The notes: generated by a model from the letters alone, not told the origin. A DNA stretch of 64,000 nucleotides from Pseudomonadota bacterium (GCA_018240695.1 JAFEFH010000003.1:1-64000); one strand, 5' to 3'; shown: positions 1 through 64,000, counted from the first letter of the stretch. Numbers and translations: made by a program.

Positions 1-854
1 CGATCCTGTTGCTGGTCACCTGGATCTCCGCCGATCGCTGGATCGTGTATCCGCTGCGGCAGATTCAGGCGTTCGCCGGGAAGGTCGCGCACGGTGGCAA
101 CTTCACCCTCACGTCGCCGCCGTCGTGGTCGCCGGAGATGGTCGATATTGCCAAGGCGATCAACGACGTGGCCGCGGCGATCGCCAGCCGCGAAGCCGAG
201 CTGCGCTCGGGTCTCGAGCAACGCGACCACATGCTGCGCGAGATACATCATCGCGTGAAGAACAACCTCCAGATGATATCGAGTCTGCTCAACCTGCAGG
301 CCGGGGAAATTCGCTCGCCGCGGCTGCGTCGCTTCTTCGGCGACGCGCAGAATCGGGTGCTGACCCTGTCGATCCTTCACCGCCATCTCTACGAACGGTC
401 GAGCTGGTCGCTGGTCGATTTCCAGCAGTTCATCAGCGACCTGGTGCGCCAGATCACGGTGGCGCGGCCGCGTGCCGAGCAGATCACGCCGCGTTATCAC
501 ATCCGCGCGCCGATCATGGCGGTCGGTCCCGATACCGCGATTCCGGTCGGCCTGATTGTGACGGAGGCGGTGACCAGCGCGCTCAGCCACAATTTCACCG
601 GCGTGGCGACGCCCGAGATTCGCATCGAGGCGACAGAGAAGGATGGCGAGGCGGAACTCGTCATCGAGGACAACGGCATCGATACGCACCACGGCTCGAT
701 CGATCCCGATCTGCGGGCCGGCTTCGGCGTGACGCTGGTGCGCGGCCTGGCCATGCAGCTGGGCGGTGAGGTGAAGATCACGGCGCGCGACGGTGGCGGC
801 ATGCGCATTTCCATCGTCTTCCCGCTCGAGCGCGAGGAGCCGGCCGATGCCTAG
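1..854 (+). CDS. HisKA_2 sensor histidine kinase, 5-prime end outside window
   Basis: The frame is open at the window edge, so the N-terminus is missing. What remains starts in a transmembrane or HAMP-like segment (WIVYPLRQIQAFAGKVAHGG), followed by a HisKA_2 dimerisation domain with the phospho-acceptor motif EIHHRVKNNLQ (His codons at 246-251) and a HATPase domain. Two ATPase boxes look degenerate: the N-box reads TEAVTSALSH where the family usually has an Asn (VTNALKH), and the G1 box reads DNGIDT with no second Gly. In Alphaproteobacteria, HisKA_2/HWE kinases often feed the PhyR-EcfG stress response, which would suit the EcfG-like sites nearby; no phyR, nepR or ecfG gene lies in the window. 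The stop overlaps the next gene by 8 nt, so the two are probably one operon. Confidence 0.85.
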   Translation, partial: ILLLVTWISADRWIVYPLRQIQAFAGKVAHGGNFTLTSPPSWSPEMVDIAKAINDVAAAIASREAELRSGLEQRDHMLREIHHRVKNNLQMISSLLNLQAGEIRSPRLRRFFGDAQNRVLTLSILHRHLYERSSWSLVDFQQFISDLVRQITVARPRAEQITPRYHIRAPIMAVGPDTAIPVGLIVTEAVTSALSHNFTGVATPEIRIEATEKDGEAELVIEDNGIDTHHGSIDPDLRAGFGVTLVRGLAMQLGGEVKITARDGGGMRISIVFPLEREEPADA

Positions 855-3414
855 CGCGCGCCAGGCCATCCGCTCGACCGGCGTGGTGATCGGCATCACC
901 ATCGCAGTGCTCGTCGCTGCGGGCGCGTTGCTGACGGTCACGCACTCGAACTCGGCAGCGCGGCAGCAGCGGCTGGTGCTTTCCAACTTCGAGACGATCT
1001 CGTTGATGCGTCAGGCACTGGTGACCATGCAGGACGCCGAGATCGGCCAGCGCGGCTATCTGCTGTCGGGAGAGAGCGCCAGCCTCGAGCCCTACGAGCG
1101 CGCGCGGCTGCGCATCGAGAGCGTGCTGCGGCAGCTCGAGGCCGCGACGGCCGGCGACCGCGACGCGACACGTCAGATCGCAGAGTTTCGCGACGCCGCG
1201 CGCGACAAGCTGACGGAGCTCAGCGGCAGCATCACCGCCTATCGGCAGTACGGGCGGGAAGGTGCGCCGGAAAAGACCCAGCTCGGGGCAGGGCGCCTCA
1301 CATCGGATCATATCCGCCAGGCCGCCGATTCGTTCGTCGAAGGCCAGCGCCTGCTGCTGGCGCGGCGGCTCGCGATGCTGCGCTCCGAACAGGAGCAAGC
1401 CGACCTCGCGGGCCTCCTCGTGCTGGCCGGCGCTTTCGTCTGTCTCGTCATCGGCACGTTCCTCATCGTGCGTGGAGCGGGGCGGCTCGAAGATACGCGG
1501 CGCCAGCTCGTCGAGCGATCGAGCCTGTTGCAGGCCACGCTCGAGACGCTGAGGGATCCCATTGTCGTTCTCGATGCCGACGGCACGGTAGTCGCGTGGA
1601 ACGAGTCGTTTGCCGATCTCGCGGGTTGGGACCCCGGCCGCCAGCCCGCGCCGACGCGCGACTTCCTGTTGTCGGAGCGGTCCCCGGCCACCCGGACGCT
1701 GCTGGGGCCGCTGAAGCTCGGCGAGCCGATGGCCGAACGGTCCCTGTCGGCCCGCGTGTCGCACGACGGGCGAGAGTATGAAGTCTCGCGCGGGGAGATG
1801 CCGGACGGCGGCGCGGTCGTGCGCTGCGCCGACATCAGCGAGGAACTCCGGGACGAGGCGGCGCTCCGGCAGGGCCAGAAGATGGAGGCGATCGGTCAGC
1901 TGACGGGCGGCATGGCGCACGATTTCAACAACATCTTGCAGGTCATCCAGGCGAACCTCGACCTGATGCGCAAGGATGTGGCGGGCAATCCGGGCTTTCT
2001 GGGGCGCTTGCAGAGCGCCTCCGCGGCCGCCGAACGCGGCGCCGGCCTCACCCATCAGCTCCTGGCCTTTGCCCGGCGCCAGCCGCTCGAGCCGCAGCCG
2101 ACCAATATCGGCGCGCTGGTCTCGCGGCTGACAAACCTGCTCAAGCAGGCGCTGGGCGAGCGCATCACGCCCGAGTTCGCCATCGCGCCGAACTCTTGGA
2201 ACGCCAAGATCGATCCCGGCCAGCTCGAGAACGCCATCCTCAACCTCGCAATCAATGCACGCGATGCCATGCTGGATGGCGGCTCGGTCAGGATAGAGGT
2301 CTCCAATGCCACACTCGACCGCCGCTATGCCACGCTGCACGCGGATGTGACGCCGGGCGCCTATGTGCTGATCGACGTGAGCGACACCGGAACGGGCATG
2401 CCGGCCGATGTGGTGGCGCACGCGTTCGACCCGTTCTTCACGACCAAGGACGACGGCAAGGGCACCGGCCTCGGCCTCAGCATGGTTTACGGGTTCGTGC
2501 GGCAGTCCAATGGACATATCCGCATCGACAGCGCGATCGGGCAGGGGACAAGCGTCAAGCTTTACCTGCCGCGCACCCTGGAGTCGGCGACCGAAGCCGA
2601 GCCGGTGCTGTCGAGCACTGCCAGCGGTTCCGAGCGGGTGCTCGTCGTCGAGGACAATGACGACGTCCGCACGGCAGTGGTCGATATGCTGTCGGGCTGG
2701 GGCTACCGCGTGACAGCCGCGGAAAACCCCGACGCCGCGGCCATCGCGCTGGAGAAGGATCCGAGTTTCGACCTGCTGTTCACCGACATCGTGATGCCAG
2801 GGACGATCTCGGCGATCGAACTTGTCGAGATGGCTCAGCGCCTGCGCCCGACCATGGCGGTGCTCCTGACCTCGGGCTACGCGCGCGACCTCATCCCCGC
2901 GCAGTATCGCGAGGCGTTGCCAATGATCGCCAAGCCCTATCGCAGCGAAGAGCTGGCGGCGAAGGTGCGGGCCGCGCTTTCGACCCGGCGCCAGCCCTCG
3001 AGGATAGAGACGTCTCCGGCCGGGGGCGAGGCGCCGACCGCACCTTCCGGTCGGCCCAAACGCATCTTGCTGGTCGAAGACGAGGTCGTCCTGCGCATGT
3101 CCACCACCGACATGCTGGAACGGCTCGACTGCCTGGTCTCCGGCGTCGGCAGCGGCGAACAGGCCCTGGAATTGCTGGGGCGCGGGGCGACGTACGATCT
3201 GCTGCTGACGGATCTCGGCCTGCCGGGCATGAGCGGCGAGCAACTTGCCGCCGAGGTTCGACGCCGCCATCCCGGCCTGCCCGTTATCATTGCCAGCGGC
3301 TACGGGCGCACTGGAAACGAGCCGGACGGCGTCCATTTTATCGGCAAGCCGTATTCCGCGATCGATCTGCAACAGGCTCTGGACCACGCCGCCCGCGCTG
3401 TCCCCAGCCCCTGA
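847..3414 (+). CDS. CHASE3-PAS hybrid histidine kinase with two receiver domains
   Basis: Inner-membrane hybrid sensor kinase of about 855 residues. Order: TM helix (about 10-32), CHASE3 periplasmic sensor (about 35-170, with QDAEIGQRGYLLSG), second TM (about 187-212), PAS (about 230-340), HisKA with GGMAHDFNNILQ (His358), HATPase with N-box Asn470, G1 DTGTGMP and G2 GKGTGLGLSM, then receiver 1 (phospho-acceptor Asp647, FTDIVMPG, Lys in IAKPY) and receiver 2 (Asp789, LTDLGLPG, Lys in IGKPY). All catalytic boxes look intact, unlike those of the upstream kinase. I chose the ATG at 847, inside the end of the upstream gene, because it precedes the first TM; the longer frame adds only a Ser/Arg-rich leader. 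The signal sensed is unknown. No output regulator with a DNA-binding domain follows. Confidence 0.93.
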   Translation: MPSARQAIRSTGVVIGITIAVLVAAGALLTVTHSNSAARQQRLVLSNFETISLMRQALVTMQDAEIGQRGYLLSGESASLEPYERARLRIESVLRQLEAATAGDRDATRQIAEFRDAARDKLTELSGSITAYRQYGREGAPEKTQLGAGRLTSDHIRQAADSFVEGQRLLLARRLAMLRSEQEQADLAGLLVLAGAFVCLVIGTFLIVRGAGRLEDTRRQLVERSSLLQATLETLRDPIVVLDADGTVVAWNESFADLAGWDPGRQPAPTRDFLLSERSPATRTLLGPLKLGEPMAERSLSARVSHDGREYEVSRGEMPDGGAVVRCADISEELRDEAALRQGQKMEAIGQLTGGMAHDFNNILQVIQANLDLMRKDVAGNPGFLGRLQSASAAAERGAGLTHQLLAFARRQPLEPQPTNIGALVSRLTNLLKQALGERITPEFAIAPNSWNAKIDPGQLENAILNLAINARDAMLDGGSVRIEVSNATLDRRYATLHADVTPGAYVLIDVSDTGTGMPADVVAHAFDPFFTTKDDGKGTGLGLSMVYGFVRQSNGHIRIDSAIGQGTSVKLYLPRTLESATEAEPVLSSTASGSERVLVVEDNDDVRTAVVDMLSGWGYRVTAAENPDAAAIALEKDPSFDLLFTDIVMPGTISAIELVEMAQRLRPTMAVLLTSGYARDLIPAQYREALPMIAKPYRSEELAAKVRAALSTRRQPSRIETSPAGGEAPTAPSGRPKRILLVEDEVVLRMSTTDMLERLDCLVSGVGSGEQALELLGRGATYDLLLTDLGLPGMSGEQLAAEVRRRHPGLPVIIASGYGRTGNEPDGVHFIGKPYSAIDLQQALDHAARAVPSP

Positions 3415-3439
3415 CCGCCCGAGGGCGGCAGGGCCCGGT

Positions 3440-3465
3440 GCAACCGCGACGCCGCGAGAGGCGTT
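3440..3465 (+). promoter_or_regulatory. EcfG-like promoter (GCAAC-N17-CGTT)
   Basis: GCAAC at 3440-3444, 17 nt, CGTT at 3462-3465, lying 32 nt before the ATG at 3498. The alphaproteobacterial EcfG consensus is GGAAC-N16/17-CGTT, so one base differs. Confidence comes mostly from the same pattern recurring before other small genes in this window. Confidence 0.4.
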
Positions 3466-3497
3466 GATCGGACAGCAGCAAGCAACGCAGGTGTCTC

Positions 3498-3683
3498 ATG
3501 ATCGTCTCTCGTGCGCACGCCAAGACCGCCGTCGTCCAGGCCCGCGTCGCCGAGCATCACGACGAGGATATCCTCGTGAACCCGTACATCTCGCGGCTTT
3601 TGGAAAGCGAGTTGCTCGATCTGTACGCCGCGATCCTGATCGCCGTGCCGGTCGCTTTCTTTCTCAAGTCTCTTTGGTTCTGA
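3498..3683 (+). CDS. small hypothetical protein with C-terminal TM helix
   Basis: Sixty-one residues that I do not recognise. The first 40 are polar and partly acidic (HHDEDILVNPY), and the last 20 (DLYAAILIAVPVAFFLKSLW) form one hydrophobic helix, so it is probably a tail-anchored or single-pass membrane peptide. The ribosome-binding site is weak (GCAGGTG). Support comes from the EcfG-like site just upstream and from the cluster of similar small stress-type genes that follows. It stands alone between the hybrid kinase and the CsbD-like gene. Could be spurious, but composition and context favour a real gene. Confidence 0.5.
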   Translation: MIVSRAHAKTAVVQARVAEHHDEDILVNPYISRLLESELLDLYAAILIAVPVAFFLKSLWF

Positions 3684-3718
3684 AGATTTTTCGGGCCGTG
3701 CTGCACGTTATCGGCGGA

Positions 3719-3743
3719 GCAACCTTGCTGCCGCGGCACCGTT
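3719..3743 (+). promoter_or_regulatory. EcfG-like promoter (GCAAC-N16-CGTT)
   Basis: GCAAC at 3719-3723, 16 nt, CGTT at 3740-3743, 54 nt before the CsbD-like gene. CsbD proteins are general-stress proteins in many bacteria, so an EcfG-dependent promoter is plausible. One mismatch to GGAAC-N16/17-CGTT. Confidence 0.45.
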
Positions 3744-3797
3744 AACGATGCATCGAACGTCCCTTCCGTTCGCCTACAATCATCAGAGGAGAATCCA

Positions 3798-4136
3798 ATG
3801 CGTTCCATCGCCATTCTTGCGGCTTGCGCGGCTGTCACCGTCGGCATCGCGCCGATGATCGCCAATGCGCAGACTGCCACCACCACCACGACCACCAAGT
3901 CGTCGACCACGGTCTCTCCCGAGGTGAAGAGCATGTGGGAGAAGATGAAGGGCAGCTGGCAGCAGACCAAGGGCACCGTGAAGGAGCAGTGGGGCAAGCT
4001 GACCGACGACGACCTGATGGAAGTCGAGGGCCGCCGCGACGTGCTGATCGGCAAGATCCAGACCCGCTACGGCATCAGCCATGAGCAGGCCGAGGCGCAG
4101 GTCTCGGGCTGGGAAATCAAGCACAAGAGCATGTAA
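3798..4136 (+). CDS. CsbD-like secreted stress protein
   Basis: 112 residues with a clear signal peptide (about 1-25, cut after IANA), a Thr/Ser-rich linker, then a CsbD-type helical segment: WEKMKGSWQQTKGTVKEQWG followed by LTDDDLMEVEGRRDVLIGKI. CsbD proteins are small, mostly cytoplasmic stress proteins of unknown action; the signal peptide here places this one in the periplasm. A good RBS (GAGGAG) sits 8 nt before the ATG. The next gene starts 16 nt downstream, so the two probably share the EcfG-like promoter at 3719. Assignment to the CsbD family is by the helix pattern and the KGxxKEQWG motif. Confidence 0.82.
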   Translation: MRSIAILAACAAVTVGIAPMIANAQTATTTTTTKSSTTVSPEVKSMWEKMKGSWQQTKGTVKEQWGKLTDDDLMEVEGRRDVLIGKIQTRYGISHEQAEAQVSGWEIKHKSM

Positions 4137-4151
4137 GGGCTGGAGGCCACG

Positions 4152-4694
4152 ATGATGCTCGATCGCTTCTCGATGCTCGCCTTGGGCGGCCTCATCGGTC
4201 TTGGACTGGCGGGGACGGCCATGGCGCAGGAGTTTCGCGATTCGCGGACGGGCCGCACCTGGACGCCTAATCTTCAGGTCCAGGAGGATATGGCCGCGGC
4301 CAATCCCAACGCGCCCGTCAACCGCGCCTTCGACCCGAGGTCGCAGGGCGCGGTCGTACCGGGCATCGTCGTGCAGCATCCGCACGCCCAGCTGATGGGC
4401 ACCGTGCCGTTCACGGCCGGCCCTTCGGTGCCGATCGTCGACGTCGACGCGCCGTCCTTGCAGGCCATTCCGGCCCAGCACTGGCTGGCGGTGCTCTATG
4501 TCACGAACAACAGCGCCAATACGGTGAACGTGGTGCTCGATTGCCACTTCACGAACGGCGGCGCCAAGGTCGAGGATACGCGCGTGCTGGTACCCCCCGC
4601 GGGGCCGGGCGAGCGTCTCGGTGTTCCCGTGCGGGGACCGAGGACCGACCTGTTCGTCGATCGGGTTTCCTGCAATGTCGTGACGCCGAGCTGA
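4152..4694 (+). CDS. secreted hypothetical protein
   Basis: 180 residues, unrecognised. A signal peptide (about 1-25, ending GTAMAQ) leads to a mature domain rich in Pro, Val and Asn that looks beta-structured near the C-terminus (LAVLYVTNNSANTVNVVLDC), with two Cys residues that could form a disulfide. Two ATGs lie side by side at 4152 and 4155, with GGCTGGAGG as a fair RBS; either start keeps the signal peptide. It follows the CsbD-like gene by 15 nt and is closed by a strong terminator, so the two form a short operon probably under stress control. Confidence 0.75.
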   Translation: MMLDRFSMLALGGLIGLGLAGTAMAQEFRDSRTGRTWTPNLQVQEDMAAANPNAPVNRAFDPRSQGAVVPGIVVQHPHAQLMGTVPFTAGPSVPIVDVDAPSLQAIPAQHWLAVLYVTNNSANTVNVVLDCHFTNGGAKVEDTRVLVPPAGPGERLGVPVRGPRTDLFVDRVSCNVVTPS

Positions 4695-4733
4695 TCGCCT
4701 TAATAGCAGCTCGAGCCCGTGAGGGTTCGGAGA

Positions 4734-4775
4734 GGGCCGGTGTTTCCGTCGCTTGGCGGAAATACCGGCCCTTTT
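4734..4775 (+). terminator. rho-independent terminator
   Basis: A 15-bp stem (arms 4734-4748 and 4757-4771, one G-U type mismatch) with an 8-nt loop, followed by TTTT at 4772-4775. It ends the CsbD-like operon. Confidence 0.8.
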
Positions 4776-4823
4776 CGTTGAGCGCCAAACAACGCTACGG
4801 TGGCGCCTTCATCGGAGGATTGA

Positions 4824-6398
4824 ATGGCGAGCATCGGTTTTGGACGGCGGTCGGCTCTGGCGGGAGGCGCGGCGCTTGCGTCCGCGGCGATCATCCGGCC
4901 ACGCGAAGCGCGGGCCGCCAAGGGCCTGAACGTCGTGCTGGAGTCCGAGGCGAAGATCCTCGATCCCTATTACACCACTGCGGCGATCACCCGGACCTTC
5001 GCGCTGCACGTGTTCGATACGCTGTTCGCCATGAACGAGAAGGGCGAGATCAAGCCGCAGATGGTCGACACCTGGCAGGTGAGTACGGACCAGCTCGGAT
5101 GGACGTTCGTCCTGCGCGACGGCCTGAAGTTCCACGACGGCGCACCCGTGACCGCCGCCGACTGCGTGGCGTCGTTGAAGCGCTGGGGCGCGCGCGACGC
5201 GCTCGGCAAGATGCTGCTGGAGGGCACGGCCTCGATCGAGGCAAAGGACCCGCGCACGTTCACAATGGCCCTCAAGGAACCGTTCCCGATGATGCTGGAC
5301 GTGCTGGGCAAGCCCAATGCCGTCCTTCCCGTCATCATGCCGGCCCGGCTCGCCGCGACGGCCCCCAACGAGCGCATCTCCGATCCGATCGGCTCCGGCC
5401 CGTTCCGATTCGTCAAGGCGCAGTGGGCGCCGGGTAACGCCATGGTGCTCGAGCGCAATCCCGACTACGTGCCGCGCAAGGAACCGCCGGATTTCCTGTC
5501 CGGCGGCAAGAACGTGAAGATCGACCAGCTCACGCTGCGCGTGATGCCAGACCCCTCGACCGGCGCAAACGCGCTGATGGCCGGCGAGATCGACTACATG
5601 CAATACCTGCCGTTCGACATGCTGCCGATTCTCGAGAAGGAGAAGAGCGTGAAGCTGGTGGGCCTGGGCGGCATCCACCAGTTCCAGGGCAACTTCCGCC
5701 TCAACCACGCGTCGGCGCCGTTCGACAATCCCGCTGTCCGCAAGGTGCTGTGGAAGCTGGTGGACCAGGATGCGACGCTGACGGCGATCGGCGTGCCCGA
5801 GCGCTACCGCGCCAAGTCCTGCGACTCCTTCTGGATGTGCGGCGCGCCGCTCACGACCGATGCCGGCGCCGCCGGCAACAAGTTCGACCTCGCCGCGGCC
5901 AAGGCCGAGCTCAAGGCGTCGGGCTACAAGGGCGAGCCGGTCGTCATCCTCGAAGTCGCAGGGTCGATCAGCCAGACCGCCTCGCGCCTGCTGGTGCAGA
6001 ACATGCGCGACGTCGGCTTCACGGTCGACCAGCAGCCGCGCGATTGGTCCACGATCCTCGAGCGTCGTGCCAAGAAGGAGGGCTGGTCGATGTTCCCCGT
6101 CTACTCGAACGGGACGGACATGTTCTCGCCTCTTACGCACTTCTACGTGGCGTCGACCTGCAACGACTATCCGGGCTGGTCGTGCGACAACCGGATCCCG
6201 GTGCTGCTGAAGTCCTTCACGCGCGCCGCCGACCTCGATGCACGCAAGAAGATCGCCGCCGAGATCCAGTCGATCTGCTACGAACTGACGCCGTCGGTGA
6301 TGTGGGGCCAGTTCACGATTCCGGCCGGCTATCGCACCTCGATGAAGGGCTTGATCGAGTCCGACTATCCGATGTTCTGGGAGGTCGACAAGACATGA
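4824..6398 (+). CDS. ABC transporter substrate-binding protein, family 5 (peptide/opine type)
   Basis: 524 residues with a Tat-type signal (GRRSALAGG, about residues 7-30, then AREARA/A). The mature part has the family-5 pattern: early ILDPYYTTAAITRTFALHVF, a ligand-binding lobe with WTFVLRDGLKFHDG, then SDPIGSGPFRF. Periplasmic binding of a di- or oligopeptide-like ligand is the family role; the ligand cannot be read from sequence. RBS CGGAGG lies 7 nt before the ATG. No permease or ATPase genes adjoin it, so it must work with components encoded elsewhere or act as an orphan. Its stop overlaps the next gene by 4 nt. Confidence 0.9.
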   Translation: MASIGFGRRSALAGGAALASAAIIRPREARAAKGLNVVLESEAKILDPYYTTAAITRTFALHVFDTLFAMNEKGEIKPQMVDTWQVSTDQLGWTFVLRDGLKFHDGAPVTAADCVASLKRWGARDALGKMLLEGTASIEAKDPRTFTMALKEPFPMMLDVLGKPNAVLPVIMPARLAATAPNERISDPIGSGPFRFVKAQWAPGNAMVLERNPDYVPRKEPPDFLSGGKNVKIDQLTLRVMPDPSTGANALMAGEIDYMQYLPFDMLPILEKEKSVKLVGLGGIHQFQGNFRLNHASAPFDNPAVRKVLWKLVDQDATLTAIGVPERYRAKSCDSFWMCGAPLTTDAGAAGNKFDLAAAKAELKASGYKGEPVVILEVAGSISQTASRLLVQNMRDVGFTVDQQPRDWSTILERRAKKEGWSMFPVYSNGTDMFSPLTHFYVASTCNDYPGWSCDNRIPVLLKSFTRAADLDARKKIAAEIQSICYELTPSVMWGQFTIPAGYRTSMKGLIESDYPMFWEVDKT

Positions 6399-6655
6399 AC
6401 GTCCGGCACAACGAGGCGGCCGCGCGCTACGAACTCGACACCGAGCACGGCCAGGCCATCGCGGCCTATCGTCAGCAGGGTAACGCCCGTGTGTTCACGC
6501 ACACGGAGGTCCCGCCGGCTGACGAGGGCAAGGGGATCGGGGCGGCGCTGGTGCGTGCCGCTCTCGACGACACCAAGGCACATGGCTTCAAGATCGTGCC
6601 GGCGTGCAGCTTCGTCGTCGCCTTCGTGCGACGGCATCCGGAGTATGCCGGCTAG
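6395..6655 (+). CDS. GNAT-like N-acetyltransferase (YjdJ family)
   Basis: 86 residues with the short YjdJ-type GCN5 fold: an N-terminal beta pair (RYELDTEHGQAIAAYR), a middle strand (VFTHTEVPPADEGKGIGAAL) that holds the acetyl-CoA loop G-K-G-I-G, and a C-terminal VPACSFVVAFVRRHPEY. These mini-acetyltransferases bind acetyl-CoA; their acceptors are unknown. ATG 6395 sits inside the stop of the binding-protein gene (ATGA), implying translational coupling. It is convergent with the DUF2177 gene and their stop codons overlap by 4 nt (CTAG). Confidence 0.85.
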   Translation: MNVRHNEAAARYELDTEHGQAIAAYRQQGNARVFTHTEVPPADEGKGIGAALVRAALDDTKAHGFKIVPACSFVVAFVRRHPEYAG

Positions 6656-7053
6656 GAAACCGCGCGTGCCGCGAGATAGCCGGCGGTGGAGGCGACTGCG
6701 GTCGCGAAGGTACCCCAGGCGAGATCGACCAGGCTGACCGCGAAGGGCCAGCCGCGCAGGGTCGCGAGATTGGTGATGTCGTACGCAGAGTAGGCGAAGA
6801 AGCCGAACAAGGCGCCATACAGCGCGGCCGTCAGCCAGGTCCCGCCGCTCAGCGCCATCGGCACCGGAAAGACCATCATGCCGACGGCATGGATCAGGTA
6901 GAACAGCAGGGCGATCGACCACACCGGCTGCTCCAGCAGGAGCTGGCCGAGGCGGGCCTTGTAGAACTCCCGGCTGATCAGCCCCAGCCACAGCGCGTCG
7001 AGGACCGCGAGCGCCAGCAGGGCCGCCAGGTATCCCGCAACGTTCTTGCTCAT
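6652..7053 (-). CDS. DUF2177 family membrane protein
   Basis: 133 residues with four predicted TM helices (about 5-25, 45-65, 72-95 and 105-130). The pattern ALAVLDALWLGLISREFY near the N-terminus and YSAYDITNLATLRGWP in the middle are typical of DUF2177, whose function is unknown. The start at 7053 follows the stop of the 81-residue gene by 4 nt, so it is the last gene of a three-gene minus-strand operon (7468 to 6652) probably driven by the EcfG-like site at 7508-7532. Confidence 0.85.
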   Translation of the reverse strand: MSKNVAGYLAALLALAVLDALWLGLISREFYKARLGQLLLEQPVWSIALLFYLIHAVGMMVFPVPMALSGGTWLTAALYGALFGFFAYSAYDITNLATLRGWPFAVSLVDLAWGTFATAVASTAGYLAARAVS

Positions 7054-7057
7054 ATGG

Positions 7058-7303
7058 CTAGTGTTTTCGATCGTTGGGTCTGCATGAAGAGACCCTTTTT
7101 GCGCCGGCCAGGGACACCTGTCCACGGCGCAACAGGGACATCAGCGCCCGGCGCGTCTGGGAATCGGTGAAGCCACGATCTTCCAGGCGGAGTTCGAGGT
7201 CCTTTATCGGGACCTCGGGGCCGTCGATGCGGGCGAGGCTGGAAATCTCGTCCAGCACGGCGCCTTCGACATCGGTCAAACGGTGAAAGGAGGGGGGGGA
7301 CAT
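7058..7303 (-). CDS. small hypothetical protein with winged-helix-like C-terminal half
   Basis: 81 residues, unrecognised. The helical pattern LTDVEGAVLDEISSLA, then VPIKDLELRLEDRGFTDSQT and RRALMSLLRRGQVSLAG, resembles a small winged-helix domain (two helices and a recognition-like helix), but this is only a fold guess. It lies 27 nt downstream of the 45-residue TM gene and 4 nt before the DUF2177 gene, as an operon middle gene would. An overlapping forward frame at 7302 has a purine-rich upstream stretch, but its product is disordered and low in hydrophobics, so I prefer this strand. Confidence 0.55.
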   Translation of the reverse strand: MSPPSFHRLTDVEGAVLDEISSLARIDGPEVPIKDLELRLEDRGFTDSQTRRALMSLLRRGQVSLAGAKRVSSCRPNDRKH

Positions 7304-7330
7304 GCCGACGCTACGCTCCCGGGGGCTTGG

Positions 7331-7468
7331 TCAGGCGTGTGGAATCAGGAATGCCCAGCACAGGCCCAGCGCGATGGCGGCACCTACGAAGGACGAAACA
7401 AGTACCAGCGCGACGCGTCCACTTATGACGCCGCTTCGCGCCTCCACGGGAGTGCGCTCTCGTTCCAT
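7331..7468 (-). CDS. 45-residue single-TM membrane peptide
   Basis: A short frame read from the minus strand: a charged N-terminus (MERERTPVEARSG) followed by one strong hydrophobic helix (VALVLVSSFVGAAIALGLCW) and a stop after PHA. The charge pattern suggests N-in, C-out. The RBS is weak. What supports it is the EcfG-like promoter 39 nt upstream (7508-7532) and its place as first gene ahead of the 81-residue and DUF2177 genes. No family recognised. Confidence 0.5.
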   Translation of the reverse strand: MERERTPVEARSGVISGRVALVLVSSFVGAAIALGLCWAFLIPHA

Positions 7469-7507
7469 GACACATCCATTTGGTACGTTGAGGGGCTCAG
7501 GCGAGTG

Positions 7508-7532
7508 AACGCGAGGTTTTGTCGGGGGTTGC
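7508..7532 (-). promoter_or_regulatory. EcfG-like promoter (GCAAC-N16-CGTT)
   Basis: On the minus strand: GCAAC at 7532-7528, 16 nt, CGTT at 7511-7508, 39 nt before the ATG at 7468. It matches the other sites in this window in sequence and spacing. Confidence 0.45.
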
Positions 7533-7591
7533 CGGGCGGTCTTCGGTTTTTGGGGCCGCTTGTGCCGGCCGCCGGCCGCGCCGTTGGCACG

Positions 7592-7616
7592 GGAACCGCG
7601 GCATGGAGTCCACGTT
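7592..7616 (+). promoter_or_regulatory. EcfG-type promoter (GGAAC-N16-CGTT)
   Basis: GGAAC at 7592-7596, 16 nt, CGTT at 7613-7616: an exact match to the alphaproteobacterial EcfG consensus. It is 42 nt before the DUF1328 gene and divergent from the site at 7508-7532, so one short intergenic region seems to drive stress genes in both directions. Confidence 0.6.
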
Positions 7617-7658
7617 ATGGAACGGCGAACGTCATCGCACAGTCATTGGAGTGATCTC

Positions 7659-7829
7659 ATGTTGCACTGGGCATTGGTTTTTCTCGTGGTCGCGCTGGTC
7701 GCCGCGGTGTTCGGTTTCGGCGGCATCGCCTCTACCGCCGCAGGCATGGCGCAGATCCTCTTCGTCGTGGCGCTGGTGCTCTTCGTCATCAGCCTGCTCG
7801 CCGGCTTCGCCCGCGGACGCAATCTCTAA
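7659..7829 (+). CDS. DUF1328 (YtjA-like) small membrane protein
   Basis: 56 residues, almost all hydrophobic: [20 protein letters not shown] then [12 protein letters not shown] and a second TM segment ending FARGRNL. This is the classic DUF1328/YtjA pattern of two TM helices around a GGIA-AAGMA turn. Function unknown; homologues are often stress-induced. The ATG at 7659 was chosen over an upstream in-frame start because the family begins MLxWAL. An exact EcfG-type promoter precedes it. Confidence 0.9.
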
Positions 7830-7871
7830 CCAGACCGAAGCGCGGCGCAGACCGCGATACAGGAGGCTTTC

Positions 7872-8198
7872 ATGTCATATCGTGGTCTTTGCATCGCCAT
7901 CGTGGCCGGCGCCCTCGCGGCGGCCTGTACCCACACCGAGCGCCGGACGGTGGTCGTGCCGTCGCCTGTCGACGATTCGTGCACCTACTACGGCTACACG
8001 CCGGGCACTGAGGCCTATCGCGTCTGTGTCGACCGCGAAGCGGCCGCCCGCGCCCGCGGTCGCATGGCGCGGACTTATGCGCGTGATCGCATCGTCGCCG
8101 ACTCCCAGGATGCCTGCGTGTCCTACGGGCTGATCCGCGGCAGCGAGCGTTACGAGCGCTGCGTTCAGCGCGAGATCAACTACCGCAACCCGGCCTAA
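7872..8198 (+). CDS. lipoprotein with two Cys-bounded repeats
   Basis: 108 residues. A lipoprotein signal ends in the lipobox LAAAC (Cys20). The mature protein holds two related units, CTYYGYTPGTEAYRVCVDRE (about 35-54) and CVSYGLIRGSERYERCVQRE (about 82-101), each with a Cys pair spaced 15 residues and separated by an Arg/Ala-rich helix. This repeat is seen in small alphaproteobacterial lipoproteins of unknown function. RBS AGGAGG lies 6 nt before the ATG. It follows the DUF1328 gene by 42 nt and may share its promoter. Its stop overlaps that of the convergent gene at 8195. Confidence 0.82.
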   Translation: MSYRGLCIAIVAGALAAACTHTERRTVVVPSPVDDSCTYYGYTPGTEAYRVCVDREAAARARGRMARTYARDRIVADSQDACVSYGLIRGSERYERCVQREINYRNPA

Positions 8199-9109
8199 CC
8201 CGAGTGGCGATCGAATTGTGACCTGAGGCGATCGCGCGCGGCATTGCCGGCCGCGCGATCCCAGCAGTTCACGATCGCGACGCGGAAGCCGCCCGGCGGC
8301 ATGGCGTGGCGATCCTCGTTCCAGTCTTCGTGGAATGTGATTTGCAGGCTCGAGACGCCCGGCATGGTGGCGATCTCGGCCTGCATTTCTTTGGGCGGAT
8401 GGCGGTAGCGCCGTCCATGCGGCATGAACAGCACGACGCTGTAGCCGCGCCGGCGGGCGCTATCGTCGAACCGCCACTGGCGATCCCGGTACAGCCGCAC
8501 CAATGCCTCGACCCACGGTCGGCCGCCGTAGAGATCGGGCCATTGGTCGGCGAAGCGCAGATGGCCTTCGATGATGCGGCCGGCGATCGTCTCGAGATTG
8601 ACCAGGCCGGTGTATCCGCCGAGATGCTTCCGGCACCAGGCGCCGCAGCCCTCCTCAACGACGCGATCGGCCTCCGGGCTGACGTCCCAATAGTCGAAGG
8701 TGCCGTCGCCGCTCGCGATGCCGCGCGCGTGCCGCCACCATTGCGGCACGCCATCGACCAGCGCCACATCGCTGCTGATATGCTCGCCCTCCAGCAGGGT
8801 CGACCAGAAATGGCCCGGCCGATAGGCCGCGAGATAGTCGGCGTCGGACTGGAGACGACGGCTGCCGACGCCCATGCCCTTGAGATTGTAGATCGGCTTC
8901 GAGAAGACGGGATAAGCAGACGGCATGACGCCGTGGGGCGCGGCCTCCAGTCCCTGACTCACAGCGACCGCAAGTTTGTCGTAGATCCACCGGTGTGTTG
9001 GATTCCAGACCCAGGCGTCGCTGTCCTCGGTGGGGATCAGCACATCGTCGGGACAGACGACCGTCTCGAAATATTGAGTGCGCCACGGGTCGATTTCGCA
9101 AATCGGCAC
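8195..9109 (-). CDS. hypothetical protein, possibly ATP-grasp superfamily
   Basis: 304 residues, no family recognised with confidence. The middle and C-terminal parts recall an ATP-grasp fold: VFSKPIYNLKGMGVGSRRL, then FWSTLLEGEHISSDVALVDG with WWRHARG, and a late LVNLETIAGRIIEGHLRFAD that could supply the Asn/Glu metal ligands. There is no signal peptide or TM segment, so it is probably cytoplasmic. It is divergent from egtB with a 106-nt gap and convergent with the lipoprotein gene. Whether it is linked to ergothioneine is not shown. Confidence 0.7.
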   Translation of the reverse strand: MPICEIDPWRTQYFETVVCPDDVLIPTEDSDAWVWNPTHRWIYDKLAVAVSQGLEAAPHGVMPSAYPVFSKPIYNLKGMGVGSRRLQSDADYLAAYRPGHFWSTLLEGEHISSDVALVDGVPQWWRHARGIASGDGTFDYWDVSPEADRVVEEGCGAWCRKHLGGYTGLVNLETIAGRIIEGHLRFADQWPDLYGGRPWVEALVRLYRDRQWRFDDSARRRGYSVVLFMPHGRRYRHPPKEMQAEIATMPGVSSLQITFHEDWNEDRHAMPPGGFRVAIVNCWDRAAGNAARDRLRSQFDRHSG

Positions 9110-9215
9110 TTGCTTCCTTTTGCTCGGCAGGAGGAGGCTAGCACAGGTGCGGCGGCGAGGGAGAGGCGGGCAACGCGCTTCCCTCGCCGGGCGTTAGCAC
9201 CGGTGCGGAGGTATC

Positions 9216-10433
9216 GTGTCCCATCCTGAAACGCGTCCCGTACCGGCCCCCGTCCTGGCCAACGCCCCCGCGCGCTTCGAACGCTTCCTCGCGGTGCGCG
9301 CCCTCTCCGAACAGCTCGCCGCGCCTTTGTCGTCCGAGGATCAGACCGCGCAGTCGATGCCGGATGCCAGCCCCACCAAGTGGCACCTTGCGCACACGAC
9401 CTGGTTCTTCGAGACGTTCCTGCTGCGGCCGCACGCGCCGGACTATCGCGCTTTCGATCCGGCTTACGAGTACCTGTTCAACTCCTACTACGAAGCGATC
9501 GGCCCGCGCCATCCGCGTCCGCAGCGCGGCCTCGTCACGCGTCCGGGTGTCGCCGAAGTCATGGACTATCGCCGCCACGTCTCGGACGCGATGGCCACGC
9601 TGATCGAGAAGAACGAGGCGGGCTGCGCGCCGCTGGTCGAGCTGGGTCTCCATCATGAGCAGCAGCATCAGGAGCTGCTGTTGATGGACATCAAGCATCT
9701 GCTGTCGTGCAACCCGTTGCGGCCGGCCTATGACCCGGCACCGCCGCCCCCTATGCCGGCCGCGGCGGCCTTTCAGTGGCGCGCTCTGGAGGGCGGGCTG
9801 GTCGAGATCGGCCACGACAGCACCGGGTTCGCCTTCGATAACGAGGGCCCGCGGCACAAGACGTGGCTCGAACCCTTCGCCATCGCCTCGCGGCCGGTGA
9901 GCAACGCCGAGTATCTCGCCTTCATCGAGGAGGGCGGCTACCGGCGGCCGGAGTTCTGGCTGTCGGCGGGATGGGATTGCGTGACCGGCCGCGGCTGGGA
10001 AGCGCCGCTCTATTGGGAGAAGAAGGACGGGCAGTGGCAGGTCTTCACGCTGCATGGACAGGCGCCGATGCGCGTCAGCGATCCGGTGTGCCATGTCAGT
10101 GGGTACGAGGCCGCGGCCTACGCCAAGTGGGCCGGCGCGCGCCTGCCGCGCGAGGCCGAGTGGGAGTTGGCCGCGACCGACAGTGCCGGGCTCGTTGGCA
10201 CGGGGGCGGTGTGGGAATGGACCGCCAGCCCCTACATCGCCTACCCCGGCTATCGCGAGCCGCCCGGCGCGATCGGCGAATACAACGGCAAGTTCATGGC
10301 CAACCAGATGGTCCTGCGGGGCGGTTGCATCGCCACGCCGCCGGACCATATCCGTCCGACCTATCGCAACTTCTTTCCGCCGGATGCCCGTTGGATGTTC
10401 GGAGGGATTCGCCTCGCAAAGGACCTCCGATGA
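9216..10433 (+). CDS. egtB: ergothioneine biosynthesis protein EgtB (hercynylcysteine sulfoxide synthase)
   Basis: 405 residues. EgtB is a non-heme iron enzyme that joins hercynine to gamma-glutamylcysteine or cysteine using oxygen. An N-terminal DinB-like domain carries the iron ligands, with His in [12 protein letters not shown] (about 57-60) and the H-x3-H motif in HHEQQHQEL (147 and 151); a C-terminal formylglycine-generating-enzyme-like domain ends VWEWTASPY and RGGC. GTG start at 9216 is set by the RBS CGGAGG 6 nt upstream. It overlaps egtD by 4 nt. egtA and egtC are absent, as is common outside actinobacteria. Confidence 0.93.
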
Positions 10434-11404
10434 ACGGATCCGTGCTGACCCTCGACGACATTGCCGCCGCCGACCGCGAGGATTTCCGCCGCGAGGTGCT
10501 GGCGGGATTGGCGCAAAAGGCGCGCGCGATCCCCGCGCGCTTCCTCTACGACGCGCGGGGCTCCGCGCTGTTCGACGAGATCTGCGAGCTGCCGGAATAT
10601 TATCTCACGCGCACCGAGACGCGCATCCTGGCCGAGCGCGCGCCCGAGATCGCGCGGCTGGCGGGGCCGCATCCGGCGCTGGTCGAGTTCGGCAGCGGCT
10701 CCAGCGTGAAGTCGCGCCTGCTGCTCGACGCCATCGGCGATCTCGCGGCCTATGCCCCGATCGACATTTCGCGCGAGCATCTCGAGGCCTCCGCGGCCCG
10801 GCTGCGGCGCGACTATCCCGGTCTCAATGTCGAGCCGGTGTGCGGCGACTACATGACGTTGGAACGCCTGCCGCACATGGGCGCCGACGGACGCCATCTC
10901 GGCTTCTTCCCCGGTTCGACCGTCGGCAACCTCGAGCCGGCCGATGCCACGGCGTTCCTGCGCCGCGCGCGCCGTCTGCTCGGCGACGACGGCGCCCTCG
11001 TGCTGGGCGTCGACCTGCGCAAGGACGCCCGGGTGCTGCACGACGCGTACAACGACGCCGCGGGCGTGACCGCGGCGTTCACGCTCAACCTGCTGCGCCG
11101 CATGAACCGCGAGCTGCACGCGAGCTTCGATCTCGACGGCTTCGCCCACGAGGCGTTCTACAATGAGGGCGAGGGCCGCATCGAGATCTACGTCCGCAGC
11201 CTGCGCGACCAGCAGGTCAACGTGGCTGGTCGCAGCTTCGGCTTCGCGCGTGGCGAGCGCGTCCACACGGAATATTCCTACAAGTACGACCTGCCCGGCA
11301 TCGAGGCGCTGGCCCGCTCGGGCGGCTTCCGCATCGGCGCGTTGTGGACCGATCCGGAGAGGCTGTTCGCCGTCGCCTACCTCGAAGCGGCCTGCACAAA
11401 ATGA
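10430..11404 (+). CDS. egtD: L-histidine N-alpha-methyltransferase EgtD
   Basis: 324 residues. EgtD transfers three methyl groups from SAM to histidine to give hercynine, the first step of ergothioneine synthesis. The SAM-binding loop reads [16 protein letters not shown] (about 83-98), and [12 protein letters not shown] is the family motif. ATG 10430 lies in the egtB stop (ATGA), so the two enzymes are coupled; this gene order (egtB first) reverses the pathway order. A GC hairpin follows the stop. Confidence 0.94.
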
Positions 11405-11405
11405 A

Positions 11406-11432
11406 GCCCGCCTCCGGGGACCGGAGGCGGGC
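11406..11432 (+). terminator. GC hairpin after egtD, no U-tract
   Basis: A perfect 12-bp stem (11406-11417 with 11421-11432) and a 3-nt loop starting 2 nt after the egtD stop. No T-run follows, so it may act as a transcript stabiliser or weak terminator. Confidence 0.5.
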
Positions 11433-11550
11433 GTAGGGCCGGGCGGGGAGGGAGGCATCGCGGAGCGGGGGGCAGGGGCGATACCAGAATACCCGGCCGT
11501 ATCCAATCAACGACGCCCCGGCCCAAATGGTTGCGGGGAAAATCCGAAAA

Positions 11551-12042
11551 TCAGCGCGAGGCGCCAAGTGCCTCATTTGCCCGGGAAATATTGACCTCGT
11601 GCGAGGTCAGCATGGCCGTCAGGTCGGCATGCAGGGCATCGTCGCGCACCCTGGGGATCATTTCCTTGAGCTTCTTCACCACCCAGCCCTGGCCGCGGTT
11701 CAGGAAGGCGATGCGCTCCTCCATGCCGGGGATCGCCAGGCACTTTTCCTGGAAGGCGCCGACCTTCGTCGAGGCGGGCGCGCCCAGCGCCTTCAGCTGC
11801 TTCAGCAGCATGGCGCACCAGCGCGCCTCGTCCTTGTGCACGTCCCGCAGCAGGTCGGCATAGGCAGAGCCCGCGGCGTCGGCGGCGCTCTTCAGCGCAA
11901 CGCCGGTGCCGGCGCGCTCGGCCTCGAGCAGTTCGTTGAGGAACGCCGCGATCTCGGCGCGCGGCGCATAGCCCATGTAGGCGTCGTCGGCCTCGTGCGC
12001 GAGGCAGGCGGGGGAACTCGGTTCGTTCGGCTTGCTGCTCAT
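11551..12042 (-). CDS. DUF6306 ferritin-like protein
   Basis: 163 residues, all-helical. The motifs AYMGYAPRAEIAAFLNELLE, DVHKDEARWCAMLLKQLKAL, AFLNRGQGWVVKKLKEM and ALHADLTAMLTSHEVNI fit the DUF6306 family, which has a ferritin-like four-helix look with Glu and His in repeated positions. No function is known. The start at 12042 has a good RBS (GAAGGGG). It follows the amidohydrolase gene by 16 nt and is probably cotranscribed with it, with no evident link in function. The family name is from memory of its motifs. Confidence 0.75.
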   Translation of the reverse strand: MSSKPNEPSSPACLAHEADDAYMGYAPRAEIAAFLNELLEAERAGTGVALKSAADAAGSAYADLLRDVHKDEARWCAMLLKQLKALGAPASTKVGAFQEKCLAIPGMEERIAFLNRGQGWVVKKLKEMIPRVRDDALHADLTAMLTSHEVNISRANEALGASR

Positions 12043-12058
12043 GTCGTGCCCCTTCGCG

Positions 12059-13186
12059 TCAGGCCGGGTGCCACCAGCGCCCGGCCAGCACGACGCCGGC
12101 CGAGACCAGCCGCTTGTCGCCCACCATCGTCTCGCCGATCGAGTCGGCGTAGTCGAACTTGCCGGCCGTGACGTCGATCACCGTCGCCTCGCCCACGCTG
12201 CCGACCTTGAGCGTGCCGAGGTCGGGCCGCTTGATCGCCGCCGCCGCGTTGCAGGTCGAGAGCTTGATCACGGTGTGCAGGTCGACGCCGAGGCACAGGA
12301 ACTTCGACATGGTGGTCAAGAGGTCGAAGGCCGGCCCCTCGATCGAGATCACGTGCACGTCCGATGAGATCACGTCGGGCAGGAAGCCCGCCGCCAGCAT
12401 CCTCTTCGTGGTGCCGAAGCCGAACGAGCCGCCGCCATGGCCGATGTCGAAGATCACGCCGCGCGCGCGGGCCGCCAGGATCTCCTCGCGCACCTTGCCG
12501 TCGGCGCGCACCGGCGCGTTGGGGAAGGGGCGGAAGCAGTGGGTCAGCACGTCGCCCGGCCGCAACCGGCTCACCACCTCGTGGCGCGACGGCGGCGGCG
12601 CGTCGAGATGCGCCATCACCGGCAGGCCGACTTCCTCGGCGACGTCGAGCGCGATGTCGAGCGGCATCACGCCGTTGTCGCCGCTCGCCGACTTGCCGAC
12701 GCGCACCTTGATGCCGAGCACGAGGTCCTTGTGCTCGCGCGCCACGCGCACGCACTCGCGCGGATCGAGCAGCCGCATGTCGGCCGCCTCGCCCACCATC
12801 ACGGTCTTGGAGAAGGCGAAGATGCCGGGGAAGGCGAGGTTGAGATAGGGCAGGATGCGCACGGGCGACGGCTCGATCACGTGCTTGCGGAAGCCGTGGA
12901 AGTTGCCCGGGCCGGCGCTGCCGGCGTCGATGAAGGTGGTGACGCCGCCGGTGCGCGCCAGTAGCTCGGCCTCGACGCCGAGAGAGGTGCCGCCCCAGTA
13001 GACGTGGGTGTGCAGGTCGATCAGGCCGGGCGTGACGATCTTGCCGCCGACGTCGCGCACGTCCTTGCCGGCGAGGTTCTCGCCGATCGCCGCGACCTTG
13101 CCGCCGGCGAAGGCGATGTCGCACACCTTGTCGATACCCTGCGACGGATCGATCAGGTGGCCATTCTTCAACACAAGGTCGTTCAT
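12059..13186 (-). CDS. amidohydrolase/deacetylase family metallohydrolase
   Basis: 375 residues of the dihydroorotase-like amidohydrolase superfamily. The HTH metal motif is in GLIDLHTHVYWGG (about 55-67). LGIKVR supplies the Lys usually carbamylated to bridge two zinc ions; later ligands appear as MAHLD, LTHCF and SSDVH. The family hydrolyses amide or imide bonds and includes deacetylases and enamidases; the substrate cannot be named. It is first in a pair with the DUF6306 gene. The 141-nt gap upstream holds an AT-rich stretch (13233-13260) and no clear promoter. Confidence 0.87.
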   Translation of the reverse strand: MNDLVLKNGHLIDPSQGIDKVCDIAFAGGKVAAIGENLAGKDVRDVGGKIVTPGLIDLHTHVYWGGTSLGVEAELLARTGGVTTFIDAGSAGPGNFHGFRKHVIEPSPVRILPYLNLAFPGIFAFSKTVMVGEAADMRLLDPRECVRVAREHKDLVLGIKVRVGKSASGDNGVMPLDIALDVAEEVGLPVMAHLDAPPPSRHEVVSRLRPGDVLTHCFRPFPNAPVRADGKVREEILAARARGVIFDIGHGGGSFGFGTTKRMLAAGFLPDVISSDVHVISIEGPAFDLLTTMSKFLCLGVDLHTVIKLSTCNAAAAIKRPDLGTLKVGSVGEATVIDVTAGKFDYADSIGETMVGDKRLVSAGVVLAGRWWHPA

Positions 13187-13327
13187 CGACGTCTACTCCT
13201 CGAAACCCAGCCGCTCGGCGGCTTCCGTTTTCCCCGTTTTAAAATCAGAAAAATAAATCGGGCCGCTTCTGCATCATCGCATCTGCACAGGCATCATAGG
13301 GCCTGTGGCGCGAAACACCCAACATGG

Positions 13328-14545
13328 TCACGTCCGCCCATTTGTCATTGACCGGCCGAGCTTTCCGGCCCGCGGCAGGGAGAGTTTCTCGAGCCCCAGC
13401 CAGTCGGCCATCAGGCGCAACTCCTCGCGCAACGGACCGGCCACCGCCGCCACGTCCGCGCCCTCCTCGAGATGGGCGGCATGGACCAGCAGGGTGCTGT
13501 TGGCGCGGTCGGCCTTGAGATCGACCCGCGCCACCAGCCGGTCGCCCAGCAGGAAGGGCAGCACGTAATAGCCATGCACCCGCTTGTGGACCGGTGTGTA
13601 GATCTCGATGCGGTAGAAGAAGTCGAAGATGCGCTGCGTGCGATCGCGCTCCCAGATCAGCGGATCGAACGGCGCGAGCAGCGCGCGCGCCTCGACGCGG
13701 CGCGGCTGGCGCGCCTGCGGATCGAGATAGCCCGGCTTCTGCCAGCCCTCGACGGCGACCTGGAGCAGTTCGCCCGCCTCGACGAGCTCGGCCAGCCGCG
13801 CCTTGGTGTCGGCGACGCCGAGACGGTAGTAGTCCCGCAGGTCGGTCTCGGTGGCGACGCCCATCGCGCGCGCCGACAGGCGCAGCAGCTCGCGTTGCGC
13901 CTCCTCCGGCGTGGGCGTCGGCATCGCCTGCACGGCGGCCGGCAGCACCCGCTCGGTGAGATCGTAGACACGCTCGAACGTGCCGCGGCGCGTCGCCGTC
14001 GTCAGTTCGCCCGCGAAGAACAGCCATTCGAGCGCGAGCTTGCCGTCGCTCCAGCCCCACCACGCGCCACGGCCGGGCCCGGCATTCGACAGTTCCGAGG
14101 CCGCGAGCGGGCCGCGGTCGGTGACCTCGCGGCGGATCTCGTCGATATATTTCTTCTTCTCGCGGCGGAAGCTGTGCAGCTTGCCCTTGCCGTCCCCGTC
14201 GTTGCGCGCCGCGCGGTCCATGCGCCAGCGGAACAGCGGCTGCGAGGCGAGCGGCAGCAGAGAGGCCTCGTGCGCCCAGAACTCGAACAGGCCGCGCCGA
14301 CTCTTGCGGCCCCAGGCGATGTCGTCGAGATGCTCGCTGTCGTAGTTGCCGAGCCGCGAGAACAGCGGCAGGTAATGCGCCCGCGTCAGCACGTTGACCG
14401 AATCGATCTGCAACAACCCCAGCCGCTCGATCGCGCGCTTCACATGACCGACATTCGCCGTGCCTTCGGGCCGTGCTTGGCCAAAGCCTTGCGCCGCCAG
14501 CGCAATACGGCGAGCGGCGGCCGTGGAAATTTTCTGTCTGGGCAT
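13328..14545 (-). CDS. winged-helix DNA glycosylase-like protein (YcaQ family)
   Basis: 405 residues matching the YcaQ/AlkX family, whose members unhook interstrand DNA crosslinks and remove bulky alkyl adducts. The QxD catalytic motif is in LLQIDSVNVLTRAHYLPLFS (Gln46, Asp48). FWAHEASLLP and GWQKPGYLD are other conserved blocks; the C-terminus is a winged-helix region. No export signal. The ATG at 14545 abuts the DUF559 stop (TAAATG), so the glycosylase may now be read from the cassette upstream. Confidence 0.88.
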   Translation of the reverse strand: MPRQKISTAAARRIALAAQGFGQARPEGTANVGHVKRAIERLGLLQIDSVNVLTRAHYLPLFSRLGNYDSEHLDDIAWGRKSRRGLFEFWAHEASLLPLASQPLFRWRMDRAARNDGDGKGKLHSFRREKKKYIDEIRREVTDRGPLAASELSNAGPGRGAWWGWSDGKLALEWLFFAGELTTATRRGTFERVYDLTERVLPAAVQAMPTPTPEEAQRELLRLSARAMGVATETDLRDYYRLGVADTKARLAELVEAGELLQVAVEGWQKPGYLDPQARQPRRVEARALLAPFDPLIWERDRTQRIFDFFYRIEIYTPVHKRVHGYYVLPFLLGDRLVARVDLKADRANSTLLVHAAHLEEGADVAAVAGPLREELRLMADWLGLEKLSLPRAGKLGRSMTNGRT

Positions 14546-14956
14546 TTAAGGAGCACTCCCTCCCCCGGAGGGGGAGGGTCGGGGAGGGGGATCTTGCTCC
14601 CAGTCGCGATGCGAGACCGCCCAGTAGATTGTTTCAATCACTGCATCGCGTTCACTGAAGATTTGTCCGTTCCAGAAGCGAAGCACGCGAAACTGCTGGG
14701 CTTTTAGAAACGCCGTACGAGTCTGATCATAGTCCGCGCGCTCAACGTGCTGGCTGCCATCGAGTTCGATGACGAGCTTGTTCTTCAAGCAGGCGAAGTC
14801 TGCGATGTAACCGCCGATCGGCACCTGACGCCGGAAGCGAGCCCCGGGGATTTTCCCACCGCGTAGTTCTTGCCATAGGCCTCGTTCGGCATCGGTCGCC
14901 GAATTGCGAAGGTCTCGGGCGAATCGTCGTGCTGCTGGTTTTGAGTCGGGGCGCAT
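14546..14956 (-). CDS. DUF559 (Vsr-like) endonuclease-family protein
   Basis: 136 residues of the DUF559 family, related to very-short-patch-repair endonucleases (PD-(D/E)XK fold). Core motifs: ARDLRNSATDAERGLWQELR near the start, FRRQVPIGGYIADFACLKNK, LVIELDGSQH with the catalytic-type E-x-D, then FRVLRFWNG. I prefer the ATG at 14956 over the TTG at 14992, because the earlier start lies in the inverted repeat. The last 15 residues (Pro/Ser/Gly-rich, ending GGGSAP) are encoded by the left inverted repeat. The stop directly abuts the ycaQ-like ATG. Confidence 0.85.
   Translation of the reverse strand: MRPDSKPAARRFARDLRNSATDAERGLWQELRGGKIPGARFRRQVPIGGYIADFACLKNKLVIELDGSQHVERADYDQTRTAFLKAQQFRVLRFWNGQIFSERDAVIETIYWAVSHRDWEQDPPPRPSPSGGGSAP
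14557..14592. repeat. 36-nt inverted repeat, left copy, flanking DUF559 gene
   Basis: A GC-rich 36-mer whose reverse complement matches 14992-15027 at 32 or more of 36 positions. It also holds a short internal palindrome (CCCCCGGAGGGGG). It overlaps the 3-prime end of the DUF559 gene. Confidence 0.85.
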
Positions 14957-14991
14957 TCTGTCGAAATTGCCGCGCCATTTCCTGAACAGCA

Positions 14992-15027
14992 ATCCCCCTC
15001 CCTAACCCTCCCCCTCCGGAGGAGGGA
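14992..15027. repeat. 36-nt inverted repeat, right copy, flanking DUF559 gene
   Basis: Partner of 14557-14592 in opposite orientation, with internal palindrome CCTCCGGAGG. It separates the DUF559 gene from the KTSC gene and ends 3 nt before the KTSC stop. Together the copies bracket the nuclease gene as a cassette. Confidence 0.85.
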
Positions 15028-15029
15028 TA

Positions 15030-15242
15030 TTAGAGGCGGAGGGATTCGTAGCGGCCCTTGATGTGGTCGTTGAGGAACGTGCCTTTGGACGGGGCGGCCA
15101 TCAGGGCGGCGAAGATGTCCGGCGGGACGTCGAGATAGCGATAGCGCAGGCCGGAGTCTGCGAAGTCGATCTCCATGCACCGCGTGCGCGCGTCGTAACC
15201 GACGGCGGCGAGGACGGACGAAGCGACAGGACGGAGATCCAC
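15030..15242 (-). CDS. KTSC domain protein
   Basis: 70 residues from a GTG start. The KTSC fold is recognised by SSVLAAVGYDARTRCMEIDF, then YRYLDVPPDIFAALMAAPSK and GTFLNDHIKGRYESLRL; in this family the Lys-Thr-Ser-Cys positions vary, and here the late Ser is replaced by Thr. Function unknown; KTSC domains are found beside nucleic-acid enzymes and lysyl-tRNA synthetases. The GTG overlaps the amidase stop by 1 nt (TAGTG), so it is the second gene of that operon. Confidence 0.8.
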   Translation of the reverse strand: MDLRPVASSVLAAVGYDARTRCMEIDFADSGLRYRYLDVPPDIFAALMAAPSKGTFLNDHIKGRYESLRL

Positions 15243-16618
15243 TAGCCCCCCGCCAGCGCGGTCTCCGCGCGCTGCGCCATCGCGAGAAGCGGCCGGTCGT
15301 GCAGGCGCGGCGCCACGATCTGCATCCCGACAGGCAGGCCGTCGCGGCCGGTGCCGCAGGGAATGGAGATGCCCGGCGCCAGCGCGAGGTTGAACAAAGG
15401 CGTGAACACGGCATGGCCGCGCGGGCCGACTTCGCGGTTCTCGATCACCTTGGGATAGACCTGCTCGACCGGCCAGGCGACGCAGGCCGAGGTCGGGGTC
15501 AGCAGGTAGTCGTACTCGGTGAAGAACTGGCCGACGGCACGGGCGCAGGCATCGGCGAAGCGGAAGGCCGCGACGACGTCGGTGCCGGGCACGGTGCGGC
15601 CGCGCGCGATCAGGTTGGAGACGTTGTCGCCGAACAGATCCTTGTCCTTTTCCTGGTGCGGGCCGTAGAGCAGGGCCGAGGCCGCGGCGTTGACCGCGCC
15701 GAACGCCGTCTCGCTGGTCTCCTCGGGCCACGCGATGTCGGCTTCCTCGATGCGCCAGCCGGCGGCGCGCAGGCGGGCGACTGCCTTCTCGAACGCCGAC
15801 ATGACGTCGGCGTCGACCGCGACGTTGAGGCCGAGGCGGGGGCTGACCGCGATGCGCGGCTGCGCCGGCGGGGCGATGTCGAGCGTCGCCACCGAATGCG
15901 GATCGCGCGGATCGGGGCCGGCCATCACCTCGAAGGCGACCTTGGCGTCGGCCACCGATCGGCCCATCGGCGCCACGACGCCGTAAAGAGGTCCATACGC
16001 GCCGCCGAAGCCGAAGGGAGTGGGGATCGCGCCCGCCGAGGTCTTGAGGCCGACGACGCCGCAGAGACCGGCCGGCCGACGGCCCGAGCCGCCGCCGTCG
16101 GTGCCGAGCGCGATCGGCGTGAAGCCGGCCGCGAGCGCGGCCGCCGCGCCGCCCGAGGAACCGCCCGGCGTGAGCGCGATGTTCGCGGGGTTGCGCGAGG
16201 GGCCGTACACCTTGTTCTCGGTGTGGCCCTTGGCGGCCATCTCGGGCGTGTTGGTCATGCCGAGGAAGACACCGCCGCCGTTGCGCAGGCGCTCGACGGC
16301 CAGCGCATCGCGGGGCGGCTTGAAGTCCTTGTAGAGCAGGGAGCCGTTGGTCACGCGGCGGCCCTTCACCCACGTCGTGTCCTTCACCGTGTAGGGCACG
16401 CCGAGGATCGGCCCGTCGAAGCCCTGCTTGCGGCGCGCGTCGACGGCATCGGCGGCCGCGCGCGCCTCGGCGGGATCGAAGTCGACGATGGCCGTGAGCG
16501 CCTTGTTGCGCGCCTCGACGCGGGCGATCGCGGCTTCGGCCACGTCGCGCGCCGTGGTCTTGCCCGTGCGCACGGCGGCGGCGATGGCGGCGGCGCCCTG
16601 GTCCAGCAATTCGGTCAT
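15242..16618 (-). CDS. amidase signature family hydrolase
   Basis: 458 residues. Amidase-signature enzymes cleave amide bonds with a Ser-cisSer-Lys triad. The Lys is in GVPYTVKDTTW (about 80), the cis-Ser in TPGGSSGGAAAALAAG (about 158), and the nucleophile in the GTDGGGS motif (about 180), followed by GRRPAGLCGVVGLK. It could act on an aryl or aliphatic amide, or be a non-tRNA GatA homologue; gatB and gatC are absent. It is divergent from the DUF2161 gene by 50 nt. Confidence 0.9.
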   Translation of the reverse strand: MTELLDQGAAAIAAAVRTGKTTARDVAEAAIARVEARNKALTAIVDFDPAEARAAADAVDARRKQGFDGPILGVPYTVKDTTWVKGRRVTNGSLLYKDFKPPRDALAVERLRNGGGVFLGMTNTPEMAAKGHTENKVYGPSRNPANIALTPGGSSGGAAAALAAGFTPIALGTDGGGSGRRPAGLCGVVGLKTSAGAIPTPFGFGGAYGPLYGVVAPMGRSVADAKVAFEVMAGPDPRDPHSVATLDIAPPAQPRIAVSPRLGLNVAVDADVMSAFEKAVARLRAAGWRIEEADIAWPEETSETAFGAVNAAASALLYGPHQEKDKDLFGDNVSNLIARGRTVPGTDVVAAFRFADACARAVGQFFTEYDYLLTPTSACVAWPVEQVYPKVIENREVGPRGHAVFTPLFNLALAPGISIPCGTGRDGLPVGMQIVAPRLHDRPLLAMAQRAETALAGG

Positions 16619-16668
16619 CTGTCGTTTTCCCCCGATGGAATCCGTCCGGCATGATACGGTAGCGAGCC

Positions 16669-17316
16669 ATGCCGTTGGAGAGTGACCTCTATGCGCCGGT
16701 GAAGGCGCTGCTCGAGGGACAAGGATACGCCGTGAAGGGCGAAGTGCGCGGCTGCGACGTGGTCGCGGTGCGCGGCATGGAGCCGCCGGTCGTCGTCGAG
16801 CTGAAGCGCGTCTTCGGGCTCGGCCTCGTGATGCAGGGCGTCGACCGTTTGTCGCTGACCGATTCCGTCTATCTCGCGGTCGGCCAGTGGCCGAAGAAGA
16901 TGAAGGACGTGAAGAAGCTGTGCCGCCGGCTGGGGCTGGGCCTCATCGTCGTTGCCGGGGAGAGGGCGGACGTGGTGCTCGACCCCGCGCCGTACACGCC
17001 GCGCAAGAACAAGCGCAAGGTCGGACGCATGCTGGGCGAGCACGCACGCCGCGTCGGCGATCCCAACCGGGGCGGCTCCTCGACCAGGGTGCCGATGATG
17101 ACCGCCTATCGCCAGGAAGCGCTGCGCTGCGCGGAGCTGCTGCTCAGGGGACCGATGAAGGTGGCCGACATGCGCGCCGCAGCCGACGTGCCCAACGCCG
17201 CCAAGATCCTGCGCGCCGACTACTATGGCTGGTTCGAGCGGGTCGAGCGCGGTATCTACGCCATCACGCCCGCCGGCCAGCGCGGCCTCGCGGCTTTCGC
17301 GCGGCCGTCGGCATAG
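16669..17316 (+). CDS. DUF2161 PD-(D/E)XK nuclease-like protein
   Basis: 215 residues. The N-terminal half has the restriction-type core: a helix, then VRGCDVVAVRG with the acidic Asp, then PPVVVELKRVFG with the E-x-K pair (about 44-46). The C-terminal half is basic (YTPRKNKRKVGRML) and ends in a winged-helix-like segment (LLRGPMKVADMRAAADVPNA). The family is annotated as a putative phosphodiesterase with unknown target; DNA is likely. A single gene, with no partner methylase. Confidence 0.85.
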   Translation: MPLESDLYAPVKALLEGQGYAVKGEVRGCDVVAVRGMEPPVVVELKRVFGLGLVMQGVDRLSLTDSVYLAVGQWPKKMKDVKKLCRRLGLGLIVVAGERADVVLDPAPYTPRKNKRKVGRMLGEHARRVGDPNRGGSSTRVPMMTAYRQEALRCAELLLRGPMKVADMRAAADVPNAAKILRADYYGWFERVERGIYAITPAGQRGLAAFARPSA

Positions 17317-17365
17317 GGGCAGAAGGACCTGCAACCTTCCCCCACATGGGGCATTATTGGCCCTC

Positions 17366-18250
17366 ATGCAGACGCTCGAGATCGTTCATCGCACCCGTTA
17401 CGAATATTCCGAGCCTGTGACGCTCGAGGAATACCGGCTGATGTTCCGGCCGCGCGACAGCCATGACCTGCGCCTGCTGCACACCGGCCTCGAGATCGAA
17501 CCCACGGCCGACGTGCGCTGGATCCACGATCCGTTCAACAACTCCGTGGGCATCGCGTCGTTCTTCGTCGAGGCGCGGGCACTGGAATTCGTCAGCACCA
17601 TTCGCCTGGAGCACTATGGCGTGCCGGCGGCGCTGTGGCCGGTCGAGCCCTATGCGTTGCGCCTGCCGTTCAGCTACACGGCGGAGGAGGCGCCCGACCT
17701 GTCGCGCTGCATCGAGCGGCAATATCCCGATGGCGGCCTGGTGTCCGCCTGGGCCAAGCAATTCCTCGAGGGCGAGCGCGGTCCGGACACGTTCGACGTG
17801 CTGGTGAGGATGTGCCGCGGCATCCAGCAAGGCTTTGCCTATGCGATGCGGTTCGAAGCGGGCACGCAGCCACCTGTTACCACGCTCGAGATCCGCGGCG
17901 GCACCTGCCGCGATTTCGCGCTGCTGATGATGGAGGGGGCGCGATCGCTCGGGCTCGCGGCGCGCTTCGTCACGGGCTATCTGCACGATCCGGTTTTTCT
18001 CGCGACTTCGGGCGCGGTGTCGCCCGCGCATCCGCACGCCTGGGTCGAGGTCTATCTGCCGGGCGCGGGCTGGGTCGAGTTCGATCCGACCAACGGCGCG
18101 GTGGGCGCGGAGCATCTGATCCGCGTCGCGGTCGGGCGCGATCCCGAGCAGACCATGCCGATCCGCGGCACGTTTCGCGGACGGCCCGGCGTCGTCATCA
18201 ACTCCTTTGTCGACGTGCAGGTGCGGCCGTACGAAACGGTGCCGCGATAA
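17366..18250 (+). CDS. transglutaminase-like cysteine peptidase family protein
   Basis: 294 residues. An N-terminal beta domain (LEIVHRTRYEYSEPVTLEEY) is followed by a transglutaminase core with the catalytic Cys in RGGTCRDFALLMMEGARSLG, His in HPHAWVEVYLPG and Asp in WVEFDPTNG. Such cytoplasmic proteins likely hydrolyse or transfer amides on peptides; their substrates are unknown and many sit with DUF403/ATP-grasp genes, which are absent here. ATG 17366 was chosen because the domain begins MQTLEIVHRTRY; the longer frame runs into the upstream gene. Confidence 0.9.
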   Translation: MQTLEIVHRTRYEYSEPVTLEEYRLMFRPRDSHDLRLLHTGLEIEPTADVRWIHDPFNNSVGIASFFVEARALEFVSTIRLEHYGVPAALWPVEPYALRLPFSYTAEEAPDLSRCIERQYPDGGLVSAWAKQFLEGERGPDTFDVLVRMCRGIQQGFAYAMRFEAGTQPPVTTLEIRGGTCRDFALLMMEGARSLGLAARFVTGYLHDPVFLATSGAVSPAHPHAWVEVYLPGAGWVEFDPTNGAVGAEHLIRVAVGRDPEQTMPIRGTFRGRPGVVINSFVDVQVRPYETVPR

Positions 18251-18364
18251 TCCCCGCAAATTGCAGTGCAAGGGCCGGCTGCCGCCTTTGACTTTGGCCG
18301 GCGGGAGCGGTGGAGTAGGCTCCGCATCCTGCGGCAAGAGTGGAGAAGAGCCCTGTCGGTCTTG

Positions 18365-19057
18365 GTGAATTGGCTTCTGCGGGGCCTGATGGTCCTCGGC
18401 GGCGCCATTCTCGTCTATCAGGGACTGCCCGTGGTGCGCGCTTCATGGCAGGCCCAGAAGGCGGATGCCGTCGTGATGAAGGTGCGCCGTGGCGAGGCCG
18501 TGACCTTGCCCGAAGTGAACGCCGGTATGGCCGCGCTCAATCGTGCGGTGGCTGCCAATCCGGTGGCCGGCCGCTACCTCCAGCGCTCCGAACTCGAGGC
18601 CGCCGCGGGCCTGATGCAGAGCCTCAAACTTTCGGAGGCCGAACGCCTCGCGCTGATGAAGCAGTCGAGGGCGGATCTCGAGCTTGGACTCGCGCGCGCG
18701 CCGGCGCGCAGCATCGACTGGCTGCGCCTCGCGGTGATGCGCGAGGCGATCGACGGCCCGGGGCGCAACGTGCTCACGCCGTTTTTCATGTCACTCGAGA
18801 CCGGGCGGAACATCGAGCCGATCTGGCGGGTGACCCTGCACGTCATCGTCAATAACTGGGCCTATTTCAGCGACGCGCAGAAGGCGGAGTTGCAGACCTA
18901 TGTCACCACGATGTGGCGCTACACCTCCGACCAGCGCATGTTCGCCACGACCGTCAACAATCCCATCGACGAACTGATCATCCGCAACCTGCTGAAGGAC
19001 GTGCCGGGTGCCCAGGAGAATCTGACAAAATGGATCCTGCTGAATCAGAAGAGCTAG
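18365..19057 (+). CDS. single-TM protein of the exopolysaccharide locus
   Basis: About 230 residues, unrecognised. One TM helix (GLMVLGGAILVYQGLPVV) near the N-terminus leads to a mostly helical periplasmic region with a TPR-like spacing: VTLPEVNAGMAALNRAVAAN, GRYLQRSELEAAAGLMQSLK. The start is uncertain: TTG 18362 and GTG 18365 follow a purine-rich GGAGAAGAG, and an in-frame GTG at 18266 would add a basic N-tail. It overlaps the O-antigen-ligase-like gene by 28 nt, so the two are coupled; a role in ligase/polymerase assembly is my inference. Confidence 0.72.
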   Translation: MNWLLRGLMVLGGAILVYQGLPVVRASWQAQKADAVVMKVRRGEAVTLPEVNAGMAALNRAVAANPVAGRYLQRSELEAAAGLMQSLKLSEAERLALMKQSRADLELGLARAPARSIDWLRLAVMREAIDGPGRNVLTPFFMSLETGRNIEPIWRVTLHVIVNNWAYFSDAQKAELQTYVTTMWRYTSDQRMFATTVNNPIDELIIRNLLKDVPGAQENLTKWILLNQKS

Positions 19058-20601
19058 AGCCGCGGCGATCCGAGCGCCGGCGGCGGCGCCGTCGGCGACG
19101 GCGCGAGCAGGAAGAGGTTCGCTCCGAGCCGGTCGACGCGCTGTCGATCGCGCGGCAGCTCGCCGGGCTGGTGATCTTCGGCTTGTTCTTCCTCTTCGTC
19201 ATGGCCGCGCCGCTGCCGATGGGCGCCAACCGCGATTGGGCGTGGTCGCCCCTGGTCGTCATCATCGGCGCGATGGTCCTGCTGTGTGCGACCGGCCTGG
19301 CGGGACGCGAGGCGCTGCGGGTCTCGCCGGCGGAGAGCACGCCGCTGCTCGTGCTGATCGTCTGCTTCCTGTTCTTCATGGGCTGGGTGCTGTTCCAGAT
19401 GTCGCCGCTCGCGCCGCCGTCGCCTGCCGGCAAGTATTACGCGGAGGCGGCGGAGGTCCTCGGGCAGACGGTGACGCAGGTGCCGAGCCTCGCGGTCGAC
19501 GCGTCGCGCGATGCGCTGCTGAAGTGCATCGGCTGCGCGATGGTGTTCCTGATCGCCCGTGTGCTGTTCCGCGACCCGCTATGGGCGCGCCTGATGCTGA
19601 TCGTGTTCGCCGCCAGCGCGATCATCGTCATCGTCTACGCCGTGTACATGTCGCTGGCGACGCACTCCTGCTACGTCGGCAGCTTCCTGAAGAAGGCCGG
19701 CAGCTATATGCAGAACGACCGCTGCCTGCCGTCGGGCACGTTCGTGGGCAGCAACAACTTCGGCTGCTTCTGCGGCATGGCGCTGATCGCGGCGCTGTCG
19801 CTGCTCGACGAGGGACGCCGCTGGCACCGGCGCAGCGACCAGTATGAGGACGACGGCGACGGCGAAAGCGCCGCGAGCCTGATCGCGTCCTGGCTGTCGG
19901 GGCCGAAGATCATGATCATCGCGCTCGCCCTGTTCTGCCTGGGCGGCCTGTTGCTCTCGGCGTCGCGGGCCGGCTTCGCGGCCACCGTCGCCGGTGTCAT
20001 CCTGCTGCTCTTCCTGTTGATGCGCGGCGTCTCGCGCCGGGTGTCCGGCGGCCTGACGGTGCTGGCGCTGGTCGTCGGTCTCGGCGTCATCGTGCTGGCG
20101 GGCGGGACGTTCCTGCACAAGATGGCGACAGTGGCGTCCGCAGGCAATCTCAGCCGCGTCGAGATCTGGAAGAGTTCGATCGAGGCGTTCCGCCAGTCGC
20201 CCTGGTTCGGCTGGGGACTGGGCAGCTACAACGATATCTATGCAGTCTATCAGTCGCTCGCCGTGATCGTGCCGAACGACAAGGCGCACTCCACGCCGCT
20301 CGAATTCCTGGTCGAACTCGGCATTCCCGGCGCCCTCGCGGTGTTCGCCGTGTGTCTCATTCCGTGGGGGTACGCGCTGGTGGGCGCGCTGGCGCCCAAC
20401 CGGTATCGCTACCTGCCCGCAGCCGCCTTTGCGATCTCGGCAGTGGCGATCCTGCATTCGCTGGTCGATTTCAGCCTCCAGATGCCGGCCATCGGCTTCG
20501 CCGTCAGCGCCCTGCTGGGACTAGGGTGGGCCCAGACGTTCAAGCCCGAGGAAGCGCCGGAACGTCCCTTTGCTTCCGAGGATGAATTGAACTATATGTA
20601 G
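19030..20601 (+). CDS. O-antigen ligase/polymerase (WaaL/Wzy-like) membrane protein
   Basis: 523 residues. An N-terminal cytoplasmic tail with a run of Arg (about 12-25) is followed by ten or more TM helices. The Wzy_C/O-antigen-ligase region is marked by GLLLSASRAGFAATVAGVIL, then EIWKSSIEAFRQSPWFGWGL and an HS-containing loop (DKAHSTPLEFLVELGIPGAL). The family joins or polymerises lipid-linked sugar repeats on the periplasmic face. ATG 19030 overlaps the upstream gene and is followed by MDPAESEELEP. It could act as the repeat-unit polymerase of the locus. Confidence 0.85.
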   Translation: MDPAESEELEPRRSERRRRRRRRRREQEEVRSEPVDALSIARQLAGLVIFGLFFLFVMAAPLPMGANRDWAWSPLVVIIGAMVLLCATGLAGREALRVSPAESTPLLVLIVCFLFFMGWVLFQMSPLAPPSPAGKYYAEAAEVLGQTVTQVPSLAVDASRDALLKCIGCAMVFLIARVLFRDPLWARLMLIVFAASAIIVIVYAVYMSLATHSCYVGSFLKKAGSYMQNDRCLPSGTFVGSNNFGCFCGMALIAALSLLDEGRRWHRRSDQYEDDGDGESAASLIASWLSGPKIMIIALALFCLGGLLLSASRAGFAATVAGVILLLFLLMRGVSRRVSGGLTVLALVVGLGVIVLAGGTFLHKMATVASAGNLSRVEIWKSSIEAFRQSPWFGWGLGSYNDIYAVYQSLAVIVPNDKAHSTPLEFLVELGIPGALAVFAVCLIPWGYALVGALAPNRYRYLPAAAFAISAVAILHSLVDFSLQMPAIGFAVSALLGLGWAQTFKPEEAPERPFASEDELNYM

Positions 20602-20710
20602 TCTGAGTGTAATTACTTTCGAGCTATGATCGGCCGTTCATCGCGTGATCCCTTACCTTGGGAGGCGCGTAAGTGGAGGGCCTCATGGGGTCGGGGGAGG
20701 AGTAGACATC

Positions 20711-22030
20711 TTGCGGAAAGCGTATCCGGCCGGAAGCGATGCTGCTGACGACGGTCCGCGGTCCAAGGATGTGCCGGCAATCCGGTCGGCCCCCCAGCGT
20801 TTCATCGAGACGTGGCTCGATGCCGTGGGCGGCTTCCTCTTCTGCGTCGTGTTGCCGATCCCGGTCTACGCCACCGCCGAACCGTTCTCGGCAGGTATCG
20901 GCGCCACCGAGCAGACCATCCTGTCGACCGCGTTCGCCTACGCCGTCGTGTGGTACTGCGGCCGGCGCCTCGACGCTTTTCCGCGCGTGACGCTGCAAGG
21001 CAATCTGGGCTACGTCGCGCCGGTCGCCGCCATCGCCTATTCGACGATCGCCGTGGCGCTGCTGCTGATGCGCTCGGACTATTCGCGCGTACAGCTGTTC
21101 GGTTCGGGCGTGCTCGCCGTGCTCTGGATGGCCTTCGTCGCGCAGCTGCGTGCCCGCTACCTGACGCGCAACTACGCGGTCCTGCCGTCCTCGCTGACGG
21201 CGGAGATGCCGGCGCTCCATACCTGCCGCTGGCTCGACTTCGAGCAGGTCGGCCGCGAGAACGTACGCGTCGATGCGATCGTCACCGACCTCAGCACCGA
21301 TCTCGACGAGACGCAGGTGGCGGCGCTGACCAATGCCGCGATCGGGGGCGTTCCGGTGCTCGATCGCCGCTACGTGATGGAGACGATGACCGGCCTGACG
21401 CCGCTGAGCGGCCTCACGCCCAACGAGTTCGGCGCGCTGCTGCCGTCGCGCCAGTACCTGGTCGTGCGTCGCGCCATCGAACTGGCGCTGACCATCCTGA
21501 CCCTGCCGCTGCTGTTGCCGGTCCTCGGCGTCGTCGCGCTGGTGGTCCGCTCGACCAGTCCCGGCCCGATCCTCTTCGTGCAGCAGCGTGTCGGCCGGCG
21601 CGGCCGCGTCTTCCGCATGGTCAAGTTCCGCACGATGCATCACGGCGTCGACGGGCCGAGCTTCACCACCCAGAGCGATCCGCGCGTGACCAAGGTCGGG
21701 CATTTCCTGCGCCGCTCGCGCCTCGACGAGCTGCCGCAGCTCTTCAATGTGCTGCGCGGCGACATGAGCTGGGTGGGGCCGCGGCCGGAGGCGTTCGCGC
21801 TCGACCAGCAATATGTGCGCGACATCCCGCACTTCGCGCTGCGCGGCATCGTGCGCCCGGGCGTTACCGGCTGGGCGCAGATCAACCAGGGCTACGCGCA
21901 CAAGGCGCACGAGATGCGCTCGAAGCTCGAGTACGACATCTACTATCTCAAGCATTGCTCGCTCTGGCTCGATCTGGTGATCGTGCTGCGGACCTTCGCC
22001 GTCGTGATCGGCGGGACCGGCGCGCGTTGA
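20711..22030 (+). CDS. undecaprenyl-phosphate sugar phosphotransferase (WbaP/ExoY family)
   Basis: 439 residues. It transfers a sugar-1-phosphate to the lipid carrier and starts the repeat unit. Four N-terminal TM helices precede a CoA-binding-like loop, then the catalytic domain: [52 protein letters not shown] and [12 protein letters not shown]. The TTG at 20711 has a strong RBS (GGGGAGGAG, 8 nt upstream); a GTG at 20645 is the only longer in-frame choice and lacks one. It is the expected first committed gene of the cluster. Confidence 0.9.
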
Positions 22031-22061
22031 TCCTCCCGCTTTCGGGTACACTGCGGCAGGC

Positions 22062-23633
22062 ATGACGGGCATCAGCGGTACATACGGCTATCTCGACGTT
22101 TCGCCGGCGGTCGCCGCCGACGGCGGCTGGAGTTCGGCCGACGGTCGCGCCTGCTTTGCTGCGGCCGAGGACAGCGCCGACGGCGCGCTCGCGGTGTCGT
22201 TCGACGGCGACGGCGCGACGGCGGAGGACGTGCTGCGGCTCTATGCCGAGCGGGGCCCGGCCATGGTGGCCACGCTCCAGGGCTCCTTCGCGCTGGCGCT
22301 CTGGGACGACGAGAGGCGCACGATGCTGCTGGCGCGCGACGCCTCGGGCAGCCGGCCGCTGCATTACGCCGACGACGGCTGGACGCTCCGCTTCTCCTCG
22401 GCGCCGCTGGGCGAAGGCGCGCGGGAGGTCCCGGCCGGCACGGCGATCCTCGCCGATGCCACGGGCGCCTGGTCGCCGGTGGCGTTGCAGGCGGTGCGCC
22501 CGCCGGTGGCCGACCCGTCGGTCGCGGGCACGCGCATCCTCGCGCTGGTCGGCGACTGCTATGCCGGCAAGGGCGGCATCTCGCGCTACAACCAGGACCT
22601 GTTCGAGGCGCTGGCGGCGGGCGGTGCGAAGATCCTCATCCTGCCGCGGCTCGACGATGCGCGCGGCCTCACGCTGCCCGACGGCATCCGGCAACTGCCG
22701 CCGGTCTACGGACGCCTTGCCTACATCTTCGCCGCACTGCGCATCGCGCTGACGCGCGGGCCGTTCGACGTCGTGTTCTGCGGCCATGCCTTCATGTCGC
22801 CGCTCGCCTGGGGGATCGCGCGGCTGCTGCGCGTCCGCTGGTGGATGCAGGTCCACGGCACCGACATCTGGGAGGATCGCCGCGCCATCGTGAGGCGCGC
22901 GATCGAGGCGTCGGACATGGTGACGGCGGTGAGCCGCGGCACGCGCGAGATCATGATGCAGTGGGCGACGAAGCTCGCGCCCGACCAGGCGCGCGTGCTG
23001 CCCAACACGATTCGCGACATGTTCAGCGAGGGCAAGCGCTCGCTCGAACTGGCGGCGCGCCTGAGGCTCGGTCCCGGTCCGGTGCTGCTGACGGTCGGCC
23101 GCCTGTCGTCGACCGAGCGCTACAAGGGGCATGAGCAGATCTTCGCCGCCCTGCCGGCGCTGCGCGCGCAGTTCCCGACTCTTCTTTATGTCGTGGCGGG
23201 CGACGGTGACGACCGCGCCTATCTCGAACGCCGTGCCCTTGAACTGGCGAAGGACGGGAGCGCCGTGCGCTTCCTCGGCTTCGTCCCGGACAAGGACCTG
23301 CCCGATCTCTACCGGCTCTGCGACCTCTATGTCATGCCCAGTACCGGGGAGGGATTCGGCATCGTCTACCTCGAGGCGGCGGCCTGCGGGCTGAAATCGG
23401 TAGGCGGCGTCGGCGGCGGCAGCGCCGATGCCATCCCGGACGAGCGCATCGGATTGCTGGTCGATCCGAGCGATAGTGCCGCCCTGATCGGGGCGATCAC
23501 GCGCCTGCTCGGGCAGGGAAGGGCCGACCCGGCGGCGGTCGAGCCCTACCGGCGACCGCATTTTGCCGCTGCCGCAAGGCGTTTCCTCGCTCGCCTACGG
23601 GCACAGCCACGTCGTATGACAGGCGCATCATGA
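22062..23633 (+). CDS. glycosyltransferase family 4 with AsnB-like N-terminal domain
   Basis: 523 residues in two parts. Residues about 1-140 resemble the class-II glutamine amidotransferase half of asparagine synthetase: MTGISGTYGYLD mirrors the family MCGIAG start with Thr in place of the Cys nucleophile, and GSFALALWDDERRTMLLARD then SGSRPLHYADDGWTLRFSSA mirror its later block. The middle of that domain is shortened. Residues about 165-510 are a GT-B, GT4-type glycosyltransferase (GKGGISRYNQDLFEALAAGG, VGRLSSTERYKG, PSTGEGFGIVYLEAAACG with the E-x7-E pair). It overlaps the permease gene by 4 nt. Likely transfers a sugar in the repeat unit; the front domain is perhaps a regulatory or structural relic. 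Confidence 0.87.
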   Translation: MTGISGTYGYLDVSPAVAADGGWSSADGRACFAAAEDSADGALAVSFDGDGATAEDVLRLYAERGPAMVATLQGSFALALWDDERRTMLLARDASGSRPLHYADDGWTLRFSSAPLGEGAREVPAGTAILADATGAWSPVALQAVRPPVADPSVAGTRILALVGDCYAGKGGISRYNQDLFEALAAGGAKILILPRLDDARGLTLPDGIRQLPPVYGRLAYIFAALRIALTRGPFDVVFCGHAFMSPLAWGIARLLRVRWWMQVHGTDIWEDRRAIVRRAIEASDMVTAVSRGTREIMMQWATKLAPDQARVLPNTIRDMFSEGKRSLELAARLRLGPGPVLLTVGRLSSTERYKGHEQIFAALPALRAQFPTLLYVVAGDGDDRAYLERRALELAKDGSAVRFLGFVPDKDLPDLYRLCDLYVMPSTGEGFGIVYLEAAACGLKSVGGVGGGSADAIPDERIGLLVDPSDSAALIGAITRLLGQGRADPAAVEPYRRPHFAAAARRFLARLRAQPRRMTGAS

Positions 23634-24472
23634 GTGCCACCGACCATCCCCCCGCGGACCGCCTGATCCTCGAAGCCGGCCGGGCCGACCGCCAGTACTG
23701 GTACGACCTGTGGCGCTATCGCGAGCTGTTCTTCATCCTGGCGTGGCGCGACGTCGCCGTGCGCTACAAGCAGACGGTGATCGGCATCGCCTGGGCCTTC
23801 GTGCGGCCGTTCATGACCATGGTGATCTTCACCTTCGTGTTCGGCCACGTCGCCAAGCTGTCGGGCGACGGCGTGCCCTATGCCGTGCTGGTCTATGCCG
23901 GCCTGCTGCCGTGGACGCTGTTCTCCTCGGTGTTCGGCGACGCCTCGAGCAGCGTCACGAGCAACTCCAACCTGATCAGCAAGGTCTACTTCCCGCGCCT
24001 GATCGTGCCGCTGTCGACCGGCGTTGTGGCGCTGATCGACTTCGCGGTCAGCCTGTCGATCCTGGCCGGGCTGATGCTCTGGTTCCGGGTCGTGCCGGGC
24101 TGGCAGATCCTGCTGCTGCCGCTGTTCGTGCTGCTGGCGCTGCTGGTCAGCATCGGCCCCGCGCTATGGTCGGCGGCCACCGTCGTGAAGTACCGCGACT
24201 TCCGTTTCGTGGTGCCGTTCATCCTGCAATTCGGTCTCTATGCCTCGCCGGTCGGCTTCTCGAGCTCGATCGTGCCGTCGGAGTGGCGCCTGCTCTACAG
24301 CCTCAATCCCATGGTCGGCGTGATCGACGGCTTCCGCTGGTGCATCGTGGGCGGCGCCAGCCCGATCTACATGCCGGGCTTCCTGCTCAGCCTCGGCGTG
24401 ACGGCGTTCATGCTGTGGCTCGGCATCTGGGCGTTCCGGCGCACCGAGCGCGCCTTCGCCGACCTGATCTGA
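23630..24472 (+). CDS. polysaccharide ABC transporter permease (Wzm-like, ABC-2)
   Basis: 280 residues with six TM helices. The N-terminal ELFFILAWRDVAVRYKQTVI and GIAWAFVRPFMTMVIFTFVF, and the C-terminal SLNPMVGVIDGFRWCIVGG, are typical of the Wzm/KpsM/TagG permeases that export lipid-linked polysaccharide with a Wzt ATPase. Start overlaps the previous stop by 4 nt. The ATPase gene expected next is reduced to a 40-codon remnant, so this permease needs an ATPase from elsewhere or is inactive. Confidence 0.9.
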   Translation: MSATDHPPADRLILEAGRADRQYWYDLWRYRELFFILAWRDVAVRYKQTVIGIAWAFVRPFMTMVIFTFVFGHVAKLSGDGVPYAVLVYAGLLPWTLFSSVFGDASSSVTSNSNLISKVYFPRLIVPLSTGVVALIDFAVSLSILAGLMLWFRVVPGWQILLLPLFVLLALLVSIGPALWSAATVVKYRDFRFVVPFILQFGLYASPVGFSSSIVPSEWRLLYSLNPMVGVIDGFRWCIVGGASPIYMPGFLLSLGVTAFMLWLGIWAFRRTERAFADLI

Positions 24473-24474
24473 CC

Positions 24475-24597
24475 ATGTCCGATACCGTCATCCGCGCGGA
24501 GGGAGTCGGCAAGAAGTTCATCATCGGCCATATGGGCAAGCCGACCGGGCGCTTCGTGCCGGCGCCGCCACCGCGGCCCGGCGCGTCGACGGGCTGA
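24475..24597 (+). pseudogene. remnant of Wzt-type ABC transporter ATPase
   Basis: A 40-codon frame starting 3 nt after the permease stop. The first 20 residues (MSDTVIRAEGVGKKFIIGHM) match the start of Wzt/KpsT/TagH ATPases; from GKPTGRF on the sequence turns into Pro/Ala-rich text and stops. Walker A, signature and Walker B are all missing. It looks like the leftover of a deletion, joined to the leader of the next gene, which starts 8 nt later. It is also conceivable that a short peptide is still made. Confidence 0.75.
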
Positions 24598-24604
24598 GCG
24601 CAGG

Positions 24605-25840
24605 ATGCCCCGCAGCGTGTGCATCCTCGGCTCCGGCAGCATGGCCTCGAATCCGCGTCTGCTGAAAGAGGCGGGCGCGCTGCACGAGGCGGGATACGAC
24701 GTCACCACCGTGAGCTGCGACTACACCGATGCGCTGCGCGCCACCGACGACGAGATCGAGCGCGCCGTGCCATGGCGCGTCCGCCGCGTGTCCCGTCCGT
24801 CCCTGGCGCGCTACGCGACGCGCGCGGCGCGAGTGGCGGCACGGCTGGTCGAGGCGGCTGGCATCGCGCCGCCGTCGGGCCTCGCCGCCGAAGCCTATGG
24901 CGGCCCAACGCGCGCATTGAGCGGCGCGGTCGCCGGGGTCGCCGCCGATCTCTACATCGCGCACTACGTGCCCTCGCTGCCGGCCGCCGCCGCCGCCGCG
25001 CGCCGGCGCGGCGCGCTGCTGGCCTATGACGCGGAGGACTTCCATTCGGGCGAGGGGGCGGGAAGCGCCGAGGACGATCTGCGCATGAGGATGGTCGGGC
25101 GGATCGAGGGCGCGGCGCTGCCGGCCTGCGCCTATGTCTCCGCCGCGTCGCCGCTGATCGGCCGCGCCTATGCCGAGCGCTACGGCATCGCGACGCCGGC
25201 CACCATCCTGAACGTGTTTCCGCTGGCCATGAAAGGCGCCGGGCGCGCCGAGCACGCGGGTGTTCCGCTCCGCGCTTATTGGTTCTCGCAGACGATCGGC
25301 CTCGATCGCGGACTCCAGGCGTTCATTCGCGCGATGGCGCGCGCGGCCACGCCGGTGACGCTCGACATTCGCGGCAGCAATCGCTGGGGCCACGGCGACA
25401 CGCTGTTGGCATTGGCGCGCGAGCTTGGGATCGAAGGACGCGTGAAGCTGCTGCCGCTCGCGCCGCCCGACGAGATGGTGCGGCTCGCCGCCGACTACGA
25501 CCTCGGCCTGTCGCTGGAAACCGACGTCACGGTGAGCCGCAGCCTGTGCCTCACCAACAAGATATTCACCTATCTGCTGGCCGGCGTGCCGGTGATGCTG
25601 AGCGACACTCCCGGCCAGCGCGCGCTCGCACCCGATCTCGGAGCGGCGGCGGTGCTCGTGTCGCTGGGCGACGTCGACGGAATCGCCGCGACGCTCGATC
25701 GCCTGGCGCCGGCTCTCGCAGCCGCCAAGGCCGCCGCCGAGCGGCTGGGCCGCGAGCGCTACAACTGGGATCGCGAGAAGCACGTGCTGCTGGAGGCGGT
25801 CGACGCCGCCTTTGCCCGCCGCGGCGGAGCGCGCGCATGA
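24605..25840 (+). CDS. glycosyltransferase (GT4-like)
   Basis: 411 residues with a GT-B layout. N-terminal SVCILGSGSMASNPRLLKEA and a long Ala/Arg-rich middle, then LPLAPPDEMVRLAADYDLGL and NKIFTYLLAGVPVMLSDTPG, which occupies the donor-binding place of the family. The usual E-x7-E motif is not obvious. Lies after the ATPase remnant and overlaps the methyltransferase gene by 4 nt. Role: adding one sugar to the repeat unit; linkage unknown. Confidence 0.8.
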   Translation: MPRSVCILGSGSMASNPRLLKEAGALHEAGYDVTTVSCDYTDALRATDDEIERAVPWRVRRVSRPSLARYATRAARVAARLVEAAGIAPPSGLAAEAYGGPTRALSGAVAGVAADLYIAHYVPSLPAAAAAARRRGALLAYDAEDFHSGEGAGSAEDDLRMRMVGRIEGAALPACAYVSAASPLIGRAYAERYGIATPATILNVFPLAMKGAGRAEHAGVPLRAYWFSQTIGLDRGLQAFIRAMARAATPVTLDIRGSNRWGHGDTLLALARELGIEGRVKLLPLAPPDEMVRLAADYDLGLSLETDVTVSRSLCLTNKIFTYLLAGVPVMLSDTPGQRALAPDLGAAAVLVSLGDVDGIAATLDRLAPALAAAKAAAERLGRERYNWDREKHVLLEAVDAAFARRGGARA

Positions 25841-26556
25841 CGACGCGCAAGCGGCGGATCGGGGAATGGCTCGTGGGCGTGCTCGGCGTCAATCCCGAGA
25901 CCTTCTGGGCCGTCTGGATCGAGCTGCGCGCCGCCGCGGTGCGCATCCGCGGGCGCATCGACCCGCGCTGGATCGCGCGCCGGCACGAGCTGATGCGCCG
26001 CCGCGGCGTGCTGGCCAATCTCGGCTGCGGGCCGACGGGGCGCGAGGGCTGGGTCAATCTCGACCTGTTCGATGCGCCGGGCCTGACCATGCGCGTCGAT
26101 TGCCGCCATCGCCTGCCGCTGGCCGACGGCGCCTGCCGCGGCCTCCAGGTCGAGCACTATTTCGAGCATCTCGAGATCAAGGTCGAGCGGCCGCGCTTCC
26201 TCGCCGAATGCCGGCGCGTCCTCGAGGAGAACGGCATCCTGCGTATCGTCGTGCCCGATGCGCGCCGGTTCATGGAGGCCTATCTTCGGCCGGGCTGGGA
26301 ACCGATCAACAGGCTGGGCGGCTTCTATGTTCCCGAGGAACTCTGCCGAGCGAAGATCGAAGTGGTGACGCATACCTTCCGCCAGGACGGCGACCACTTC
26401 GCGGGATACGACGCCGACTATCTGCGGATCGTCCTCGAGGATGCCGGCTTCCGCGACGTCGCGGTCCGGGCGTGGCGCGAGGGCGAATTCCCCGGCGGCT
26501 GCATCGACATCGACCAGCACCGGGTCTACTCGCTCTACATGGAGGCGCGTCGCTGA
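25837..26556 (+). CDS. SAM-dependent methyltransferase
   Basis: 239 residues. SAM motif I is GVLANLGCGPTGREGWVNLD (about 60-79), followed by VEHYFEHLEIKVERPRFLAE and a final strand with the motif LEENGILRIVVPDARRFMEA. Fits the class-I methyltransferases that often modify sugars or glycosyl termini in capsule loci. ATG in the ATGA overlap of the previous stop; it overlaps the next gene by 1 nt. Target sugar unknown. Confidence 0.82.
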   Translation: MTTRKRRIGEWLVGVLGVNPETFWAVWIELRAAAVRIRGRIDPRWIARRHELMRRRGVLANLGCGPTGREGWVNLDLFDAPGLTMRVDCRHRLPLADGACRGLQVEHYFEHLEIKVERPRFLAECRRVLEENGILRIVVPDARRFMEAYLRPGWEPINRLGGFYVPEELCRAKIEVVTHTFRQDGDHFAGYDADYLRIVLEDAGFRDVAVRAWREGEFPGGCIDIDQHRVYSLYMEARR

Positions 26557-27602
26557 TGCGCATCGTGCTCACCGCCGATCCCGAGATCGAGGTTCCGCCG
26601 CGCCTCTATGGCGGCATCGAGCGCATCGTCGATGCGCTGGTGCGCGGCTACCGCGCGCGCGGGCATCGGGTGTGCCTCGTCGCGCGCGCCGGCTCGCAGT
26701 GCGCGGCCGATGCGGTGCATGCGTGGCCGGGACAGAGTTCGCTGTCGTCGTCCGACACGCTGCGCAACAGCTGGGCGCTGTGGAAGGCGGTGCGCGCCTT
26801 CGAGCCCGACGTGCTGCACAGTTTCTCGCGCGTCGCCTATCTCACGCCGCATCTGCGCGGCCGCATACCGGTCATCATGAGCTACCAGCGCGAGCCCACG
26901 ATGCGCACGACGGGCCTGGCCGTGCGGCTCGCGGCGCCGAATGTGCTGACCTTCACGGGATGCAGCGACTATATCGCGGCGCAGGGCCGGCCGGCCGGCG
27001 GCCGCTGGGAAGGCATCCCGAACTTCGCCGAGATGGGCGCGCTGCATTTCTCGCCGTCCGTGCCGACTGACGCTCCGCTGGTGTTCCTCAGCCGGGTCGA
27101 GAGCATCAAGGGTGCGGAGTGGGCGATCGAGATCGCACGGCGCACGAAGCAGCGCCTCATCATCGCCGGCAATCACTCCGACACGGGTCCCGAAGGGGCT
27201 TACTGGAACGAGAAGATCGCGCCCTGTATCGGCCGCGACGGCATCGACTATGTCGGACCGGTCGACGACGCGCAGAAGAACGCCCTGTTGGGCGCGGCGC
27301 GCGCCATGATCGTGCCGATCCAGTGGAACGAGCCCTTCGGCATCGTCTTCGCCGAGGCGCTGGCCTGCGGCACGCCGGTCATCTCCTGCCCGCGCGGGTC
27401 GCTGCCCGAGATCGTGCGGCCGGGCAAGGAGGGATTCCTGATCGGGTCGATCGAGGAAGGCTGCGCCGCCGTGAGCCGCCTGGGCAGCATCGACCGCGCC
27501 GCCTGCCGCCGCCGCGCCGAGGAGAATTATTCGCCCGACGTCGTGATCGAGCGCTATCTCGATCTCTATGGGCGCGCGCGGATGGCGCTGGCAGGACGAT
27601 GA
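26556..27602 (+). CDS. glycosyltransferase family 4
   Basis: 348 residues of GT-B fold. The acceptor half begins MRIVLTADPEIEVPPRLYGG with the family GG-x-x-R pattern; the donor half has PLVFLSRVESIKGAEWAIEI and PIQWNEPFGIVFAEALACGT, with the E-x7-E pair (Glu in NEP and AEA). Retaining transfer from a nucleotide-sugar donor is expected; the sugar is unknown. Start overlaps the upstream stop by 1 nt (TGATG), and its stop overlaps the next ATG. Confidence 0.88.
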   Translation: MRIVLTADPEIEVPPRLYGGIERIVDALVRGYRARGHRVCLVARAGSQCAADAVHAWPGQSSLSSSDTLRNSWALWKAVRAFEPDVLHSFSRVAYLTPHLRGRIPVIMSYQREPTMRTTGLAVRLAAPNVLTFTGCSDYIAAQGRPAGGRWEGIPNFAEMGALHFSPSVPTDAPLVFLSRVESIKGAEWAIEIARRTKQRLIIAGNHSDTGPEGAYWNEKIAPCIGRDGIDYVGPVDDAQKNALLGAARAMIVPIQWNEPFGIVFAEALACGTPVISCPRGSLPEIVRPGKEGFLIGSIEEGCAAVSRLGSIDRAACRRRAEENYSPDVVIERYLDLYGRARMALAGR

Positions 27603-28915
27603 GCAAGCGCGTCGCCATCGTCACCGGACACTTCGTGCCCAGCAACCTCGTGGGCGCACAGCGCGCACGTCTATGGTCGCGCTACCTGCCGCAGTTCGGT
27701 TGGGAGCCGATCGTGGTGACGGGCGATCCGGCACGGTACGAGGAGCGGCCGGATCCCGATCTCGAACATCTGGTCGCGCCGGGGCTGCGCGTGATCCATG
27801 CGCCGACCTGGTCGACCAAGCCGGTGCGATTGGTGGGCGATGTGGGCGTGCGCGCGTTCTTGGGCTGCTACCGCGCGCTCGCGCGGCTGGCGCGGCGCAA
27901 GGAGATCGACTTCGTTCTGGTGACGATCCCTTCGAACTTCCTCGGCCCCGTCGGGCGCCTGGTCCATTTGCGGCACGGTTTGCCGTTCGGGATCGACTAC
28001 CAGGATCCCTGGGTGAACGCGTGGCCCGGTGTCGAGAAGCCGTTCACGCGCGCCTGGGGCTCCTACAACTTGGCCAAAATGCTGGAGCCATGGTCCGTGC
28101 GTGACGCGGCACTCATCACGGCGATGGCGCCGGGCTATATCGCGGGAATGCTGGAACGCAATCCCGGAGTCGGGAAGACCGCCGTGGTGTCGTGCATGCC
28201 GATGGGAACCGCGCCGGAGGACTTCGACCTCGTGCGCACGCTGCACAAGCCGACGTTCCTGTTCGATCGCGACGACGGCCGGTTTCACATGATCTATGCC
28301 GGCGCGCTGTTGCCAGCCGGTGTCGTCGTGCTCGATGCCTTCCTTGCCGGCTTGAAGCGGCTGCGCGAGACGACGCCGGAAGCGGCGGCCAGGCTCTGTG
28401 TGCATTTCGTCGGCACCGGCACCTCGCCGGACGATCCTGCGGGGTTCCGCGTGAAGCCGAGGGCGGAGCGGGCCGGCGTCGCCGACATGGTCGACGAGCA
28501 TCCTCATCGCATCGGCTACATCGACACGCTCAATCACCTCGAGCATAGCGACGCGGTGCTGGTCCTCGGCTCGACGGAGCGGCACTATACGCCGTCCAAG
28601 GTCTTCCAGGCCATGCTGTCGCGCCGGCCGATCTTCGCGATGCTCCATGCCGAGAGCACGGCGGTCGGCATGATCCGCACGGCCCGCGCGGGCGAGGTCC
28701 TGACGCTCACCGAAGACCGGATGCCGGAGACGGCGGAAATCGCCGCGGGCCTGGCCGCCCTGATCCGCGACACCAGTCGCGCACCGATGAACGCCGATCG
28801 GTCGGGTTTCGAGGCGTTCTCCGCCCGGGAGTCGACGCGCGCTGTGGCGGAGGCGCTCGATCTTGCCTGCGCGCGTTACCAGGAGGGGCGGGTCGCACCT
28901 GCCGCGTCCGCGTGA
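27599..28915 (+). CDS. glycosyltransferase, GT-B type
   Basis: 438 residues. It starts KRVAIVTGHFVPSNLVGAQR as the N-terminal nucleotide fold, with IDYQDPWVNAW in the first half and TERHYTPSKVFQAMLSRRP in the second. The E-x7-E motif is absent, and the resemblance is to the WcaI/WbuB-like group with atypical donor sites. Starts inside the upstream stop (ATGA) and overlaps the next GTG by 4 nt. Probable role: a sugar step of the repeat unit. Confidence 0.78.
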   Translation: MSKRVAIVTGHFVPSNLVGAQRARLWSRYLPQFGWEPIVVTGDPARYEERPDPDLEHLVAPGLRVIHAPTWSTKPVRLVGDVGVRAFLGCYRALARLARRKEIDFVLVTIPSNFLGPVGRLVHLRHGLPFGIDYQDPWVNAWPGVEKPFTRAWGSYNLAKMLEPWSVRDAALITAMAPGYIAGMLERNPGVGKTAVVSCMPMGTAPEDFDLVRTLHKPTFLFDRDDGRFHMIYAGALLPAGVVVLDAFLAGLKRLRETTPEAAARLCVHFVGTGTSPDDPAGFRVKPRAERAGVADMVDEHPHRIGYIDTLNHLEHSDAVLVLGSTERHYTPSKVFQAMLSRRPIFAMLHAESTAVGMIRTARAGEVLTLTEDRMPETAEIAAGLAALIRDTSRAPMNADRSGFEAFSARESTRAVAEALDLACARYQEGRVAPAASA

Positions 28916-30078
28916 ATCCGCGCATCGGCTTCCTGATCAGTCATCCGATCCAGTACTACACCCCGATCTTTCGCGAGCTCGCGGGGCTGTGCGATCTCAC
29001 GGTGTACTTCGCGCATCGCCAGACCGCGGAAGAGCAGGCACGCGAAGGCTTCGGCGTGGCGTTCGAGTGGAACGTCGACCTGCTGTCCGGCTACCGCAGC
29101 AAGTTCCTCGAGAATGTGTCGACGCGGCCGGGGACCGATCGTTTCGGTGGCCGCGATACGCCGGGCATCGCACGTGAGATTGGCGAAGGCGGCTTCGACG
29201 CCTTCGTCGTGCCGGGCTGGGGGCTGCGTTCCTATCTCCAGGCGGCGAACGCCTGCCGCCGCGCCGGCGTACCCGTTTTCGTGCGCGGCGATTCGCAGTT
29301 GCTCGCGCGGCGCGGATTTCTCATCCAGATGGCCAAGGCGGTCGTCTTCGCGCGCGTGCTGCGGCGGTTCGACGGCTTTCTGTATGTCGGCCAGAGGAAC
29401 CGCGAGTATCTCCGCCACTACGGTGTGCGCGACGAGCGCCTGTTCTTCTCGCCGCACTGTGTCGACAACGATGCGTTCCGGGCTGCCAGCGACGCGGCAA
29501 GAGCCGCCGGCGTGCAACGGTCGCCAGGCGCCAAGCGGATCCTCTTCGTGGGCAAGCTCGTGGAGCGCAAGCGTCCGGTCGACGTGTTGCGCGCGGCGGC
29601 CTTGGTGCGTGCGCGGGGCAGGGCGGTCGAAGTCGCGTTCGCGGGCTCAGGCGCGCTCGAGGACGAGTTGCGCCGTGAGGCGGCGGCGACAGGAGTCCCG
29701 ACAGTCTTCCATGGCTTCGTGAATCAGCGCGAGATGCCGGCGATCTACGCAGCGGCCGATGTCCTGGTCCTGCCATCCGACGGAACCGAGACCTGGGGGT
29801 TGGCGGTGAACGAGGGCATGGCATGCGGACTGCCCGCGGTGGTCTCGGATGCCGTAGGTTGCGGACCGGACATGATCGAGCAGGGCAGGACAGGCGCTGT
29901 CTTTGCTCTCGGCGACGCCGAATCCTTCGCAAGAGCCGTGGAGACTGCAATTTCCCTTGATGCGGGCATGCTCCAAAGGCATATCGCCGCTCGTATGGCG
30001 GTTTACTCGCCTCGGCGGGCCGCTCAGGGTATACTGGAAGCGGCGGCCAAAATCGGGGAAAAGCCTCGCCAAGGGTAA
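28912..30078 (+). CDS. glycosyltransferase family 4
   Basis: 388 residues from a GTG start (GTGA overlap). First half: NPRIGFLISHPIQYYTPIFR, a common opening for this group; second half: KRILFVGKLVERKRPVDVLR, then ADVLVLPSDGTETWGLAVNE and GMACGLPAVVSDAVG, with the E-x7-E pair in ETWGLAVNE. This is a canonical GT4 retaining enzyme. It ends the tight string of glycosyltransferases and lies 12 nt before the first of two polytopic membrane proteins. Confidence 0.9.
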   Translation: MNPRIGFLISHPIQYYTPIFRELAGLCDLTVYFAHRQTAEEQAREGFGVAFEWNVDLLSGYRSKFLENVSTRPGTDRFGGRDTPGIAREIGEGGFDAFVVPGWGLRSYLQAANACRRAGVPVFVRGDSQLLARRGFLIQMAKAVVFARVLRRFDGFLYVGQRNREYLRHYGVRDERLFFSPHCVDNDAFRAASDAARAAGVQRSPGAKRILFVGKLVERKRPVDVLRAAALVRARGRAVEVAFAGSGALEDELRREAAATGVPTVFHGFVNQREMPAIYAAADVLVLPSDGTETWGLAVNEGMACGLPAVVSDAVGCGPDMIEQGRTGAVFALGDAESFARAVETAISLDAGMLQRHIAARMAVYSPRRAAQGILEAAAKIGEKPRQG

Positions 30079-30090
30079 AGCGTCCAGCCG

Positions 30091-31581
30091 ATGCGTGACA
30101 ATATTTCAGCGATGAATCCGGCGTTTGCGCCGCGCCGGCTGGTCGACGCCCGGCTCGACTATGGGACGCTGCAACGGTTCTTCCTCGGGGTCGGGGTCTT
30201 CCTCGTCCTCATGTGCCCGTTCTCGCCCGATCCCGTCGCGTTCGCGATCTGCGGATTGTTGCCTTGGGTGATCCTGCGCCTCGTCGGCAGCCCGTATACC
30301 CCGGCGGCCGTGGCGTACTACATCCTCTGGCAATGGCTTCAGTCCTTCGCCCGCGTCGTCCAGGGCATCGTCGACGGTGAGGCGCTGGCGCGTGGCCTGT
30401 ACGGGGCCACCGTCGAACGTGCCTTCTGGTACTCGTTGGCCAGCCTTCTTGTGATCGCGATCGCCTTCCGGCTGGTGCTTCTCGGACGCAGCCGACCGCC
30501 GTCGGCGGCCATGCTCACGGCGCACAAGCGTTGGCGTCTGCGCGACCTCTTCATGCTCTATCTCGCGTCTGTCGTCGTCGGGGCGATCTGCGGCTTCCTC
30601 TCGCACGCGGTGCCGGCGCTCGATCAGCCATTCCAGGCCGCCGGCTACGTCAAGGTGCTCGCGCTGGTGATGCTGTTCTCGTCGGTGCTCACCGGAGGCG
30701 GCAAGGGCTGGCAGATCCTGCTCGGCGTTCTCGTCGTCGAGGTGTTGAGCGGCTTCGCCGGTCTGTTCTCGGACTTCAAGTCGGTGTTCATCTATCTCGC
30801 CGTGACGGCGATCGCGTCGCGGATCCGGTGGAACGGCACGATGGCCGTCGCGACGGTGGCGCTGGGTACCGTCCTGCTGGGGCTGGCACTTTTCTGGACG
30901 TCGGTGAAGGGCGAATTCCGCCAGTACGCCACAGGCTCCTCCGAATCGCAGGCGTTGAAAACATCGCTTTCAAGTCGCTTCGAATATCTCGGCAACAAGG
31001 CGTCGAGCGGCGGCATCGATTGGGAGACGGCGGCTTACGCGCTGCTGACGCGCCTGGCCTATATCGACATCTTCGGCTCGGTTATCGGCGTGCAGGACGT
31101 CTCCCCTGAGCCGGTTTACATGCGCCAATGGACCGACGGCCTGGAGCATGTGCTCAAGCCGCGCTTCCTGTTCCCCAACAAGCCCCCCCTGCTCGACACG
31201 GAAGTCTTCGTTCGTCTCGCCCGCGGCGACGTCACCGAATCGCTCCGCGGGGGTACGTCGATCAGCGTCGGCTACATGGCGGAGAATTACGTCGATCTCG
31301 GATTTCCCGGCATGCTGGTTGGGGTCTTCGCTCTGGCCGGAGTGGTGGCGCTCGTCTGCCGATACTTCGCGTCGCGTCCGGTACCATGGATGATGCGCGA
31401 AGGCGTGGTGCTGGCGATCCTCTATCAGATTGGACACGACGGCGTTGAGATATCGCTGCCGAAGCTGCTGGGCGGCATCCTCATGACGTTCGCAGTGTGG
31501 TCGATCATCGCACGCTGGGGATTCCCCATCATCTTGAAGTGGTTGGCGCGACCGGTGAGCGACAAGGGGCGCGGCGCATGA
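30091..31581 (+). CDS. polytopic membrane protein, first of a tandem pair (polymerase-like)
   Basis: 496 residues, about ten TM helices, no named family. Conserved in the tandem partner: an N-terminal FLGVGVFLVLMCPFSPDP, DGEALARGLYGATVERAFWY, GLFSDFKSVF, a periplasmic region with KGEFRQYATGSSESQ, and RGGTSISVGYMAENYVDLGF near the end. The topology of many TM helices with one large loop is Wzy-polymerase or ligase-like, yet no Wzy signature was seen. Start chosen at ATG 30091; a second ATG follows at residue 8. Confidence 0.75.
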   Translation: MRDNISAMNPAFAPRRLVDARLDYGTLQRFFLGVGVFLVLMCPFSPDPVAFAICGLLPWVILRLVGSPYTPAAVAYYILWQWLQSFARVVQGIVDGEALARGLYGATVERAFWYSLASLLVIAIAFRLVLLGRSRPPSAAMLTAHKRWRLRDLFMLYLASVVVGAICGFLSHAVPALDQPFQAAGYVKVLALVMLFSSVLTGGGKGWQILLGVLVVEVLSGFAGLFSDFKSVFIYLAVTAIASRIRWNGTMAVATVALGTVLLGLALFWTSVKGEFRQYATGSSESQALKTSLSSRFEYLGNKASSGGIDWETAAYALLTRLAYIDIFGSVIGVQDVSPEPVYMRQWTDGLEHVLKPRFLFPNKPPLLDTEVFVRLARGDVTESLRGGTSISVGYMAENYVDLGFPGMLVGVFALAGVVALVCRYFASRPVPWMMREGVVLAILYQIGHDGVEISLPKLLGGILMTFAVWSIIARWGFPIILKWLARPVSDKGRGA

Positions 31582-31627
31582 TGGCAGTTCGCGCATCGCC
31601 ACGCCCGTGGCAGCCGGGCTGAATGTG

Positions 31628-33124
31628 ATGAGTCTGGTGGCTAGCCGCGCGGAAATGGCTGGAACGCTCCTGGAAGAAGCTCCAGCAATCCGGCTCGACT
31701 ATTCCTTCTTGCGCCGTGTCTTCCTCGGCATCGGCGTCGCATTGCTCTTCCTCGCGCCGACCGCGCGTGACCCGCTCGCCTTCGCTGCCGGGGCCCTCGT
31801 GCCGTGGCTGATGTTCTCCATTATCAACACGCCGACCATGCCGGCGGCGATCTGCTTCTTCCTGCTGTGGCAATGGCTGGAGGTCTTTACCCGGGCCATC
31901 CTGACGTTTGTCGACGGCGAGGCCATGGGAGCCGGAATATACGGAGAGACGGTCGCCCGCGCCTATTGGTACATGCTTGCGAGCCTGATCGTCTTCGCGA
32001 TTGCTTTCCGCATCACGCTCGGCAACTTGCGCGAACCAGGCCGCTACTTCCGCAACGCCCATCGTCATTGGCGGCCGCAGGACATGTTCGCCTGCTACAT
32101 TGGCGGCCTGCTTGCCGGCGTGTTCTACCGCTACGGCTCGGCCGCCCTCCCCAGCCTCGATCAGCCGCTCGAGGCCGTGGGACGCCTGAAGATCGTCGGC
32201 CTGTTCCTGCTCTTCACCTACGTCCTCTCGACCGGCAGGGGGCGAGGATATTTGTGGATGGCCGTCGCCTTCGAACTCGTCAGCGGTTTCGGCGGATTGT
32301 TCTCGGATTTCAAGAGCGTCTTCATGATCCTGGGCATGGCGGCGCTCGCGGCACGTATCCGGTGGACGGGAACACTGGCGGTGCTTGCGGTAGCGCTGCT
32401 TTCGCTGGGCACGGGACTGGCGCTGTTCTGGACTGCGGTGAAGTCCGACTTCCGTCAATTCGCCACGGGCTCGGATGAGTCGCAGTACGTCAAGGTCGAC
32501 CTATCCGATCGCTACGGCTACCTGGGAGACAAGGCTAGCTCGCTGGACACCATCGAATGGGGCCTGGCGGCCCAGGCGCTGTTGAATCGCGTGGCGTATA
32601 CCGACATCTTCGGCTCCGTGATCGCGGTACAGGAGAATTCGGGTACAGCCGAATCGTATCCCCGCCAGTGGTCGGACGCGCTCAATCATATCTTCAAACC
32701 GCGCTTCCTGTTCCCCGACAAGGGACAGCTGTCCGACACCGAGGTTTATGCGCGTCTGGCGCTCGGCAACGTTTCGGAAGAGATGCGCGGCGGCACGTCG
32801 ATCAGCGTCGGCTACATGGCGGAGAATTTTGCCGACTTCGGATTTCCCGGAATGCTCGTGGGCATATTTGTGCTTGGTGTGATCGTTGGCGGCATCTGCC
32901 GGTATTTCATGATGATTCAGCTCCCTTGGTACGTTCGGGAAGGGGTCGTGATGGCATTCATCTATACCTGCGCCACGACCGGCGCCGAGATCTCACTGCC
33001 CAAGATGCTGGGTGCGGCAGTGATGTTCACGATCATCTACGCGGTGCTGGTGCGATATTTTCTGCCGCGAATCTGGCATTGGCTCGATGATCGTGCCGGC
33101 TACCAGGAAGTCCAACTGTCTTGA
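31628..33124 (+). CDS. polytopic membrane protein, second of a tandem pair (polymerase-like)
   Basis: 498 residues, paralogue of the preceding gene over its whole length: DGEAMGAGIYGETVARAYWY, GLFSDFKSVF, KSDFRQFATGSDESQ and RGGTSISVGYMAENFADFGF align with it directly. A tandem duplication followed by divergence explains the pair. ATG 31628 is preferred to a GTG at 31607 because it precedes the common core, although neither has a strong RBS. Possible roles: polymerase, translocase or acyltransferase acting on the lipid-linked polymer. Confidence 0.75.
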   Translation: MSLVASRAEMAGTLLEEAPAIRLDYSFLRRVFLGIGVALLFLAPTARDPLAFAAGALVPWLMFSIINTPTMPAAICFFLLWQWLEVFTRAILTFVDGEAMGAGIYGETVARAYWYMLASLIVFAIAFRITLGNLREPGRYFRNAHRHWRPQDMFACYIGGLLAGVFYRYGSAALPSLDQPLEAVGRLKIVGLFLLFTYVLSTGRGRGYLWMAVAFELVSGFGGLFSDFKSVFMILGMAALAARIRWTGTLAVLAVALLSLGTGLALFWTAVKSDFRQFATGSDESQYVKVDLSDRYGYLGDKASSLDTIEWGLAAQALLNRVAYTDIFGSVIAVQENSGTAESYPRQWSDALNHIFKPRFLFPDKGQLSDTEVYARLALGNVSEEMRGGTSISVGYMAENFADFGFPGMLVGIFVLGVIVGGICRYFMMIQLPWYVREGVVMAFIYTCATTGAEISLPKMLGAAVMFTIIYAVLVRYFLPRIWHWLDDRAGYQEVQLS

Positions 33125-34107
33125 TGTCCCCCGATACGCTGAACCTCTTCTATGAGGAGCCGGACCCCGATCGCTGGTTCCCGTTCGATCGCTATCCGCG
33201 CCGCCTGATTCGCCTGTGCGTGCGGGGGCGTAGCGAGCCGCGGGGCACCTTGCGAGCCTTCATGAACCTGGTCGAGGGGCTCGACCGTATCGGCGTGCCC
33301 TACAGGATCAATGACTACCGCTGGCTTCGCGCGCATCGCGACGAACTCGCCTGTGTCTTCGGCAAGCCCCACGTGCTCGACAAGATTCCGGACGAGACAC
33401 CGATCCTGTTCGGAACCTCCATCTACAGTCACCCCAGCGACAATCCGCAGTTGCCGCGCCTGCGGAAGCTGAAGCAGGTGCTGGTGCCGAGTGCGTGGGT
33501 GCAGGCGATGTTCGAGGAGGTCTGGCCGGGCCTCGTCACGGTCTGGCCGGTCGGCATCGACACCGAGCGCTGGCAAACGCCGGCGACGGCCGTCCGCGAC
33601 GTCGACGTGCTGATCTACGACAAGATCTACTGGCGGCGCGCCTATTACGAGAAAACGCTGCTTGAGCCGCTGCATGCCGAACTGGCGCGGCGCGGCCTGC
33701 GTGTCGAGACGCTGCGCTATGGCCTGTATCGGGAAGAACAGCTTCATGCGCTCAGCCGCTGCGCGCGCTCGATGGTCTATCTCAGCCGGCACGAGACCCA
33801 GGGCATAGCCGCGCAACAGATGCTGGCGGCCGGTGTGCCGCTGTTCGCCTGGGACGAAGGCGGGCTGTGGCAGGACCCGCAATATTTCCCGCATGCGGTG
33901 AACTTCGGTCCGGTGACGTCGGTGCCCTACTGGGACGATCGCTGCGGTGCGCGGTTCCGTGACGGATCCGATGTCGTCGCTTCGTTCGACGGGTTTTGGC
34001 GGAAGGTCGAGGCGGACGTCTTCAAGCCGCGCGAGATGATCGTGGAGAACCTCACGCTCGAGAAATGCGCGACTGCTTATGTCGAATTGACGAAGCGATT
34101 CGGCTAA
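33124..34107 (+). CDS. glycosyltransferase-like protein
   Basis: 327 residues. Start overlaps the preceding stop by 1 nt (TGATG); the TTG three bases earlier is a poorer choice. First half: PRGTLRAFMNLVEGLDRIGV and PSAWVQAMFEEVW; second half: VDVLIYDKIYWRRAYYEKTL, then CARSMVYLSRHETQGIAAQQ and MLAAGVPLFAWDEGG, a donor-site-like arrangement with one Glu (HETQG). This suggests GT-B with a reduced donor motif. Last plus-strand gene before a 158-nt gap. Confidence 0.7.
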   Translation: MSPDTLNLFYEEPDPDRWFPFDRYPRRLIRLCVRGRSEPRGTLRAFMNLVEGLDRIGVPYRINDYRWLRAHRDELACVFGKPHVLDKIPDETPILFGTSIYSHPSDNPQLPRLRKLKQVLVPSAWVQAMFEEVWPGLVTVWPVGIDTERWQTPATAVRDVDVLIYDKIYWRRAYYEKTLLEPLHAELARRGLRVETLRYGLYREEQLHALSRCARSMVYLSRHETQGIAAQQMLAAGVPLFAWDEGGLWQDPQYFPHAVNFGPVTSVPYWDDRCGARFRDGSDVVASFDGFWRKVEADVFKPREMIVENLTLEKCATAYVELTKRFG

Positions 34108-34157
34108 CCGGCCGCATCCGCTGAACGGCTCGACGGGCCATCATGCAATATTCTGTA

Positions 34158-34188
34158 TTGGTCGACACTCGTCGGAGCATGTTAGAAT
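34158..34188 (+). promoter_or_regulatory. possible sigma-70 promoter before FkbM gene
   Basis: A TTGGTC box at 34158-34163 and TAGAAT at 34183-34188 (one base from TATAAT), spacer 19 nt, in the AT-richer 158-nt gap before the FkbM gene. The long spacer lowers confidence. Confidence 0.3.
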
Positions 34189-34265
34189 CCGGCCAACGAT
34201 CGACCTAGGCAAGGGGAGACCGCCCGCCTCTCGAAGAAGGTGGCTGGTGCAGGGCAGAGTTTGGA

Positions 34266-35072
34266 ATGATTCACATACCGGCCTTCATCGCGCGCGTGCC
34301 CGTCGTGCGCGGCATCCTGCGACTCGCGATCACTGCCTACTCGCACGTCTTCAAGGGCCGTTATTCGATCGAGCGGCGCGAAGGCCTGCTTCTGCTGCTC
34401 GACCGTGAGAATGCCATCGACTGGCTTCTCACCCTGTCGGGCGAGTGGGAAAAGCCGCATCTCACCAAGCTGTTCGAGCTGGCTCGCCAGCAGATGCCGC
34501 ACGCGCAGAAGGGCGCGATTTTCCTCGACATCGGCGCGCACTGGGGGCTTTACGCGCTGAAGGCACACCAGAGCAAAATGTTCGAGCAGATCGTCGCGTT
34601 CGAGCCCGATCCCTTCAACTATGCGCAGCTTCAGGCCAATCTGTTCCTGAACAGCGCGGAGGCTGCGATCCGTGCCTATCCGCTCGCGGCAACCGACGGT
34701 GACCGCACCTTCACGCTCTTCCAGCGCAATCCCCACAACCGGGGCGCGACCAGGGTCGTGGCCGCCGAAGAACAGGGCGGACAGAAAAACATCGTGCGCG
34801 GCACGACCGTCGACAGCCTGATCGACGTCTCCGACAAGTTGCTGGTCATCAAGATCGACGTCGAATCGCATGAGCTCGAAACGATTGCCGGCATGATGAA
34901 GCTGTTCGCCCGCAACCGCTTCGTCATCCAGATCGAGATCTGGGATACGCCCAAGGAAGAGAGCGACCGGCGCCTGAAGTTCCTGACCGAACTGTTCGCC
35001 GCCCACGGCGCCGAACTCGTGCACTCGATCGATCACGACTACTTCTACGCCTCGATCCTGCCGAAGGCGTGA
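34266..35072 (+). CDS. FkbM family SAM-dependent methyltransferase
   Basis: 268 residues. FkbM-type motif: GAIFLDIGAHWGLYALKAHQ (about 89-108) for SAM, then QIVAFEPDPFNYAQLQANL, TTVDSLIDVSDKLLVIKIDV and ESHELETIAGMMK. These enzymes O-methylate sugars in polysaccharides and other products. Its own promoter-like sequence lies upstream. Convergent with the PIG-L gene, with 3 nt between stops. Confidence 0.85.
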   Translation: MIHIPAFIARVPVVRGILRLAITAYSHVFKGRYSIERREGLLLLLDRENAIDWLLTLSGEWEKPHLTKLFELARQQMPHAQKGAIFLDIGAHWGLYALKAHQSKMFEQIVAFEPDPFNYAQLQANLFLNSAEAAIRAYPLAATDGDRTFTLFQRNPHNRGATRVVAAEEQGGQKNIVRGTTVDSLIDVSDKLLVIKIDVESHELETIAGMMKLFARNRFVIQIEIWDTPKEESDRRLKFLTELFAAHGAELVHSIDHDYFYASILPKA

Positions 35073-35075
35073 AGC

Positions 35076-36119
35076 CTACGGCGCCGGCCTTTCAGACCAC
35101 TCGTCCTGCCAGTTCGTGAGAGTCCCGTCCCGTCCGATCGTGCCGGTCGGGCCGGGCAGCAATGCCTGCACGAGCCGGGCCGGCAGCACACGGCGTGCCG
35201 CCAGCGCGAGGGAGAGGTACGAGTGCCGGAAGGCGTAGGGCTGTTTCCACTCGCGCGCGAGATCCATCGGCACGAGCCGGTCGGGATAGGCGCGGGCTGC
35301 GACGAGGGCGGGCGCGTTCTGGCTCACGAAGCTGGCGAGCATGCGCGCCTTGGCCTGCATGTCTTCGGCGGAGAGACGGATTTTCTCGACCGGCCGGCCG
35401 TCGATGCCATCCGGCGGGCCATAGTAGGCGACGAGCCCGAACAACCAGCGCGCGCAGAGCGCCACGATCCGATGCGGCGTGTAGGCAAGGGACACGTACG
35501 GACTGTATTCCGGCGCCTCGAAGACGGTGAAGCGGTCGGCAGCCGTCACGATCCTTCCCAGAAGCGCGGCGAGCATGTCGTGATGCACATGGCCGCCTTC
35601 GAACATTGGCACAACGATCGTGTCGGGACGAAAGGCATCGATGATGCCGCGCAATTCGATGGCCGCCGTACGCAGCTTCGCCGGTGATCGCTCGTGCAGG
35701 GGGGGCAACAGGGCGATGTGGCGGAGGTCCGACGAGTCGACGCCGATGGCGGTCCAGGCATCGCGCGCTTCGGCTGCGCGCACCTCGGGCAGTCCCGGCG
35801 TTTCGTCGGGCGCCAGGTAGACGATGTGGGTGACCCCGCCCAGCCGGTGGTTGCGCGCGCCGATGCCGCCGGCGGCGATCGCGCAGTCGTCCTCGTGCGG
35901 CGCGAAGATCAGCAGGCGGCGCGGCTCGTCCCACGAAGCCCAGCGTTCCAGCCGCGAGATCCGCCACAGCGCCCAAAGGCCCAGCGCCGAGAGCGCCCAG
36001 TAGAAGCCGGCCGGAAGGAGCAGCAGCGGGATTTTCAGCGCCGCGAGCGAAAAGAGCAGAGCGGCGGCGAGCAACAGCAGGACGGCGAGGGCGGGGCGGA
36101 AATAGATCCTAAGCTTCAT
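35076..36119 (-). CDS. PIG-L/LmbE family deacetylase, membrane-anchored
   Basis: 347 residues. Two or three N-terminal TM helices (about 8-55) anchor a cytoplasmic or periplasmic PIG-L domain with the zinc motif APHEDD (74-78) and the second-site GGHVHHD at about 174-180. The family removes acetyl groups from N-acetylglucosamine-type sugars. That fits decoration of the polymer. On the minus strand after the GT2 gene, which it overlaps by 11 nt, in a three-gene operon (38026 to 35076). Confidence 0.87.
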   Translation of the reverse strand: MKLRIYFRPALAVLLLLAAALLFSLAALKIPLLLLPAGFYWALSALGLWALWRISRLERWASWDEPRRLLIFAPHEDDCAIAAGGIGARNHRLGGVTHIVYLAPDETPGLPEVRAAEARDAWTAIGVDSSDLRHIALLPPLHERSPAKLRTAAIELRGIIDAFRPDTIVVPMFEGGHVHHDMLAALLGRIVTAADRFTVFEAPEYSPYVSLAYTPHRIVALCARWLFGLVAYYGPPDGIDGRPVEKIRLSAEDMQAKARMLASFVSQNAPALVAARAYPDRLVPMDLAREWKQPYAFRHSYLSLALAARRVLPARLVQALLPGPTGTIGRDGTLTNWQDEWSERPAP

Positions 36120-37182
36120 CGAGTGTACGGATCACCGCCGCGTCGGTCTTGTCGGCGTCGGTCGTCGGTATGCCGTACAGCGCCATGTCCGACTGCTGGA
36201 CGCGGCGCGGCCGCGACGCCTGCTTCAGCAGCCAGTGCAGCACGGTCAATCCGCCGACCTTGAGCGCGCCGCGCGCGATGAAGAATTTCAGCGAGTGCCG
36301 CGGCGGATTGGACACGTAGTAGCCCTTGCCGCCCCACATCCGGTAGGCGTCGAGCAGGAACGGCATCAGCTCCTGGGCGTCCGGGATGCCGGCCAGTCCG
36401 ATGAGCAGGGTCATGAAGCCGTTGCGCATCGCCTCGGCACACACCTGGTGCTCGGGATGCGAGAGCAGCAGCTGCGACCACTTCAGGCGATAGCGCGCGG
36501 CGGAGAGCAGGCTGCGGAGCGAGCCGCTGCCGGCGACGCGCTGACCGGCATGGGCGCGATAGTAGGCCATGCCGACCGGCCGGCCCACGATCTGAGCGCC
36601 GGCCAGCACGGCACTGCCGAAGAAATCGACATCGCCATTGGTGAAGAGCTGTTCGTCCCACAGGACGTTCTTGAAGGTGGATCGCGGCCATAGGGCGGAC
36701 GACGTCCAGACCGAGCCCTCGCCCTGAGGTTCGAGAAACTCCGCGAGCGTCTCCATCGCCGGCCGACTCGCGGGGGCGCACATGACCGGACCGAGCTGCG
36801 TGCCGGTCGGCGTCGCCACGAACCGGCGCCAGCGGCCGGAGACGACACAATTGGGCGGCACTTCCTTGGCCGCTTGGACCAGTTCCGTGATGTGATCCTC
36901 ATGCAGGAGGTCGTCGTCGTCGAGAAAGAGCACCCAGTCGCCGTCGCTCGTGACGATGCCGGCGTTGCGCGCGCCGCCCGGCCCGTGCGGCACGTCGTGG
37001 CGCACGACTTTGGCCTCGGGAAACTCCGCGGCCAGCATGCGCGGCGTGCCGTCCGTGGACGCCTCGTCGATGACGACGATCTCGATGTTCTTCCACGACT
37101 GGGCGCGCGCACTGCGCAGCGTGTGGCGCAGAATATCGCGTCGGTTCCTCGTCGGTACGATGATCGAGACTTTGTCGTTCAA
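36109..37182 (-). CDS. glycosyltransferase family 2
   Basis: 357 residues, GT-A fold. Nucleotide-binding start VSIIVPTRNRRDILRHTLRS; the acidic pair and metal site in VVIDEASTDGTPR and FLDDDDLLHEDH (DxD, about 93-96). The C-terminal 150 residues are variable, with a final basic helix (LKQASRPRRVQQSD). It is the only GT2 of the locus. Lies 19 nt after the membrane-linked methyltransferase gene and overlaps the PIG-L gene. Confidence 0.88.
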   Translation of the reverse strand: MNDKVSIIVPTRNRRDILRHTLRSARAQSWKNIEIVVIDEASTDGTPRMLAAEFPEAKVVRHDVPHGPGGARNAGIVTSDGDWVLFLDDDDLLHEDHITELVQAAKEVPPNCVVSGRWRRFVATPTGTQLGPVMCAPASRPAMETLAEFLEPQGEGSVWTSSALWPRSTFKNVLWDEQLFTNGDVDFFGSAVLAGAQIVGRPVGMAYYRAHAGQRVAGSGSLRSLLSAARYRLKWSQLLLSHPEHQVCAEAMRNGFMTLLIGLAGIPDAQELMPFLLDAYRMWGGKGYYVSNPPRHSLKFFIARGALKVGGLTVLHWLLKQASRPRRVQQSDMALYGIPTTDADKTDAAVIRTLDEA

Positions 37183-37201
37183 GACGCCACGTTTCTTTCG
37201 T

Positions 37202-38026
37202 TCAGGCGGGGAGGAGGTCGAGGGTGGACTTCCGCAAGCTTACGACAAAAAGGCCCCGGCCGACTCCCACCATTCTGAAGTGGAGGTCGGGAAAATCCCG
37301 TTGCCATTGGCGGGCGATCTCTGACTCGCCGCCACGGGCGGCGTCGTCGAGCACCAGGACGCCATTGTCGGAGAGGTGGCGCCGCAGCTGATAGAGCGCC
37401 GGCAGCCGGGCCAGCCGGTCGCCCTTCCAGGCGGGTGGGCCGTCCACGATGACCAGATCGAAGCGATCGCCTTCGGCGATGCCGGCAAGATCGTACCACG
37501 GCGCCCGCCGGCCGCCGGCCGTGACATCGACCAGTGGCGCGACCCGCACTTCCGCAAAGGAGGCAAGGCCTTCGCGCGCCAGCGTCTCCGACGTCTGTGC
37601 AGCCCATCGTCCGTCGTCGTCGAGCGATAGCACGCGACCGGTGCCGGCGCGGCGAAAGGCGTTGGCGATCAGAAGCGTCGAAAGCCCCGAACCCAGCTCG
37701 AGGACACGGCGCGCGCCGAGCGCGGCGATGAGCTGCTGCACGAGTGTCAGCGTCTCGGGCGTGATCGAATGCTCGGTCCAGTAGGTCGGGATGTTGCCGG
37801 CTGTCGCCGCGATGCCGATCGCGCCGCGCAGATGGACGGTCTGTGCCTCGATGCCCGCCGCGGCCTGGCGATGCCAGCGGCGGCCGAGCGCCACGACCAC
37901 GCCGACACCGCTGCCGATGGCGACCACGACCACGAAGCTCGCTGGAACGCCCAAAGCCGCGAGGACGCCCCCGGGAATCATGGCGGCGACGGCCGCCAAT
38001 AGGCCCAGTCGCAGGTCTCTGTTCAT
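37202..38026 (-). CDS. membrane-anchored class-I methyltransferase-like protein
   Basis: 274 residues. Two N-terminal TM helices (about 7-50), then a Rossmann-type methyltransferase domain with RRVLELGSGLSTLLIANAFR as motif I, RVLSLDDDGRWAAQTSETLA, and FDLVIVDGPPAWKGDR as motif II. Acts probably on a lipid-linked or membrane-near sugar; the acceptor is unknown. Divergent from the GT4 gene at 38054 with only 27 nt between the starts, so promoters must overlap the coding ends. Confidence 0.78.
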   Translation of the reverse strand: MNRDLRLGLLAAVAAMIPGGVLAALGVPASFVVVVAIGSGVGVVVALGRRWHRQAAAGIEAQTVHLRGAIGIAATAGNIPTYWTEHSITPETLTLVQQLIAALGARRVLELGSGLSTLLIANAFRRAGTGRVLSLDDDGRWAAQTSETLAREGLASFAEVRVAPLVDVTAGGRRAPWYDLAGIAEGDRFDLVIVDGPPAWKGDRLARLPALYQLRRHLSDNGVLVLDDAARGGESEIARQWQRDFPDLHFRMVGVGRGLFVVSLRKSTLDLLPA

Positions 38027-38053
38027 GCTCTGGCAGTCATTCGTCGGCTATCT

Positions 38054-39265
38054 ATGCTATTGAAATTGGACGAACTTCAAGCCTTGGACAAGCTCTTGCG
38101 CCTTTTGCACGTCGTACCGACCTATTTGCCCGCCGTGCGGTATGGCGGGACGATCCTGGCGGTACACGCGTTGTGCCGGGAACTGGCGGCAAGGGGGCAC
38201 GATGTGCACGTCTTCACGACCAGCGTCGATGGCCCGCAGGACAGCAACGTTCCCCTGGGGCGCCCCGTCGATGTCGAAGGGGTCAAGGTGACCTATTTCC
38301 CGAGCCGGTCCCTGCGGCGTCTTTACTGGGCGCCGCCGCTCAAGCGTGCGCTCGCGGCGGCAACGGGTGGCTTCGATCTCGTGCACGTCCACGCACTCTA
38401 TCTATGGCCGCCCTGGGTCGCGGCGCGTCTCGCGAAGGCCCGTCGCCGTCCCTACGTGGTTTCACCGCACGGCATGCTGGTGCCCGAACTGATCCGCCGG
38501 AAGAATCGCTGGGTGAAGGCGGCCTGGCTGGCGCTGATCGACCGCCGCACGCTGGAGGAGGCCAACGCCGTTCACACTGCATCGACGGTCGAGGCGCTGC
38601 ATCTGGAAGGTTTTGGCTGGTCGTTGCCGCGCGTGATCACGATCCCGCACGGTGTCGACGAACCGCCACCGACGGCCGGCCGGCCGCTCACCGACGACGT
38701 CGCCGCGGCGGTCGCCGGCGGAGGGATCGTACTCGCGCTGGGCCGGATCAGTTGGGAGAAGGGCCTCGATCGGCTGCTCGCGGCGCTTCCGTTTGCGCCT
38801 TCGGCCAAAGTGGTGATCGCCGGCGCCGATGCCGACGGCGAGGCCGCGCGGCTGACCGACAAGGCGCGGGAGCTGGGTGTCGCCGATCGCGTGACGATCC
38901 TCGCCCGCTTCGTCGAAGGCGCCGACAAGGAGGCATTGTTTGCGGCGGCGCGCGTGTTTGCGATGACGTCGCTGTCGGAAAATTTCGGCTTGTCCGCATT
39001 CGAAGCGATGCGGCGCGGCGTGCCGGTGCTGGCGACGCCCAATGTCGGCATGTCGGAGATCGTGCGCGAAGCCGGCGCGGGCGCGGTCGTCGAGGCCGAT
39101 CCCGCCGCGATCTCAGCCGGACTCAATGCGCTCCTGGGCAATGCGGCGGCAAGCGAGGCGATGGGGCGTGCGGGGCAGGCGCGCGTCATCGCCGACTATA
39201 GTTGGCAAGCTGTCACGCGGCGGATGGAGGACCTCTATCGCTCGCTGCTCCCGGTGAAGGCATGA
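38054..39265 (+). CDS. glycosyltransferase family 4
   Basis: 403 residues. GT-B layout: LLHVVPTYLPAVRYGGTILA at the start, YVVSPHGMLVPELIRRKNRW (acceptor half), then LALGRISWEKGLDRLLAALP and MTSLSENFGLSAFEAMRRGV, with E-x7-E. It resembles enzymes of colanic-acid-type loci (WcaC/WcaL-like) only in general form. ATG 38054 is preceded by an AT-rich run. Overlaps the next gene by 4 nt. Confidence 0.88.
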   Translation: MLLKLDELQALDKLLRLLHVVPTYLPAVRYGGTILAVHALCRELAARGHDVHVFTTSVDGPQDSNVPLGRPVDVEGVKVTYFPSRSLRRLYWAPPLKRALAAATGGFDLVHVHALYLWPPWVAARLAKARRRPYVVSPHGMLVPELIRRKNRWVKAAWLALIDRRTLEEANAVHTASTVEALHLEGFGWSLPRVITIPHGVDEPPPTAGRPLTDDVAAAVAGGGIVLALGRISWEKGLDRLLAALPFAPSAKVVIAGADADGEAARLTDKARELGVADRVTILARFVEGADKEALFAAARVFAMTSLSENFGLSAFEAMRRGVPVLATPNVGMSEIVREAGAGAVVEADPAAISAGLNALLGNAAASEAMGRAGQARVIADYSWQAVTRRMEDLYRSLLPVKA

Positions 39266-40407
39266 TCGAGCTTCTGGAGCGCAGTCCATTCGATCTTGCC
39301 ACCGAGCCCGAGATCGTGATCGTGGCCGACTGGCTGCCGCCGGATTTCGGCGCGGTCGGTCAATACATGCAGATGAGGGCGCGCGCGCTGGCCGAGCTGG
39401 GCCATCGCGTCACCTTGGTGGGGCTGTCGAGCGAAGCCTCGTCGACGCGCGAGGAAGCTATTGGCAAGGGCCGTCTCACCGAGATCCGCCTGATGGCGCG
39501 GGCGGTACCGCGCGGCTCGCTGGTGCGGCGACTGCTCTGGACGATCGGCGTCAACCTGCGGCTGGTCCGCGCTGCGTTCGGACCGTTGCGGGCTGCGTCG
39601 GGAATCCTATTCACCGGATCGCCGCCGTTCCTCATTCACCTGCTGGTGCCGTTGAAGCCGCTGTGGAAGGGCAAGCTCGTCTATCGCATCACCGACTTCC
39701 ATCCCGAATGCCTGATCGCGGCCCGGCCACGGCCGTCGCTGTTGCTGGGGACGCTGCTGCGCCTGACCAACTTCTGGCGCCGGCGAGTCGACCTTTTCGA
39801 AGTGTTGGGCGAGGACCAGCGACGCCGTCTCAACGAAACCGGTGTCGATCGGGCGCGCATTACCCTCGTGCGTGACGGCTCGCCCGTTTCCTTCGCTTCC
39901 GGCGAGGTGCCGGAGCCGCTCCCGGCCGACCTCCAAGGGTCGTGCGTTTTGCTCTATTCGGGCAACTACGGCATCGCCCATGAAGTCGACACCGTCGCCG
40001 AGGGCTACCGTCGCCACCATCGCGAGGGATCGGGCCGGGTAAAGCTGTGGCTGAGTGCCGCAGGGGCGGGCACGGAGCAATTGGTCGAGCGGTTTATGGC
40101 GGATCGATTGCCGTTCCACAGATCGCAGCCGGTGCCGCTCGAGCGGCTTCCGGGGTTGCTGTTGGCGCCAGCCGCCCACCTCGTGACTTTGAAGGACGAC
40201 TTCGTGGGTTATGTAATGCCGTCGAAGATCTACGCCTGCCTGGACTCGGGAAAGCCCCTTATTTTCGTAGGGAGTGCAGAGTCTGACGTCGACCTGCTTG
40301 CCCGTCGAGCCGGAGCAACGTACTGGCGCGTCCCTTGTGGCCGGCCGGCGGAATTTGCCGCTGCGCTCGAGGCCTTGGCCGACAAATCTGCGAAATCCGT
40401 TCCCTGA
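39262..40407 (+). CDS. glycosyltransferase, WcaI/WbuB-like
   Basis: 381 residues. ATG in the upstream stop (ATGA). GT-B fold: IVIVADWLPPDFGAVGQYMQ, the characteristic DFHPECLIAAR motif of the WcaI/WbuB-like group, CVLLYSGNYGIAHEVDTVAE, and LKDDFVGYVMPSKIYACLDS with a donor-binding loop. Family members add L-fucosamine or related sugars; that detail cannot be transferred here. Last glycosyltransferase before the export part of the locus. Confidence 0.82.
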   Translation: MIELLERSPFDLATEPEIVIVADWLPPDFGAVGQYMQMRARALAELGHRVTLVGLSSEASSTREEAIGKGRLTEIRLMARAVPRGSLVRRLLWTIGVNLRLVRAAFGPLRAASGILFTGSPPFLIHLLVPLKPLWKGKLVYRITDFHPECLIAARPRPSLLLGTLLRLTNFWRRRVDLFEVLGEDQRRRLNETGVDRARITLVRDGSPVSFASGEVPEPLPADLQGSCVLLYSGNYGIAHEVDTVAEGYRRHHREGSGRVKLWLSAAGAGTEQLVERFMADRLPFHRSQPVPLERLPGLLLAPAAHLVTLKDDFVGYVMPSKIYACLDSGKPLIFVGSAESDVDLLARRAGATYWRVPCGRPAEFAAALEALADKSAKSVP

Positions 40408-40488
40408 CGTCCGGCGTACGAGTGCTGGGCCGTCAACGTGGAGTGCTTACTCCGAAACAATTGATCACGCCGGGAAGTGTTTGCCGGC

Positions 40489-40517
40489 TTGGAATCTTTC
40501 AAGAATTTCGGTATTTT
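40489..40517 (+). promoter_or_regulatory. possible sigma-70 promoter before the Gly/Pro-repeat gene
   Basis: TTGGAA at 40489-40494, 17-nt spacer, TATTTT at 40512-40517, in an AT-rich island of a GC-rich 221-nt gap. The spacing is ideal and the boxes match the consensus at 4 of 6 bases each. It would start an export operon (40629 onwards). Confidence 0.4.
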
Positions 40518-40628
40518 ACCTGCAGATTTGACAGGATCGCCGACGTGCGTGTGGTCCGAGGCAAGCCGATCTGCGGATGCCGGGCAAAAATTTTCGTCGT
40601 TGGGGCGGCAGGGGACTAGGTGAGATTT

Positions 40629-41699
40629 ATGAACAAAATTGCACTTAGAACGCAGGGTCTGGTGGCTGCAATCACCGTTTTCTGGAGCGGTGTTGCCTTC
40701 GCCCAGAACACGCCGAACGCTTTGCAGGGCGGTCAGCCCGGCGCCAACAACCGCGGCCAGCAGAGCGGCAATGAACAAAATACCCAGGGCGGAAACCAGC
40801 AAGGTGGAAACCAGGGCGGCAATCAGCAAAACGCCCAAGGCGGAAACCAAGGTGGCGGTCCGCAAGGTGGCGGTCCGCAAGGTGGCGGTCCGCAGGGGAG
40901 TGGCCCGCAGGGTGGCGGTCCGCTTCAGGGCGGTGGCCCGTTGCAGGGCGCTGGTCCCAACATCGGTGGCGGCCCCGTTCAGGGGGGTGGCCCGCTCCAG
41001 GGCGGCGGCCCGAACGCAGGTGGCAATCCGCTCCAGGGTGGTGGCCCCGTCGCTGGCGGCGGCCCGCTCCAAGGTGGTGGCCCTCTGCAAGGTGGGGGGC
41101 CGCTGCAAGGCGCAGGTCCTCTTCAAGGTGCCGGTCCGCTCCAGGGCGCGGGTCCGTTGCAAGGTGCTGGCCCGCTGCTGGGCGCAGGTCCTCTCCAAGG
41201 TGCCGGTCCGCTCCTCGGCGCCGGTCCGCTCCAGGGCGCAGGCCCGTTGTTGGGCGCCGGTCCGCTCCAGGGCGGCAATGGCCCGCTCGTCGGCGTCGGT
41301 CCGCTTCAGGGTGCCGCGCCTGTAATTGCAGGTGGGCCGGCGACGGTTGCCGGTCCGGTGAACATCAACGTCCCAGTGCCGCCGCCGGCGACGCCGCCAG
41401 TGCAGCTCGTCTCGCTGCCCGGCCCGATTCCGCTGGCGCCACCGCCGGCCCCGCCGCCGGAGACTCCGGTTCAGGTTTCGCCGCCTCCGCCGCCGCCGCC
41501 GCCGCCGCCTCCGCCTCCGCCGCCGACTGCACCGCCAGCGTCGCCGCCTCCGCCGCCGCTGTCGCCGCCGCCACCCCCGCCACCTCCGGTGCCGACTCCG
41601 CCGCCGCCTCCGGTGCCGCCGCAGACTTACTATCCGCCGCCTCCGCCTCCGCCTCCGCCAGCACCGTCGCCGCCGGTTGTTGTGAGCACACCCAGTTAG
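40629..41699 (+). CDS. secreted low-complexity protein with GGPLQ repeats and poly-Pro tail
   Basis: 356 residues. A signal peptide (1-25, cut after VAFA) leads to an Asn/Gln/Gly stretch, then about 25 imperfect repeats of G-G/A-G-P-L-Q (about residues 75-230), a short linker (NINVPVPPPATPPVQLVSLP), and an extended Pro-rich tail (about 270-350). No catalytic domain. Such a chain should be extended and flexible; it may be a periplasmic or surface spacer or matrix protein for the polysaccharide. ATG 40629 has an AGGTGAG site 6 nt upstream; it heads the export genes. Confidence 0.75.
   Translation: MNKIALRTQGLVAAITVFWSGVAFAQNTPNALQGGQPGANNRGQQSGNEQNTQGGNQQGGNQGGNQQNAQGGNQGGGPQGGGPQGGGPQGSGPQGGGPLQGGGPLQGAGPNIGGGPVQGGGPLQGGGPNAGGNPLQGGGPVAGGGPLQGGGPLQGGGPLQGAGPLQGAGPLQGAGPLQGAGPLLGAGPLQGAGPLLGAGPLQGAGPLLGAGPLQGGNGPLVGVGPLQGAAPVIAGGPATVAGPVNINVPVPPPATPPVQLVSLPGPIPLAPPPAPPPETPVQVSPPPPPPPPPPPPPPPTAPPASPPPPPLSPPPPPPPPVPTPPPPPVPPQTYYPPPPPPPPPAPSPPVVVSTPS
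40849..41310 (+). repeat. tandem repeat coding for GG(A)GPLQ units
   Basis: About 25 imperfect 18-nt units (GGN-GGN-GGN-CCN-CTN-CA/AG type) inside the coding region. Codon-level variation between units shows that selection keeps the peptide repeat, while recent slippage could change its length. Confidence 0.8.
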
Positions 41700-41768
41700 T
41701 CGCGTGTGCTTGTGCAGACATTTGCCCAGCCAACGATGTCCCTTGTACCGGGATGGCCCGCAACGCCG

Positions 41769-43352
41769 ATGACGATCAGTATGAGTCGCGTACAGTTCAT
41801 ATGGTCGCCTTTGCTGGGTTGGGCCTTGCTGACATGCTCGGCCTCGCTGGCGCTTGCCCAGGTGGGCTCGGCATTGCCTGGCGTGACCGTCGGACCGGTG
41901 GCGCCTGCTGGCACCACGACGACCGGCGATCAGACGACGGGCCAGTCCGGCCGCCAGCCGGCTGACCCGAACACGCCTGCGAATTCGGGCATCGGGACCG
42001 GCGGCACGTTGAGCGGCACACCGGACAGCACGACGCCGGTGCCGACCGTGACCGCGCCGCCCGCGATTCCTCTTCCGCCGGGCACGACGGTTCAGAACCC
42101 GTCGACCCAACTGATTCCCGGCATGAGCGACACGCTGGGAGGGCCTGGTCTCACTGGTGGAGGAGTTGGCGTCGCAGGGATTTCGGGGGGCGCCTCCAGT
42201 GGCGACGAGATGGGCATCACCATGGGCTCGTTTCGCCTCTATCCTGGCATTGACATCACGACGGGGTACGACAGCAACGTCTTCGCGCAAAACGCGTCCG
42301 CAGGCACGACGGCCTCGCTCTCGACGGTGATCCAGCCGACGCTTGCGTTGCGCTCCGAGTGGCTCAACCACTCGATCAATCTTCTGATGGGCGGCGGTTT
42401 CGGCTTCTATCAAAGCGCGCCGACGCAGAACTACCAGAACTATTTCATGATCGTCGATGGCCGGATCGACATCCGGGAGGATTGGACGCTGACCTATTCC
42501 GGCGGCTACCGGCGCGCCACGGAAGCGCTGGGTACGCCCAACGTTGCGTTTGCGCAGGCACCGACGGTCGACGAGTCCATCCCCATTTCACTGTCGACGA
42601 CCAAGCGCTTCAACCGGGTTGCGCTCGAGGCCGGTGCTTCCGCCACGCGTGCATGGTTCACCGACAACAGCGTCATCACTTCGTCCGGTCTGGACGCGCT
42701 TAGCCGAAATCGCATGACGTACGAGGAGCACTTCAACCTATCGTACGAGTTCTCCGATGACATCACGCTGTCGGTCGGCCCCAGCTTCACGCAAACCAAG
42801 TACGATCAGACCGTCGACTCCTTGGGCCAGAACCGCAATTCGTCGGCAATGGGCCTGAACGTCGGCGGCAGCTGGGCGATCAATCCGACCAGCCGGCTCG
42901 CCGGATCGGTCGGTTACACGATCAATTCGTCCGAAGGCGGCTTGGGGGCGACCTCGGCATATGTCTTCAACCTCGGCGGCAGCTGGGACGGCATTCGCTT
43001 CCTGACGTTGCGGCCGGCCCTCTCGCGATCGATCTCGGAAACCGCGCTGTCGGCCTATCGCAACACCGTTTCGACCGTACTCGGCATGGATTTCACCTAC
43101 GAAATCAACCCGGAATGGGCGATGACCGGCGGACTTTCCTACACAATGTCCGAATACAACCCCATCGATGGGTTGGGCGCGACGCCGCGAACCGACACCT
43201 TCACGCGTGCGTCGCTGGGGTTGCTGTATATGTTCAGGCCGCAACTCTCGATCGGTCCGGTCTTCGACTACACCAAGGGCGGCTCGACCGATTCGACCGG
43301 TCCGGCGTATGATCGTCAGCTGTTTTCAATCCGACTGTCTGCGAAGCGGTGA
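41769..43352 (+). CDS. outer-membrane beta-barrel protein (BBP2-like porin)
   Basis: About 527 residues. Signal peptide (cut near SLALA-Q, residue 30), then a Gly/Thr/Pro-rich region (to about 130), and a beta-barrel with alternating aromatic and polar strands starting at FRLYPGIDITTGYDSNVFAQ. It ends in a strand with a C-terminal Arg (SIRLSAKR). The pattern is that of putative beta-barrel porin-2 proteins in EPS loci. Probably the outer-membrane exit or anchor for the polymer. The ATG at 41769 begins a normal signal peptide; a GTG at 41706 would add a needless leader. Confidence 0.82.
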   Translation: MTISMSRVQFIWSPLLGWALLTCSASLALAQVGSALPGVTVGPVAPAGTTTTGDQTTGQSGRQPADPNTPANSGIGTGGTLSGTPDSTTPVPTVTAPPAIPLPPGTTVQNPSTQLIPGMSDTLGGPGLTGGGVGVAGISGGASSGDEMGITMGSFRLYPGIDITTGYDSNVFAQNASAGTTASLSTVIQPTLALRSEWLNHSINLLMGGGFGFYQSAPTQNYQNYFMIVDGRIDIREDWTLTYSGGYRRATEALGTPNVAFAQAPTVDESIPISLSTTKRFNRVALEAGASATRAWFTDNSVITSSGLDALSRNRMTYEEHFNLSYEFSDDITLSVGPSFTQTKYDQTVDSLGQNRNSSAMGLNVGGSWAINPTSRLAGSVGYTINSSEGGLGATSAYVFNLGGSWDGIRFLTLRPALSRSISETALSAYRNTVSTVLGMDFTYEINPEWAMTGGLSYTMSEYNPIDGLGATPRTDTFTRASLGLLYMFRPQLSIGPVFDYTKGGSTDSTGPAYDRQLFSIRLSAKR

Positions 43353-43386
43353 CGCCGTGCAGTGCATCAAGAAAGACTTTTCGCTC

Positions 43387-44061
43387 ATGAGTAAATCCCT
43401 CGGGTTTGCGAAGCCGGTTGTGCCGGTGCTGGCCATGATCGTCGCACTGGCCCTGGCGGGCTGCGGTCCGAAGAACACCACGGGCGTGACGCAGCTTCCG
43501 GTGCCGCCGGCGCGCGAGGTCGTCGCCTTCAACACCACGCCGCCGGCCAATGGTCCACCGAAGGCCCCGGTCAACGACTGCAAGAAGGGGGGCAGCGGCC
43601 CCTATCGGCTGGGTGCCGGCGACAAGGTGCGCATCATCGTTCCATCCGATCCCGACATTTCGAGCGACTACGAGGTGAACTCGAGCGGCGCCATCACGGC
43701 TCGCCGTCTGGGCGCGGTCGACGTGGCCGGCCTGTCGGTCAGCGATCTTGAATCGCGCCTCATGCAGCGCTATCGCGACGCGCGTTACTTCACGAGTTCC
43801 AGCGTGCTCAGCGTCGAGCTGCTTTCCACGCGGCCGTTCTACATGATCGGTGAAATCGGCCGTCAGGGCTCTTTCCCGTATGTTTCGTGCCTGCGGGTGA
43901 TCCAGGCGGTGGCGCTGGCCGGCGGCTTCACCCGCCGCGCGTCGCGCGACAATATGACGATCAAGCGCTTCTTCGCTGATTCGTCCGAAGAGGAATATGT
44001 GACCGAAGACACGCTGGTCGAGCCGGGAGACGTGATCCGCGTGCCGGAGAGGTGGTTCTAG
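43387..44061 (+). CDS. polysaccharide export lipoprotein (Wza-like, short form)
   Basis: 224 residues with a lipobox LAGC (Cys26). After a Pro-rich linker comes the polysaccharide-export domain: GPYRLGAGDKVRIIVPSDPD, then SSGAITARRLGAVDVAGLSV, then RPFYMIGEIGRQGSFPYVSC and a short SLBB-like end. Wza homologues form the outer-membrane or periplasmic channel with the Wzc kinase. At 224 residues it is shorter than E. coli Wza (about 380) and lacks an obvious C-terminal membrane helix, so it may need the adjacent barrel protein for the outer membrane. ATG 43387 is chosen by the lipoprotein signal. Confidence 0.88.
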   Translation: MSKSLGFAKPVVPVLAMIVALALAGCGPKNTTGVTQLPVPPAREVVAFNTTPPANGPPKAPVNDCKKGGSGPYRLGAGDKVRIIVPSDPDISSDYEVNSSGAITARRLGAVDVAGLSVSDLESRLMQRYRDARYFTSSSVLSVELLSTRPFYMIGEIGRQGSFPYVSCLRVIQAVALAGGFTRRASRDNMTIKRFFADSSEEEYVTEDTLVEPGDVIRVPERWF

Positions 44062-44212
44062 GGGCTGCAAGGCGTTCGAGGACGGCGCGGTTTGGGGCCG
44101 CACGGTCCTCGGTCGAATTGGCGTCCATGCCGGCCGGTAGCCGGCGGGGCGAGGATTGGCTCTTGGAATCTATGGGTTAGTTGCGGCTGGTACAGTCGTA
44201 GGATGGTGTGGA

Positions 44213-46621
44213 ATGGGATCTCTGCCTAAAGTCGACCGAATGGGAGAAGAGACGGGCCTTCACCGCATTTCTGCGGCCGTCGACTCCATGGGTGCACCGC
44301 CGCCGCGTCCGGTCGAAGGACCGAACGAACTGTGGGAGTGGCTGCGCCTGCTCAATCGCCGCAAGGCGCTGATCGTCGGCTCCGGCCTGATCGCCGTCGT
44401 GCTGATGGCGCTGGTCATCGCCCAGGCGACGCCGATGTACAAGGCGTCGTCGCGCATCATGCTGGACACCCGCACGTTCAAGGTGGTGAGCACGGAAGCC
44501 GCGCTTTCGAGCGTCGACACGCTGAACATGGGCGCCATCCAGAGCGAACTCGAGGTCATCCAGTCCGAGTTCCTGATCGGCCGCGTGGTCGATCGTCTCG
44601 GCTTGGCGTCCAATCCCGACTTCAACGGCACGCGCCCGCCGGGCTTCCTCGACACCGCGCTCGCGCCGGTACGCGAGCTCTGGCACTCGGGTATCTCGTC
44701 GCTGCTGGCGCCGGCGCCGCCGCCGCAGCAGCAGGCGCAGCCGGCCAAGCCCGCGCGCGTGGAAGACAGCGACCCCGGCCGCCGCGCCGCGATCGGCGCC
44801 GTCGCCGGCCATCTCAGCGTCACGTTGCTCGGCCGCACGTTCGTCATCCTGGTGACCGTCGAGAGCACGGACGGCACGATGTCGGCGCGCATCGCCAACG
44901 CGATCGCCGAGGTCTATCTGGCCGACCAGGTCGACAACAAGAACGAGGCCAACCGCCGCGCCACCGAGTGGCTGGAAGAGCGCCTGGCCGAGTTGCGCCG
45001 CAACCTCCAGGTCGCCGAAGAGTCGGTGGCCACCTATCGTCGCGACAAGGGCTTGGCCGGCAGCCCCGAGGGCTCCGTGTCGGCACAGACGCTGACCGAC
45101 CTCAACGGCAAGTACATCGCCGCCAAGACGCGCCGTATCGAGAAGGAAAGCCGCCTCGTCGCGCTGAGCAAGGCGAGCCTCAATCCGAACGAGATCGCGA
45201 ACATCTCGGAAGTGGCCAGCAATCCCACGCTGAACGGGCTGCGTACCCAAGAGTCCGAGCTCATGCGCAAGATCGCCGAGATGTCGACGCAGTTCGGCCC
45301 GGCCTATCCGAAGCTCGCGCAGGCCCAGGCCGAGTTGGCGAACCTGCGCCAGCGCTTCCTTCAGGCGACGCAGAGCATCACGCTCGCGATCCGTGCCGAG
45401 CTCGACGCCGCCAAGTCGGAAGAAGAGGAGCTGAAAACCCAGGTCGACCGCGCCTCGGTCCTGTCCGGTGCGACCAGCCAGTACGAAGCCGAGCTGAAGC
45501 AACTCGAGCGCGAGGCGCAGTCCAACCGCGCCCTCTACGAGAGCTTCCTGAATCGCTTCAAGGAACTGCGCGAGCAGCAGGACATCCAGCGTCCCGACGC
45601 CCGCATCCTGGCCTATGCCTGGCCGTCGGGCTCGCCGTCCTCGCCGCAGTACAAGACCGGCCTGTTCGCGGCGTTCCTCGTCGGCTGCCTGCTCGGCATG
45701 GCCGGCGCGATCGCCGCCGAGAAGCTCGACCGGGTGTTCCGTTCGGCCTCGCAGGTCGAGAAGGCGACGGGCGTCGCCGTGCTCGGCATGGTGCCGCTGG
45801 TGCGCAACACCATCGGCCAGCGCGCGTCGATCGTCGGGCAGATCCTCGACAAGACGACATCGTCGGCCGCCGAGGCGATGCGCGCGGTGTTCACCGCGAT
45901 CAGCCTCAGCAACCTCGACCGTCCGGCACGCGTCATCGCCGTGACCTCGTCGACGCCGGGCGAGGGCAAGACGACCTTCGCCGCGGCGCTGGGCGGCCTG
46001 CTCACCAAGATGAACGCGTCGCGTCGCGTGCTGCTGGTCGACCTTGACCTGCGCCAAGCGAAGCTCGCGGTCGCGCTGGGCCTGAACGACCGCGGCGGCA
46101 CCATCGACGAATACCTGATGGGCACCAAGACGATCGAGCAGTGCATCCAGCGACAGGCGATGTCGGGCGTCGACTATATCTGCGCCAGCCCGAACACGCC
46201 GAACGCGCCGGAAATCCTCGAGTCGCACGCCATGAAGGCCGCGCTCGCGACCTTCTCGGAGCGTTACGACCTGGTGATCCTCGACAGCCCGCCGGTGATG
46301 GCGGTCTCCGATGCGCGCATCATCTCGCAACTCGCCGACTACACGATCTTCATCGTGCATTGGGCGCGCACGCCGCGCGACGTGGTGAAGACCGCCGTCG
46401 CGGCGCTGCTCAACGTCACCGATCGCGTCGGCATCGTCATCAACAAGGTGAACCTCGCCAAGCACGCGCTCTACGAGTACGGCGACTACGGCGACTACTA
46501 TTCCCGCTACCACGGCTACTACGGCGTGGGCGCTCGCGGGAATAGTGGGGGCAGCAGCGCCGCCAAGAGCGAGCCCAGCGGCTTCGCCAAGTTGAAGCGC
46601 ATCGTTCCCGGCATCAAGTAA
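44213..46621 (+). CDS. polysaccharide co-polymerase and BY-type tyrosine kinase (Wzc-like)
   Basis: About 802 residues. Wzz-type N-terminal domain with a first TM (about 54-74), a long coiled-coil region in the periplasm (about 230-460), a second TM (about 485-510), then a cytoplasmic BY-kinase: Walker A SSTPGEGKTTFAAALG, Walker A-prime VLLVDLDLRQ, Walker B YDLVILDSPP. The C-terminal Tyr cluster (about residues 754-770, from codon 46472; 8 Tyr) is the expected autophosphorylation site. It controls chain length and export. ATG 44213 is my choice among several possible starts (TTG 44156, ATG 44240). Confidence 0.93.
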   Translation: MGSLPKVDRMGEETGLHRISAAVDSMGAPPPRPVEGPNELWEWLRLLNRRKALIVGSGLIAVVLMALVIAQATPMYKASSRIMLDTRTFKVVSTEAALSSVDTLNMGAIQSELEVIQSEFLIGRVVDRLGLASNPDFNGTRPPGFLDTALAPVRELWHSGISSLLAPAPPPQQQAQPAKPARVEDSDPGRRAAIGAVAGHLSVTLLGRTFVILVTVESTDGTMSARIANAIAEVYLADQVDNKNEANRRATEWLEERLAELRRNLQVAEESVATYRRDKGLAGSPEGSVSAQTLTDLNGKYIAAKTRRIEKESRLVALSKASLNPNEIANISEVASNPTLNGLRTQESELMRKIAEMSTQFGPAYPKLAQAQAELANLRQRFLQATQSITLAIRAELDAAKSEEEELKTQVDRASVLSGATSQYEAELKQLEREAQSNRALYESFLNRFKELREQQDIQRPDARILAYAWPSGSPSSPQYKTGLFAAFLVGCLLGMAGAIAAEKLDRVFRSASQVEKATGVAVLGMVPLVRNTIGQRASIVGQILDKTTSSAAEAMRAVFTAISLSNLDRPARVIAVTSSTPGEGKTTFAAALGGLLTKMNASRRVLLVDLDLRQAKLAVALGLNDRGGTIDEYLMGTKTIEQCIQRQAMSGVDYICASPNTPNAPEILESHAMKAALATFSERYDLVILDSPPVMAVSDARIISQLADYTIFIVHWARTPRDVVKTAVAALLNVTDRVGIVINKVNLAKHALYEYGDYGDYYSRYHGYYGVGARGNSGGSSAAKSEPSGFAKLKRIVPGIK

Positions 46622-46625
46622 GCCG

Positions 46626-46640
46626 CCCCCGGCGCGGGGG
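46626..46640 (+). terminator. short GC hairpin after the kinase gene
   Basis: Stem of 6 bp (46626-46631 with 46635-46640), 3-nt loop, no T-run. It could mark the end of the kinase transcript or slow readthrough into the phosphatase gene 18 nt further on. Confidence 0.3.
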
Positions 46641-46657
46641 GTAACGCAGGCTGGTTC

Positions 46658-47428
46658 ATGTTTGGACGTTGGTTTCGGGGAGCTTCGGCGGCCCGGCTGG
46701 GCAGGATTCCGCCCGGCCAGGCGGTGTACGCCGTGGGCGACATCCATGGTCGTCTCGACCTGCTGGACGATCTGCTGCGCAAGATCGAAGCCGACGCCGG
46801 CCGCTTTCCGGGCGACGTCGAAAAGACGCTGATCTTCCTCGGCGACTACATCGACCGCGGCCCCGCCAGCAAAGGCGTGGTCGACCGGCTGCTGGAAGGA
46901 CCGCTCGCGGGGTTCTCGACGGTCCGCCTCATGGGCAATCACGAGGAAGCGATGATGGCGTTCCTCGATAGCATCACAGACGGGCTGGACTGGCTGACGT
47001 TCGGCGGCCTGGAGACGCTGCTGTCATACGGCGTACCGCTGCGCACTCTGCCGAGCAGCGACGCACAGGTGACGGAGTTGCGCGCCGCACTCGCCGACGC
47101 GGTGCCTGCCGAGCACAAGAGCTTCTTCCGCAACTGCGCTTTCCGTCATCAGATCGGCGACTATGTGTTCGTGCATGCGGGCGTTCGACCGGGCATCGCA
47201 CTGGAGAGCCAGAGCCCAGGCGATATGATGTGGATTCGCGACGACTTCCTGCGCAGCCGCAACCCGCTGCCCAAACACGTCGTCGTGCACGGCCATACGA
47301 TCGTCGACCTGCCGCAGGACCGCGGATTTCGAATCAATCTCGACACGGGCGCCTTCATCAGCGGCCGGCTGACCGGTCTCGTGCTGCACGAGGCCGAGCG
47401 GCGCTTCCTCTCGACGCTGGACTTCTGA
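46658..47428 (+). CDS. serine/threonine-type metallophosphoesterase
   Basis: 256 residues. Calcineurin-like motifs: VYAVGDIHGRLDLLDDLL (about 24-41), IFLGDYIDRGPASKG, and RLMGNHEEAMMAF; later FVHAGVRPG and VVVHGHTIVDLP. Members of this family hydrolyse phosphoproteins or diadenosine tetraphosphate. It follows the BY-kinase, where most loci carry a Wzb-type tyrosine phosphatase or none, so it might reverse kinase phosphorylation; this is inference. Divalent metal would be needed. Confidence 0.88.
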   Translation: MFGRWFRGASAARLGRIPPGQAVYAVGDIHGRLDLLDDLLRKIEADAGRFPGDVEKTLIFLGDYIDRGPASKGVVDRLLEGPLAGFSTVRLMGNHEEAMMAFLDSITDGLDWLTFGGLETLLSYGVPLRTLPSSDAQVTELRAALADAVPAEHKSFFRNCAFRHQIGDYVFVHAGVRPGIALESQSPGDMMWIRDDFLRSRNPLPKHVVVHGHTIVDLPQDRGFRINLDTGAFISGRLTGLVLHEAERRFLSTLDF

Positions 47429-47431
47429 GGG

Positions 47432-48100
47432 ATGACGGTTCGCCTCAACATCGGGTGCGGAGACGCGCCGACGCCGGGCTGGATCAACTACGACAACTCG
47501 CCGGCGGTGCGGCTTGCCCATTGGCCACTGCTGACGCGGTTGCTGCAAACGGTCGGCGTCATCGATGCCGGCAATGTCGAGTTCATCGCCCGCTGCCGCC
47601 AGCTCGGAATCGGCTATGCCGATGGCTCGGGCCGCATCCCGCACGCCACGGGATCGGTCGACGTCGTCTACTCGTCGCACATGATCGAGCATCTCGACCG
47701 GCACGAGGCTTGGCTCTTCCTGCTCGAGTGCATGCGCGTGCTCAAGCCTGGCGGAACGCTGCGGCTTGCGGTCCCCAACCTGAAGTGGAGCATCCTCGAG
47801 TACATGGAGAAGGGGAATGCCGACCACTTCGTCGCCCAACTCCAGTTCGACATCGACAAGCCGCGCGGCCTGATCGCGCGGGCTCATCGCTTCCTGACGG
47901 GGGGGCGCGGTCATCACTGGATGTACGACGGCCCCTCGCTCTCGCGCCTTGTCGGGGAAGCGGGCTTCGTCCAGATCGAGATCCTGGCGGCCGGAGAAAC
48001 CCGCCTGCACGATCCCGGTGCACTCGATCTGCGCGAGCGCGAGATCGAGAGCCTCTATCTCGAGGCCGAGAGCCCGAAGGCGACGCTCACGCAATCGTAA
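47432..48100 (+). CDS. SAM-dependent methyltransferase
   Basis: 222 residues. Motif I is VRLNIGCGDAPTPGWINYDN (about 3-22), followed by VDVVYSSHMIEHLDRHEAWL and VLKPGGTLRLAVPNLKW. Class-I fold, similar to the 25837 gene and to enzymes at the ends of capsule loci, so it may cap or decorate the polymer. It starts 3 nt after the phosphatase stop, forming one operon with the kinase genes. Confidence 0.83.
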   Translation: MTVRLNIGCGDAPTPGWINYDNSPAVRLAHWPLLTRLLQTVGVIDAGNVEFIARCRQLGIGYADGSGRIPHATGSVDVVYSSHMIEHLDRHEAWLFLLECMRVLKPGGTLRLAVPNLKWSILEYMEKGNADHFVAQLQFDIDKPRGLIARAHRFLTGGRGHHWMYDGPSLSRLVGEAGFVQIEILAAGETRLHDPGALDLREREIESLYLEAESPKATLTQS

Positions 48101-48165
48101 GCGGTCCGCGACCCGGGCCCATGCCACAGTCCTGGCCTGTTGCACGGGAAGGGAAGCCGAGAGCC

Positions 48166-48792
48166 ATGACCTCCATCCGCCTGTTCGCCGGTCTTCTTGT
48201 CACTTCGCTCGCGCTGGTCGCCACGACATCCGCCATGGCGCAGGCTACCCCGACTCGCCTGCGCGGCACGATCAGCGCCATCGACGACAAGACGGTCACG
48301 ATCGCCACGCGCGAGGGAACGACCGTGAAGGCCAAGCTGAACGACAACTGGGGCGTCGCGCTGGTGGCGCCCATCCCAGCCTCGGAGATCAAGGCAGGCA
48401 GCTTCGTCGGCGTGGCATCGATGGGCAGCGATACGGATCGCACGGCGCTCGAGGTGCTGGTGTTCCCGGAGGCCGCGCGCGGCAGCAACGAGGGTCACTA
48501 TCCCTGGGATCTCCAGCCTCAGAGCATGATGACCAACGCCACGGTCGCCACCGTCGCCGCGGGTGGCGACGACCAGACCCTGAAACTCGACTACAAAGAC
48601 AAGCAGGGGGCGACCGGCACGCAGACGATCAAGGTGAAGCCGGGCACGCCGATCGTGACGTTCCTGCCGGGCAAGAAGGAAGACGCCAAGGTCGGCGCCA
48701 AGGTGTTCACCGGCGCGTCGAAGGCCGACGATGGCACCTACAGCACATCGCGTCTGTTGGTCGGCAAGGACGGCATCGCCCCACCGATGTGA
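48166..48792 (+). CDS. periplasmic beta-rich hypothetical protein
   Basis: 208 residues. Signal peptide (1-25, ATTSAMAQ), then short repeated beta blocks with RLRGTISAIDDKTVTIATRE, AKLNDNWGVALVAPI, SVGVASM-like and LEVLVFPEAARGSNEGH. The RGTI...DDKTVTI start is like OB-type DUF5666 domains. Some databases label such proteins as metal-transport related, with no evidence here. ATG 48166 follows an RBS (GGGAAGG). No operon partner. Confidence 0.72.
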   Translation: MTSIRLFAGLLVTSLALVATTSAMAQATPTRLRGTISAIDDKTVTIATREGTTVKAKLNDNWGVALVAPIPASEIKAGSFVGVASMGSDTDRTALEVLVFPEAARGSNEGHYPWDLQPQSMMTNATVATVAAGGDDQTLKLDYKDKQGATGTQTIKVKPGTPIVTFLPGKKEDAKVGAKVFTGASKADDGTYSTSRLLVGKDGIAPPM

Positions 48793-48857
48793 TGCTTCGC
48801 GAGGCTGCAACCGCGGCCTGAGGAATTTGCCGCGCCGGCCTGATATTGTCCGGCCGG

Positions 48858-49526
48858 ATGAGTGAGTTCTGGACCACCCTCGGATCGGACGAGTTCCGTC
48901 GCATCGTCGCCCTGTCCCTGGGCGTGAGCCTGTCGGCGACGGTCCTGGCCATTGCCGTGGGGTTGCCGCTGGGCGCATGGCTGGCGGTGTGCAGCTTTCC
49001 CGGACGGCGTGCGCTGGTGGTAATGGCCAATGCGTTGCTCGGGCTGCCACCGGTCGTGGTCGGGCTCGCGCTCTATCTCCTGTTGTCTCACTCGGGCCCG
49101 CTCGGCGTGCTCGGCATGCTGTTCACGCCGGGCGCGATGGTGCTGGCGCAAGCCGTGCTCGCGACACCCATCGTGGCGGCGCTCGTGCATCGCACGACGG
49201 CCGATCTCTGGGAGGAGTATGGTGGGGCGTTGCAGGTCGACGGCGCATCGCCGCTGCGCGCGATCCCGGAGTTGATCGTGATGGGCCGCACGCGCCTGCT
49301 GACGGCGGGCCTTGCCGGCTTCGGCCGGGCGATCTCCGAAGTCGGCGCCATCCTGGTCGTGGGTGGCAATATCGCGGGCTATACCCGCACGATGACAACC
49401 GCCATTGCGCTCGAGACCAGCAAGGGCAACCTGTCACTGGCTCTGGGCTTGGGATTCGTGCTGATTGGCATCAGTATCGCCATCAGTGCGACGGCGTTCG
49501 CGCTGGGATCGGGAGGAAAAAAATGA
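48858..49526 (+). CDS. tupB: tungstate-type ABC transporter permease
   Basis: 222 residues, five TM helices, with the permease loop EEYGGALQVDGASPLRAIPE and the motif AGFGRAISEVGAILVVGGNI (EAA-like loop) and GYTRTMTTAIALETSKG, typical of TupB permeases of the TupABC tungstate importer. ATG 48858 is used instead of a TTG at 48846. It overlaps tupA by 4 nt. The order tupB-tupA and the lack of an ATPase gene (tupC) nearby are unusual. Confidence 0.85.
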   Translation: MSEFWTTLGSDEFRRIVALSLGVSLSATVLAIAVGLPLGAWLAVCSFPGRRALVVMANALLGLPPVVVGLALYLLLSHSGPLGVLGMLFTPGAMVLAQAVLATPIVAALVHRTTADLWEEYGGALQVDGASPLRAIPELIVMGRTRLLTAGLAGFGRAISEVGAILVVGGNIAGYTRTMTTAIALETSKGNLSLALGLGFVLIGISIAISATAFALGSGGKK

Positions 49527-50356
49527 AGACATTCACGCGTCGACTGGGACTTGCCGCCGGCTTGGCTCTACTGGCGCTCTCCAGCGCGGCTGCGAATGCG
49601 CAATCCATCGTGCTGGCCTCGACGACGTCGGTGCAGGACTCCGGCCTGCTCAATCACCTTCTGCCGGCCTTCACCGCATCGACCGGCATCCAGGTGCGTG
49701 TGGTGGCGCAGGGCACGGGGCAGGCGCTGGCGACGGCCGCGCGCGGCGACGCGGATCTGGTGCTGGTGCACGATCCCGAGGCCGAGGCGAAGTTCATCCG
49801 CGAGGGCCACGGCACCGATCCGCGCCAGATCGCGTGGAACGACTTCATCATTGTGGGACCGTCGAGCGATCCGGCCAAGGTCGTGGGTACCCACGATGCG
49901 CTGGCGGCGTTGAAGGCGATCGCGGCAGCCAAGGCGCCGTTCGTGTCGCGCGGTGACAAGAGCGGCACCGACGCGCTGGAGAAGCGCCTGTGGCGTGCCG
50001 CCGGCCGGCAGCCGTCGCTCGCCGAGGGCGACCAGTGGTATCGCGACATCGGCGGCGGCATGGGCGCGGCGCTGAACGCCGCCGCGGGCATGAATGCCTA
50101 CACCCTGTCGGATCGCGGGACCTGGCTGAGCTTCGGCAACAAGCAGAGCCTCAAGATCGCGGTCGAAGGCGACAAGGGTCTGCTCAATCGTTACGACGTG
50201 ATCCTGATGGATCCGAAGAAGCACCCCGAGGCCAAGCACGATGCGGCGCTGAAGCTTCGCGACTGGCTGATTTCAGATGTGGGCCAGTCGGCCATCGGCG
50301 CCTATCGCGTCCACGGCGAGGTGCTGTTCAATCCGTCGGCCAGGGCGCCGAAGTAG
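49523..50356 (+). CDS. tupA: tungstate-type substrate-binding protein
   Basis: 277 residues with signal peptide (1-25, SSAAANA). The oxyanion motif LASTTSVQDSGLLNHLLPAF near the start and RGDADLVLVHDPEAEAKFIR, ending DWLISDVGQSAIGAYRVHGE, are typical of TupA/WtpA-type binding proteins that take tungstate or molybdate for molybdopterin-type enzymes. Start in the ATGA overlap, RBS GGGAGG 7 nt upstream. Tungstate is inferred from the motif; anion choice is not shown. Confidence 0.85.
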   Translation: MKTFTRRLGLAAGLALLALSSAAANAQSIVLASTTSVQDSGLLNHLLPAFTASTGIQVRVVAQGTGQALATAARGDADLVLVHDPEAEAKFIREGHGTDPRQIAWNDFIIVGPSSDPAKVVGTHDALAALKAIAAAKAPFVSRGDKSGTDALEKRLWRAAGRQPSLAEGDQWYRDIGGGMGAALNAAAGMNAYTLSDRGTWLSFGNKQSLKIAVEGDKGLLNRYDVILMDPKKHPEAKHDAALKLRDWLISDVGQSAIGAYRVHGEVLFNPSARAPK

Positions 50357-50368
50357 GGGCAAACGAGC

Positions 50369-50620
50369 CTAGCGCAGGGCACCGACGCGGACGTCCTGCG
50401 TATGCACTGGAGAGTGCTGCTCCTGGACCAGGCGCGCATGCGATGCCGCCGCGAACTCCGCCCGGGTGTCGGTCCGCCACTGCAGGAAGCTCGCCAACAG
50501 GAAGGTCAGGACGAGGCCCGTCCCGATCATTACGAGACCGCCCATGAGGCCCCAGGCCCCGGCCAGTCCGCGCGGCACGCGATATTCGGCGTTGATGGGA
50601 AGGTCTGAATGCGTCGCCAT
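50369..50620 (-). CDS. small single-TM hypothetical protein
   Basis: 83 residues. A polar N-terminus (MATHSDLPINAEYRVPRG) precedes one TM helix (WGLMGGLVMIGTGLVLTFLL) and a periplasmic tail. No family recognised. ATG 50620 has a strong RBS (GGAGGGAG, 7 nt upstream), and an EcfG-like promoter sits 21 nt before the ATG, so it may be a stress protein. Convergent with tupA, 12 nt between stops. Confidence 0.7.
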   Translation of the reverse strand: MATHSDLPINAEYRVPRGLAGAWGLMGGLVMIGTGLVLTFLLASFLQWRTDTRAEFAAASHARLVQEQHSPVHTQDVRVGALR

Positions 50621-50641
50621 GAGCGTCTCCCTCCTGTTCTC

Positions 50642-50666
50642 AACGCCAAGGCGCGCCAGTTGTTGC
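50642..50666 (-). promoter_or_regulatory. EcfG-like promoter (GCAAC-N16-CGTT)
   Basis: On the minus strand, GCAAC at 50666-50662, 16 nt, CGTT at 50645-50642, 21 nt before the ATG at 50620. Same motif as four sites in the 3.4-7.6 kb region. Confidence 0.45.
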
Positions 50667-50680
50667 AGGAGGTCGGCAAA

Positions 50681-50707
50681 CAAAAACCCCCGGGAATGCC
50701 GGGGGTT
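50681..50707 (-). terminator. rho-independent terminator of rpsU
   Basis: A 9-bp stem (50685-50693 with 50699-50707) and 5-nt loop, followed on the minus strand by a T-run (50686-50682). Lies 25 nt after the rpsU stop. Confidence 0.85.
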
Positions 50708-50731
50708 GTCGTTTCGTCGGAGAGAGGAGGA

Positions 50732-50935
50732 CTAGTAGCCCTCGCGCTCCATGCGCTTGCGCATCAGCTTGCGGGTGCGGCGGATGGCTTCGGCGCGCTC
50801 GCGGGCGCGGCGCTCGGAGGGCTTCTCGTAGTTACGGCGGAGCTTCATCTCGCGGAAGATACCTTCGCGCTGCATCTTCTTCTTCAGGACGCGGAGCGCC
50901 TGATCGACATTGTTTTCGCGGACGAGGACCTGCAC
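50732..50935 (-). CDS. rpsU: 30S ribosomal protein bS21
   Basis: 67 residues from a GTG start at 50935: [20 protein letters not shown], then [20 protein letters not shown] and the basic tail [16 protein letters not shown]. Typical of alphaproteobacterial bS21, a small-subunit protein needed at translation initiation. The GTG (residue 1 shown as V) fits the family start MQVLV; RBS GGAAGGAAG lies upstream. Monocistronic and followed by a good terminator. Confidence 0.95.
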
Positions 50936-51069
50936 TTCGATCGCTTCCTTCCAAACGGGTTCGGCACCCCGGAAACGCTCCGAGGGCAATGAGAAGGCGG
51001 GGTTGGTATCACAGGGTATCCGCCTTGGGAAGGGGTGCGGGGGGCGGATTCGAGGCCTATATAGGGGCC

Positions 51070-51714
51070 ATGCCCCCCGATTTTACCGCATTTTCCGACC
51101 CGGACGAGGGTTTACGGGACCGTTTGGCCGATGCCACGGCCGCCAACGCCACTTTCGACGGGTGGACTCGGACGGCGCTCGAGGCCGCTGCCCAGGGGCT
51201 GGGGCTCCCCCAGGGGGAGGCCGACCGGCTGTTCCCGGGCGGTCCCCTGAGTGTCGTGACCTATGTCAGCGAACGTGCCGACCGGCGCACGGTCGAGGAC
51301 ATGGAGGCGGCGGGCGTTGCCGGGATGAAGGTGCGCGAGCGCATCCGTCATGCCGTTCGCATCCGCCTGGAGAAGCATGCCGGGGATCGTGATGCAGCAC
51401 GCCGGGCTCTGTCGCTGCTCGCCCTGCCGCTCAATGCGCCGCTCGGCCTGAAACTTCTCTACAGGACCGTCGACGCCATGTGGTACGCCGCCGGCGACAC
51501 GTCGGTCGATTTCAACTTCTATACGAAGCGCGCGACCTTGGCGGGCGTCTACTCCGCGACCCTGCTCTACTGGCTGAACGATCGCTCCGAAGGCGGGCAG
51601 GCGACGTGGGAGTTCCTCGATCGCCGGTTGGATGACGTGATGAAGATCGAGAAGCTAAAGAGCCAGGTCCGTGCCTGGCCGGGAGCGCGCGGTAGGGCCG
51701 CCGGCAGGCGTTAG
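51070..51714 (+). CDS. COQ9 family ubiquinone biosynthesis protein
   Basis: 214 residues, helical. Motifs [40 protein letters not shown] and [18 protein letters not shown] match COQ9, a TetR-like lipid-binding protein that helps COQ7 hydroxylate demethoxyubiquinone. ATG 51070 follows a TATATAGGGG stretch, so the 5-prime leader may be very short. Convergent with purK; the two stops overlap by 4 nt. Confidence 0.9.
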
Positions 51715-52775
51715 CCCACGAAGTTCACGTGTCCCATCTTGCGGCCGGCGCGCACGCTGCTCTTGCCGTAGAGATGCAGCCGGGCCTTCGGATCGGCGAG
51801 ATACTTCTGCCAGTCGTTGGCATCCTCGCCGATCAGGTTCTCCATGCGCGACGGCGCCATGACCTCGACGCTGCCGAGCGGCAGGCCGCAGATTGCGCGC
51901 ACCAGCTGCTCGAACTGGCTGGTCGCGCAGGCATCCATCGTCCAGTGACCCGAGTTGTGCGGCCGCGGCGCCATCTCGTTGGCCAGTACACGGCCATCGC
52001 GCGTCACGAACATCTCCAGCGCCACGAGCCCCACGAGATCGAGGCTCTCGGCAAGCCTGATGCCGAACGCCTCCGCCTTCTCGAGGACCGCCGCGTCGAG
52101 GCCCGAGGGCACGTGTGTCGTGCGCAGGATGCCGTCGCGATGTTCGTTGCGGCCGATCGGGAAGCAGCGCGTCGTGCCGTCCACCGAACGCGCGACGATG
52201 GCGGAGACCTCGCACTGGAAATCGACCAGCGCTTCCAGAATGCACTCGCGCTTGCCGAATTTCTGCCACGCCGCGCGGATGCCGTCCCTGGTCGCGACCC
52301 GCGCCTGTCCCTTGCCGTCATAGCCTTCGGTGCAGGTCTTGAGGATGCCGGGGAGGGCGGTCGCCTTCTCGATGTCCTCTTCGCTGGAGATCGGCTGGTA
52401 GTCCGCCGTGCCGATGCCCGACTTGCGCAGGAAATCCTTTTCCCGGATGCGGTGCTGGGCGAAGTGGATCGGCTTGATGCCCGGCCGGACCGGCTTCAGC
52501 TTCTCGCAGGCCGCGACGGTCGCTTCCGGCACGTTCTCGAATTCGTAGGTGACGACGTCGACGCGCTCGGCGAACCATTCGAGCGCCAGCATGTCGTCGT
52601 AGTCGCCCTGGACGTACAGCGTGGCGATCTGGCCCGCGATCGATTCATCGTCGGGCGCGTAGACGATGCACTGATAGCCGAGCCGTGCCGCGGCGAGCGC
52701 CGTCATGCGGCCCAACTGGCCGCCGCCCAGGATGCCGATGGTCGAACCCGGCGGCAGGATCTTCGGTGAAGACAT
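51711..52775 (-). CDS. purK: 5-(carboxyamino)imidazole ribonucleotide synthase PurK
   Basis: 354 residues of the ATP-grasp family. PurK adds bicarbonate to AIR with ATP in purine synthesis. Motifs: STIGILGGGQLGRMTALAAA (Rossmann-like start), the ATP-grasp GILKTCTEGYDGKGQARV, and NEMAPRPHNSGHWTMDA at the active site. Overlaps purE by 1 nt (TGATG) as the last gene of the DUF465-purE-purK operon. Confidence 0.96.
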   Translation of the reverse strand: MSSPKILPPGSTIGILGGGQLGRMTALAAARLGYQCIVYAPDDESIAGQIATLYVQGDYDDMLALEWFAERVDVVTYEFENVPEATVAACEKLKPVRPGIKPIHFAQHRIREKDFLRKSGIGTADYQPISSEEDIEKATALPGILKTCTEGYDGKGQARVATRDGIRAAWQKFGKRECILEALVDFQCEVSAIVARSVDGTTRCFPIGRNEHRDGILRTTHVPSGLDAAVLEKAEAFGIRLAESLDLVGLVALEMFVTRDGRVLANEMAPRPHNSGHWTMDACATSQFEQLVRAICGLPLGSVEVMAPSRMENLIGEDANDWQKYLADPKARLHLYGKSSVRAGRKMGHVNFVG

Positions 52776-53308
52776 CAGCGGTGGCTGGCGGCGTCGTCTT
52801 TCGGCGCCTTGGCCACGGCATCGGTCTGCCGCGCCCGCCAGCGCTCGACGGCGGCCATCACGCGGCTGTCGCCCAGGCCCACGATGCTGGCGGCCAGCAG
52901 CGCGGCGTTCACCGCACCGGCGCGGCCGATGGCCAGCGTGCCGACCGGAATGCCGGCGGGCATCTGGACGATCGACAGGAGGCTGTCCATACCCTTGAGG
53001 GCCGCGCTCTCGACCGGCACGCCCAGCACGGGCAGCGGCGTCATCGAGGCGGTCATGCCGGGCAGGTGGGCGGCCCCGCCGGCGCCGGCGATGATCACCT
53101 TCAGCCCGCGCGCCTTGGCTCCCGAGGCGTAGGCAAACAGCCGCTTGGGCGTGCGGTGAGCCGAGACGATCCGGGTTTCGCAGGAGACGCCCAGGGCCGC
53201 GAGCGTATCGGCGGCATGATGCATGGTCGCCCAGTCCGACTGGCTGCCCATGATGAGGCCGACGGACGGTTTGGCCGGCGATGCCTTCTTCTTTAAATTC
53301 TTGGCCAT
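52775..53308 (-). CDS. purE: N5-carboxyaminoimidazole ribonucleotide mutase PurE
   Basis: 177 residues, class I PurE. It moves the carboxyl group from N5 to C4 of AIR after Pur[21 protein letters not shown] holds the substrate-binding SDW, and [16 protein letters not shown] has the catalytic His. The first 14 residues ([14 protein letters not shown]) are a basic extension not usual in the family. Overlaps purK. Confidence 0.96.
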
Positions 53309-53313
53309 CTCTC

Positions 53314-53541
53314 TCAGGCGATGATGTCGGGAATGAGCTGGCTTTCCAACCGGATAATCTGGTCCTTGAGGCCGAGCTTTCGCTTCTTCAGCCGCTGGAG
53401 CTGAAGCTGGTCGAAGGGCGCTTTCTCGATCAGCCGGTCGATCACGTCGTCGAGGTCCCGATGCTCGAGGCGCAGGGCTTCGAGCTTGGCCTGGATCACG
53501 CCGGCCTCGAGGGACTCGGAGGAGGTGTCGTCGTTGCTCAT
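53314..53541 (-). CDS. YdcH/DUF465 family small coiled-coil protein
   Basis: 75 residues: after an acidic head, the pattern [20 protein letters not shown], then [20 protein letters not shown], is the two-helix DUF465 hairpin. Function unknown. It is 5 nt upstream of purE and heads that operon, an arrangement I have no reason to call functional. Start set by ATG 53541. Confidence 0.85.
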
Positions 53542-53595
53542 TGGCTTCGCGCCGTGTACCCCTTCGGCCGTCCCCAGGGAAGCAATTCCGGAAGC

Positions 53596-54165
53596 ATGTC
53601 CGACTTTCTGCCCCATCCGTTCTGGAATTTCTCGCTGGAAATCTATGCCGCCGAGGGCGTGTCCGGGGCGTGCCTCGACCTCCAGGAGCGGCGGGGGTGC
53701 GACGTCAATATCCTGCTGTTCTGCTGCTGGCTGGGCGCCTCGGGACGGCCGACGCTGACGGCAGACCGGCTGCGGGCGATCCTGAAGGTGAGCGCGGCCT
53801 GGCAGGACGAGGTGGTGAAGCCGCTTCGGCAGGTCCGCCGGATGCTCAAGGACCGGCCCTGGCTCGAGGCCCTGCCGGAGACCGTCGATGCCACCCGCCG
53901 GCGCGTGGCGGACGCCGAACTGGCGGCCGAGCATGCCGAGCAGCTCAAGCTCGCCAGCCTGCACAATCCCCCGGCCGACCGGGACCGGCCGGTGGAAAAG
54001 CGCCTGCGGGCAGCGCTGGGCAATCTCGGGACCTACGCGATGTGCCTGAACGTCGTCCCGGACGAGGCCGACCGACGCGCTGTGGCGATCTTGATGCAAG
54101 CTACTTTCCCGGGACTCGTGACGGCCGAGATTTCACAGGCCATGGACGCTACTCCCAGCGTTTGA
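53596..54165 (+). CDS. TIGR02444/DUF2390 family protein
   Basis: 189 residues. [20 protein letters not shown] and [20 protein letters not shown], then helical [20 protein letters not shown], match TIGR02444, an alpha-helical family of unknown role once linked to regulation of polyhydroxyalkanoate. ATG 53596 is the natural domain start. Divergent from the DUF465-purE-purK operon by 54 nt; its 3-prime end overlaps ubiX by 17 nt. Confidence 0.87.
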
Positions 54166-54721
54166 CCTTGCCGGTGTCCAGATCGAACAGGTCGAGCACC
54201 CGTCCCACGCTATGGTCAACGATGTCGTCCAAACTGCTGGGGCGATTGTAGAAAGCGGGCATCGCCGGACTGATCACTGCGCCCATCTCCGACAACGTCA
54301 GCATGTTGCGGAGATGAATCGTGTGTATCGGTGTCTCCCGTGCAACCAAAACAAGGCGACGGTGTTCTTTGAGCATGACGTCCGCGGCTCGCGTCAGCAG
54401 ATTGCTGGTGATGCCGTGGGCAATCTCTCCGAGACTGCGCATCGAGCAGGGCACCACGACCATTCCCATGGTCCGGAATGATCCACTCGAGATCGCGGCG
54501 GCGAGATCGTCTATTCTATATGCCACATCCGCGAGCCGCCGGACGTCATTCACCTTCAGGTCGGTTTCATGCGCCAGCGTCACCTCGGCGGTGCGCGTCA
54601 TGACCAGATGCGTCTCCACCGGCAGCGGCCGCAGCGCCTCGAGCAGACGCACGCCGTAGATCACGCCGGACGCACCGGAAATCCCCACCACCAGACGCTT
54701 CGGGTCAGTCATGCTGACCAT
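54149..54721 (-). CDS. ubiX: flavin prenyltransferase UbiX
   Basis: 190 residues. UbiX prenylates FMN to make the cofactor of UbiD decarboxylases. Motifs: RLVVGISGASGVIYGVRLLE for FMN, VVVPCSMRSLGEIAHGITSN, and VLVARETPIHTIHLRNMLTL. ATG 54721 fits the RBS AAAGGA (6 nt); an ATG three codons later is possible. The partner ubiD is not in the window. It overlaps the TIGR02444 end by 17 nt. Confidence 0.93.
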   Translation of the reverse strand: MVSMTDPKRLVVGISGASGVIYGVRLLEALRPLPVETHLVMTRTAEVTLAHETDLKVNDVRRLADVAYRIDDLAAAISSGSFRTMGMVVVPCSMRSLGEIAHGITSNLLTRAADVMLKEHRRLVLVARETPIHTIHLRNMLTLSEMGAVISPAMPAFYNRPSSLDDIVDHSVGRVLDLFDLDTGKVKRWE

Positions 54722-54827
54722 TCTATCCTTTTGTGCATAGCGATGGGAGGGCGGTTGATTTGGCGTGACTCGTCCCAATGTAGGAGTCAGGATTTGGTGT
54801 CGACAACAAGCGTCGGAGGTCAGCGAA

Positions 54828-55007
54828 ATGAGCGCGATGGACCATATCGAAGCGTTGAAGGCCAAGCATGCTTCGCTGGAGCATGCGATCGGTGAAGAAG
54901 CCGCCCGGCCTCATCCGAACGACGATGCGATCTGCAGCCTCAAGAAGCGCAAACTCCAGATCAAGGACGAGATCACGCGATTGCGGTCCCGCGACGTCCG
55001 ACACTGA
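54828..55007 (+). CDS. YdcH/DUF465 family small coiled-coil protein
   Basis: 59 residues, the second DUF465 in the window: MDHIEALKAKHASLEHAIGE and DAICSLKKRKLQIKDEITRL form the two-helix hairpin. It is 106 nt upstream of ubiX in divergent orientation. RBS CGGAGG lies 8 nt before the ATG. Function unknown. Confidence 0.85.
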   Translation: MSAMDHIEALKAKHASLEHAIGEEAARPHPNDDAICSLKKRKLQIKDEITRLRSRDVRH

Positions 55008-55018
55008 CGATCATTCCC

Positions 55019-55321
55019 TCACGCTAGGCCCGCCCAGCGGGCGAGAGCGACCGCACCGACTGCGGCGAACAATCCGGGCGTGAAGCCGCCGACGGCACGC
55101 GTCGCCACGACTCCGGCGACCGCGCCCGCGGCGTAGGCACCGCCGCCGTGCACGAGCGGCACGACGGCGGCCGACACGAGCACGGAGCCCGGCGCGTGAC
55201 GCAGCCATGCGCTCACGAAGCGATGACGGCCGAGCCAGTGCATGGCCACGAACCCGCCACCCTTGGCGGCGAGCGCCGCCAGCGCCATCACGGCGATGGC
55301 GATCAGCGTGTCAGCGGCCAT
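55019..55321 (-). CDS. azlD: AzlD family branched-chain amino acid exporter subunit
   Basis: 100 residues, three to four TM helices with few charged residues (VMALAALAAKGGGFVAMHWL; VSAAVVPLVHGGGAYAAGAV). AzlD is the small partner of AzlC in an exporter of leucine and related amino acids. It overlaps azlC by 11 nt and follows it. Confidence 0.88.
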   Translation of the reverse strand: MAADTLIAIAVMALAALAAKGGGFVAMHWLGRHRFVSAWLRHAPGSVLVSAAVVPLVHGGGAYAAGAVAGVVATRAVGGFTPGLFAAVGAVALARWAGLA

Positions 55322-56045
55322 CGTATCCGCCGGTGACGTCGCGCCTCAGTTCCTGGAATGCGCCGAACAGGCCGCCGGCCATGCCGCCGACGACGATGTA
55401 CCAGTTGCCCTCGAGCAGCCACTTGGCGCCGAGCGCCGCCACGATCGCGACCACCCAGGGGGCGATGTCGCGCCGGCCGCGGAACAGCATCGCAGCCACG
55501 ACGACGAAAACCGCGACGCCGACGAAGTCGAGGCCGAGGCGCTTCACCAGCGCGGGATCCGACAGGGCGCCCTGGGCGGCGATGCAGCCCAGGATGGTCG
55601 AGCAGGTCCAGATCAGCGCCATCGTGAGGCCGCCGCCGACGAACTTGCCGAGATCGCCGCGGCCACGCTGATACTCGGCGATGTTGACCGCCCAGTTCTG
55701 GTCGACCGTGACGTACCAGACGAGCGGCTGCTGGTACCACGGCAGTTGCGGCAGGTGGGGCTGCAACGCCGCGCCCATCACGAAGTAGCGCAAGTTGGCC
55801 ACGAACACGGTGATGGCCAGCGCCAGCAGCGGCAGCGGGCGCGCCCACAGATCGAGGGCGACCATCTGCGACGTGCCAGCCATCACGCTGGCACTCATCA
55901 GGGTGGTCTCGAAGGGATTGAGGCCCTTCTGCGCGGCGGCGACGCCGAAGCCGATGCCGAACGGGAGCGACGCGAGGCCGGGCAGGACCATGCGCACAGC
56001 CCCGGCCCGGAAGCTCTGCCATGTGATACGCGCGGAGAGGGGCAC
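55311..56045 (-). CDS. azlC: AzlC family branched-chain amino acid exporter subunit
   Basis: 244 residues with about seven TM helices. LPGLASLPFGIGFGVAAAQK and GLNPFETTLMSASVMAGTSQ are characteristic (AzlC motif F-G-x-x-x-G and GTSQ), followed by VANLRYFVMGAALQPHLPQL. It exports branched-chain amino acids with AzlD. It lies 4 nt after the 56050 gene, with which it may be cotranscribed. Confidence 0.9.
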   Translation of the reverse strand: MPLSARITWQSFRAGAVRMVLPGLASLPFGIGFGVAAAQKGLNPFETTLMSASVMAGTSQMVALDLWARPLPLLALAITVFVANLRYFVMGAALQPHLPQLPWYQQPLVWYVTVDQNWAVNIAEYQRGRGDLGKFVGGGLTMALIWTCSTILGCIAAQGALSDPALVKRLGLDFVGVAVFVVVAAMLFRGRRDIAPWVVAIVAALGAKWLLEGNWYIVVGGMAGGLFGAFQELRRDVTGGYDGR

Positions 56046-56049
56046 GCCG

Positions 56050-57381
56050 TCAGTCTAGCTTGTGCAGGTTGACCGTCCAGGAGGTCGGACCGAAGGCGCC
56101 GCGCGAGCTGCCGCTGCACTGCGCGACATTGTCGGCGCCGCGCCGGCACGTGAGCTGGTCGGCGTACCAGTGCGAGCCGTCATTGCAGGTCGTGTCGGCG
56201 TCGCGCAGCGCGAGGTTCGGTCCGCTGAACTGGGCCTGCGCCCGCGTGCGGCAGGCGGTACGGCCGCGCCGCCATTCGAGCTGGCCGCGGCCGCTCGCGT
56301 CGAAGCAGTAGGACGAGATGCCGGGCTGGCGCTGGACGGATTCGTGGCGGAACGGATCGGTGCGCCAGCATCCCGCCATGAACGAATAGTCGTTGGTCGG
56401 CGTCGAGGGCAGGCGCAGGCGATTGTCGCCTGGTGCCCTCGGGGCTGGAGTGGGGGCGGGTGGAGGCTTGGCGGCGGGAGGGGGCGGGGCGGGAGCCGGT
56501 GCGGGCTTGGGCTGGACCATCGCGGTCTGCGGCGGCTTCGGCTCCTCCGGCGGCTTGCAGTCGGCCACGCGCTTCTTGAGCTCGCCCTCGATGGTCGAGA
56601 TCTCGAGTTGCAGCGCCTTGGCGCGCGCGGCTTCCGAGGCAAGCGAGGCCTTCAACACGGGCAGCGGATCATGAACGGCGACGGGCGGCGGCGCCGGCGG
56701 TCCTTCGCGCGTGGCCAGCGCCAGGTCCGGCTCGCCGGGTAGCCAGTCGCGCAGGAGATAGGCGAGACCCAGTAAGAGGAGCAGCAGCGGCAGCGCCGCG
56801 AGCAGCGTGCGCGCCAACGGGATCGTGGCGGTTGCCGCGGGCGCGACGACCGGCAGGGCCGCGGGGGCCGGCGGCGGATCGAGGACCGGATGACGGATCG
56901 GCGCGCGCGGCAACGCGGGGGACAGCAACGAGTTGGCGGCTTCCTTCTCGTAGCCCCAGCACACGACGACCGGCCGGTCGCCGACCAGGAACACGAACGA
57001 CTCGGCAGGACGTCGTGCGGCCAGGTGCAGGGAGCGGCCGACCACGCCGGTGTCGTCGCCGCTGCCGGCGTCCTTCAGCGTCTGGCCGAGGCGGCCGATC
57101 TCGGCGAGGGTCGCGTCGACCTGCGCGAGGATACCGGTGCGTTGGGCGGCATCGAGGTTCGCCACCTGACGGACCTCGCCCTGCCAGCTCGCGTACCAGT
57201 CGATGGCGCTGCCGTCCTCGTGGACCTGCGGCTCGGCCAGCAGGTCGGCCGCGGCGTCGCCCAGGCGGCGGCGCACCACGCGCCGGATCTGGCTGGCCGC
57301 GTTGTGCAGCGGCTCGCCGCGCACGCCCAGAGGGCGAACGCCGCTCCTCGTGGTGGCGACAAGAGTGGCCGGGCCGGACAT
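56050..57381 (-). CDS. single-pass hypothetical protein with Pro-rich and Cys-rich regions
   Basis: 443 residues. An N-terminal domain (LLAEPQVHEDGSAIDWYASW, about 45-64, and VFLVGDRPVVVCWGYEKEAA) is followed by one TM helix (LAALPLLLLLLGLAYLLRDW, about 190-212), a coiled stretch, a Pro-rich linker, and a C-terminal domain with 7-8 Cys (CWRTDPFRHE, SYCFDASGRGQLEWRRG). The N-terminal pattern recalls SrfA-type proteins of the srfABC cluster, but srfB and srfC are absent; I hold this as low confidence. Confidence 0.7.
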   Translation of the reverse strand: MSGPATLVATTRSGVRPLGVRGEPLHNAASQIRRVVRRRLGDAAADLLAEPQVHEDGSAIDWYASWQGEVRQVANLDAAQRTGILAQVDATLAEIGRLGQTLKDAGSGDDTGVVGRSLHLAARRPAESFVFLVGDRPVVVCWGYEKEAANSLLSPALPRAPIRHPVLDPPPAPAALPVVAPAATATIPLARTLLAALPLLLLLLGLAYLLRDWLPGEPDLALATREGPPAPPPVAVHDPLPVLKASLASEAARAKALQLEISTIEGELKKRVADCKPPEEPKPPQTAMVQPKPAPAPAPPPPAAKPPPAPTPAPRAPGDNRLRLPSTPTNDYSFMAGCWRTDPFRHESVQRQPGISSYCFDASGRGQLEWRRGRTACRTRAQAQFSGPNLALRDADTTCNDGSHWYADQLTCRRGADNVAQCSGSSRGAFGPTSWTVNLHKLD

Positions 57382-57466
57382 TACAATCCGACAATACGCG
57401 TTGGATTATGGCGGCGCGATGGTGACTGGATCCCTCGCAAAGGCTCGGGATGACGGCCGAGGGCCG

Positions 57467-59311
57467 TCAGACGGCTTTGGCCCAGTCGCGCAGCACGAAT
57501 TTCTGGACCTTGCCGGTCGAGGTCATCGGCAGGTCGCGGAAGACGATGTGGCGCGGGCATTTGTAGCCCGCGAGATTGGCGCGGCAGTGCGCCACGATCT
57601 CCTCGGCGGTGGCCGCCGCGCCGGGCTTCAGCACCACGAAGGCGCAGGGCGTCTCGCCCCACTTCTCGTCGGGCTTGGCGACGACGGCCACGTTGGCGAC
57701 CGCCGGATGCTTGATGATGACGCCCTCGACCTCGATGGTGGAGATGTTCTCGCCGCCCGAGATGATGATGTCCTTGGAGCGGTCGCGCAGCTCGATGTAG
57801 CCATCCTCGTGCATCACGCCGAGGTCGCCCGAGTGGAACCAGCCGCCGGCGAAGGCTTCCTCGGTGGCCTTGGGATTCTTGAGATAGCCCTTCATCACCA
57901 GGTTGCCGCGGAACATCACCTCGCCCATCGTGTTGCCGTCGCGCGGCACTTCCTTCATGGCGACCGGGTCCATTACGGTGACGCTGTCCTCGGCCGCGTA
58001 GCGCACGCCCTGGCGCGCCTTGAGCCGCGCGCGCTCCGACGAGGGCAGCGCGTTCCAGTCCTCATGCCAGGAGCAGATCGTCGCCGGGCCGTAGACCTCG
58101 GTGAGGCCATAGACGTGGGTGACCGTGAAGTTCTCGCGCTCCAGCGCTTCGAGCACGGCGGCCGGCGGCGGCGCGGCGGCGGTCATGAACTCGACCTTGC
58201 GCGAGAGCTGGCGGCGTTCCTCGGCGGTGGCGCCGATGATGAACTGCATGATGATCGGCGCGCCGCACATGTGCGTGACGTCGTTGTCGGCCAGCGAATC
58301 GTAGATCGTCTTCGCATTGGCGCGGCGCAGGCAGACCGAGGTGCCGGCGACGAGCGCCAGCGTCCAGGGGAAGCACCACCCGTTGCAATGGAACATCGGC
58401 AGGGTCCAGAGATAGACCGGATGGTTGCCCATCGCCCATTGCGTGGCGTTGCCGTAGGCCGACAGCGCCGCGCCGCGATGATGGAATACGACGCCCTTCG
58501 GATTGCCGGTCGTGCCAGACGTGTAGTTGAGCGAGATCGCGTTCCATTCGTCGGACGGATACTGCCACTCGTAGGCCGCATCGCCGGTGGCGATGAATTC
58601 CTCGTAGGTCGTGTCGCCGATCTGCGCGCGGTCCTCGCACAGCGGGTCGTCGATATCGACCACCAGCGGCTGGACCTTGGCGAGCGCCAGCGCCTCTGTG
58701 GCGACCTTGTGGTACTCGCGGTCGACGATCAGCACCTTGGTCTCGCTGTGGTCGAGGATGAAGGCGATCATCGCCGCATCGAGACGGGTGTTGAGCGCAT
58801 TGAGCGCCGCACCGGTCATCGGCACGCCGAAATGCGCCTCGTAGATCTCGGGGATGTTGGGCGCCATCACCGCGACGGTGTCACCGACGCCGATGCCGAC
58901 CTGGGCCAGCGCCGAGGCGAGCTGGCGGCAGCGGGCATAGGTCTCGCGCCAGCTCTGCCGGCGCTCGCCGTGGATCAGGGCGAGATGATCGGGGTAGACG
59001 CTCGCGGTGCGTTCCATGAATTGGATCGGCGTCAGCGTGGCGTAGTTGGCCGGTGTCTTGGCGAGGTCGCGCTCGTAGATATTGTGCGCCGCGATCGCGG
59101 CCTTGGGCCGGCCCGGCCGCGCGCCCGGCATGCGGGCGATCGAGGTCCGGTTCTTGGTGGGACGGCGGAACGCCGGCCGCACGGCGGGCTTCGGCACAGC
59201 GGCTTTTTTAGGCGCGGCCTTGGTTACGCGCCGGACCGGCTTCTTCGCCTTGGCCGCCTTTCGCTTCGCAGGCTTCTTCTTCGCGGCCTTCTTCGCCTTT
59301 GCCTTCGCCAT
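57467..59311 (-). CDS. acyl-CoA synthetase with histone-H1-like N-terminal tail
   Basis: About 614 residues. The first 50-60 are Lys/Ala/Pro-rich (MAKAKAKKAAKKKPAKRKAA and KAPKKAAVPKPA-like), then the AMP-binding core: SLNYTSGTTGNPKGVVFHHR (ATP loop), HVYGLTEVYGPATICSWHED, GDLGVMHEDGYIELRDRSKD, and a late K in TSTGKVQKF. It activates a fatty or short acid to acyl-CoA; the chain length is unclear. The tail looks like DNA-binding bacterial histone-H1-like regions; ATG 59311 keeps it. Without the tail the core starts near residue 60. Divergent from the Bug gene by 47 nt. Confidence 0.87.
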   Translation of the reverse strand: MAKAKAKKAAKKKPAKRKAAKAKKPVRRVTKAAPKKAAVPKPAVRPAFRRPTKNRTSIARMPGARPGRPKAAIAAHNIYERDLAKTPANYATLTPIQFMERTASVYPDHLALIHGERRQSWRETYARCRQLASALAQVGIGVGDTVAVMAPNIPEIYEAHFGVPMTGAALNALNTRLDAAMIAFILDHSETKVLIVDREYHKVATEALALAKVQPLVVDIDDPLCEDRAQIGDTTYEEFIATGDAAYEWQYPSDEWNAISLNYTSGTTGNPKGVVFHHRGAALSAYGNATQWAMGNHPVYLWTLPMFHCNGWCFPWTLALVAGTSVCLRRANAKTIYDSLADNDVTHMCGAPIIMQFIIGATAEERRQLSRKVEFMTAAAPPPAAVLEALERENFTVTHVYGLTEVYGPATICSWHEDWNALPSSERARLKARQGVRYAAEDSVTVMDPVAMKEVPRDGNTMGEVMFRGNLVMKGYLKNPKATEEAFAGGWFHSGDLGVMHEDGYIELRDRSKDIIISGGENISTIEVEGVIIKHPAVANVAVVAKPDEKWGETPCAFVVLKPGAAATAEEIVAHCRANLAGYKCPRHIVFRDLPMTSTGKVQKFVLRDWAKAV

Positions 59312-59358
59312 ATCCCGGTTCCCATGCCGTTCGATGCGAAGCACGGTATACTTGGCCC

Positions 59359-60336
59359 ATGATGAAGGTCGAGATGAATCCATGGGTCTGGATCGCCGCC
59401 GCGACGACCCTGCTGTCCACCGCCGGCCATGCCCAGACCTGGCCCGACAAGCCTGTCCATATCGTCGTGCCTCTGACGGCGGGCAGCGCCACCGACGTGA
59501 TGGCGCGCACGGTGGCGGCCCAGCTCGCCGAGCAGCTCGGCCAGCCGTTCATCGTCGACAACAAGCCGGGGGCGGGCGGCACCATCGGCATGGGCGCGGT
59601 CGCGCGCGCCAAGCCGGACGGCTACACGATCCTGGTCCAGTCGGCGTCCTATACGATCACGCCGATCACCTATCCCAACACGCCCTACGACACGCAGCGC
59701 GATCTCGCGGGCGTGACGCCGCTGGCGCAACTGCCGCAGGCGCTGGTGATCGCGCCATCGAAGGGCATCACCTCCGTGAAGCAGCTCGTCGCCGCAGCGA
59801 AGGCCAAGCCGGGCGTGATGAACTACGCGTCGGCCGGTGTCGGCACCGCCAACCAGCTCAGCGCCGAGCGCTTCCGCGTCGGTGCCGGCATCGATGCCGT
59901 GCACGTGCCGTTCAAGGGCACGCCCGAGGCGCTGACCGAGGTGATGGCGGGGCGGGTCGACTACTACTTCTGCCCGATGAACGTCTGCCTGCCGATGATC
60001 AACGACAAGCGCGTGTTGGCGCTGGGAATGGGCAGCTCGCGCCGCTCGGCGGCGCTGCCCGATCTGCCGACGACGGTCGAACTCGGTGTGCCGGACTCCG
60101 ACTACGATTTCTGGGTCGGCATGTTCGTGCCCGCCGAGACGCCGCGCGCGATCGTCGACAAGCTCTATGCCGAGACCGCGAAGGCGTTCGCCAGCGCCAA
60201 GGTGAAGGAGAGCTTCGCCCAGCTCGGCGCCGAGCCCAATCTGATGGAGCCTCGGGCGTTCGACGCGCAGATCAAGAAGGAGATCGCGATCAACGCGGGC
60301 CTGGTGAAGGCGGCCGGCATCCCCATCGCACAATAG
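59359..60336 (+). CDS. tripartite tricarboxylate transporter binding protein (Bug/TctC family)
   Basis: 325 residues. Signal peptide (1-25, ending STAGHA), then the Bug motif WPDKPVHIVVPLTAGSATDV, DNKPGAGGTIGMGAVARAKP, and a conserved ASAGVGTANQLSAERF plus VPFKGTPEALTEVMAGRVDY. Periplasmic binding of a carboxylate or similar anion for a TctAB permease; no tctA/tctB nearby, so it is an orphan. Start between 59359 and 59374 is not certain. It precedes prpE by 54 nt. Confidence 0.88.
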   Translation: MMKVEMNPWVWIAAATTLLSTAGHAQTWPDKPVHIVVPLTAGSATDVMARTVAAQLAEQLGQPFIVDNKPGAGGTIGMGAVARAKPDGYTILVQSASYTITPITYPNTPYDTQRDLAGVTPLAQLPQALVIAPSKGITSVKQLVAAAKAKPGVMNYASAGVGTANQLSAERFRVGAGIDAVHVPFKGTPEALTEVMAGRVDYYFCPMNVCLPMINDKRVLALGMGSSRRSAALPDLPTTVELGVPDSDYDFWVGMFVPAETPRAIVDKLYAETAKAFASAKVKESFAQLGAEPNLMEPRAFDAQIKKEIAINAGLVKAAGIPIAQ

Positions 60337-60390
60337 CGCAGCCCCCTTGTCACCGCGGGCATCCTGGCGCATCAAAAGAGGGGAGGAACC

Positions 60391-62319
60391 ATGGCTGCAA
60401 ACACCAAACCGGGCGACACGTACCGCGCCTTGCACGCCCGCTCGCTGAGCGATCCCGAGGGCTTCTGGGCCGAGCAGGCCGAGGCGATCGACTGGACGAA
60501 GCGCTGGGACAAGGTCCTCGATCCGTCCAACCCGCCGTTCTACCGGTGGTTCAAGGGCGCCGAACTCAACGCCTGCCACAATGCCCTCGACCGCCATGTC
60601 GACGGCGGCCCAGAGAACAACAGGGCCGACCAGTTGGCGCTGATCTACGATTCGCCCGTCACCAATTCCCAGCAGAAGTTCACCTATCGCGAGATGCGCG
60701 ATCGCGTGGCGCAGATCGCCGGCATGATCGCAGCCCAGGGCGTCGCCAGGGGTGACCGCGTCATCATCTACATGCCGATGATCCCCGAGGCGGTGATGGC
60801 GATGCTCGCCTGCGCGCGCCTCGGCGCCGTGCACTCGGTCGTGTTCGGCGGCTTCGCGGCCAAGGAACTCGCCAGCCGCATCGACGACTGCCAGCCCAAG
60901 CTGGTGCTGACCGCTTCGTGCGGCGTCGAGCCCGCGCGCGTCGTGCAGTACAAGCCGCTGCTCGACCAGGCGATCGAGATGGCCAAGCACAAGATGACCA
61001 GGGTCATCGTGTTCCAGCGCCCGCAGGCCGAGGCCACGATGGTGAAGGGCCGCGACCTCGACTGGAACGAGACGGTGAAGACGGCCAAGCCGCACGCCTG
61101 CGTGCCGGTCTCGGCGACCGATCCGCTCTACATCCTCTACACCTCGGGCACGACCGGCTATCCGAAGGGCGTCGTGCGCGACGTCGGCGGCTACTGCGTG
61201 GCGCTCTACTGGTCGATGAAGAACCTCTACGGCGTGAAGCCGGGCGAGGTCTACTGGTGTGCGTCCGACATCGGCTGGGTGGTCGGCCACAGCTACATCG
61301 TCTACGGCCCGCTGATCTACGGCGCGACCAGCATCCTCTACGAAGGCAAGCCGGTCGGCACGCCCGACGCCGGCGCGTTCTGGCGCGTGATCTCCGAGCA
61401 CAAGGCGGTGGCGCTGTTCACCGCGCCGACCGCCTTCCGCGCCATCAAGCGCGAGGACCCCGACGGCAAGCTCCTGAAGAAGTACGACCTGTCGAACTTC
61501 CGCACGCTCTTCCTCGCGGGCGAGCGCGGCGATCCGCCGACCGTGCAGTGGGCGCAGAAGCTGCTGGGCGTGCGCGTGGTCGATCACTGGTGGCAGACCG
61601 AGACCGGCTGGACGATCTGCGGCAACTTCGAGGGCCTCGACCCGATGCCGATCAAGCCCGGCTCGACCTCGGTGCCGGCGCCGGGCTGGAAGCTCGAGGT
61701 GCTGGACGAGCAGGGCAGGCCGATGAAGGCGGGCGAGGTCGGCGCCCTCGCGGGCAAGCTGCCGCTGCCGCCGGGCACGTTCCCGACCCTGTGGAACGCC
61801 GACGAGCGCTACAAGCAGGCCTACATGACCGAGTTCCCCGGTTACTACAAAACCGGCGACGCGGGTTTCATCGACGAGGACGGCTACGTCTCGGTGATGA
61901 CGCGCGTGGACGACGTGATCAACGTCGCGGGCCATCGCCTGTCGACCGGTCAGATCGAGGAAGTGCTGGGCTCGCACAACGACGTGGCCGAGTGCGCCGT
62001 GATCGGCGTGGCCGACGATCTGAAGGGACAGGTGCCGCTCGGGTTCCTCGTCCTGAAGGCGGGTGTCGAGCGGCCCAACGGCGAGATCGTCGAGGACGTG
62101 GTGCGCATGGTGCGCGAGCGCATCGGACCCGTGGCCTTCTTCAAGAGCGCGCTGGTGGTGCAGCGCCTGCCCAAGACGCGCTCGGGCAAGATCCTGCGCG
62201 GCACCATGCAGAAGATGGCCGACAACCAGCCCTGGACCATGCCGGCCACGATCGAAGATCCCGTCGCGCTCGACGAGATCAAGGACAACCTCAAGACCGC
62301 CGGCTACGCCGCCAAGTAA
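60391..62319 (+). CDS. prpE: propionyl-CoA synthetase (PrpE-like acyl-CoA synthetase)
   Basis: 642 residues of the acetyl/propionyl-CoA synthetase family: YILYTSGTTGYPKGVVRDVG (ATP loop), EVYWCASDIGWVVGHSYIVY (characteristic of PrpE/ACSS3), VVDHWWQTETGWTICGNF, YKTGDAGFIDEDGYVSVMTR and KTRSGKILRGTMQKMAD (the catalytic Lys). It activates short acids such as propionate by AMP. RBS GGGAGG lies 6 nt before the ATG. Followed after 19 nt by the dehydrogenase. Acetate as substrate is possible. Confidence 0.87.
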   Translation: MAANTKPGDTYRALHARSLSDPEGFWAEQAEAIDWTKRWDKVLDPSNPPFYRWFKGAELNACHNALDRHVDGGPENNRADQLALIYDSPVTNSQQKFTYREMRDRVAQIAGMIAAQGVARGDRVIIYMPMIPEAVMAMLACARLGAVHSVVFGGFAAKELASRIDDCQPKLVLTASCGVEPARVVQYKPLLDQAIEMAKHKMTRVIVFQRPQAEATMVKGRDLDWNETVKTAKPHACVPVSATDPLYILYTSGTTGYPKGVVRDVGGYCVALYWSMKNLYGVKPGEVYWCASDIGWVVGHSYIVYGPLIYGATSILYEGKPVGTPDAGAFWRVISEHKAVALFTAPTAFRAIKREDPDGKLLKKYDLSNFRTLFLAGERGDPPTVQWAQKLLGVRVVDHWWQTETGWTICGNFEGLDPMPIKPGSTSVPAPGWKLEVLDEQGRPMKAGEVGALAGKLPLPPGTFPTLWNADERYKQAYMTEFPGYYKTGDAGFIDEDGYVSVMTRVDDVINVAGHRLSTGQIEEVLGSHNDVAECAVIGVADDLKGQVPLGFLVLKAGVERPNGEIVEDVVRMVRERIGPVAFFKSALVVQRLPKTRSGKILRGTMQKMADNQPWTMPATIEDPVALDEIKDNLKTAGYAAK

Positions 62320-62338
62320 GCAGAGAGTAGGAGAGAGA

Positions 62339-63853
62339 ATGAGTCTCGACATCAACCGCGCCGACCTCACTGTCGGCGTCGTGGGCACTGGCGCCATGGG
62401 GCGCGGCATCGCGCAGGTGACGGCGCAGGGCGGCATGAAGGCGATCATGTTCGACGCGGCGCCCGGCGGCGCCGCGAAGGCCAAGGCCGGCATCGTCGAC
62501 GTGCTGAAGGGGCTGGTCGCCAAGGGCCGCCTGAGCGATGCCGATGTCGCGAAGGCCGAGGCCAATCTCGGCGTCGCCGACAAGATCGAGGACCTCAAGG
62601 GCTGCCATATCGTGGTCGAGGCCGTGTTCGAGAATCTCGAGGTGAAGCAGAAGCTGTTCGGCGAGCTCGAGGCCGTGATCGCGCCCGATGCGATCCTGGC
62701 GTCCAACACCTCGTCGATCCGCATCGCCTCGATCGCGCGCGCGCTCAAGCACCGCGACCGCGTCTGCGGCATGCACTACTTCAATCCCGTGCCGCTGATG
62801 AAACTCGTCGAGGTGATCCGCGCCGCCGACACCGCGCAATGGGTGGTCGATGCGATGGTGGCGCTGGGCAAGCGCCAGACGCGCGTGCCCGTGGTGGTGG
62901 GCGACACGCCGGGCTTCCTCGTCAATCTCGGCGGGACGGCGATCGGCACCGAGGGCCTGCGCCTCCACCAGGAAGGCCGCGCGACCGTCGCGCAGGTCGA
63001 CGCGGTGATGCGCGACAGCTGCGGCTTCCGCATGGGCCCGTTCGAGTTGATGGACCTCACCGGCCTCGACGTGAACTTCCCGGCGCGCAGGATCATCTAC
63101 GAAGGTTTCTTCCACGACCGGCGCATGACGCCCGGCCCGTACCACGAGAGCCTGTTCGCGGCCGGCAAGCTCGGCCGCAAGACCGGCGGCGGCTGGTACG
63201 ACTACGACGCCAAGGGCGGCAAGGTCGATCCGGGCGCGGATTACCTGCCGTCGGTCCCGCCGGCGACGGCGGCCGTGGTCATGGACAGCCACAACGAGAA
63301 GCTGGTGCAGCTCGTCGTCGCCTCGGGCGCCAAGACGCTGGCGGCCGACGACGGCAAGAGCCCGATCCTGATCGCGCCGGTCGGCAAGGACGCCACGACC
63401 GAGGCGGTCGAGCGCGGCCTCGATCCCAAGCGCACCGTCGCGGTCGACGTCACCGGCGACACCGCCAAGCGCGTCACCATCATGATGCCGCCGGGCGCCG
63501 ATCCGCTGGTGCGCGACGCGGCGGCGGCGATGCTGGCCAAGTCCGGCGCCAAGGTGACGCTGATCAAGGACTCGCCCGGCTTCATCGCCCAGCGCATGTG
63601 CGCGATGATCGCCAACCTCGGCTGCGAGATGGCGATGATCGGCATCGCCTCGGCCGCCGACGTCGACACCGCGATGACGCTCGGCCTCAACTATCCGCGC
63701 GGGCCGCTGGCGCTCGCCGACTGGCTGGGCGTGAAGCAGTGCCACGAGATCCTGCTTCAGATCCAGGCGATCACGGGCGACGACCGCTACCGGCCGAGCC
63801 AGTGGCTGCGCCGCCGCGCGATGCTCGGCATGAGTGCCACCACACCGGAGTAA
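62339..63853 (+). CDS. 3-hydroxyacyl-CoA dehydrogenase
   Basis: 504 residues. NAD site TVGVVGTGAMGRGIAQVTAQ (about 10-29), catalytic segment MHYFNPVPLMKLVEVI, and GDTPGFLVNLGGTAIGTEGL (first 3HCDH C-domain); a repeat of this domain (SPGFIAQRMCAMIANLGCEM) lies near the C-terminus. The doubled C-domain and length match PaaH/PaaC-type enzymes of phenylacetate or other acyl-CoA pathways. RBS AGGAGAG 6 nt upstream. Operon with prpE is likely. Confidence 0.9.
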   Translation: MSLDINRADLTVGVVGTGAMGRGIAQVTAQGGMKAIMFDAAPGGAAKAKAGIVDVLKGLVAKGRLSDADVAKAEANLGVADKIEDLKGCHIVVEAVFENLEVKQKLFGELEAVIAPDAILASNTSSIRIASIARALKHRDRVCGMHYFNPVPLMKLVEVIRAADTAQWVVDAMVALGKRQTRVPVVVGDTPGFLVNLGGTAIGTEGLRLHQEGRATVAQVDAVMRDSCGFRMGPFELMDLTGLDVNFPARRIIYEGFFHDRRMTPGPYHESLFAAGKLGRKTGGGWYDYDAKGGKVDPGADYLPSVPPATAAVVMDSHNEKLVQLVVASGAKTLAADDGKSPILIAPVGKDATTEAVERGLDPKRTVAVDVTGDTAKRVTIMMPPGADPLVRDAAAAMLAKSGAKVTLIKDSPGFIAQRMCAMIANLGCEMAMIGIASAADVDTAMTLGLNYPRGPLALADWLGVKQCHEILLQIQAITGDDRYRPSQWLRRRAMLGMSATTPE

Positions 63854-63873
63854 GTCGCCGGAGCAGGGACGCG

Positions 63874-64000
63874 CTACCGCACCTGCGGCGGACAGCCGGT
63901 CAGCAGGCAGGAGTCGATGCGCGGATCGGACTGGCGCGCCGTCTCGGCGAAGGTCTGCGCCTGGCGGCGATAGTCGGGCGCGCTCAGCCAGTCGGTCGGC
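63874..64000 (-). CDS. hypothetical protein, 3-prime end only
   Basis: An open frame of 42 codons from the window edge to a TAG (63876-63874) on the minus strand. The C-terminus reads DWLSAPDYRRQAQTFAETAR, then DPRIDSCLLTGCPPQVR. The two Cys near the end suggest a secreted protein, but no family is recognised. Convergent with the dehydrogenase gene, 20 nt between stops. Confidence 0.5.
   Translation of the reverse strand, partial: PTDWLSAPDYRRQAQTFAETARQSDPRIDSCLLTGCPPQVR

Follow-up and report, generated by a model that had tools for sequence, protein, structure and literature searches.

Alphaproteobacterial stress regulons governed by EcfG (ECF15) have been described in Sphingopyxis granuli TFA (PMC7083833) and in Sphingomonas melonis Fr1 (PMC6599016). 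The -35 boxes seen most often in S. granuli are GGAAC and GCAAC; in vitro, a promoter with GCAAC is transcribed by its EcfG holoenzymes, and csbD is among the genes regulated by EcfG (PMC7083833). In S. melonis an egtB-type gene (TIGR03440) that carries a GCAAC site is strongly EcfG-dependent (PMC6599016). The locus analyzed here resembles these regulons in its promoter boxes and their spacing, in its csbD and egtB-type targets, in the presence of a nepR-ecfG locus with an HWE/HisKA2 kinase and, judged from its relatives, PhyR encoded nearby, and in the apparent use of GCAAC as a functional -35 element. It differs from them in that GCAAC outnumbers GGAAC, that the predicted targets are packed beside the master locus, and that no obvious site exists directly before the ecf2-ecfG-nepR genes. 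The last of these differences, which sets the locus apart from the autoregulated loci of other species, is a point against explaining the sites by EcfG. Reyranella is a widespread, little-studied genus of soil and water bacteria, and no earlier description of its general stress response (GSR) regulon was found in the literature examined.

The window, by which we mean the whole stretch of 64,000 nucleotides that was analyzed, belongs to a Pseudomonadota bacterium. A preliminary description made from this stretch had placed four G(G/C)AAC-N16/17-CGTT sites 32-54 nt before short genes, three of them with GCAAC and one with the exact GGAAC, and all four positions proved to be exact when read from the sequence (Table 1; spacers are counted in nucleotides from GSAAC to CGTT). 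The site at 7592 matches the published consensus, GGAAC-N16/17-CGTT, in full, while those at 3440, 3719, and 7508 are its GCAAC variant. The genes named in that description were recovered as well: Pfam agrees with the CsbD-like (PF05532) and DUF1328 (PF07043) assignments, and the 61- and 45-residue proteins, designated TM61 and TM45, each contain one strongly hydrophobic stretch, with no protein family match for either in the Pfam search. The Cys-repeat lipoprotein gene downstream of DUF1328 is possibly co-transcribed with it, and a paralogue with its own GGAACC site lies beside nepR on another contig, C310.

Table 1. Features of the window, numbered from its first nucleotide
Feature	Position	Strand	Remarks
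HisKA_2/HWE sensor kinase gene (phyK-type), 3' part	1..854	+	Contig begins inside gene; PF07568 1.7e-25; relatives' full-length orthologue directly after phyR
Hybrid histidine kinase	850..3414	+	CHASE3-PAS-HisKA-HATPase-two receivers (Pfam)
EcfG-type promoter, TM61	3440-3465	+	GCAAC-N17-CGTT; 32 nt to ATG 3498
TM61, 61 residues	3498..3683	+	One C-terminal membrane stretch; orthologues at same place in relatives
EcfG-type promoter, CsbD gene	3719-3743	+	GCAAC-N16-CGTT; 54 nt to ATG 3798
CsbD-like protein	3798..4136	+	PF05532 4.9e-19; N-terminus signal-peptide-like
TM45, 45-residue membrane peptide	7331..7468	-	TPxEARSGxxSGR motif common to relatives
EcfG-type promoter, TM45	7508-7532	-	GCAAC-N16-CGTT; 39 nt to ATG 7468
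EcfG-type promoter, DUF1328	7592-7616	+	GGAAC-N16-CGTT; 42 nt to ATG 7659
DUF1328 small membrane protein	7659..7829	+	PF07043 3.1e-15
Cys-repeat lipoprotein	7872..8198	+	Downstream of DUF1328
EcfG-type site before egtB	9170-9195	+	GCAAC-N17-CGTT; beyond the four first described
egtB, ergothioneine biosynthesis	9216..10433	+	TIGR03440 1.3e-166
egtD, histidine N-alpha-methyltransferase	10430..11404	+	TIGR03438 2.2e-116; adjoins egtB
Candidate EcfG-dependent small RNA	11396..11501	-	Outer stem, inner hairpin with C-rich loop, C-rich linker, intrinsic terminator
EcfG-type promoter before candidate small RNA	11509-11534	-	GCAAC-N17-CGTT; beyond the four first described

The conservation of the sites was evaluated in 47 named Reyranella loci, which include those of R. 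massiliensis, R. soli, R. aquatilis, Enhydrobacter aerosaccus, and many metagenome bins, together with this genome, by scanning the 160 nt upstream of each gene. The G(G/C)AAC-N16/17-CGTT motif precedes TM61 in 37 of 37 loci and TM45 in 33 of 33, always as GCAAC, and it is found before the CsbD gene in 38 of 39 loci (31 GCAAC, 7 GGAAC) and before DUF1328 in 28 of 30 (24 GGAAC, 4 GCAAC). It was also present before csbD2 (26/26 loci) and lipo310 (17/17), and egtB is preceded by a GCAAC site in 24 of 34 loci. Over the same 160 nt in the 47 loci and this genome, none was found before SDR, nepR, ecfG, ecf2, the kinase, the hybrid kinase, SBP, or ORF304; the hybrid kinase gave 0 of 41 loci, and ecf2, which leads the ecf2-ecfG-nepR genes, has a site directly in front in 0 of 44. 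GTAAC and GAAAC forms occur three and four times in all the loci, at ecfG and SBP, and pairs of boxes at a wrong spacing are nearly absent upstream of the scanned genes. Spacer identity for the four promoters, csbD2, lipo310, and egtB averages 36–47% while both boxes are fixed, and this divergence of the spacers indicates that the boxes are not kept through mere relatedness. The 47 loci overlap with the genus genomes compared below, so comparisons in those genomes are not independent evidence.

In the relatives, the genes are arranged in the order SDR, nepR, ecfG, and ecf2 (leftward), csbD2 in many cases, phyR, the HisKA_2 kinase, the hybrid kinase, TM61, and CsbD, followed by a secreted protein, SBP, GNAT, TM45 (leftward), DUF1328, the lipoprotein, ORF304, and egtB. 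In this genome the window begins at base 1 of contig C293, and nepR, ecfG, and ecf2 are situated at the end of C310, where NepR exceeds the cut-off of PF18557 with 27.1 bits. Of the two ECF sigma genes there, the one next to nepR shows similarity to Sigma70 regions 2 and 4 and to PhyR_sigma2, and none of the curated EcfG-specific models reached its cut-off for it. Coordinate comparison with the closest relative (L062) suggests that C310 and C293 flank an assembly gap of ~1.8 kb, in which phyR would lie together with the 5' half of the kinase gene. PhyR is present in the 47 relatives, and their proteins passed NF006623 (297 bits) and PF22029/PF22233. Judged from this gene order, the promoter cluster adjoins the phyR–nepR–ecfG locus of Reyranella as its downstream flank. 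The neighboring HisKA_2 kinase, first described as belonging to a family that often feeds this response, is encoded directly behind phyR in the relatives. The kinase resembles the PhyK-type family NF051872 in its near full-length alignment, its HisKA_2 and HATPase domains, and its position adjoining phyR, but its L062 orthologue scores 225 bits, below the curated 750-bit cut-off, which places it outside the named PhyK equivalog and makes it PhyK-like by position.

The motif was then counted over whole genomes, with the pattern GCAACC/GGAACC-N15/16-CGTT and an expectation taken from ten wrong spacings. In this genome, 40 GCAACC sites were found against 13.0 at wrong spacing (P 1.5e-9) and 25 GGAACC sites against 6.6 (P 3.6e-8), while GTAACC was rare (6). 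The 41 Reyranella genomes gave 1735 versus 782 for GCAACC and 849 versus 503 for GGAACC. A reversed-pattern control calls for caution, as it gave 1042 for GGAACC in the genus against the observed 849 and hence no excess; it disagrees with the spacing control and was judged biased by skewed composition, and its use as the only yardstick was dropped. By gene predictions that are approximate, having been made with a simple codon model for which the window served as training data, 49 of the 65 GSAACC sites of this genome are intergenic, and for 43 a gene is predicted to start no more than 150 nt away. The Pfam-confirmed targets, which include catalase, a KaiC-like ATPase, trehalose phosphatase, an S30AE ribosome factor, CBS, CFA synthase, DUF6496, DUF899, DUF3309, and hemerythrin, are a typical general stress response list. 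The S30AE target is a factor of the ribosome-hibernation type. The idea of a local general-stress regulon of the EcfG type, put forward in the preliminary description, is supported by conservation, spacing-specific excess, intergenic placement, target types, and synteny with nepR, ecfG, and phyR.

The four sites are very probably working EcfG promoters of small envelope-type genes, in a stress island that flanks phyR-nepR-ecfG in Reyranella, as far as sequence comparison can tell. Stress would activate the HisKA_2 kinase encoded beside phyR, and phosphorylated PhyR would then bind the anti-sigma factor NepR, from which EcfG would be freed. The liberated EcfG would direct RNA polymerase to the sites before TM61, csbD, TM45, and DUF1328, and it would also drive egtB, the small RNA discussed below, and ~40 other genes such as those for catalase and trehalose phosphatase. 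While the sites, their conservation, and the gene order are directly visible, transcription from the sites, its dependence on EcfG, and the phosphorelay are what we infer from them.

GCAAC had been regarded as a -35 element possibly tolerated in this lineage. Its use is supported and even exceeds that of GGAAC, as the counts in the 41 Reyranella genomes indicate for the genus, so that GCAAC is a normal -35 box here and is fixed at some promoters. Restriction to the lineage did not stand: the box is also used in Sphingopyxis, and GCAACC is in excess in other alphaproteobacterial families (36 vs 6 in genome G114, 30 vs 10 in G120, and 31 vs 8 in G133, measured against the weaker reversed control). 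Nor is a GCAAC promoter new, since EcfG of Sphingopyxis transcribes one in vitro (PMC7083833). Among distinct sites, position 2 of the -35 box is always C at TM61 (35/35), TM45 (35/35), and egtB (21/21) and mostly G at DUF1328 (24/28) and lipo310 (15/16), and the csbD promoter has both. Such constancy despite diverged spacers might reflect a division of labor in which ecfG and ecf2 read GCAAC and GGAAC differently and position 2 serves as a promoter code, which would refine the EcfG explanation and is compatible with it. We consider this unlikely, given that some members of the genus have C and others G at the csbD promoter and that both EcfG proteins of Sphingopyxis transcribe both forms, the -35 variation being seemingly immaterial in vitro (PMC7083833). 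A broader proposal, in which a two-letter -35 code kept at each promoter would be read differently by two adjacent EcfG-like sigma factors and would be accompanied by a new family of EcfG-dependent small RNAs with an anti-Shine-Dalgarno-like C-rich loop, is speculative to the same degree.

Many ECF sigma factors use -35 boxes of the AAC type. The sites might, for this reason, be promoters of another ECF sigma factor whose consensus is similar, and a second ECF gene, ecf2, does exist beside ecfG in all relatives. This reading appears highly improbable because GGAAC and CGTT at 16-17 nt are the published EcfG consensus, the sites surround nepR-ecfG-phyR, and known GSR-type genes bear them; moreover, ecf2 matches PhyR_sigma2 and is therefore probably a paralogue of EcfG. 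As for chance, GNAAC-type matches in the whole window exceed shuffled sequence only modestly (7 observed vs 2.0, with 3 of 100 shuffles reaching 7), and the window by itself would not settle whether the sites are real, while, given how often the motif occurs in this genome (188 GSAAC-N16/17-CGTT in 4.7 Mb), four sites within 4.2 kb have a probability of ~3e-5. It is the conservation in relatives that settles the question: fortuitous matches in G+C-rich DNA can practically be dismissed, as dozens of species have the sites at orthologous positions, the control genes have none, and the genome-wide excess is specific to the correct spacing.

Among the sites attributed here to EcfG, that at 11509-11534 has no open reading frame behind it, and because no coding gene was predicted in the next 300 nt, a protein gene served by it was rejected. 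Behind this promoter lies a gap of 105 nt, running convergently to egtD and closed by a strong terminator, and both promoter and RNA are kept in all relatives with complete data. An undescribed, putatively EcfG-dependent small RNA of ~105 nt appears to be driven by this promoter. The fold has a z of -6.3, model R1 scores 98.9 bits, and no Rfam family matched the candidate. In 14 sequences, 97.9% of the cells of three helices are paired and 14 of 27 pairs have changed on both sides, values that are somewhat favored by the derivation of the structure from the same alignment; 0 of 500 shuffles reached the observed value, and slid pairings fall to 37–50%. In a diverged Reyranella (L079), the EcfG site is followed by a hairpin of different sequence and a terminator, and three other sites of this genome that lack a downstream gene yielded no convincing further small RNA. 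The candidate is similar to GsrN of Caulobacter, which is likewise ~100 nt long with a sigma-EcfG-type promoter, a C-rich loop in the 5' half, and an intrinsic terminator (PMC5869019), and it lies close to the GSR locus, as GsrN does in most genomes that carry it (PMC5869019). Unlike GsrN, it is located past egtD on that gene's 3' side, at ~11 kb from the kinase gene, and the likeness is one of position, promoter, and structure. Relatives of GsrN outside Caulobacter have been proposed on the basis of an EcfG site, closeness to the locus, an exposed C-rich loop, and evidence of transcription (PMC5869019), of which the first three were found for the Reyranella RNA.

The locus is a new instance of a known general stress system, to which the high use of GCAAC and the undescribed candidate small RNA are additions. 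Promoter scans limited to GGAAC would miss most of the predicted regulon, which amounts to ~40 genes for Reyranella, and a covariation-supported candidate RNA beside the master locus allows the prevalence proposed for GsrN-like RNAs to be tested in another family.

Convergent with egtD, an EcfG-type promoter is followed by a candidate small RNA with a C-rich loop and a terminator, for which Rfam holds no family and which resembles GsrN, a small RNA of Caulobacter. The ergothioneine synthesis genes egtB and egtD are located within the same stress-gene island, and egtB is preceded by a GCAAC-type EcfG site in 24 of the 34 loci.

Small lipoproteins or secreted proteins with repeated C-x-x-YG...Y-x-x-C-V motifs form a family, several paralogues of which have an EcfG-type site upstream in this genome; the window member matched nothing in Pfam or NCBIfam. 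Two further EcfG-type sites at the end of contig C310, about 65 nt apart, precede a small glycine-zipper-like protein, at the position taken in many relatives by csbD2, the second CsbD gene, and then phyR.

Features associated with EcfG-type sites
Feature	Location	Strand	Remark
EcfG-type promoter, then ~105-nt candidate RNA	window 11396-11534	-	promoter conserved; RNA covariation-supported
egtB and egtD	window 9170-11404		
C-x-x-YG...Y-x-x-C-V family members	window 7872-8198; L080:8963-9277; loci L094 and L099		
Two further EcfG-type sites	L080 10920-11287 (G000:C310 end)		GCAACC and GGAACC
GCAACC site, then hairpin and terminator	L079 12945-13070	-	deep-branching Reyranella bin

The L079 hairpin appears unrelated, and a further GCAACC site accompanies the lipoprotein-like gene that lies beyond its terminator. 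In G009, a genome of the same genus, GCAACC occurs without excess (11 versus 15 expected) and a CsbD match is absent; this organism may be without the stress response or may have lost this part of it.
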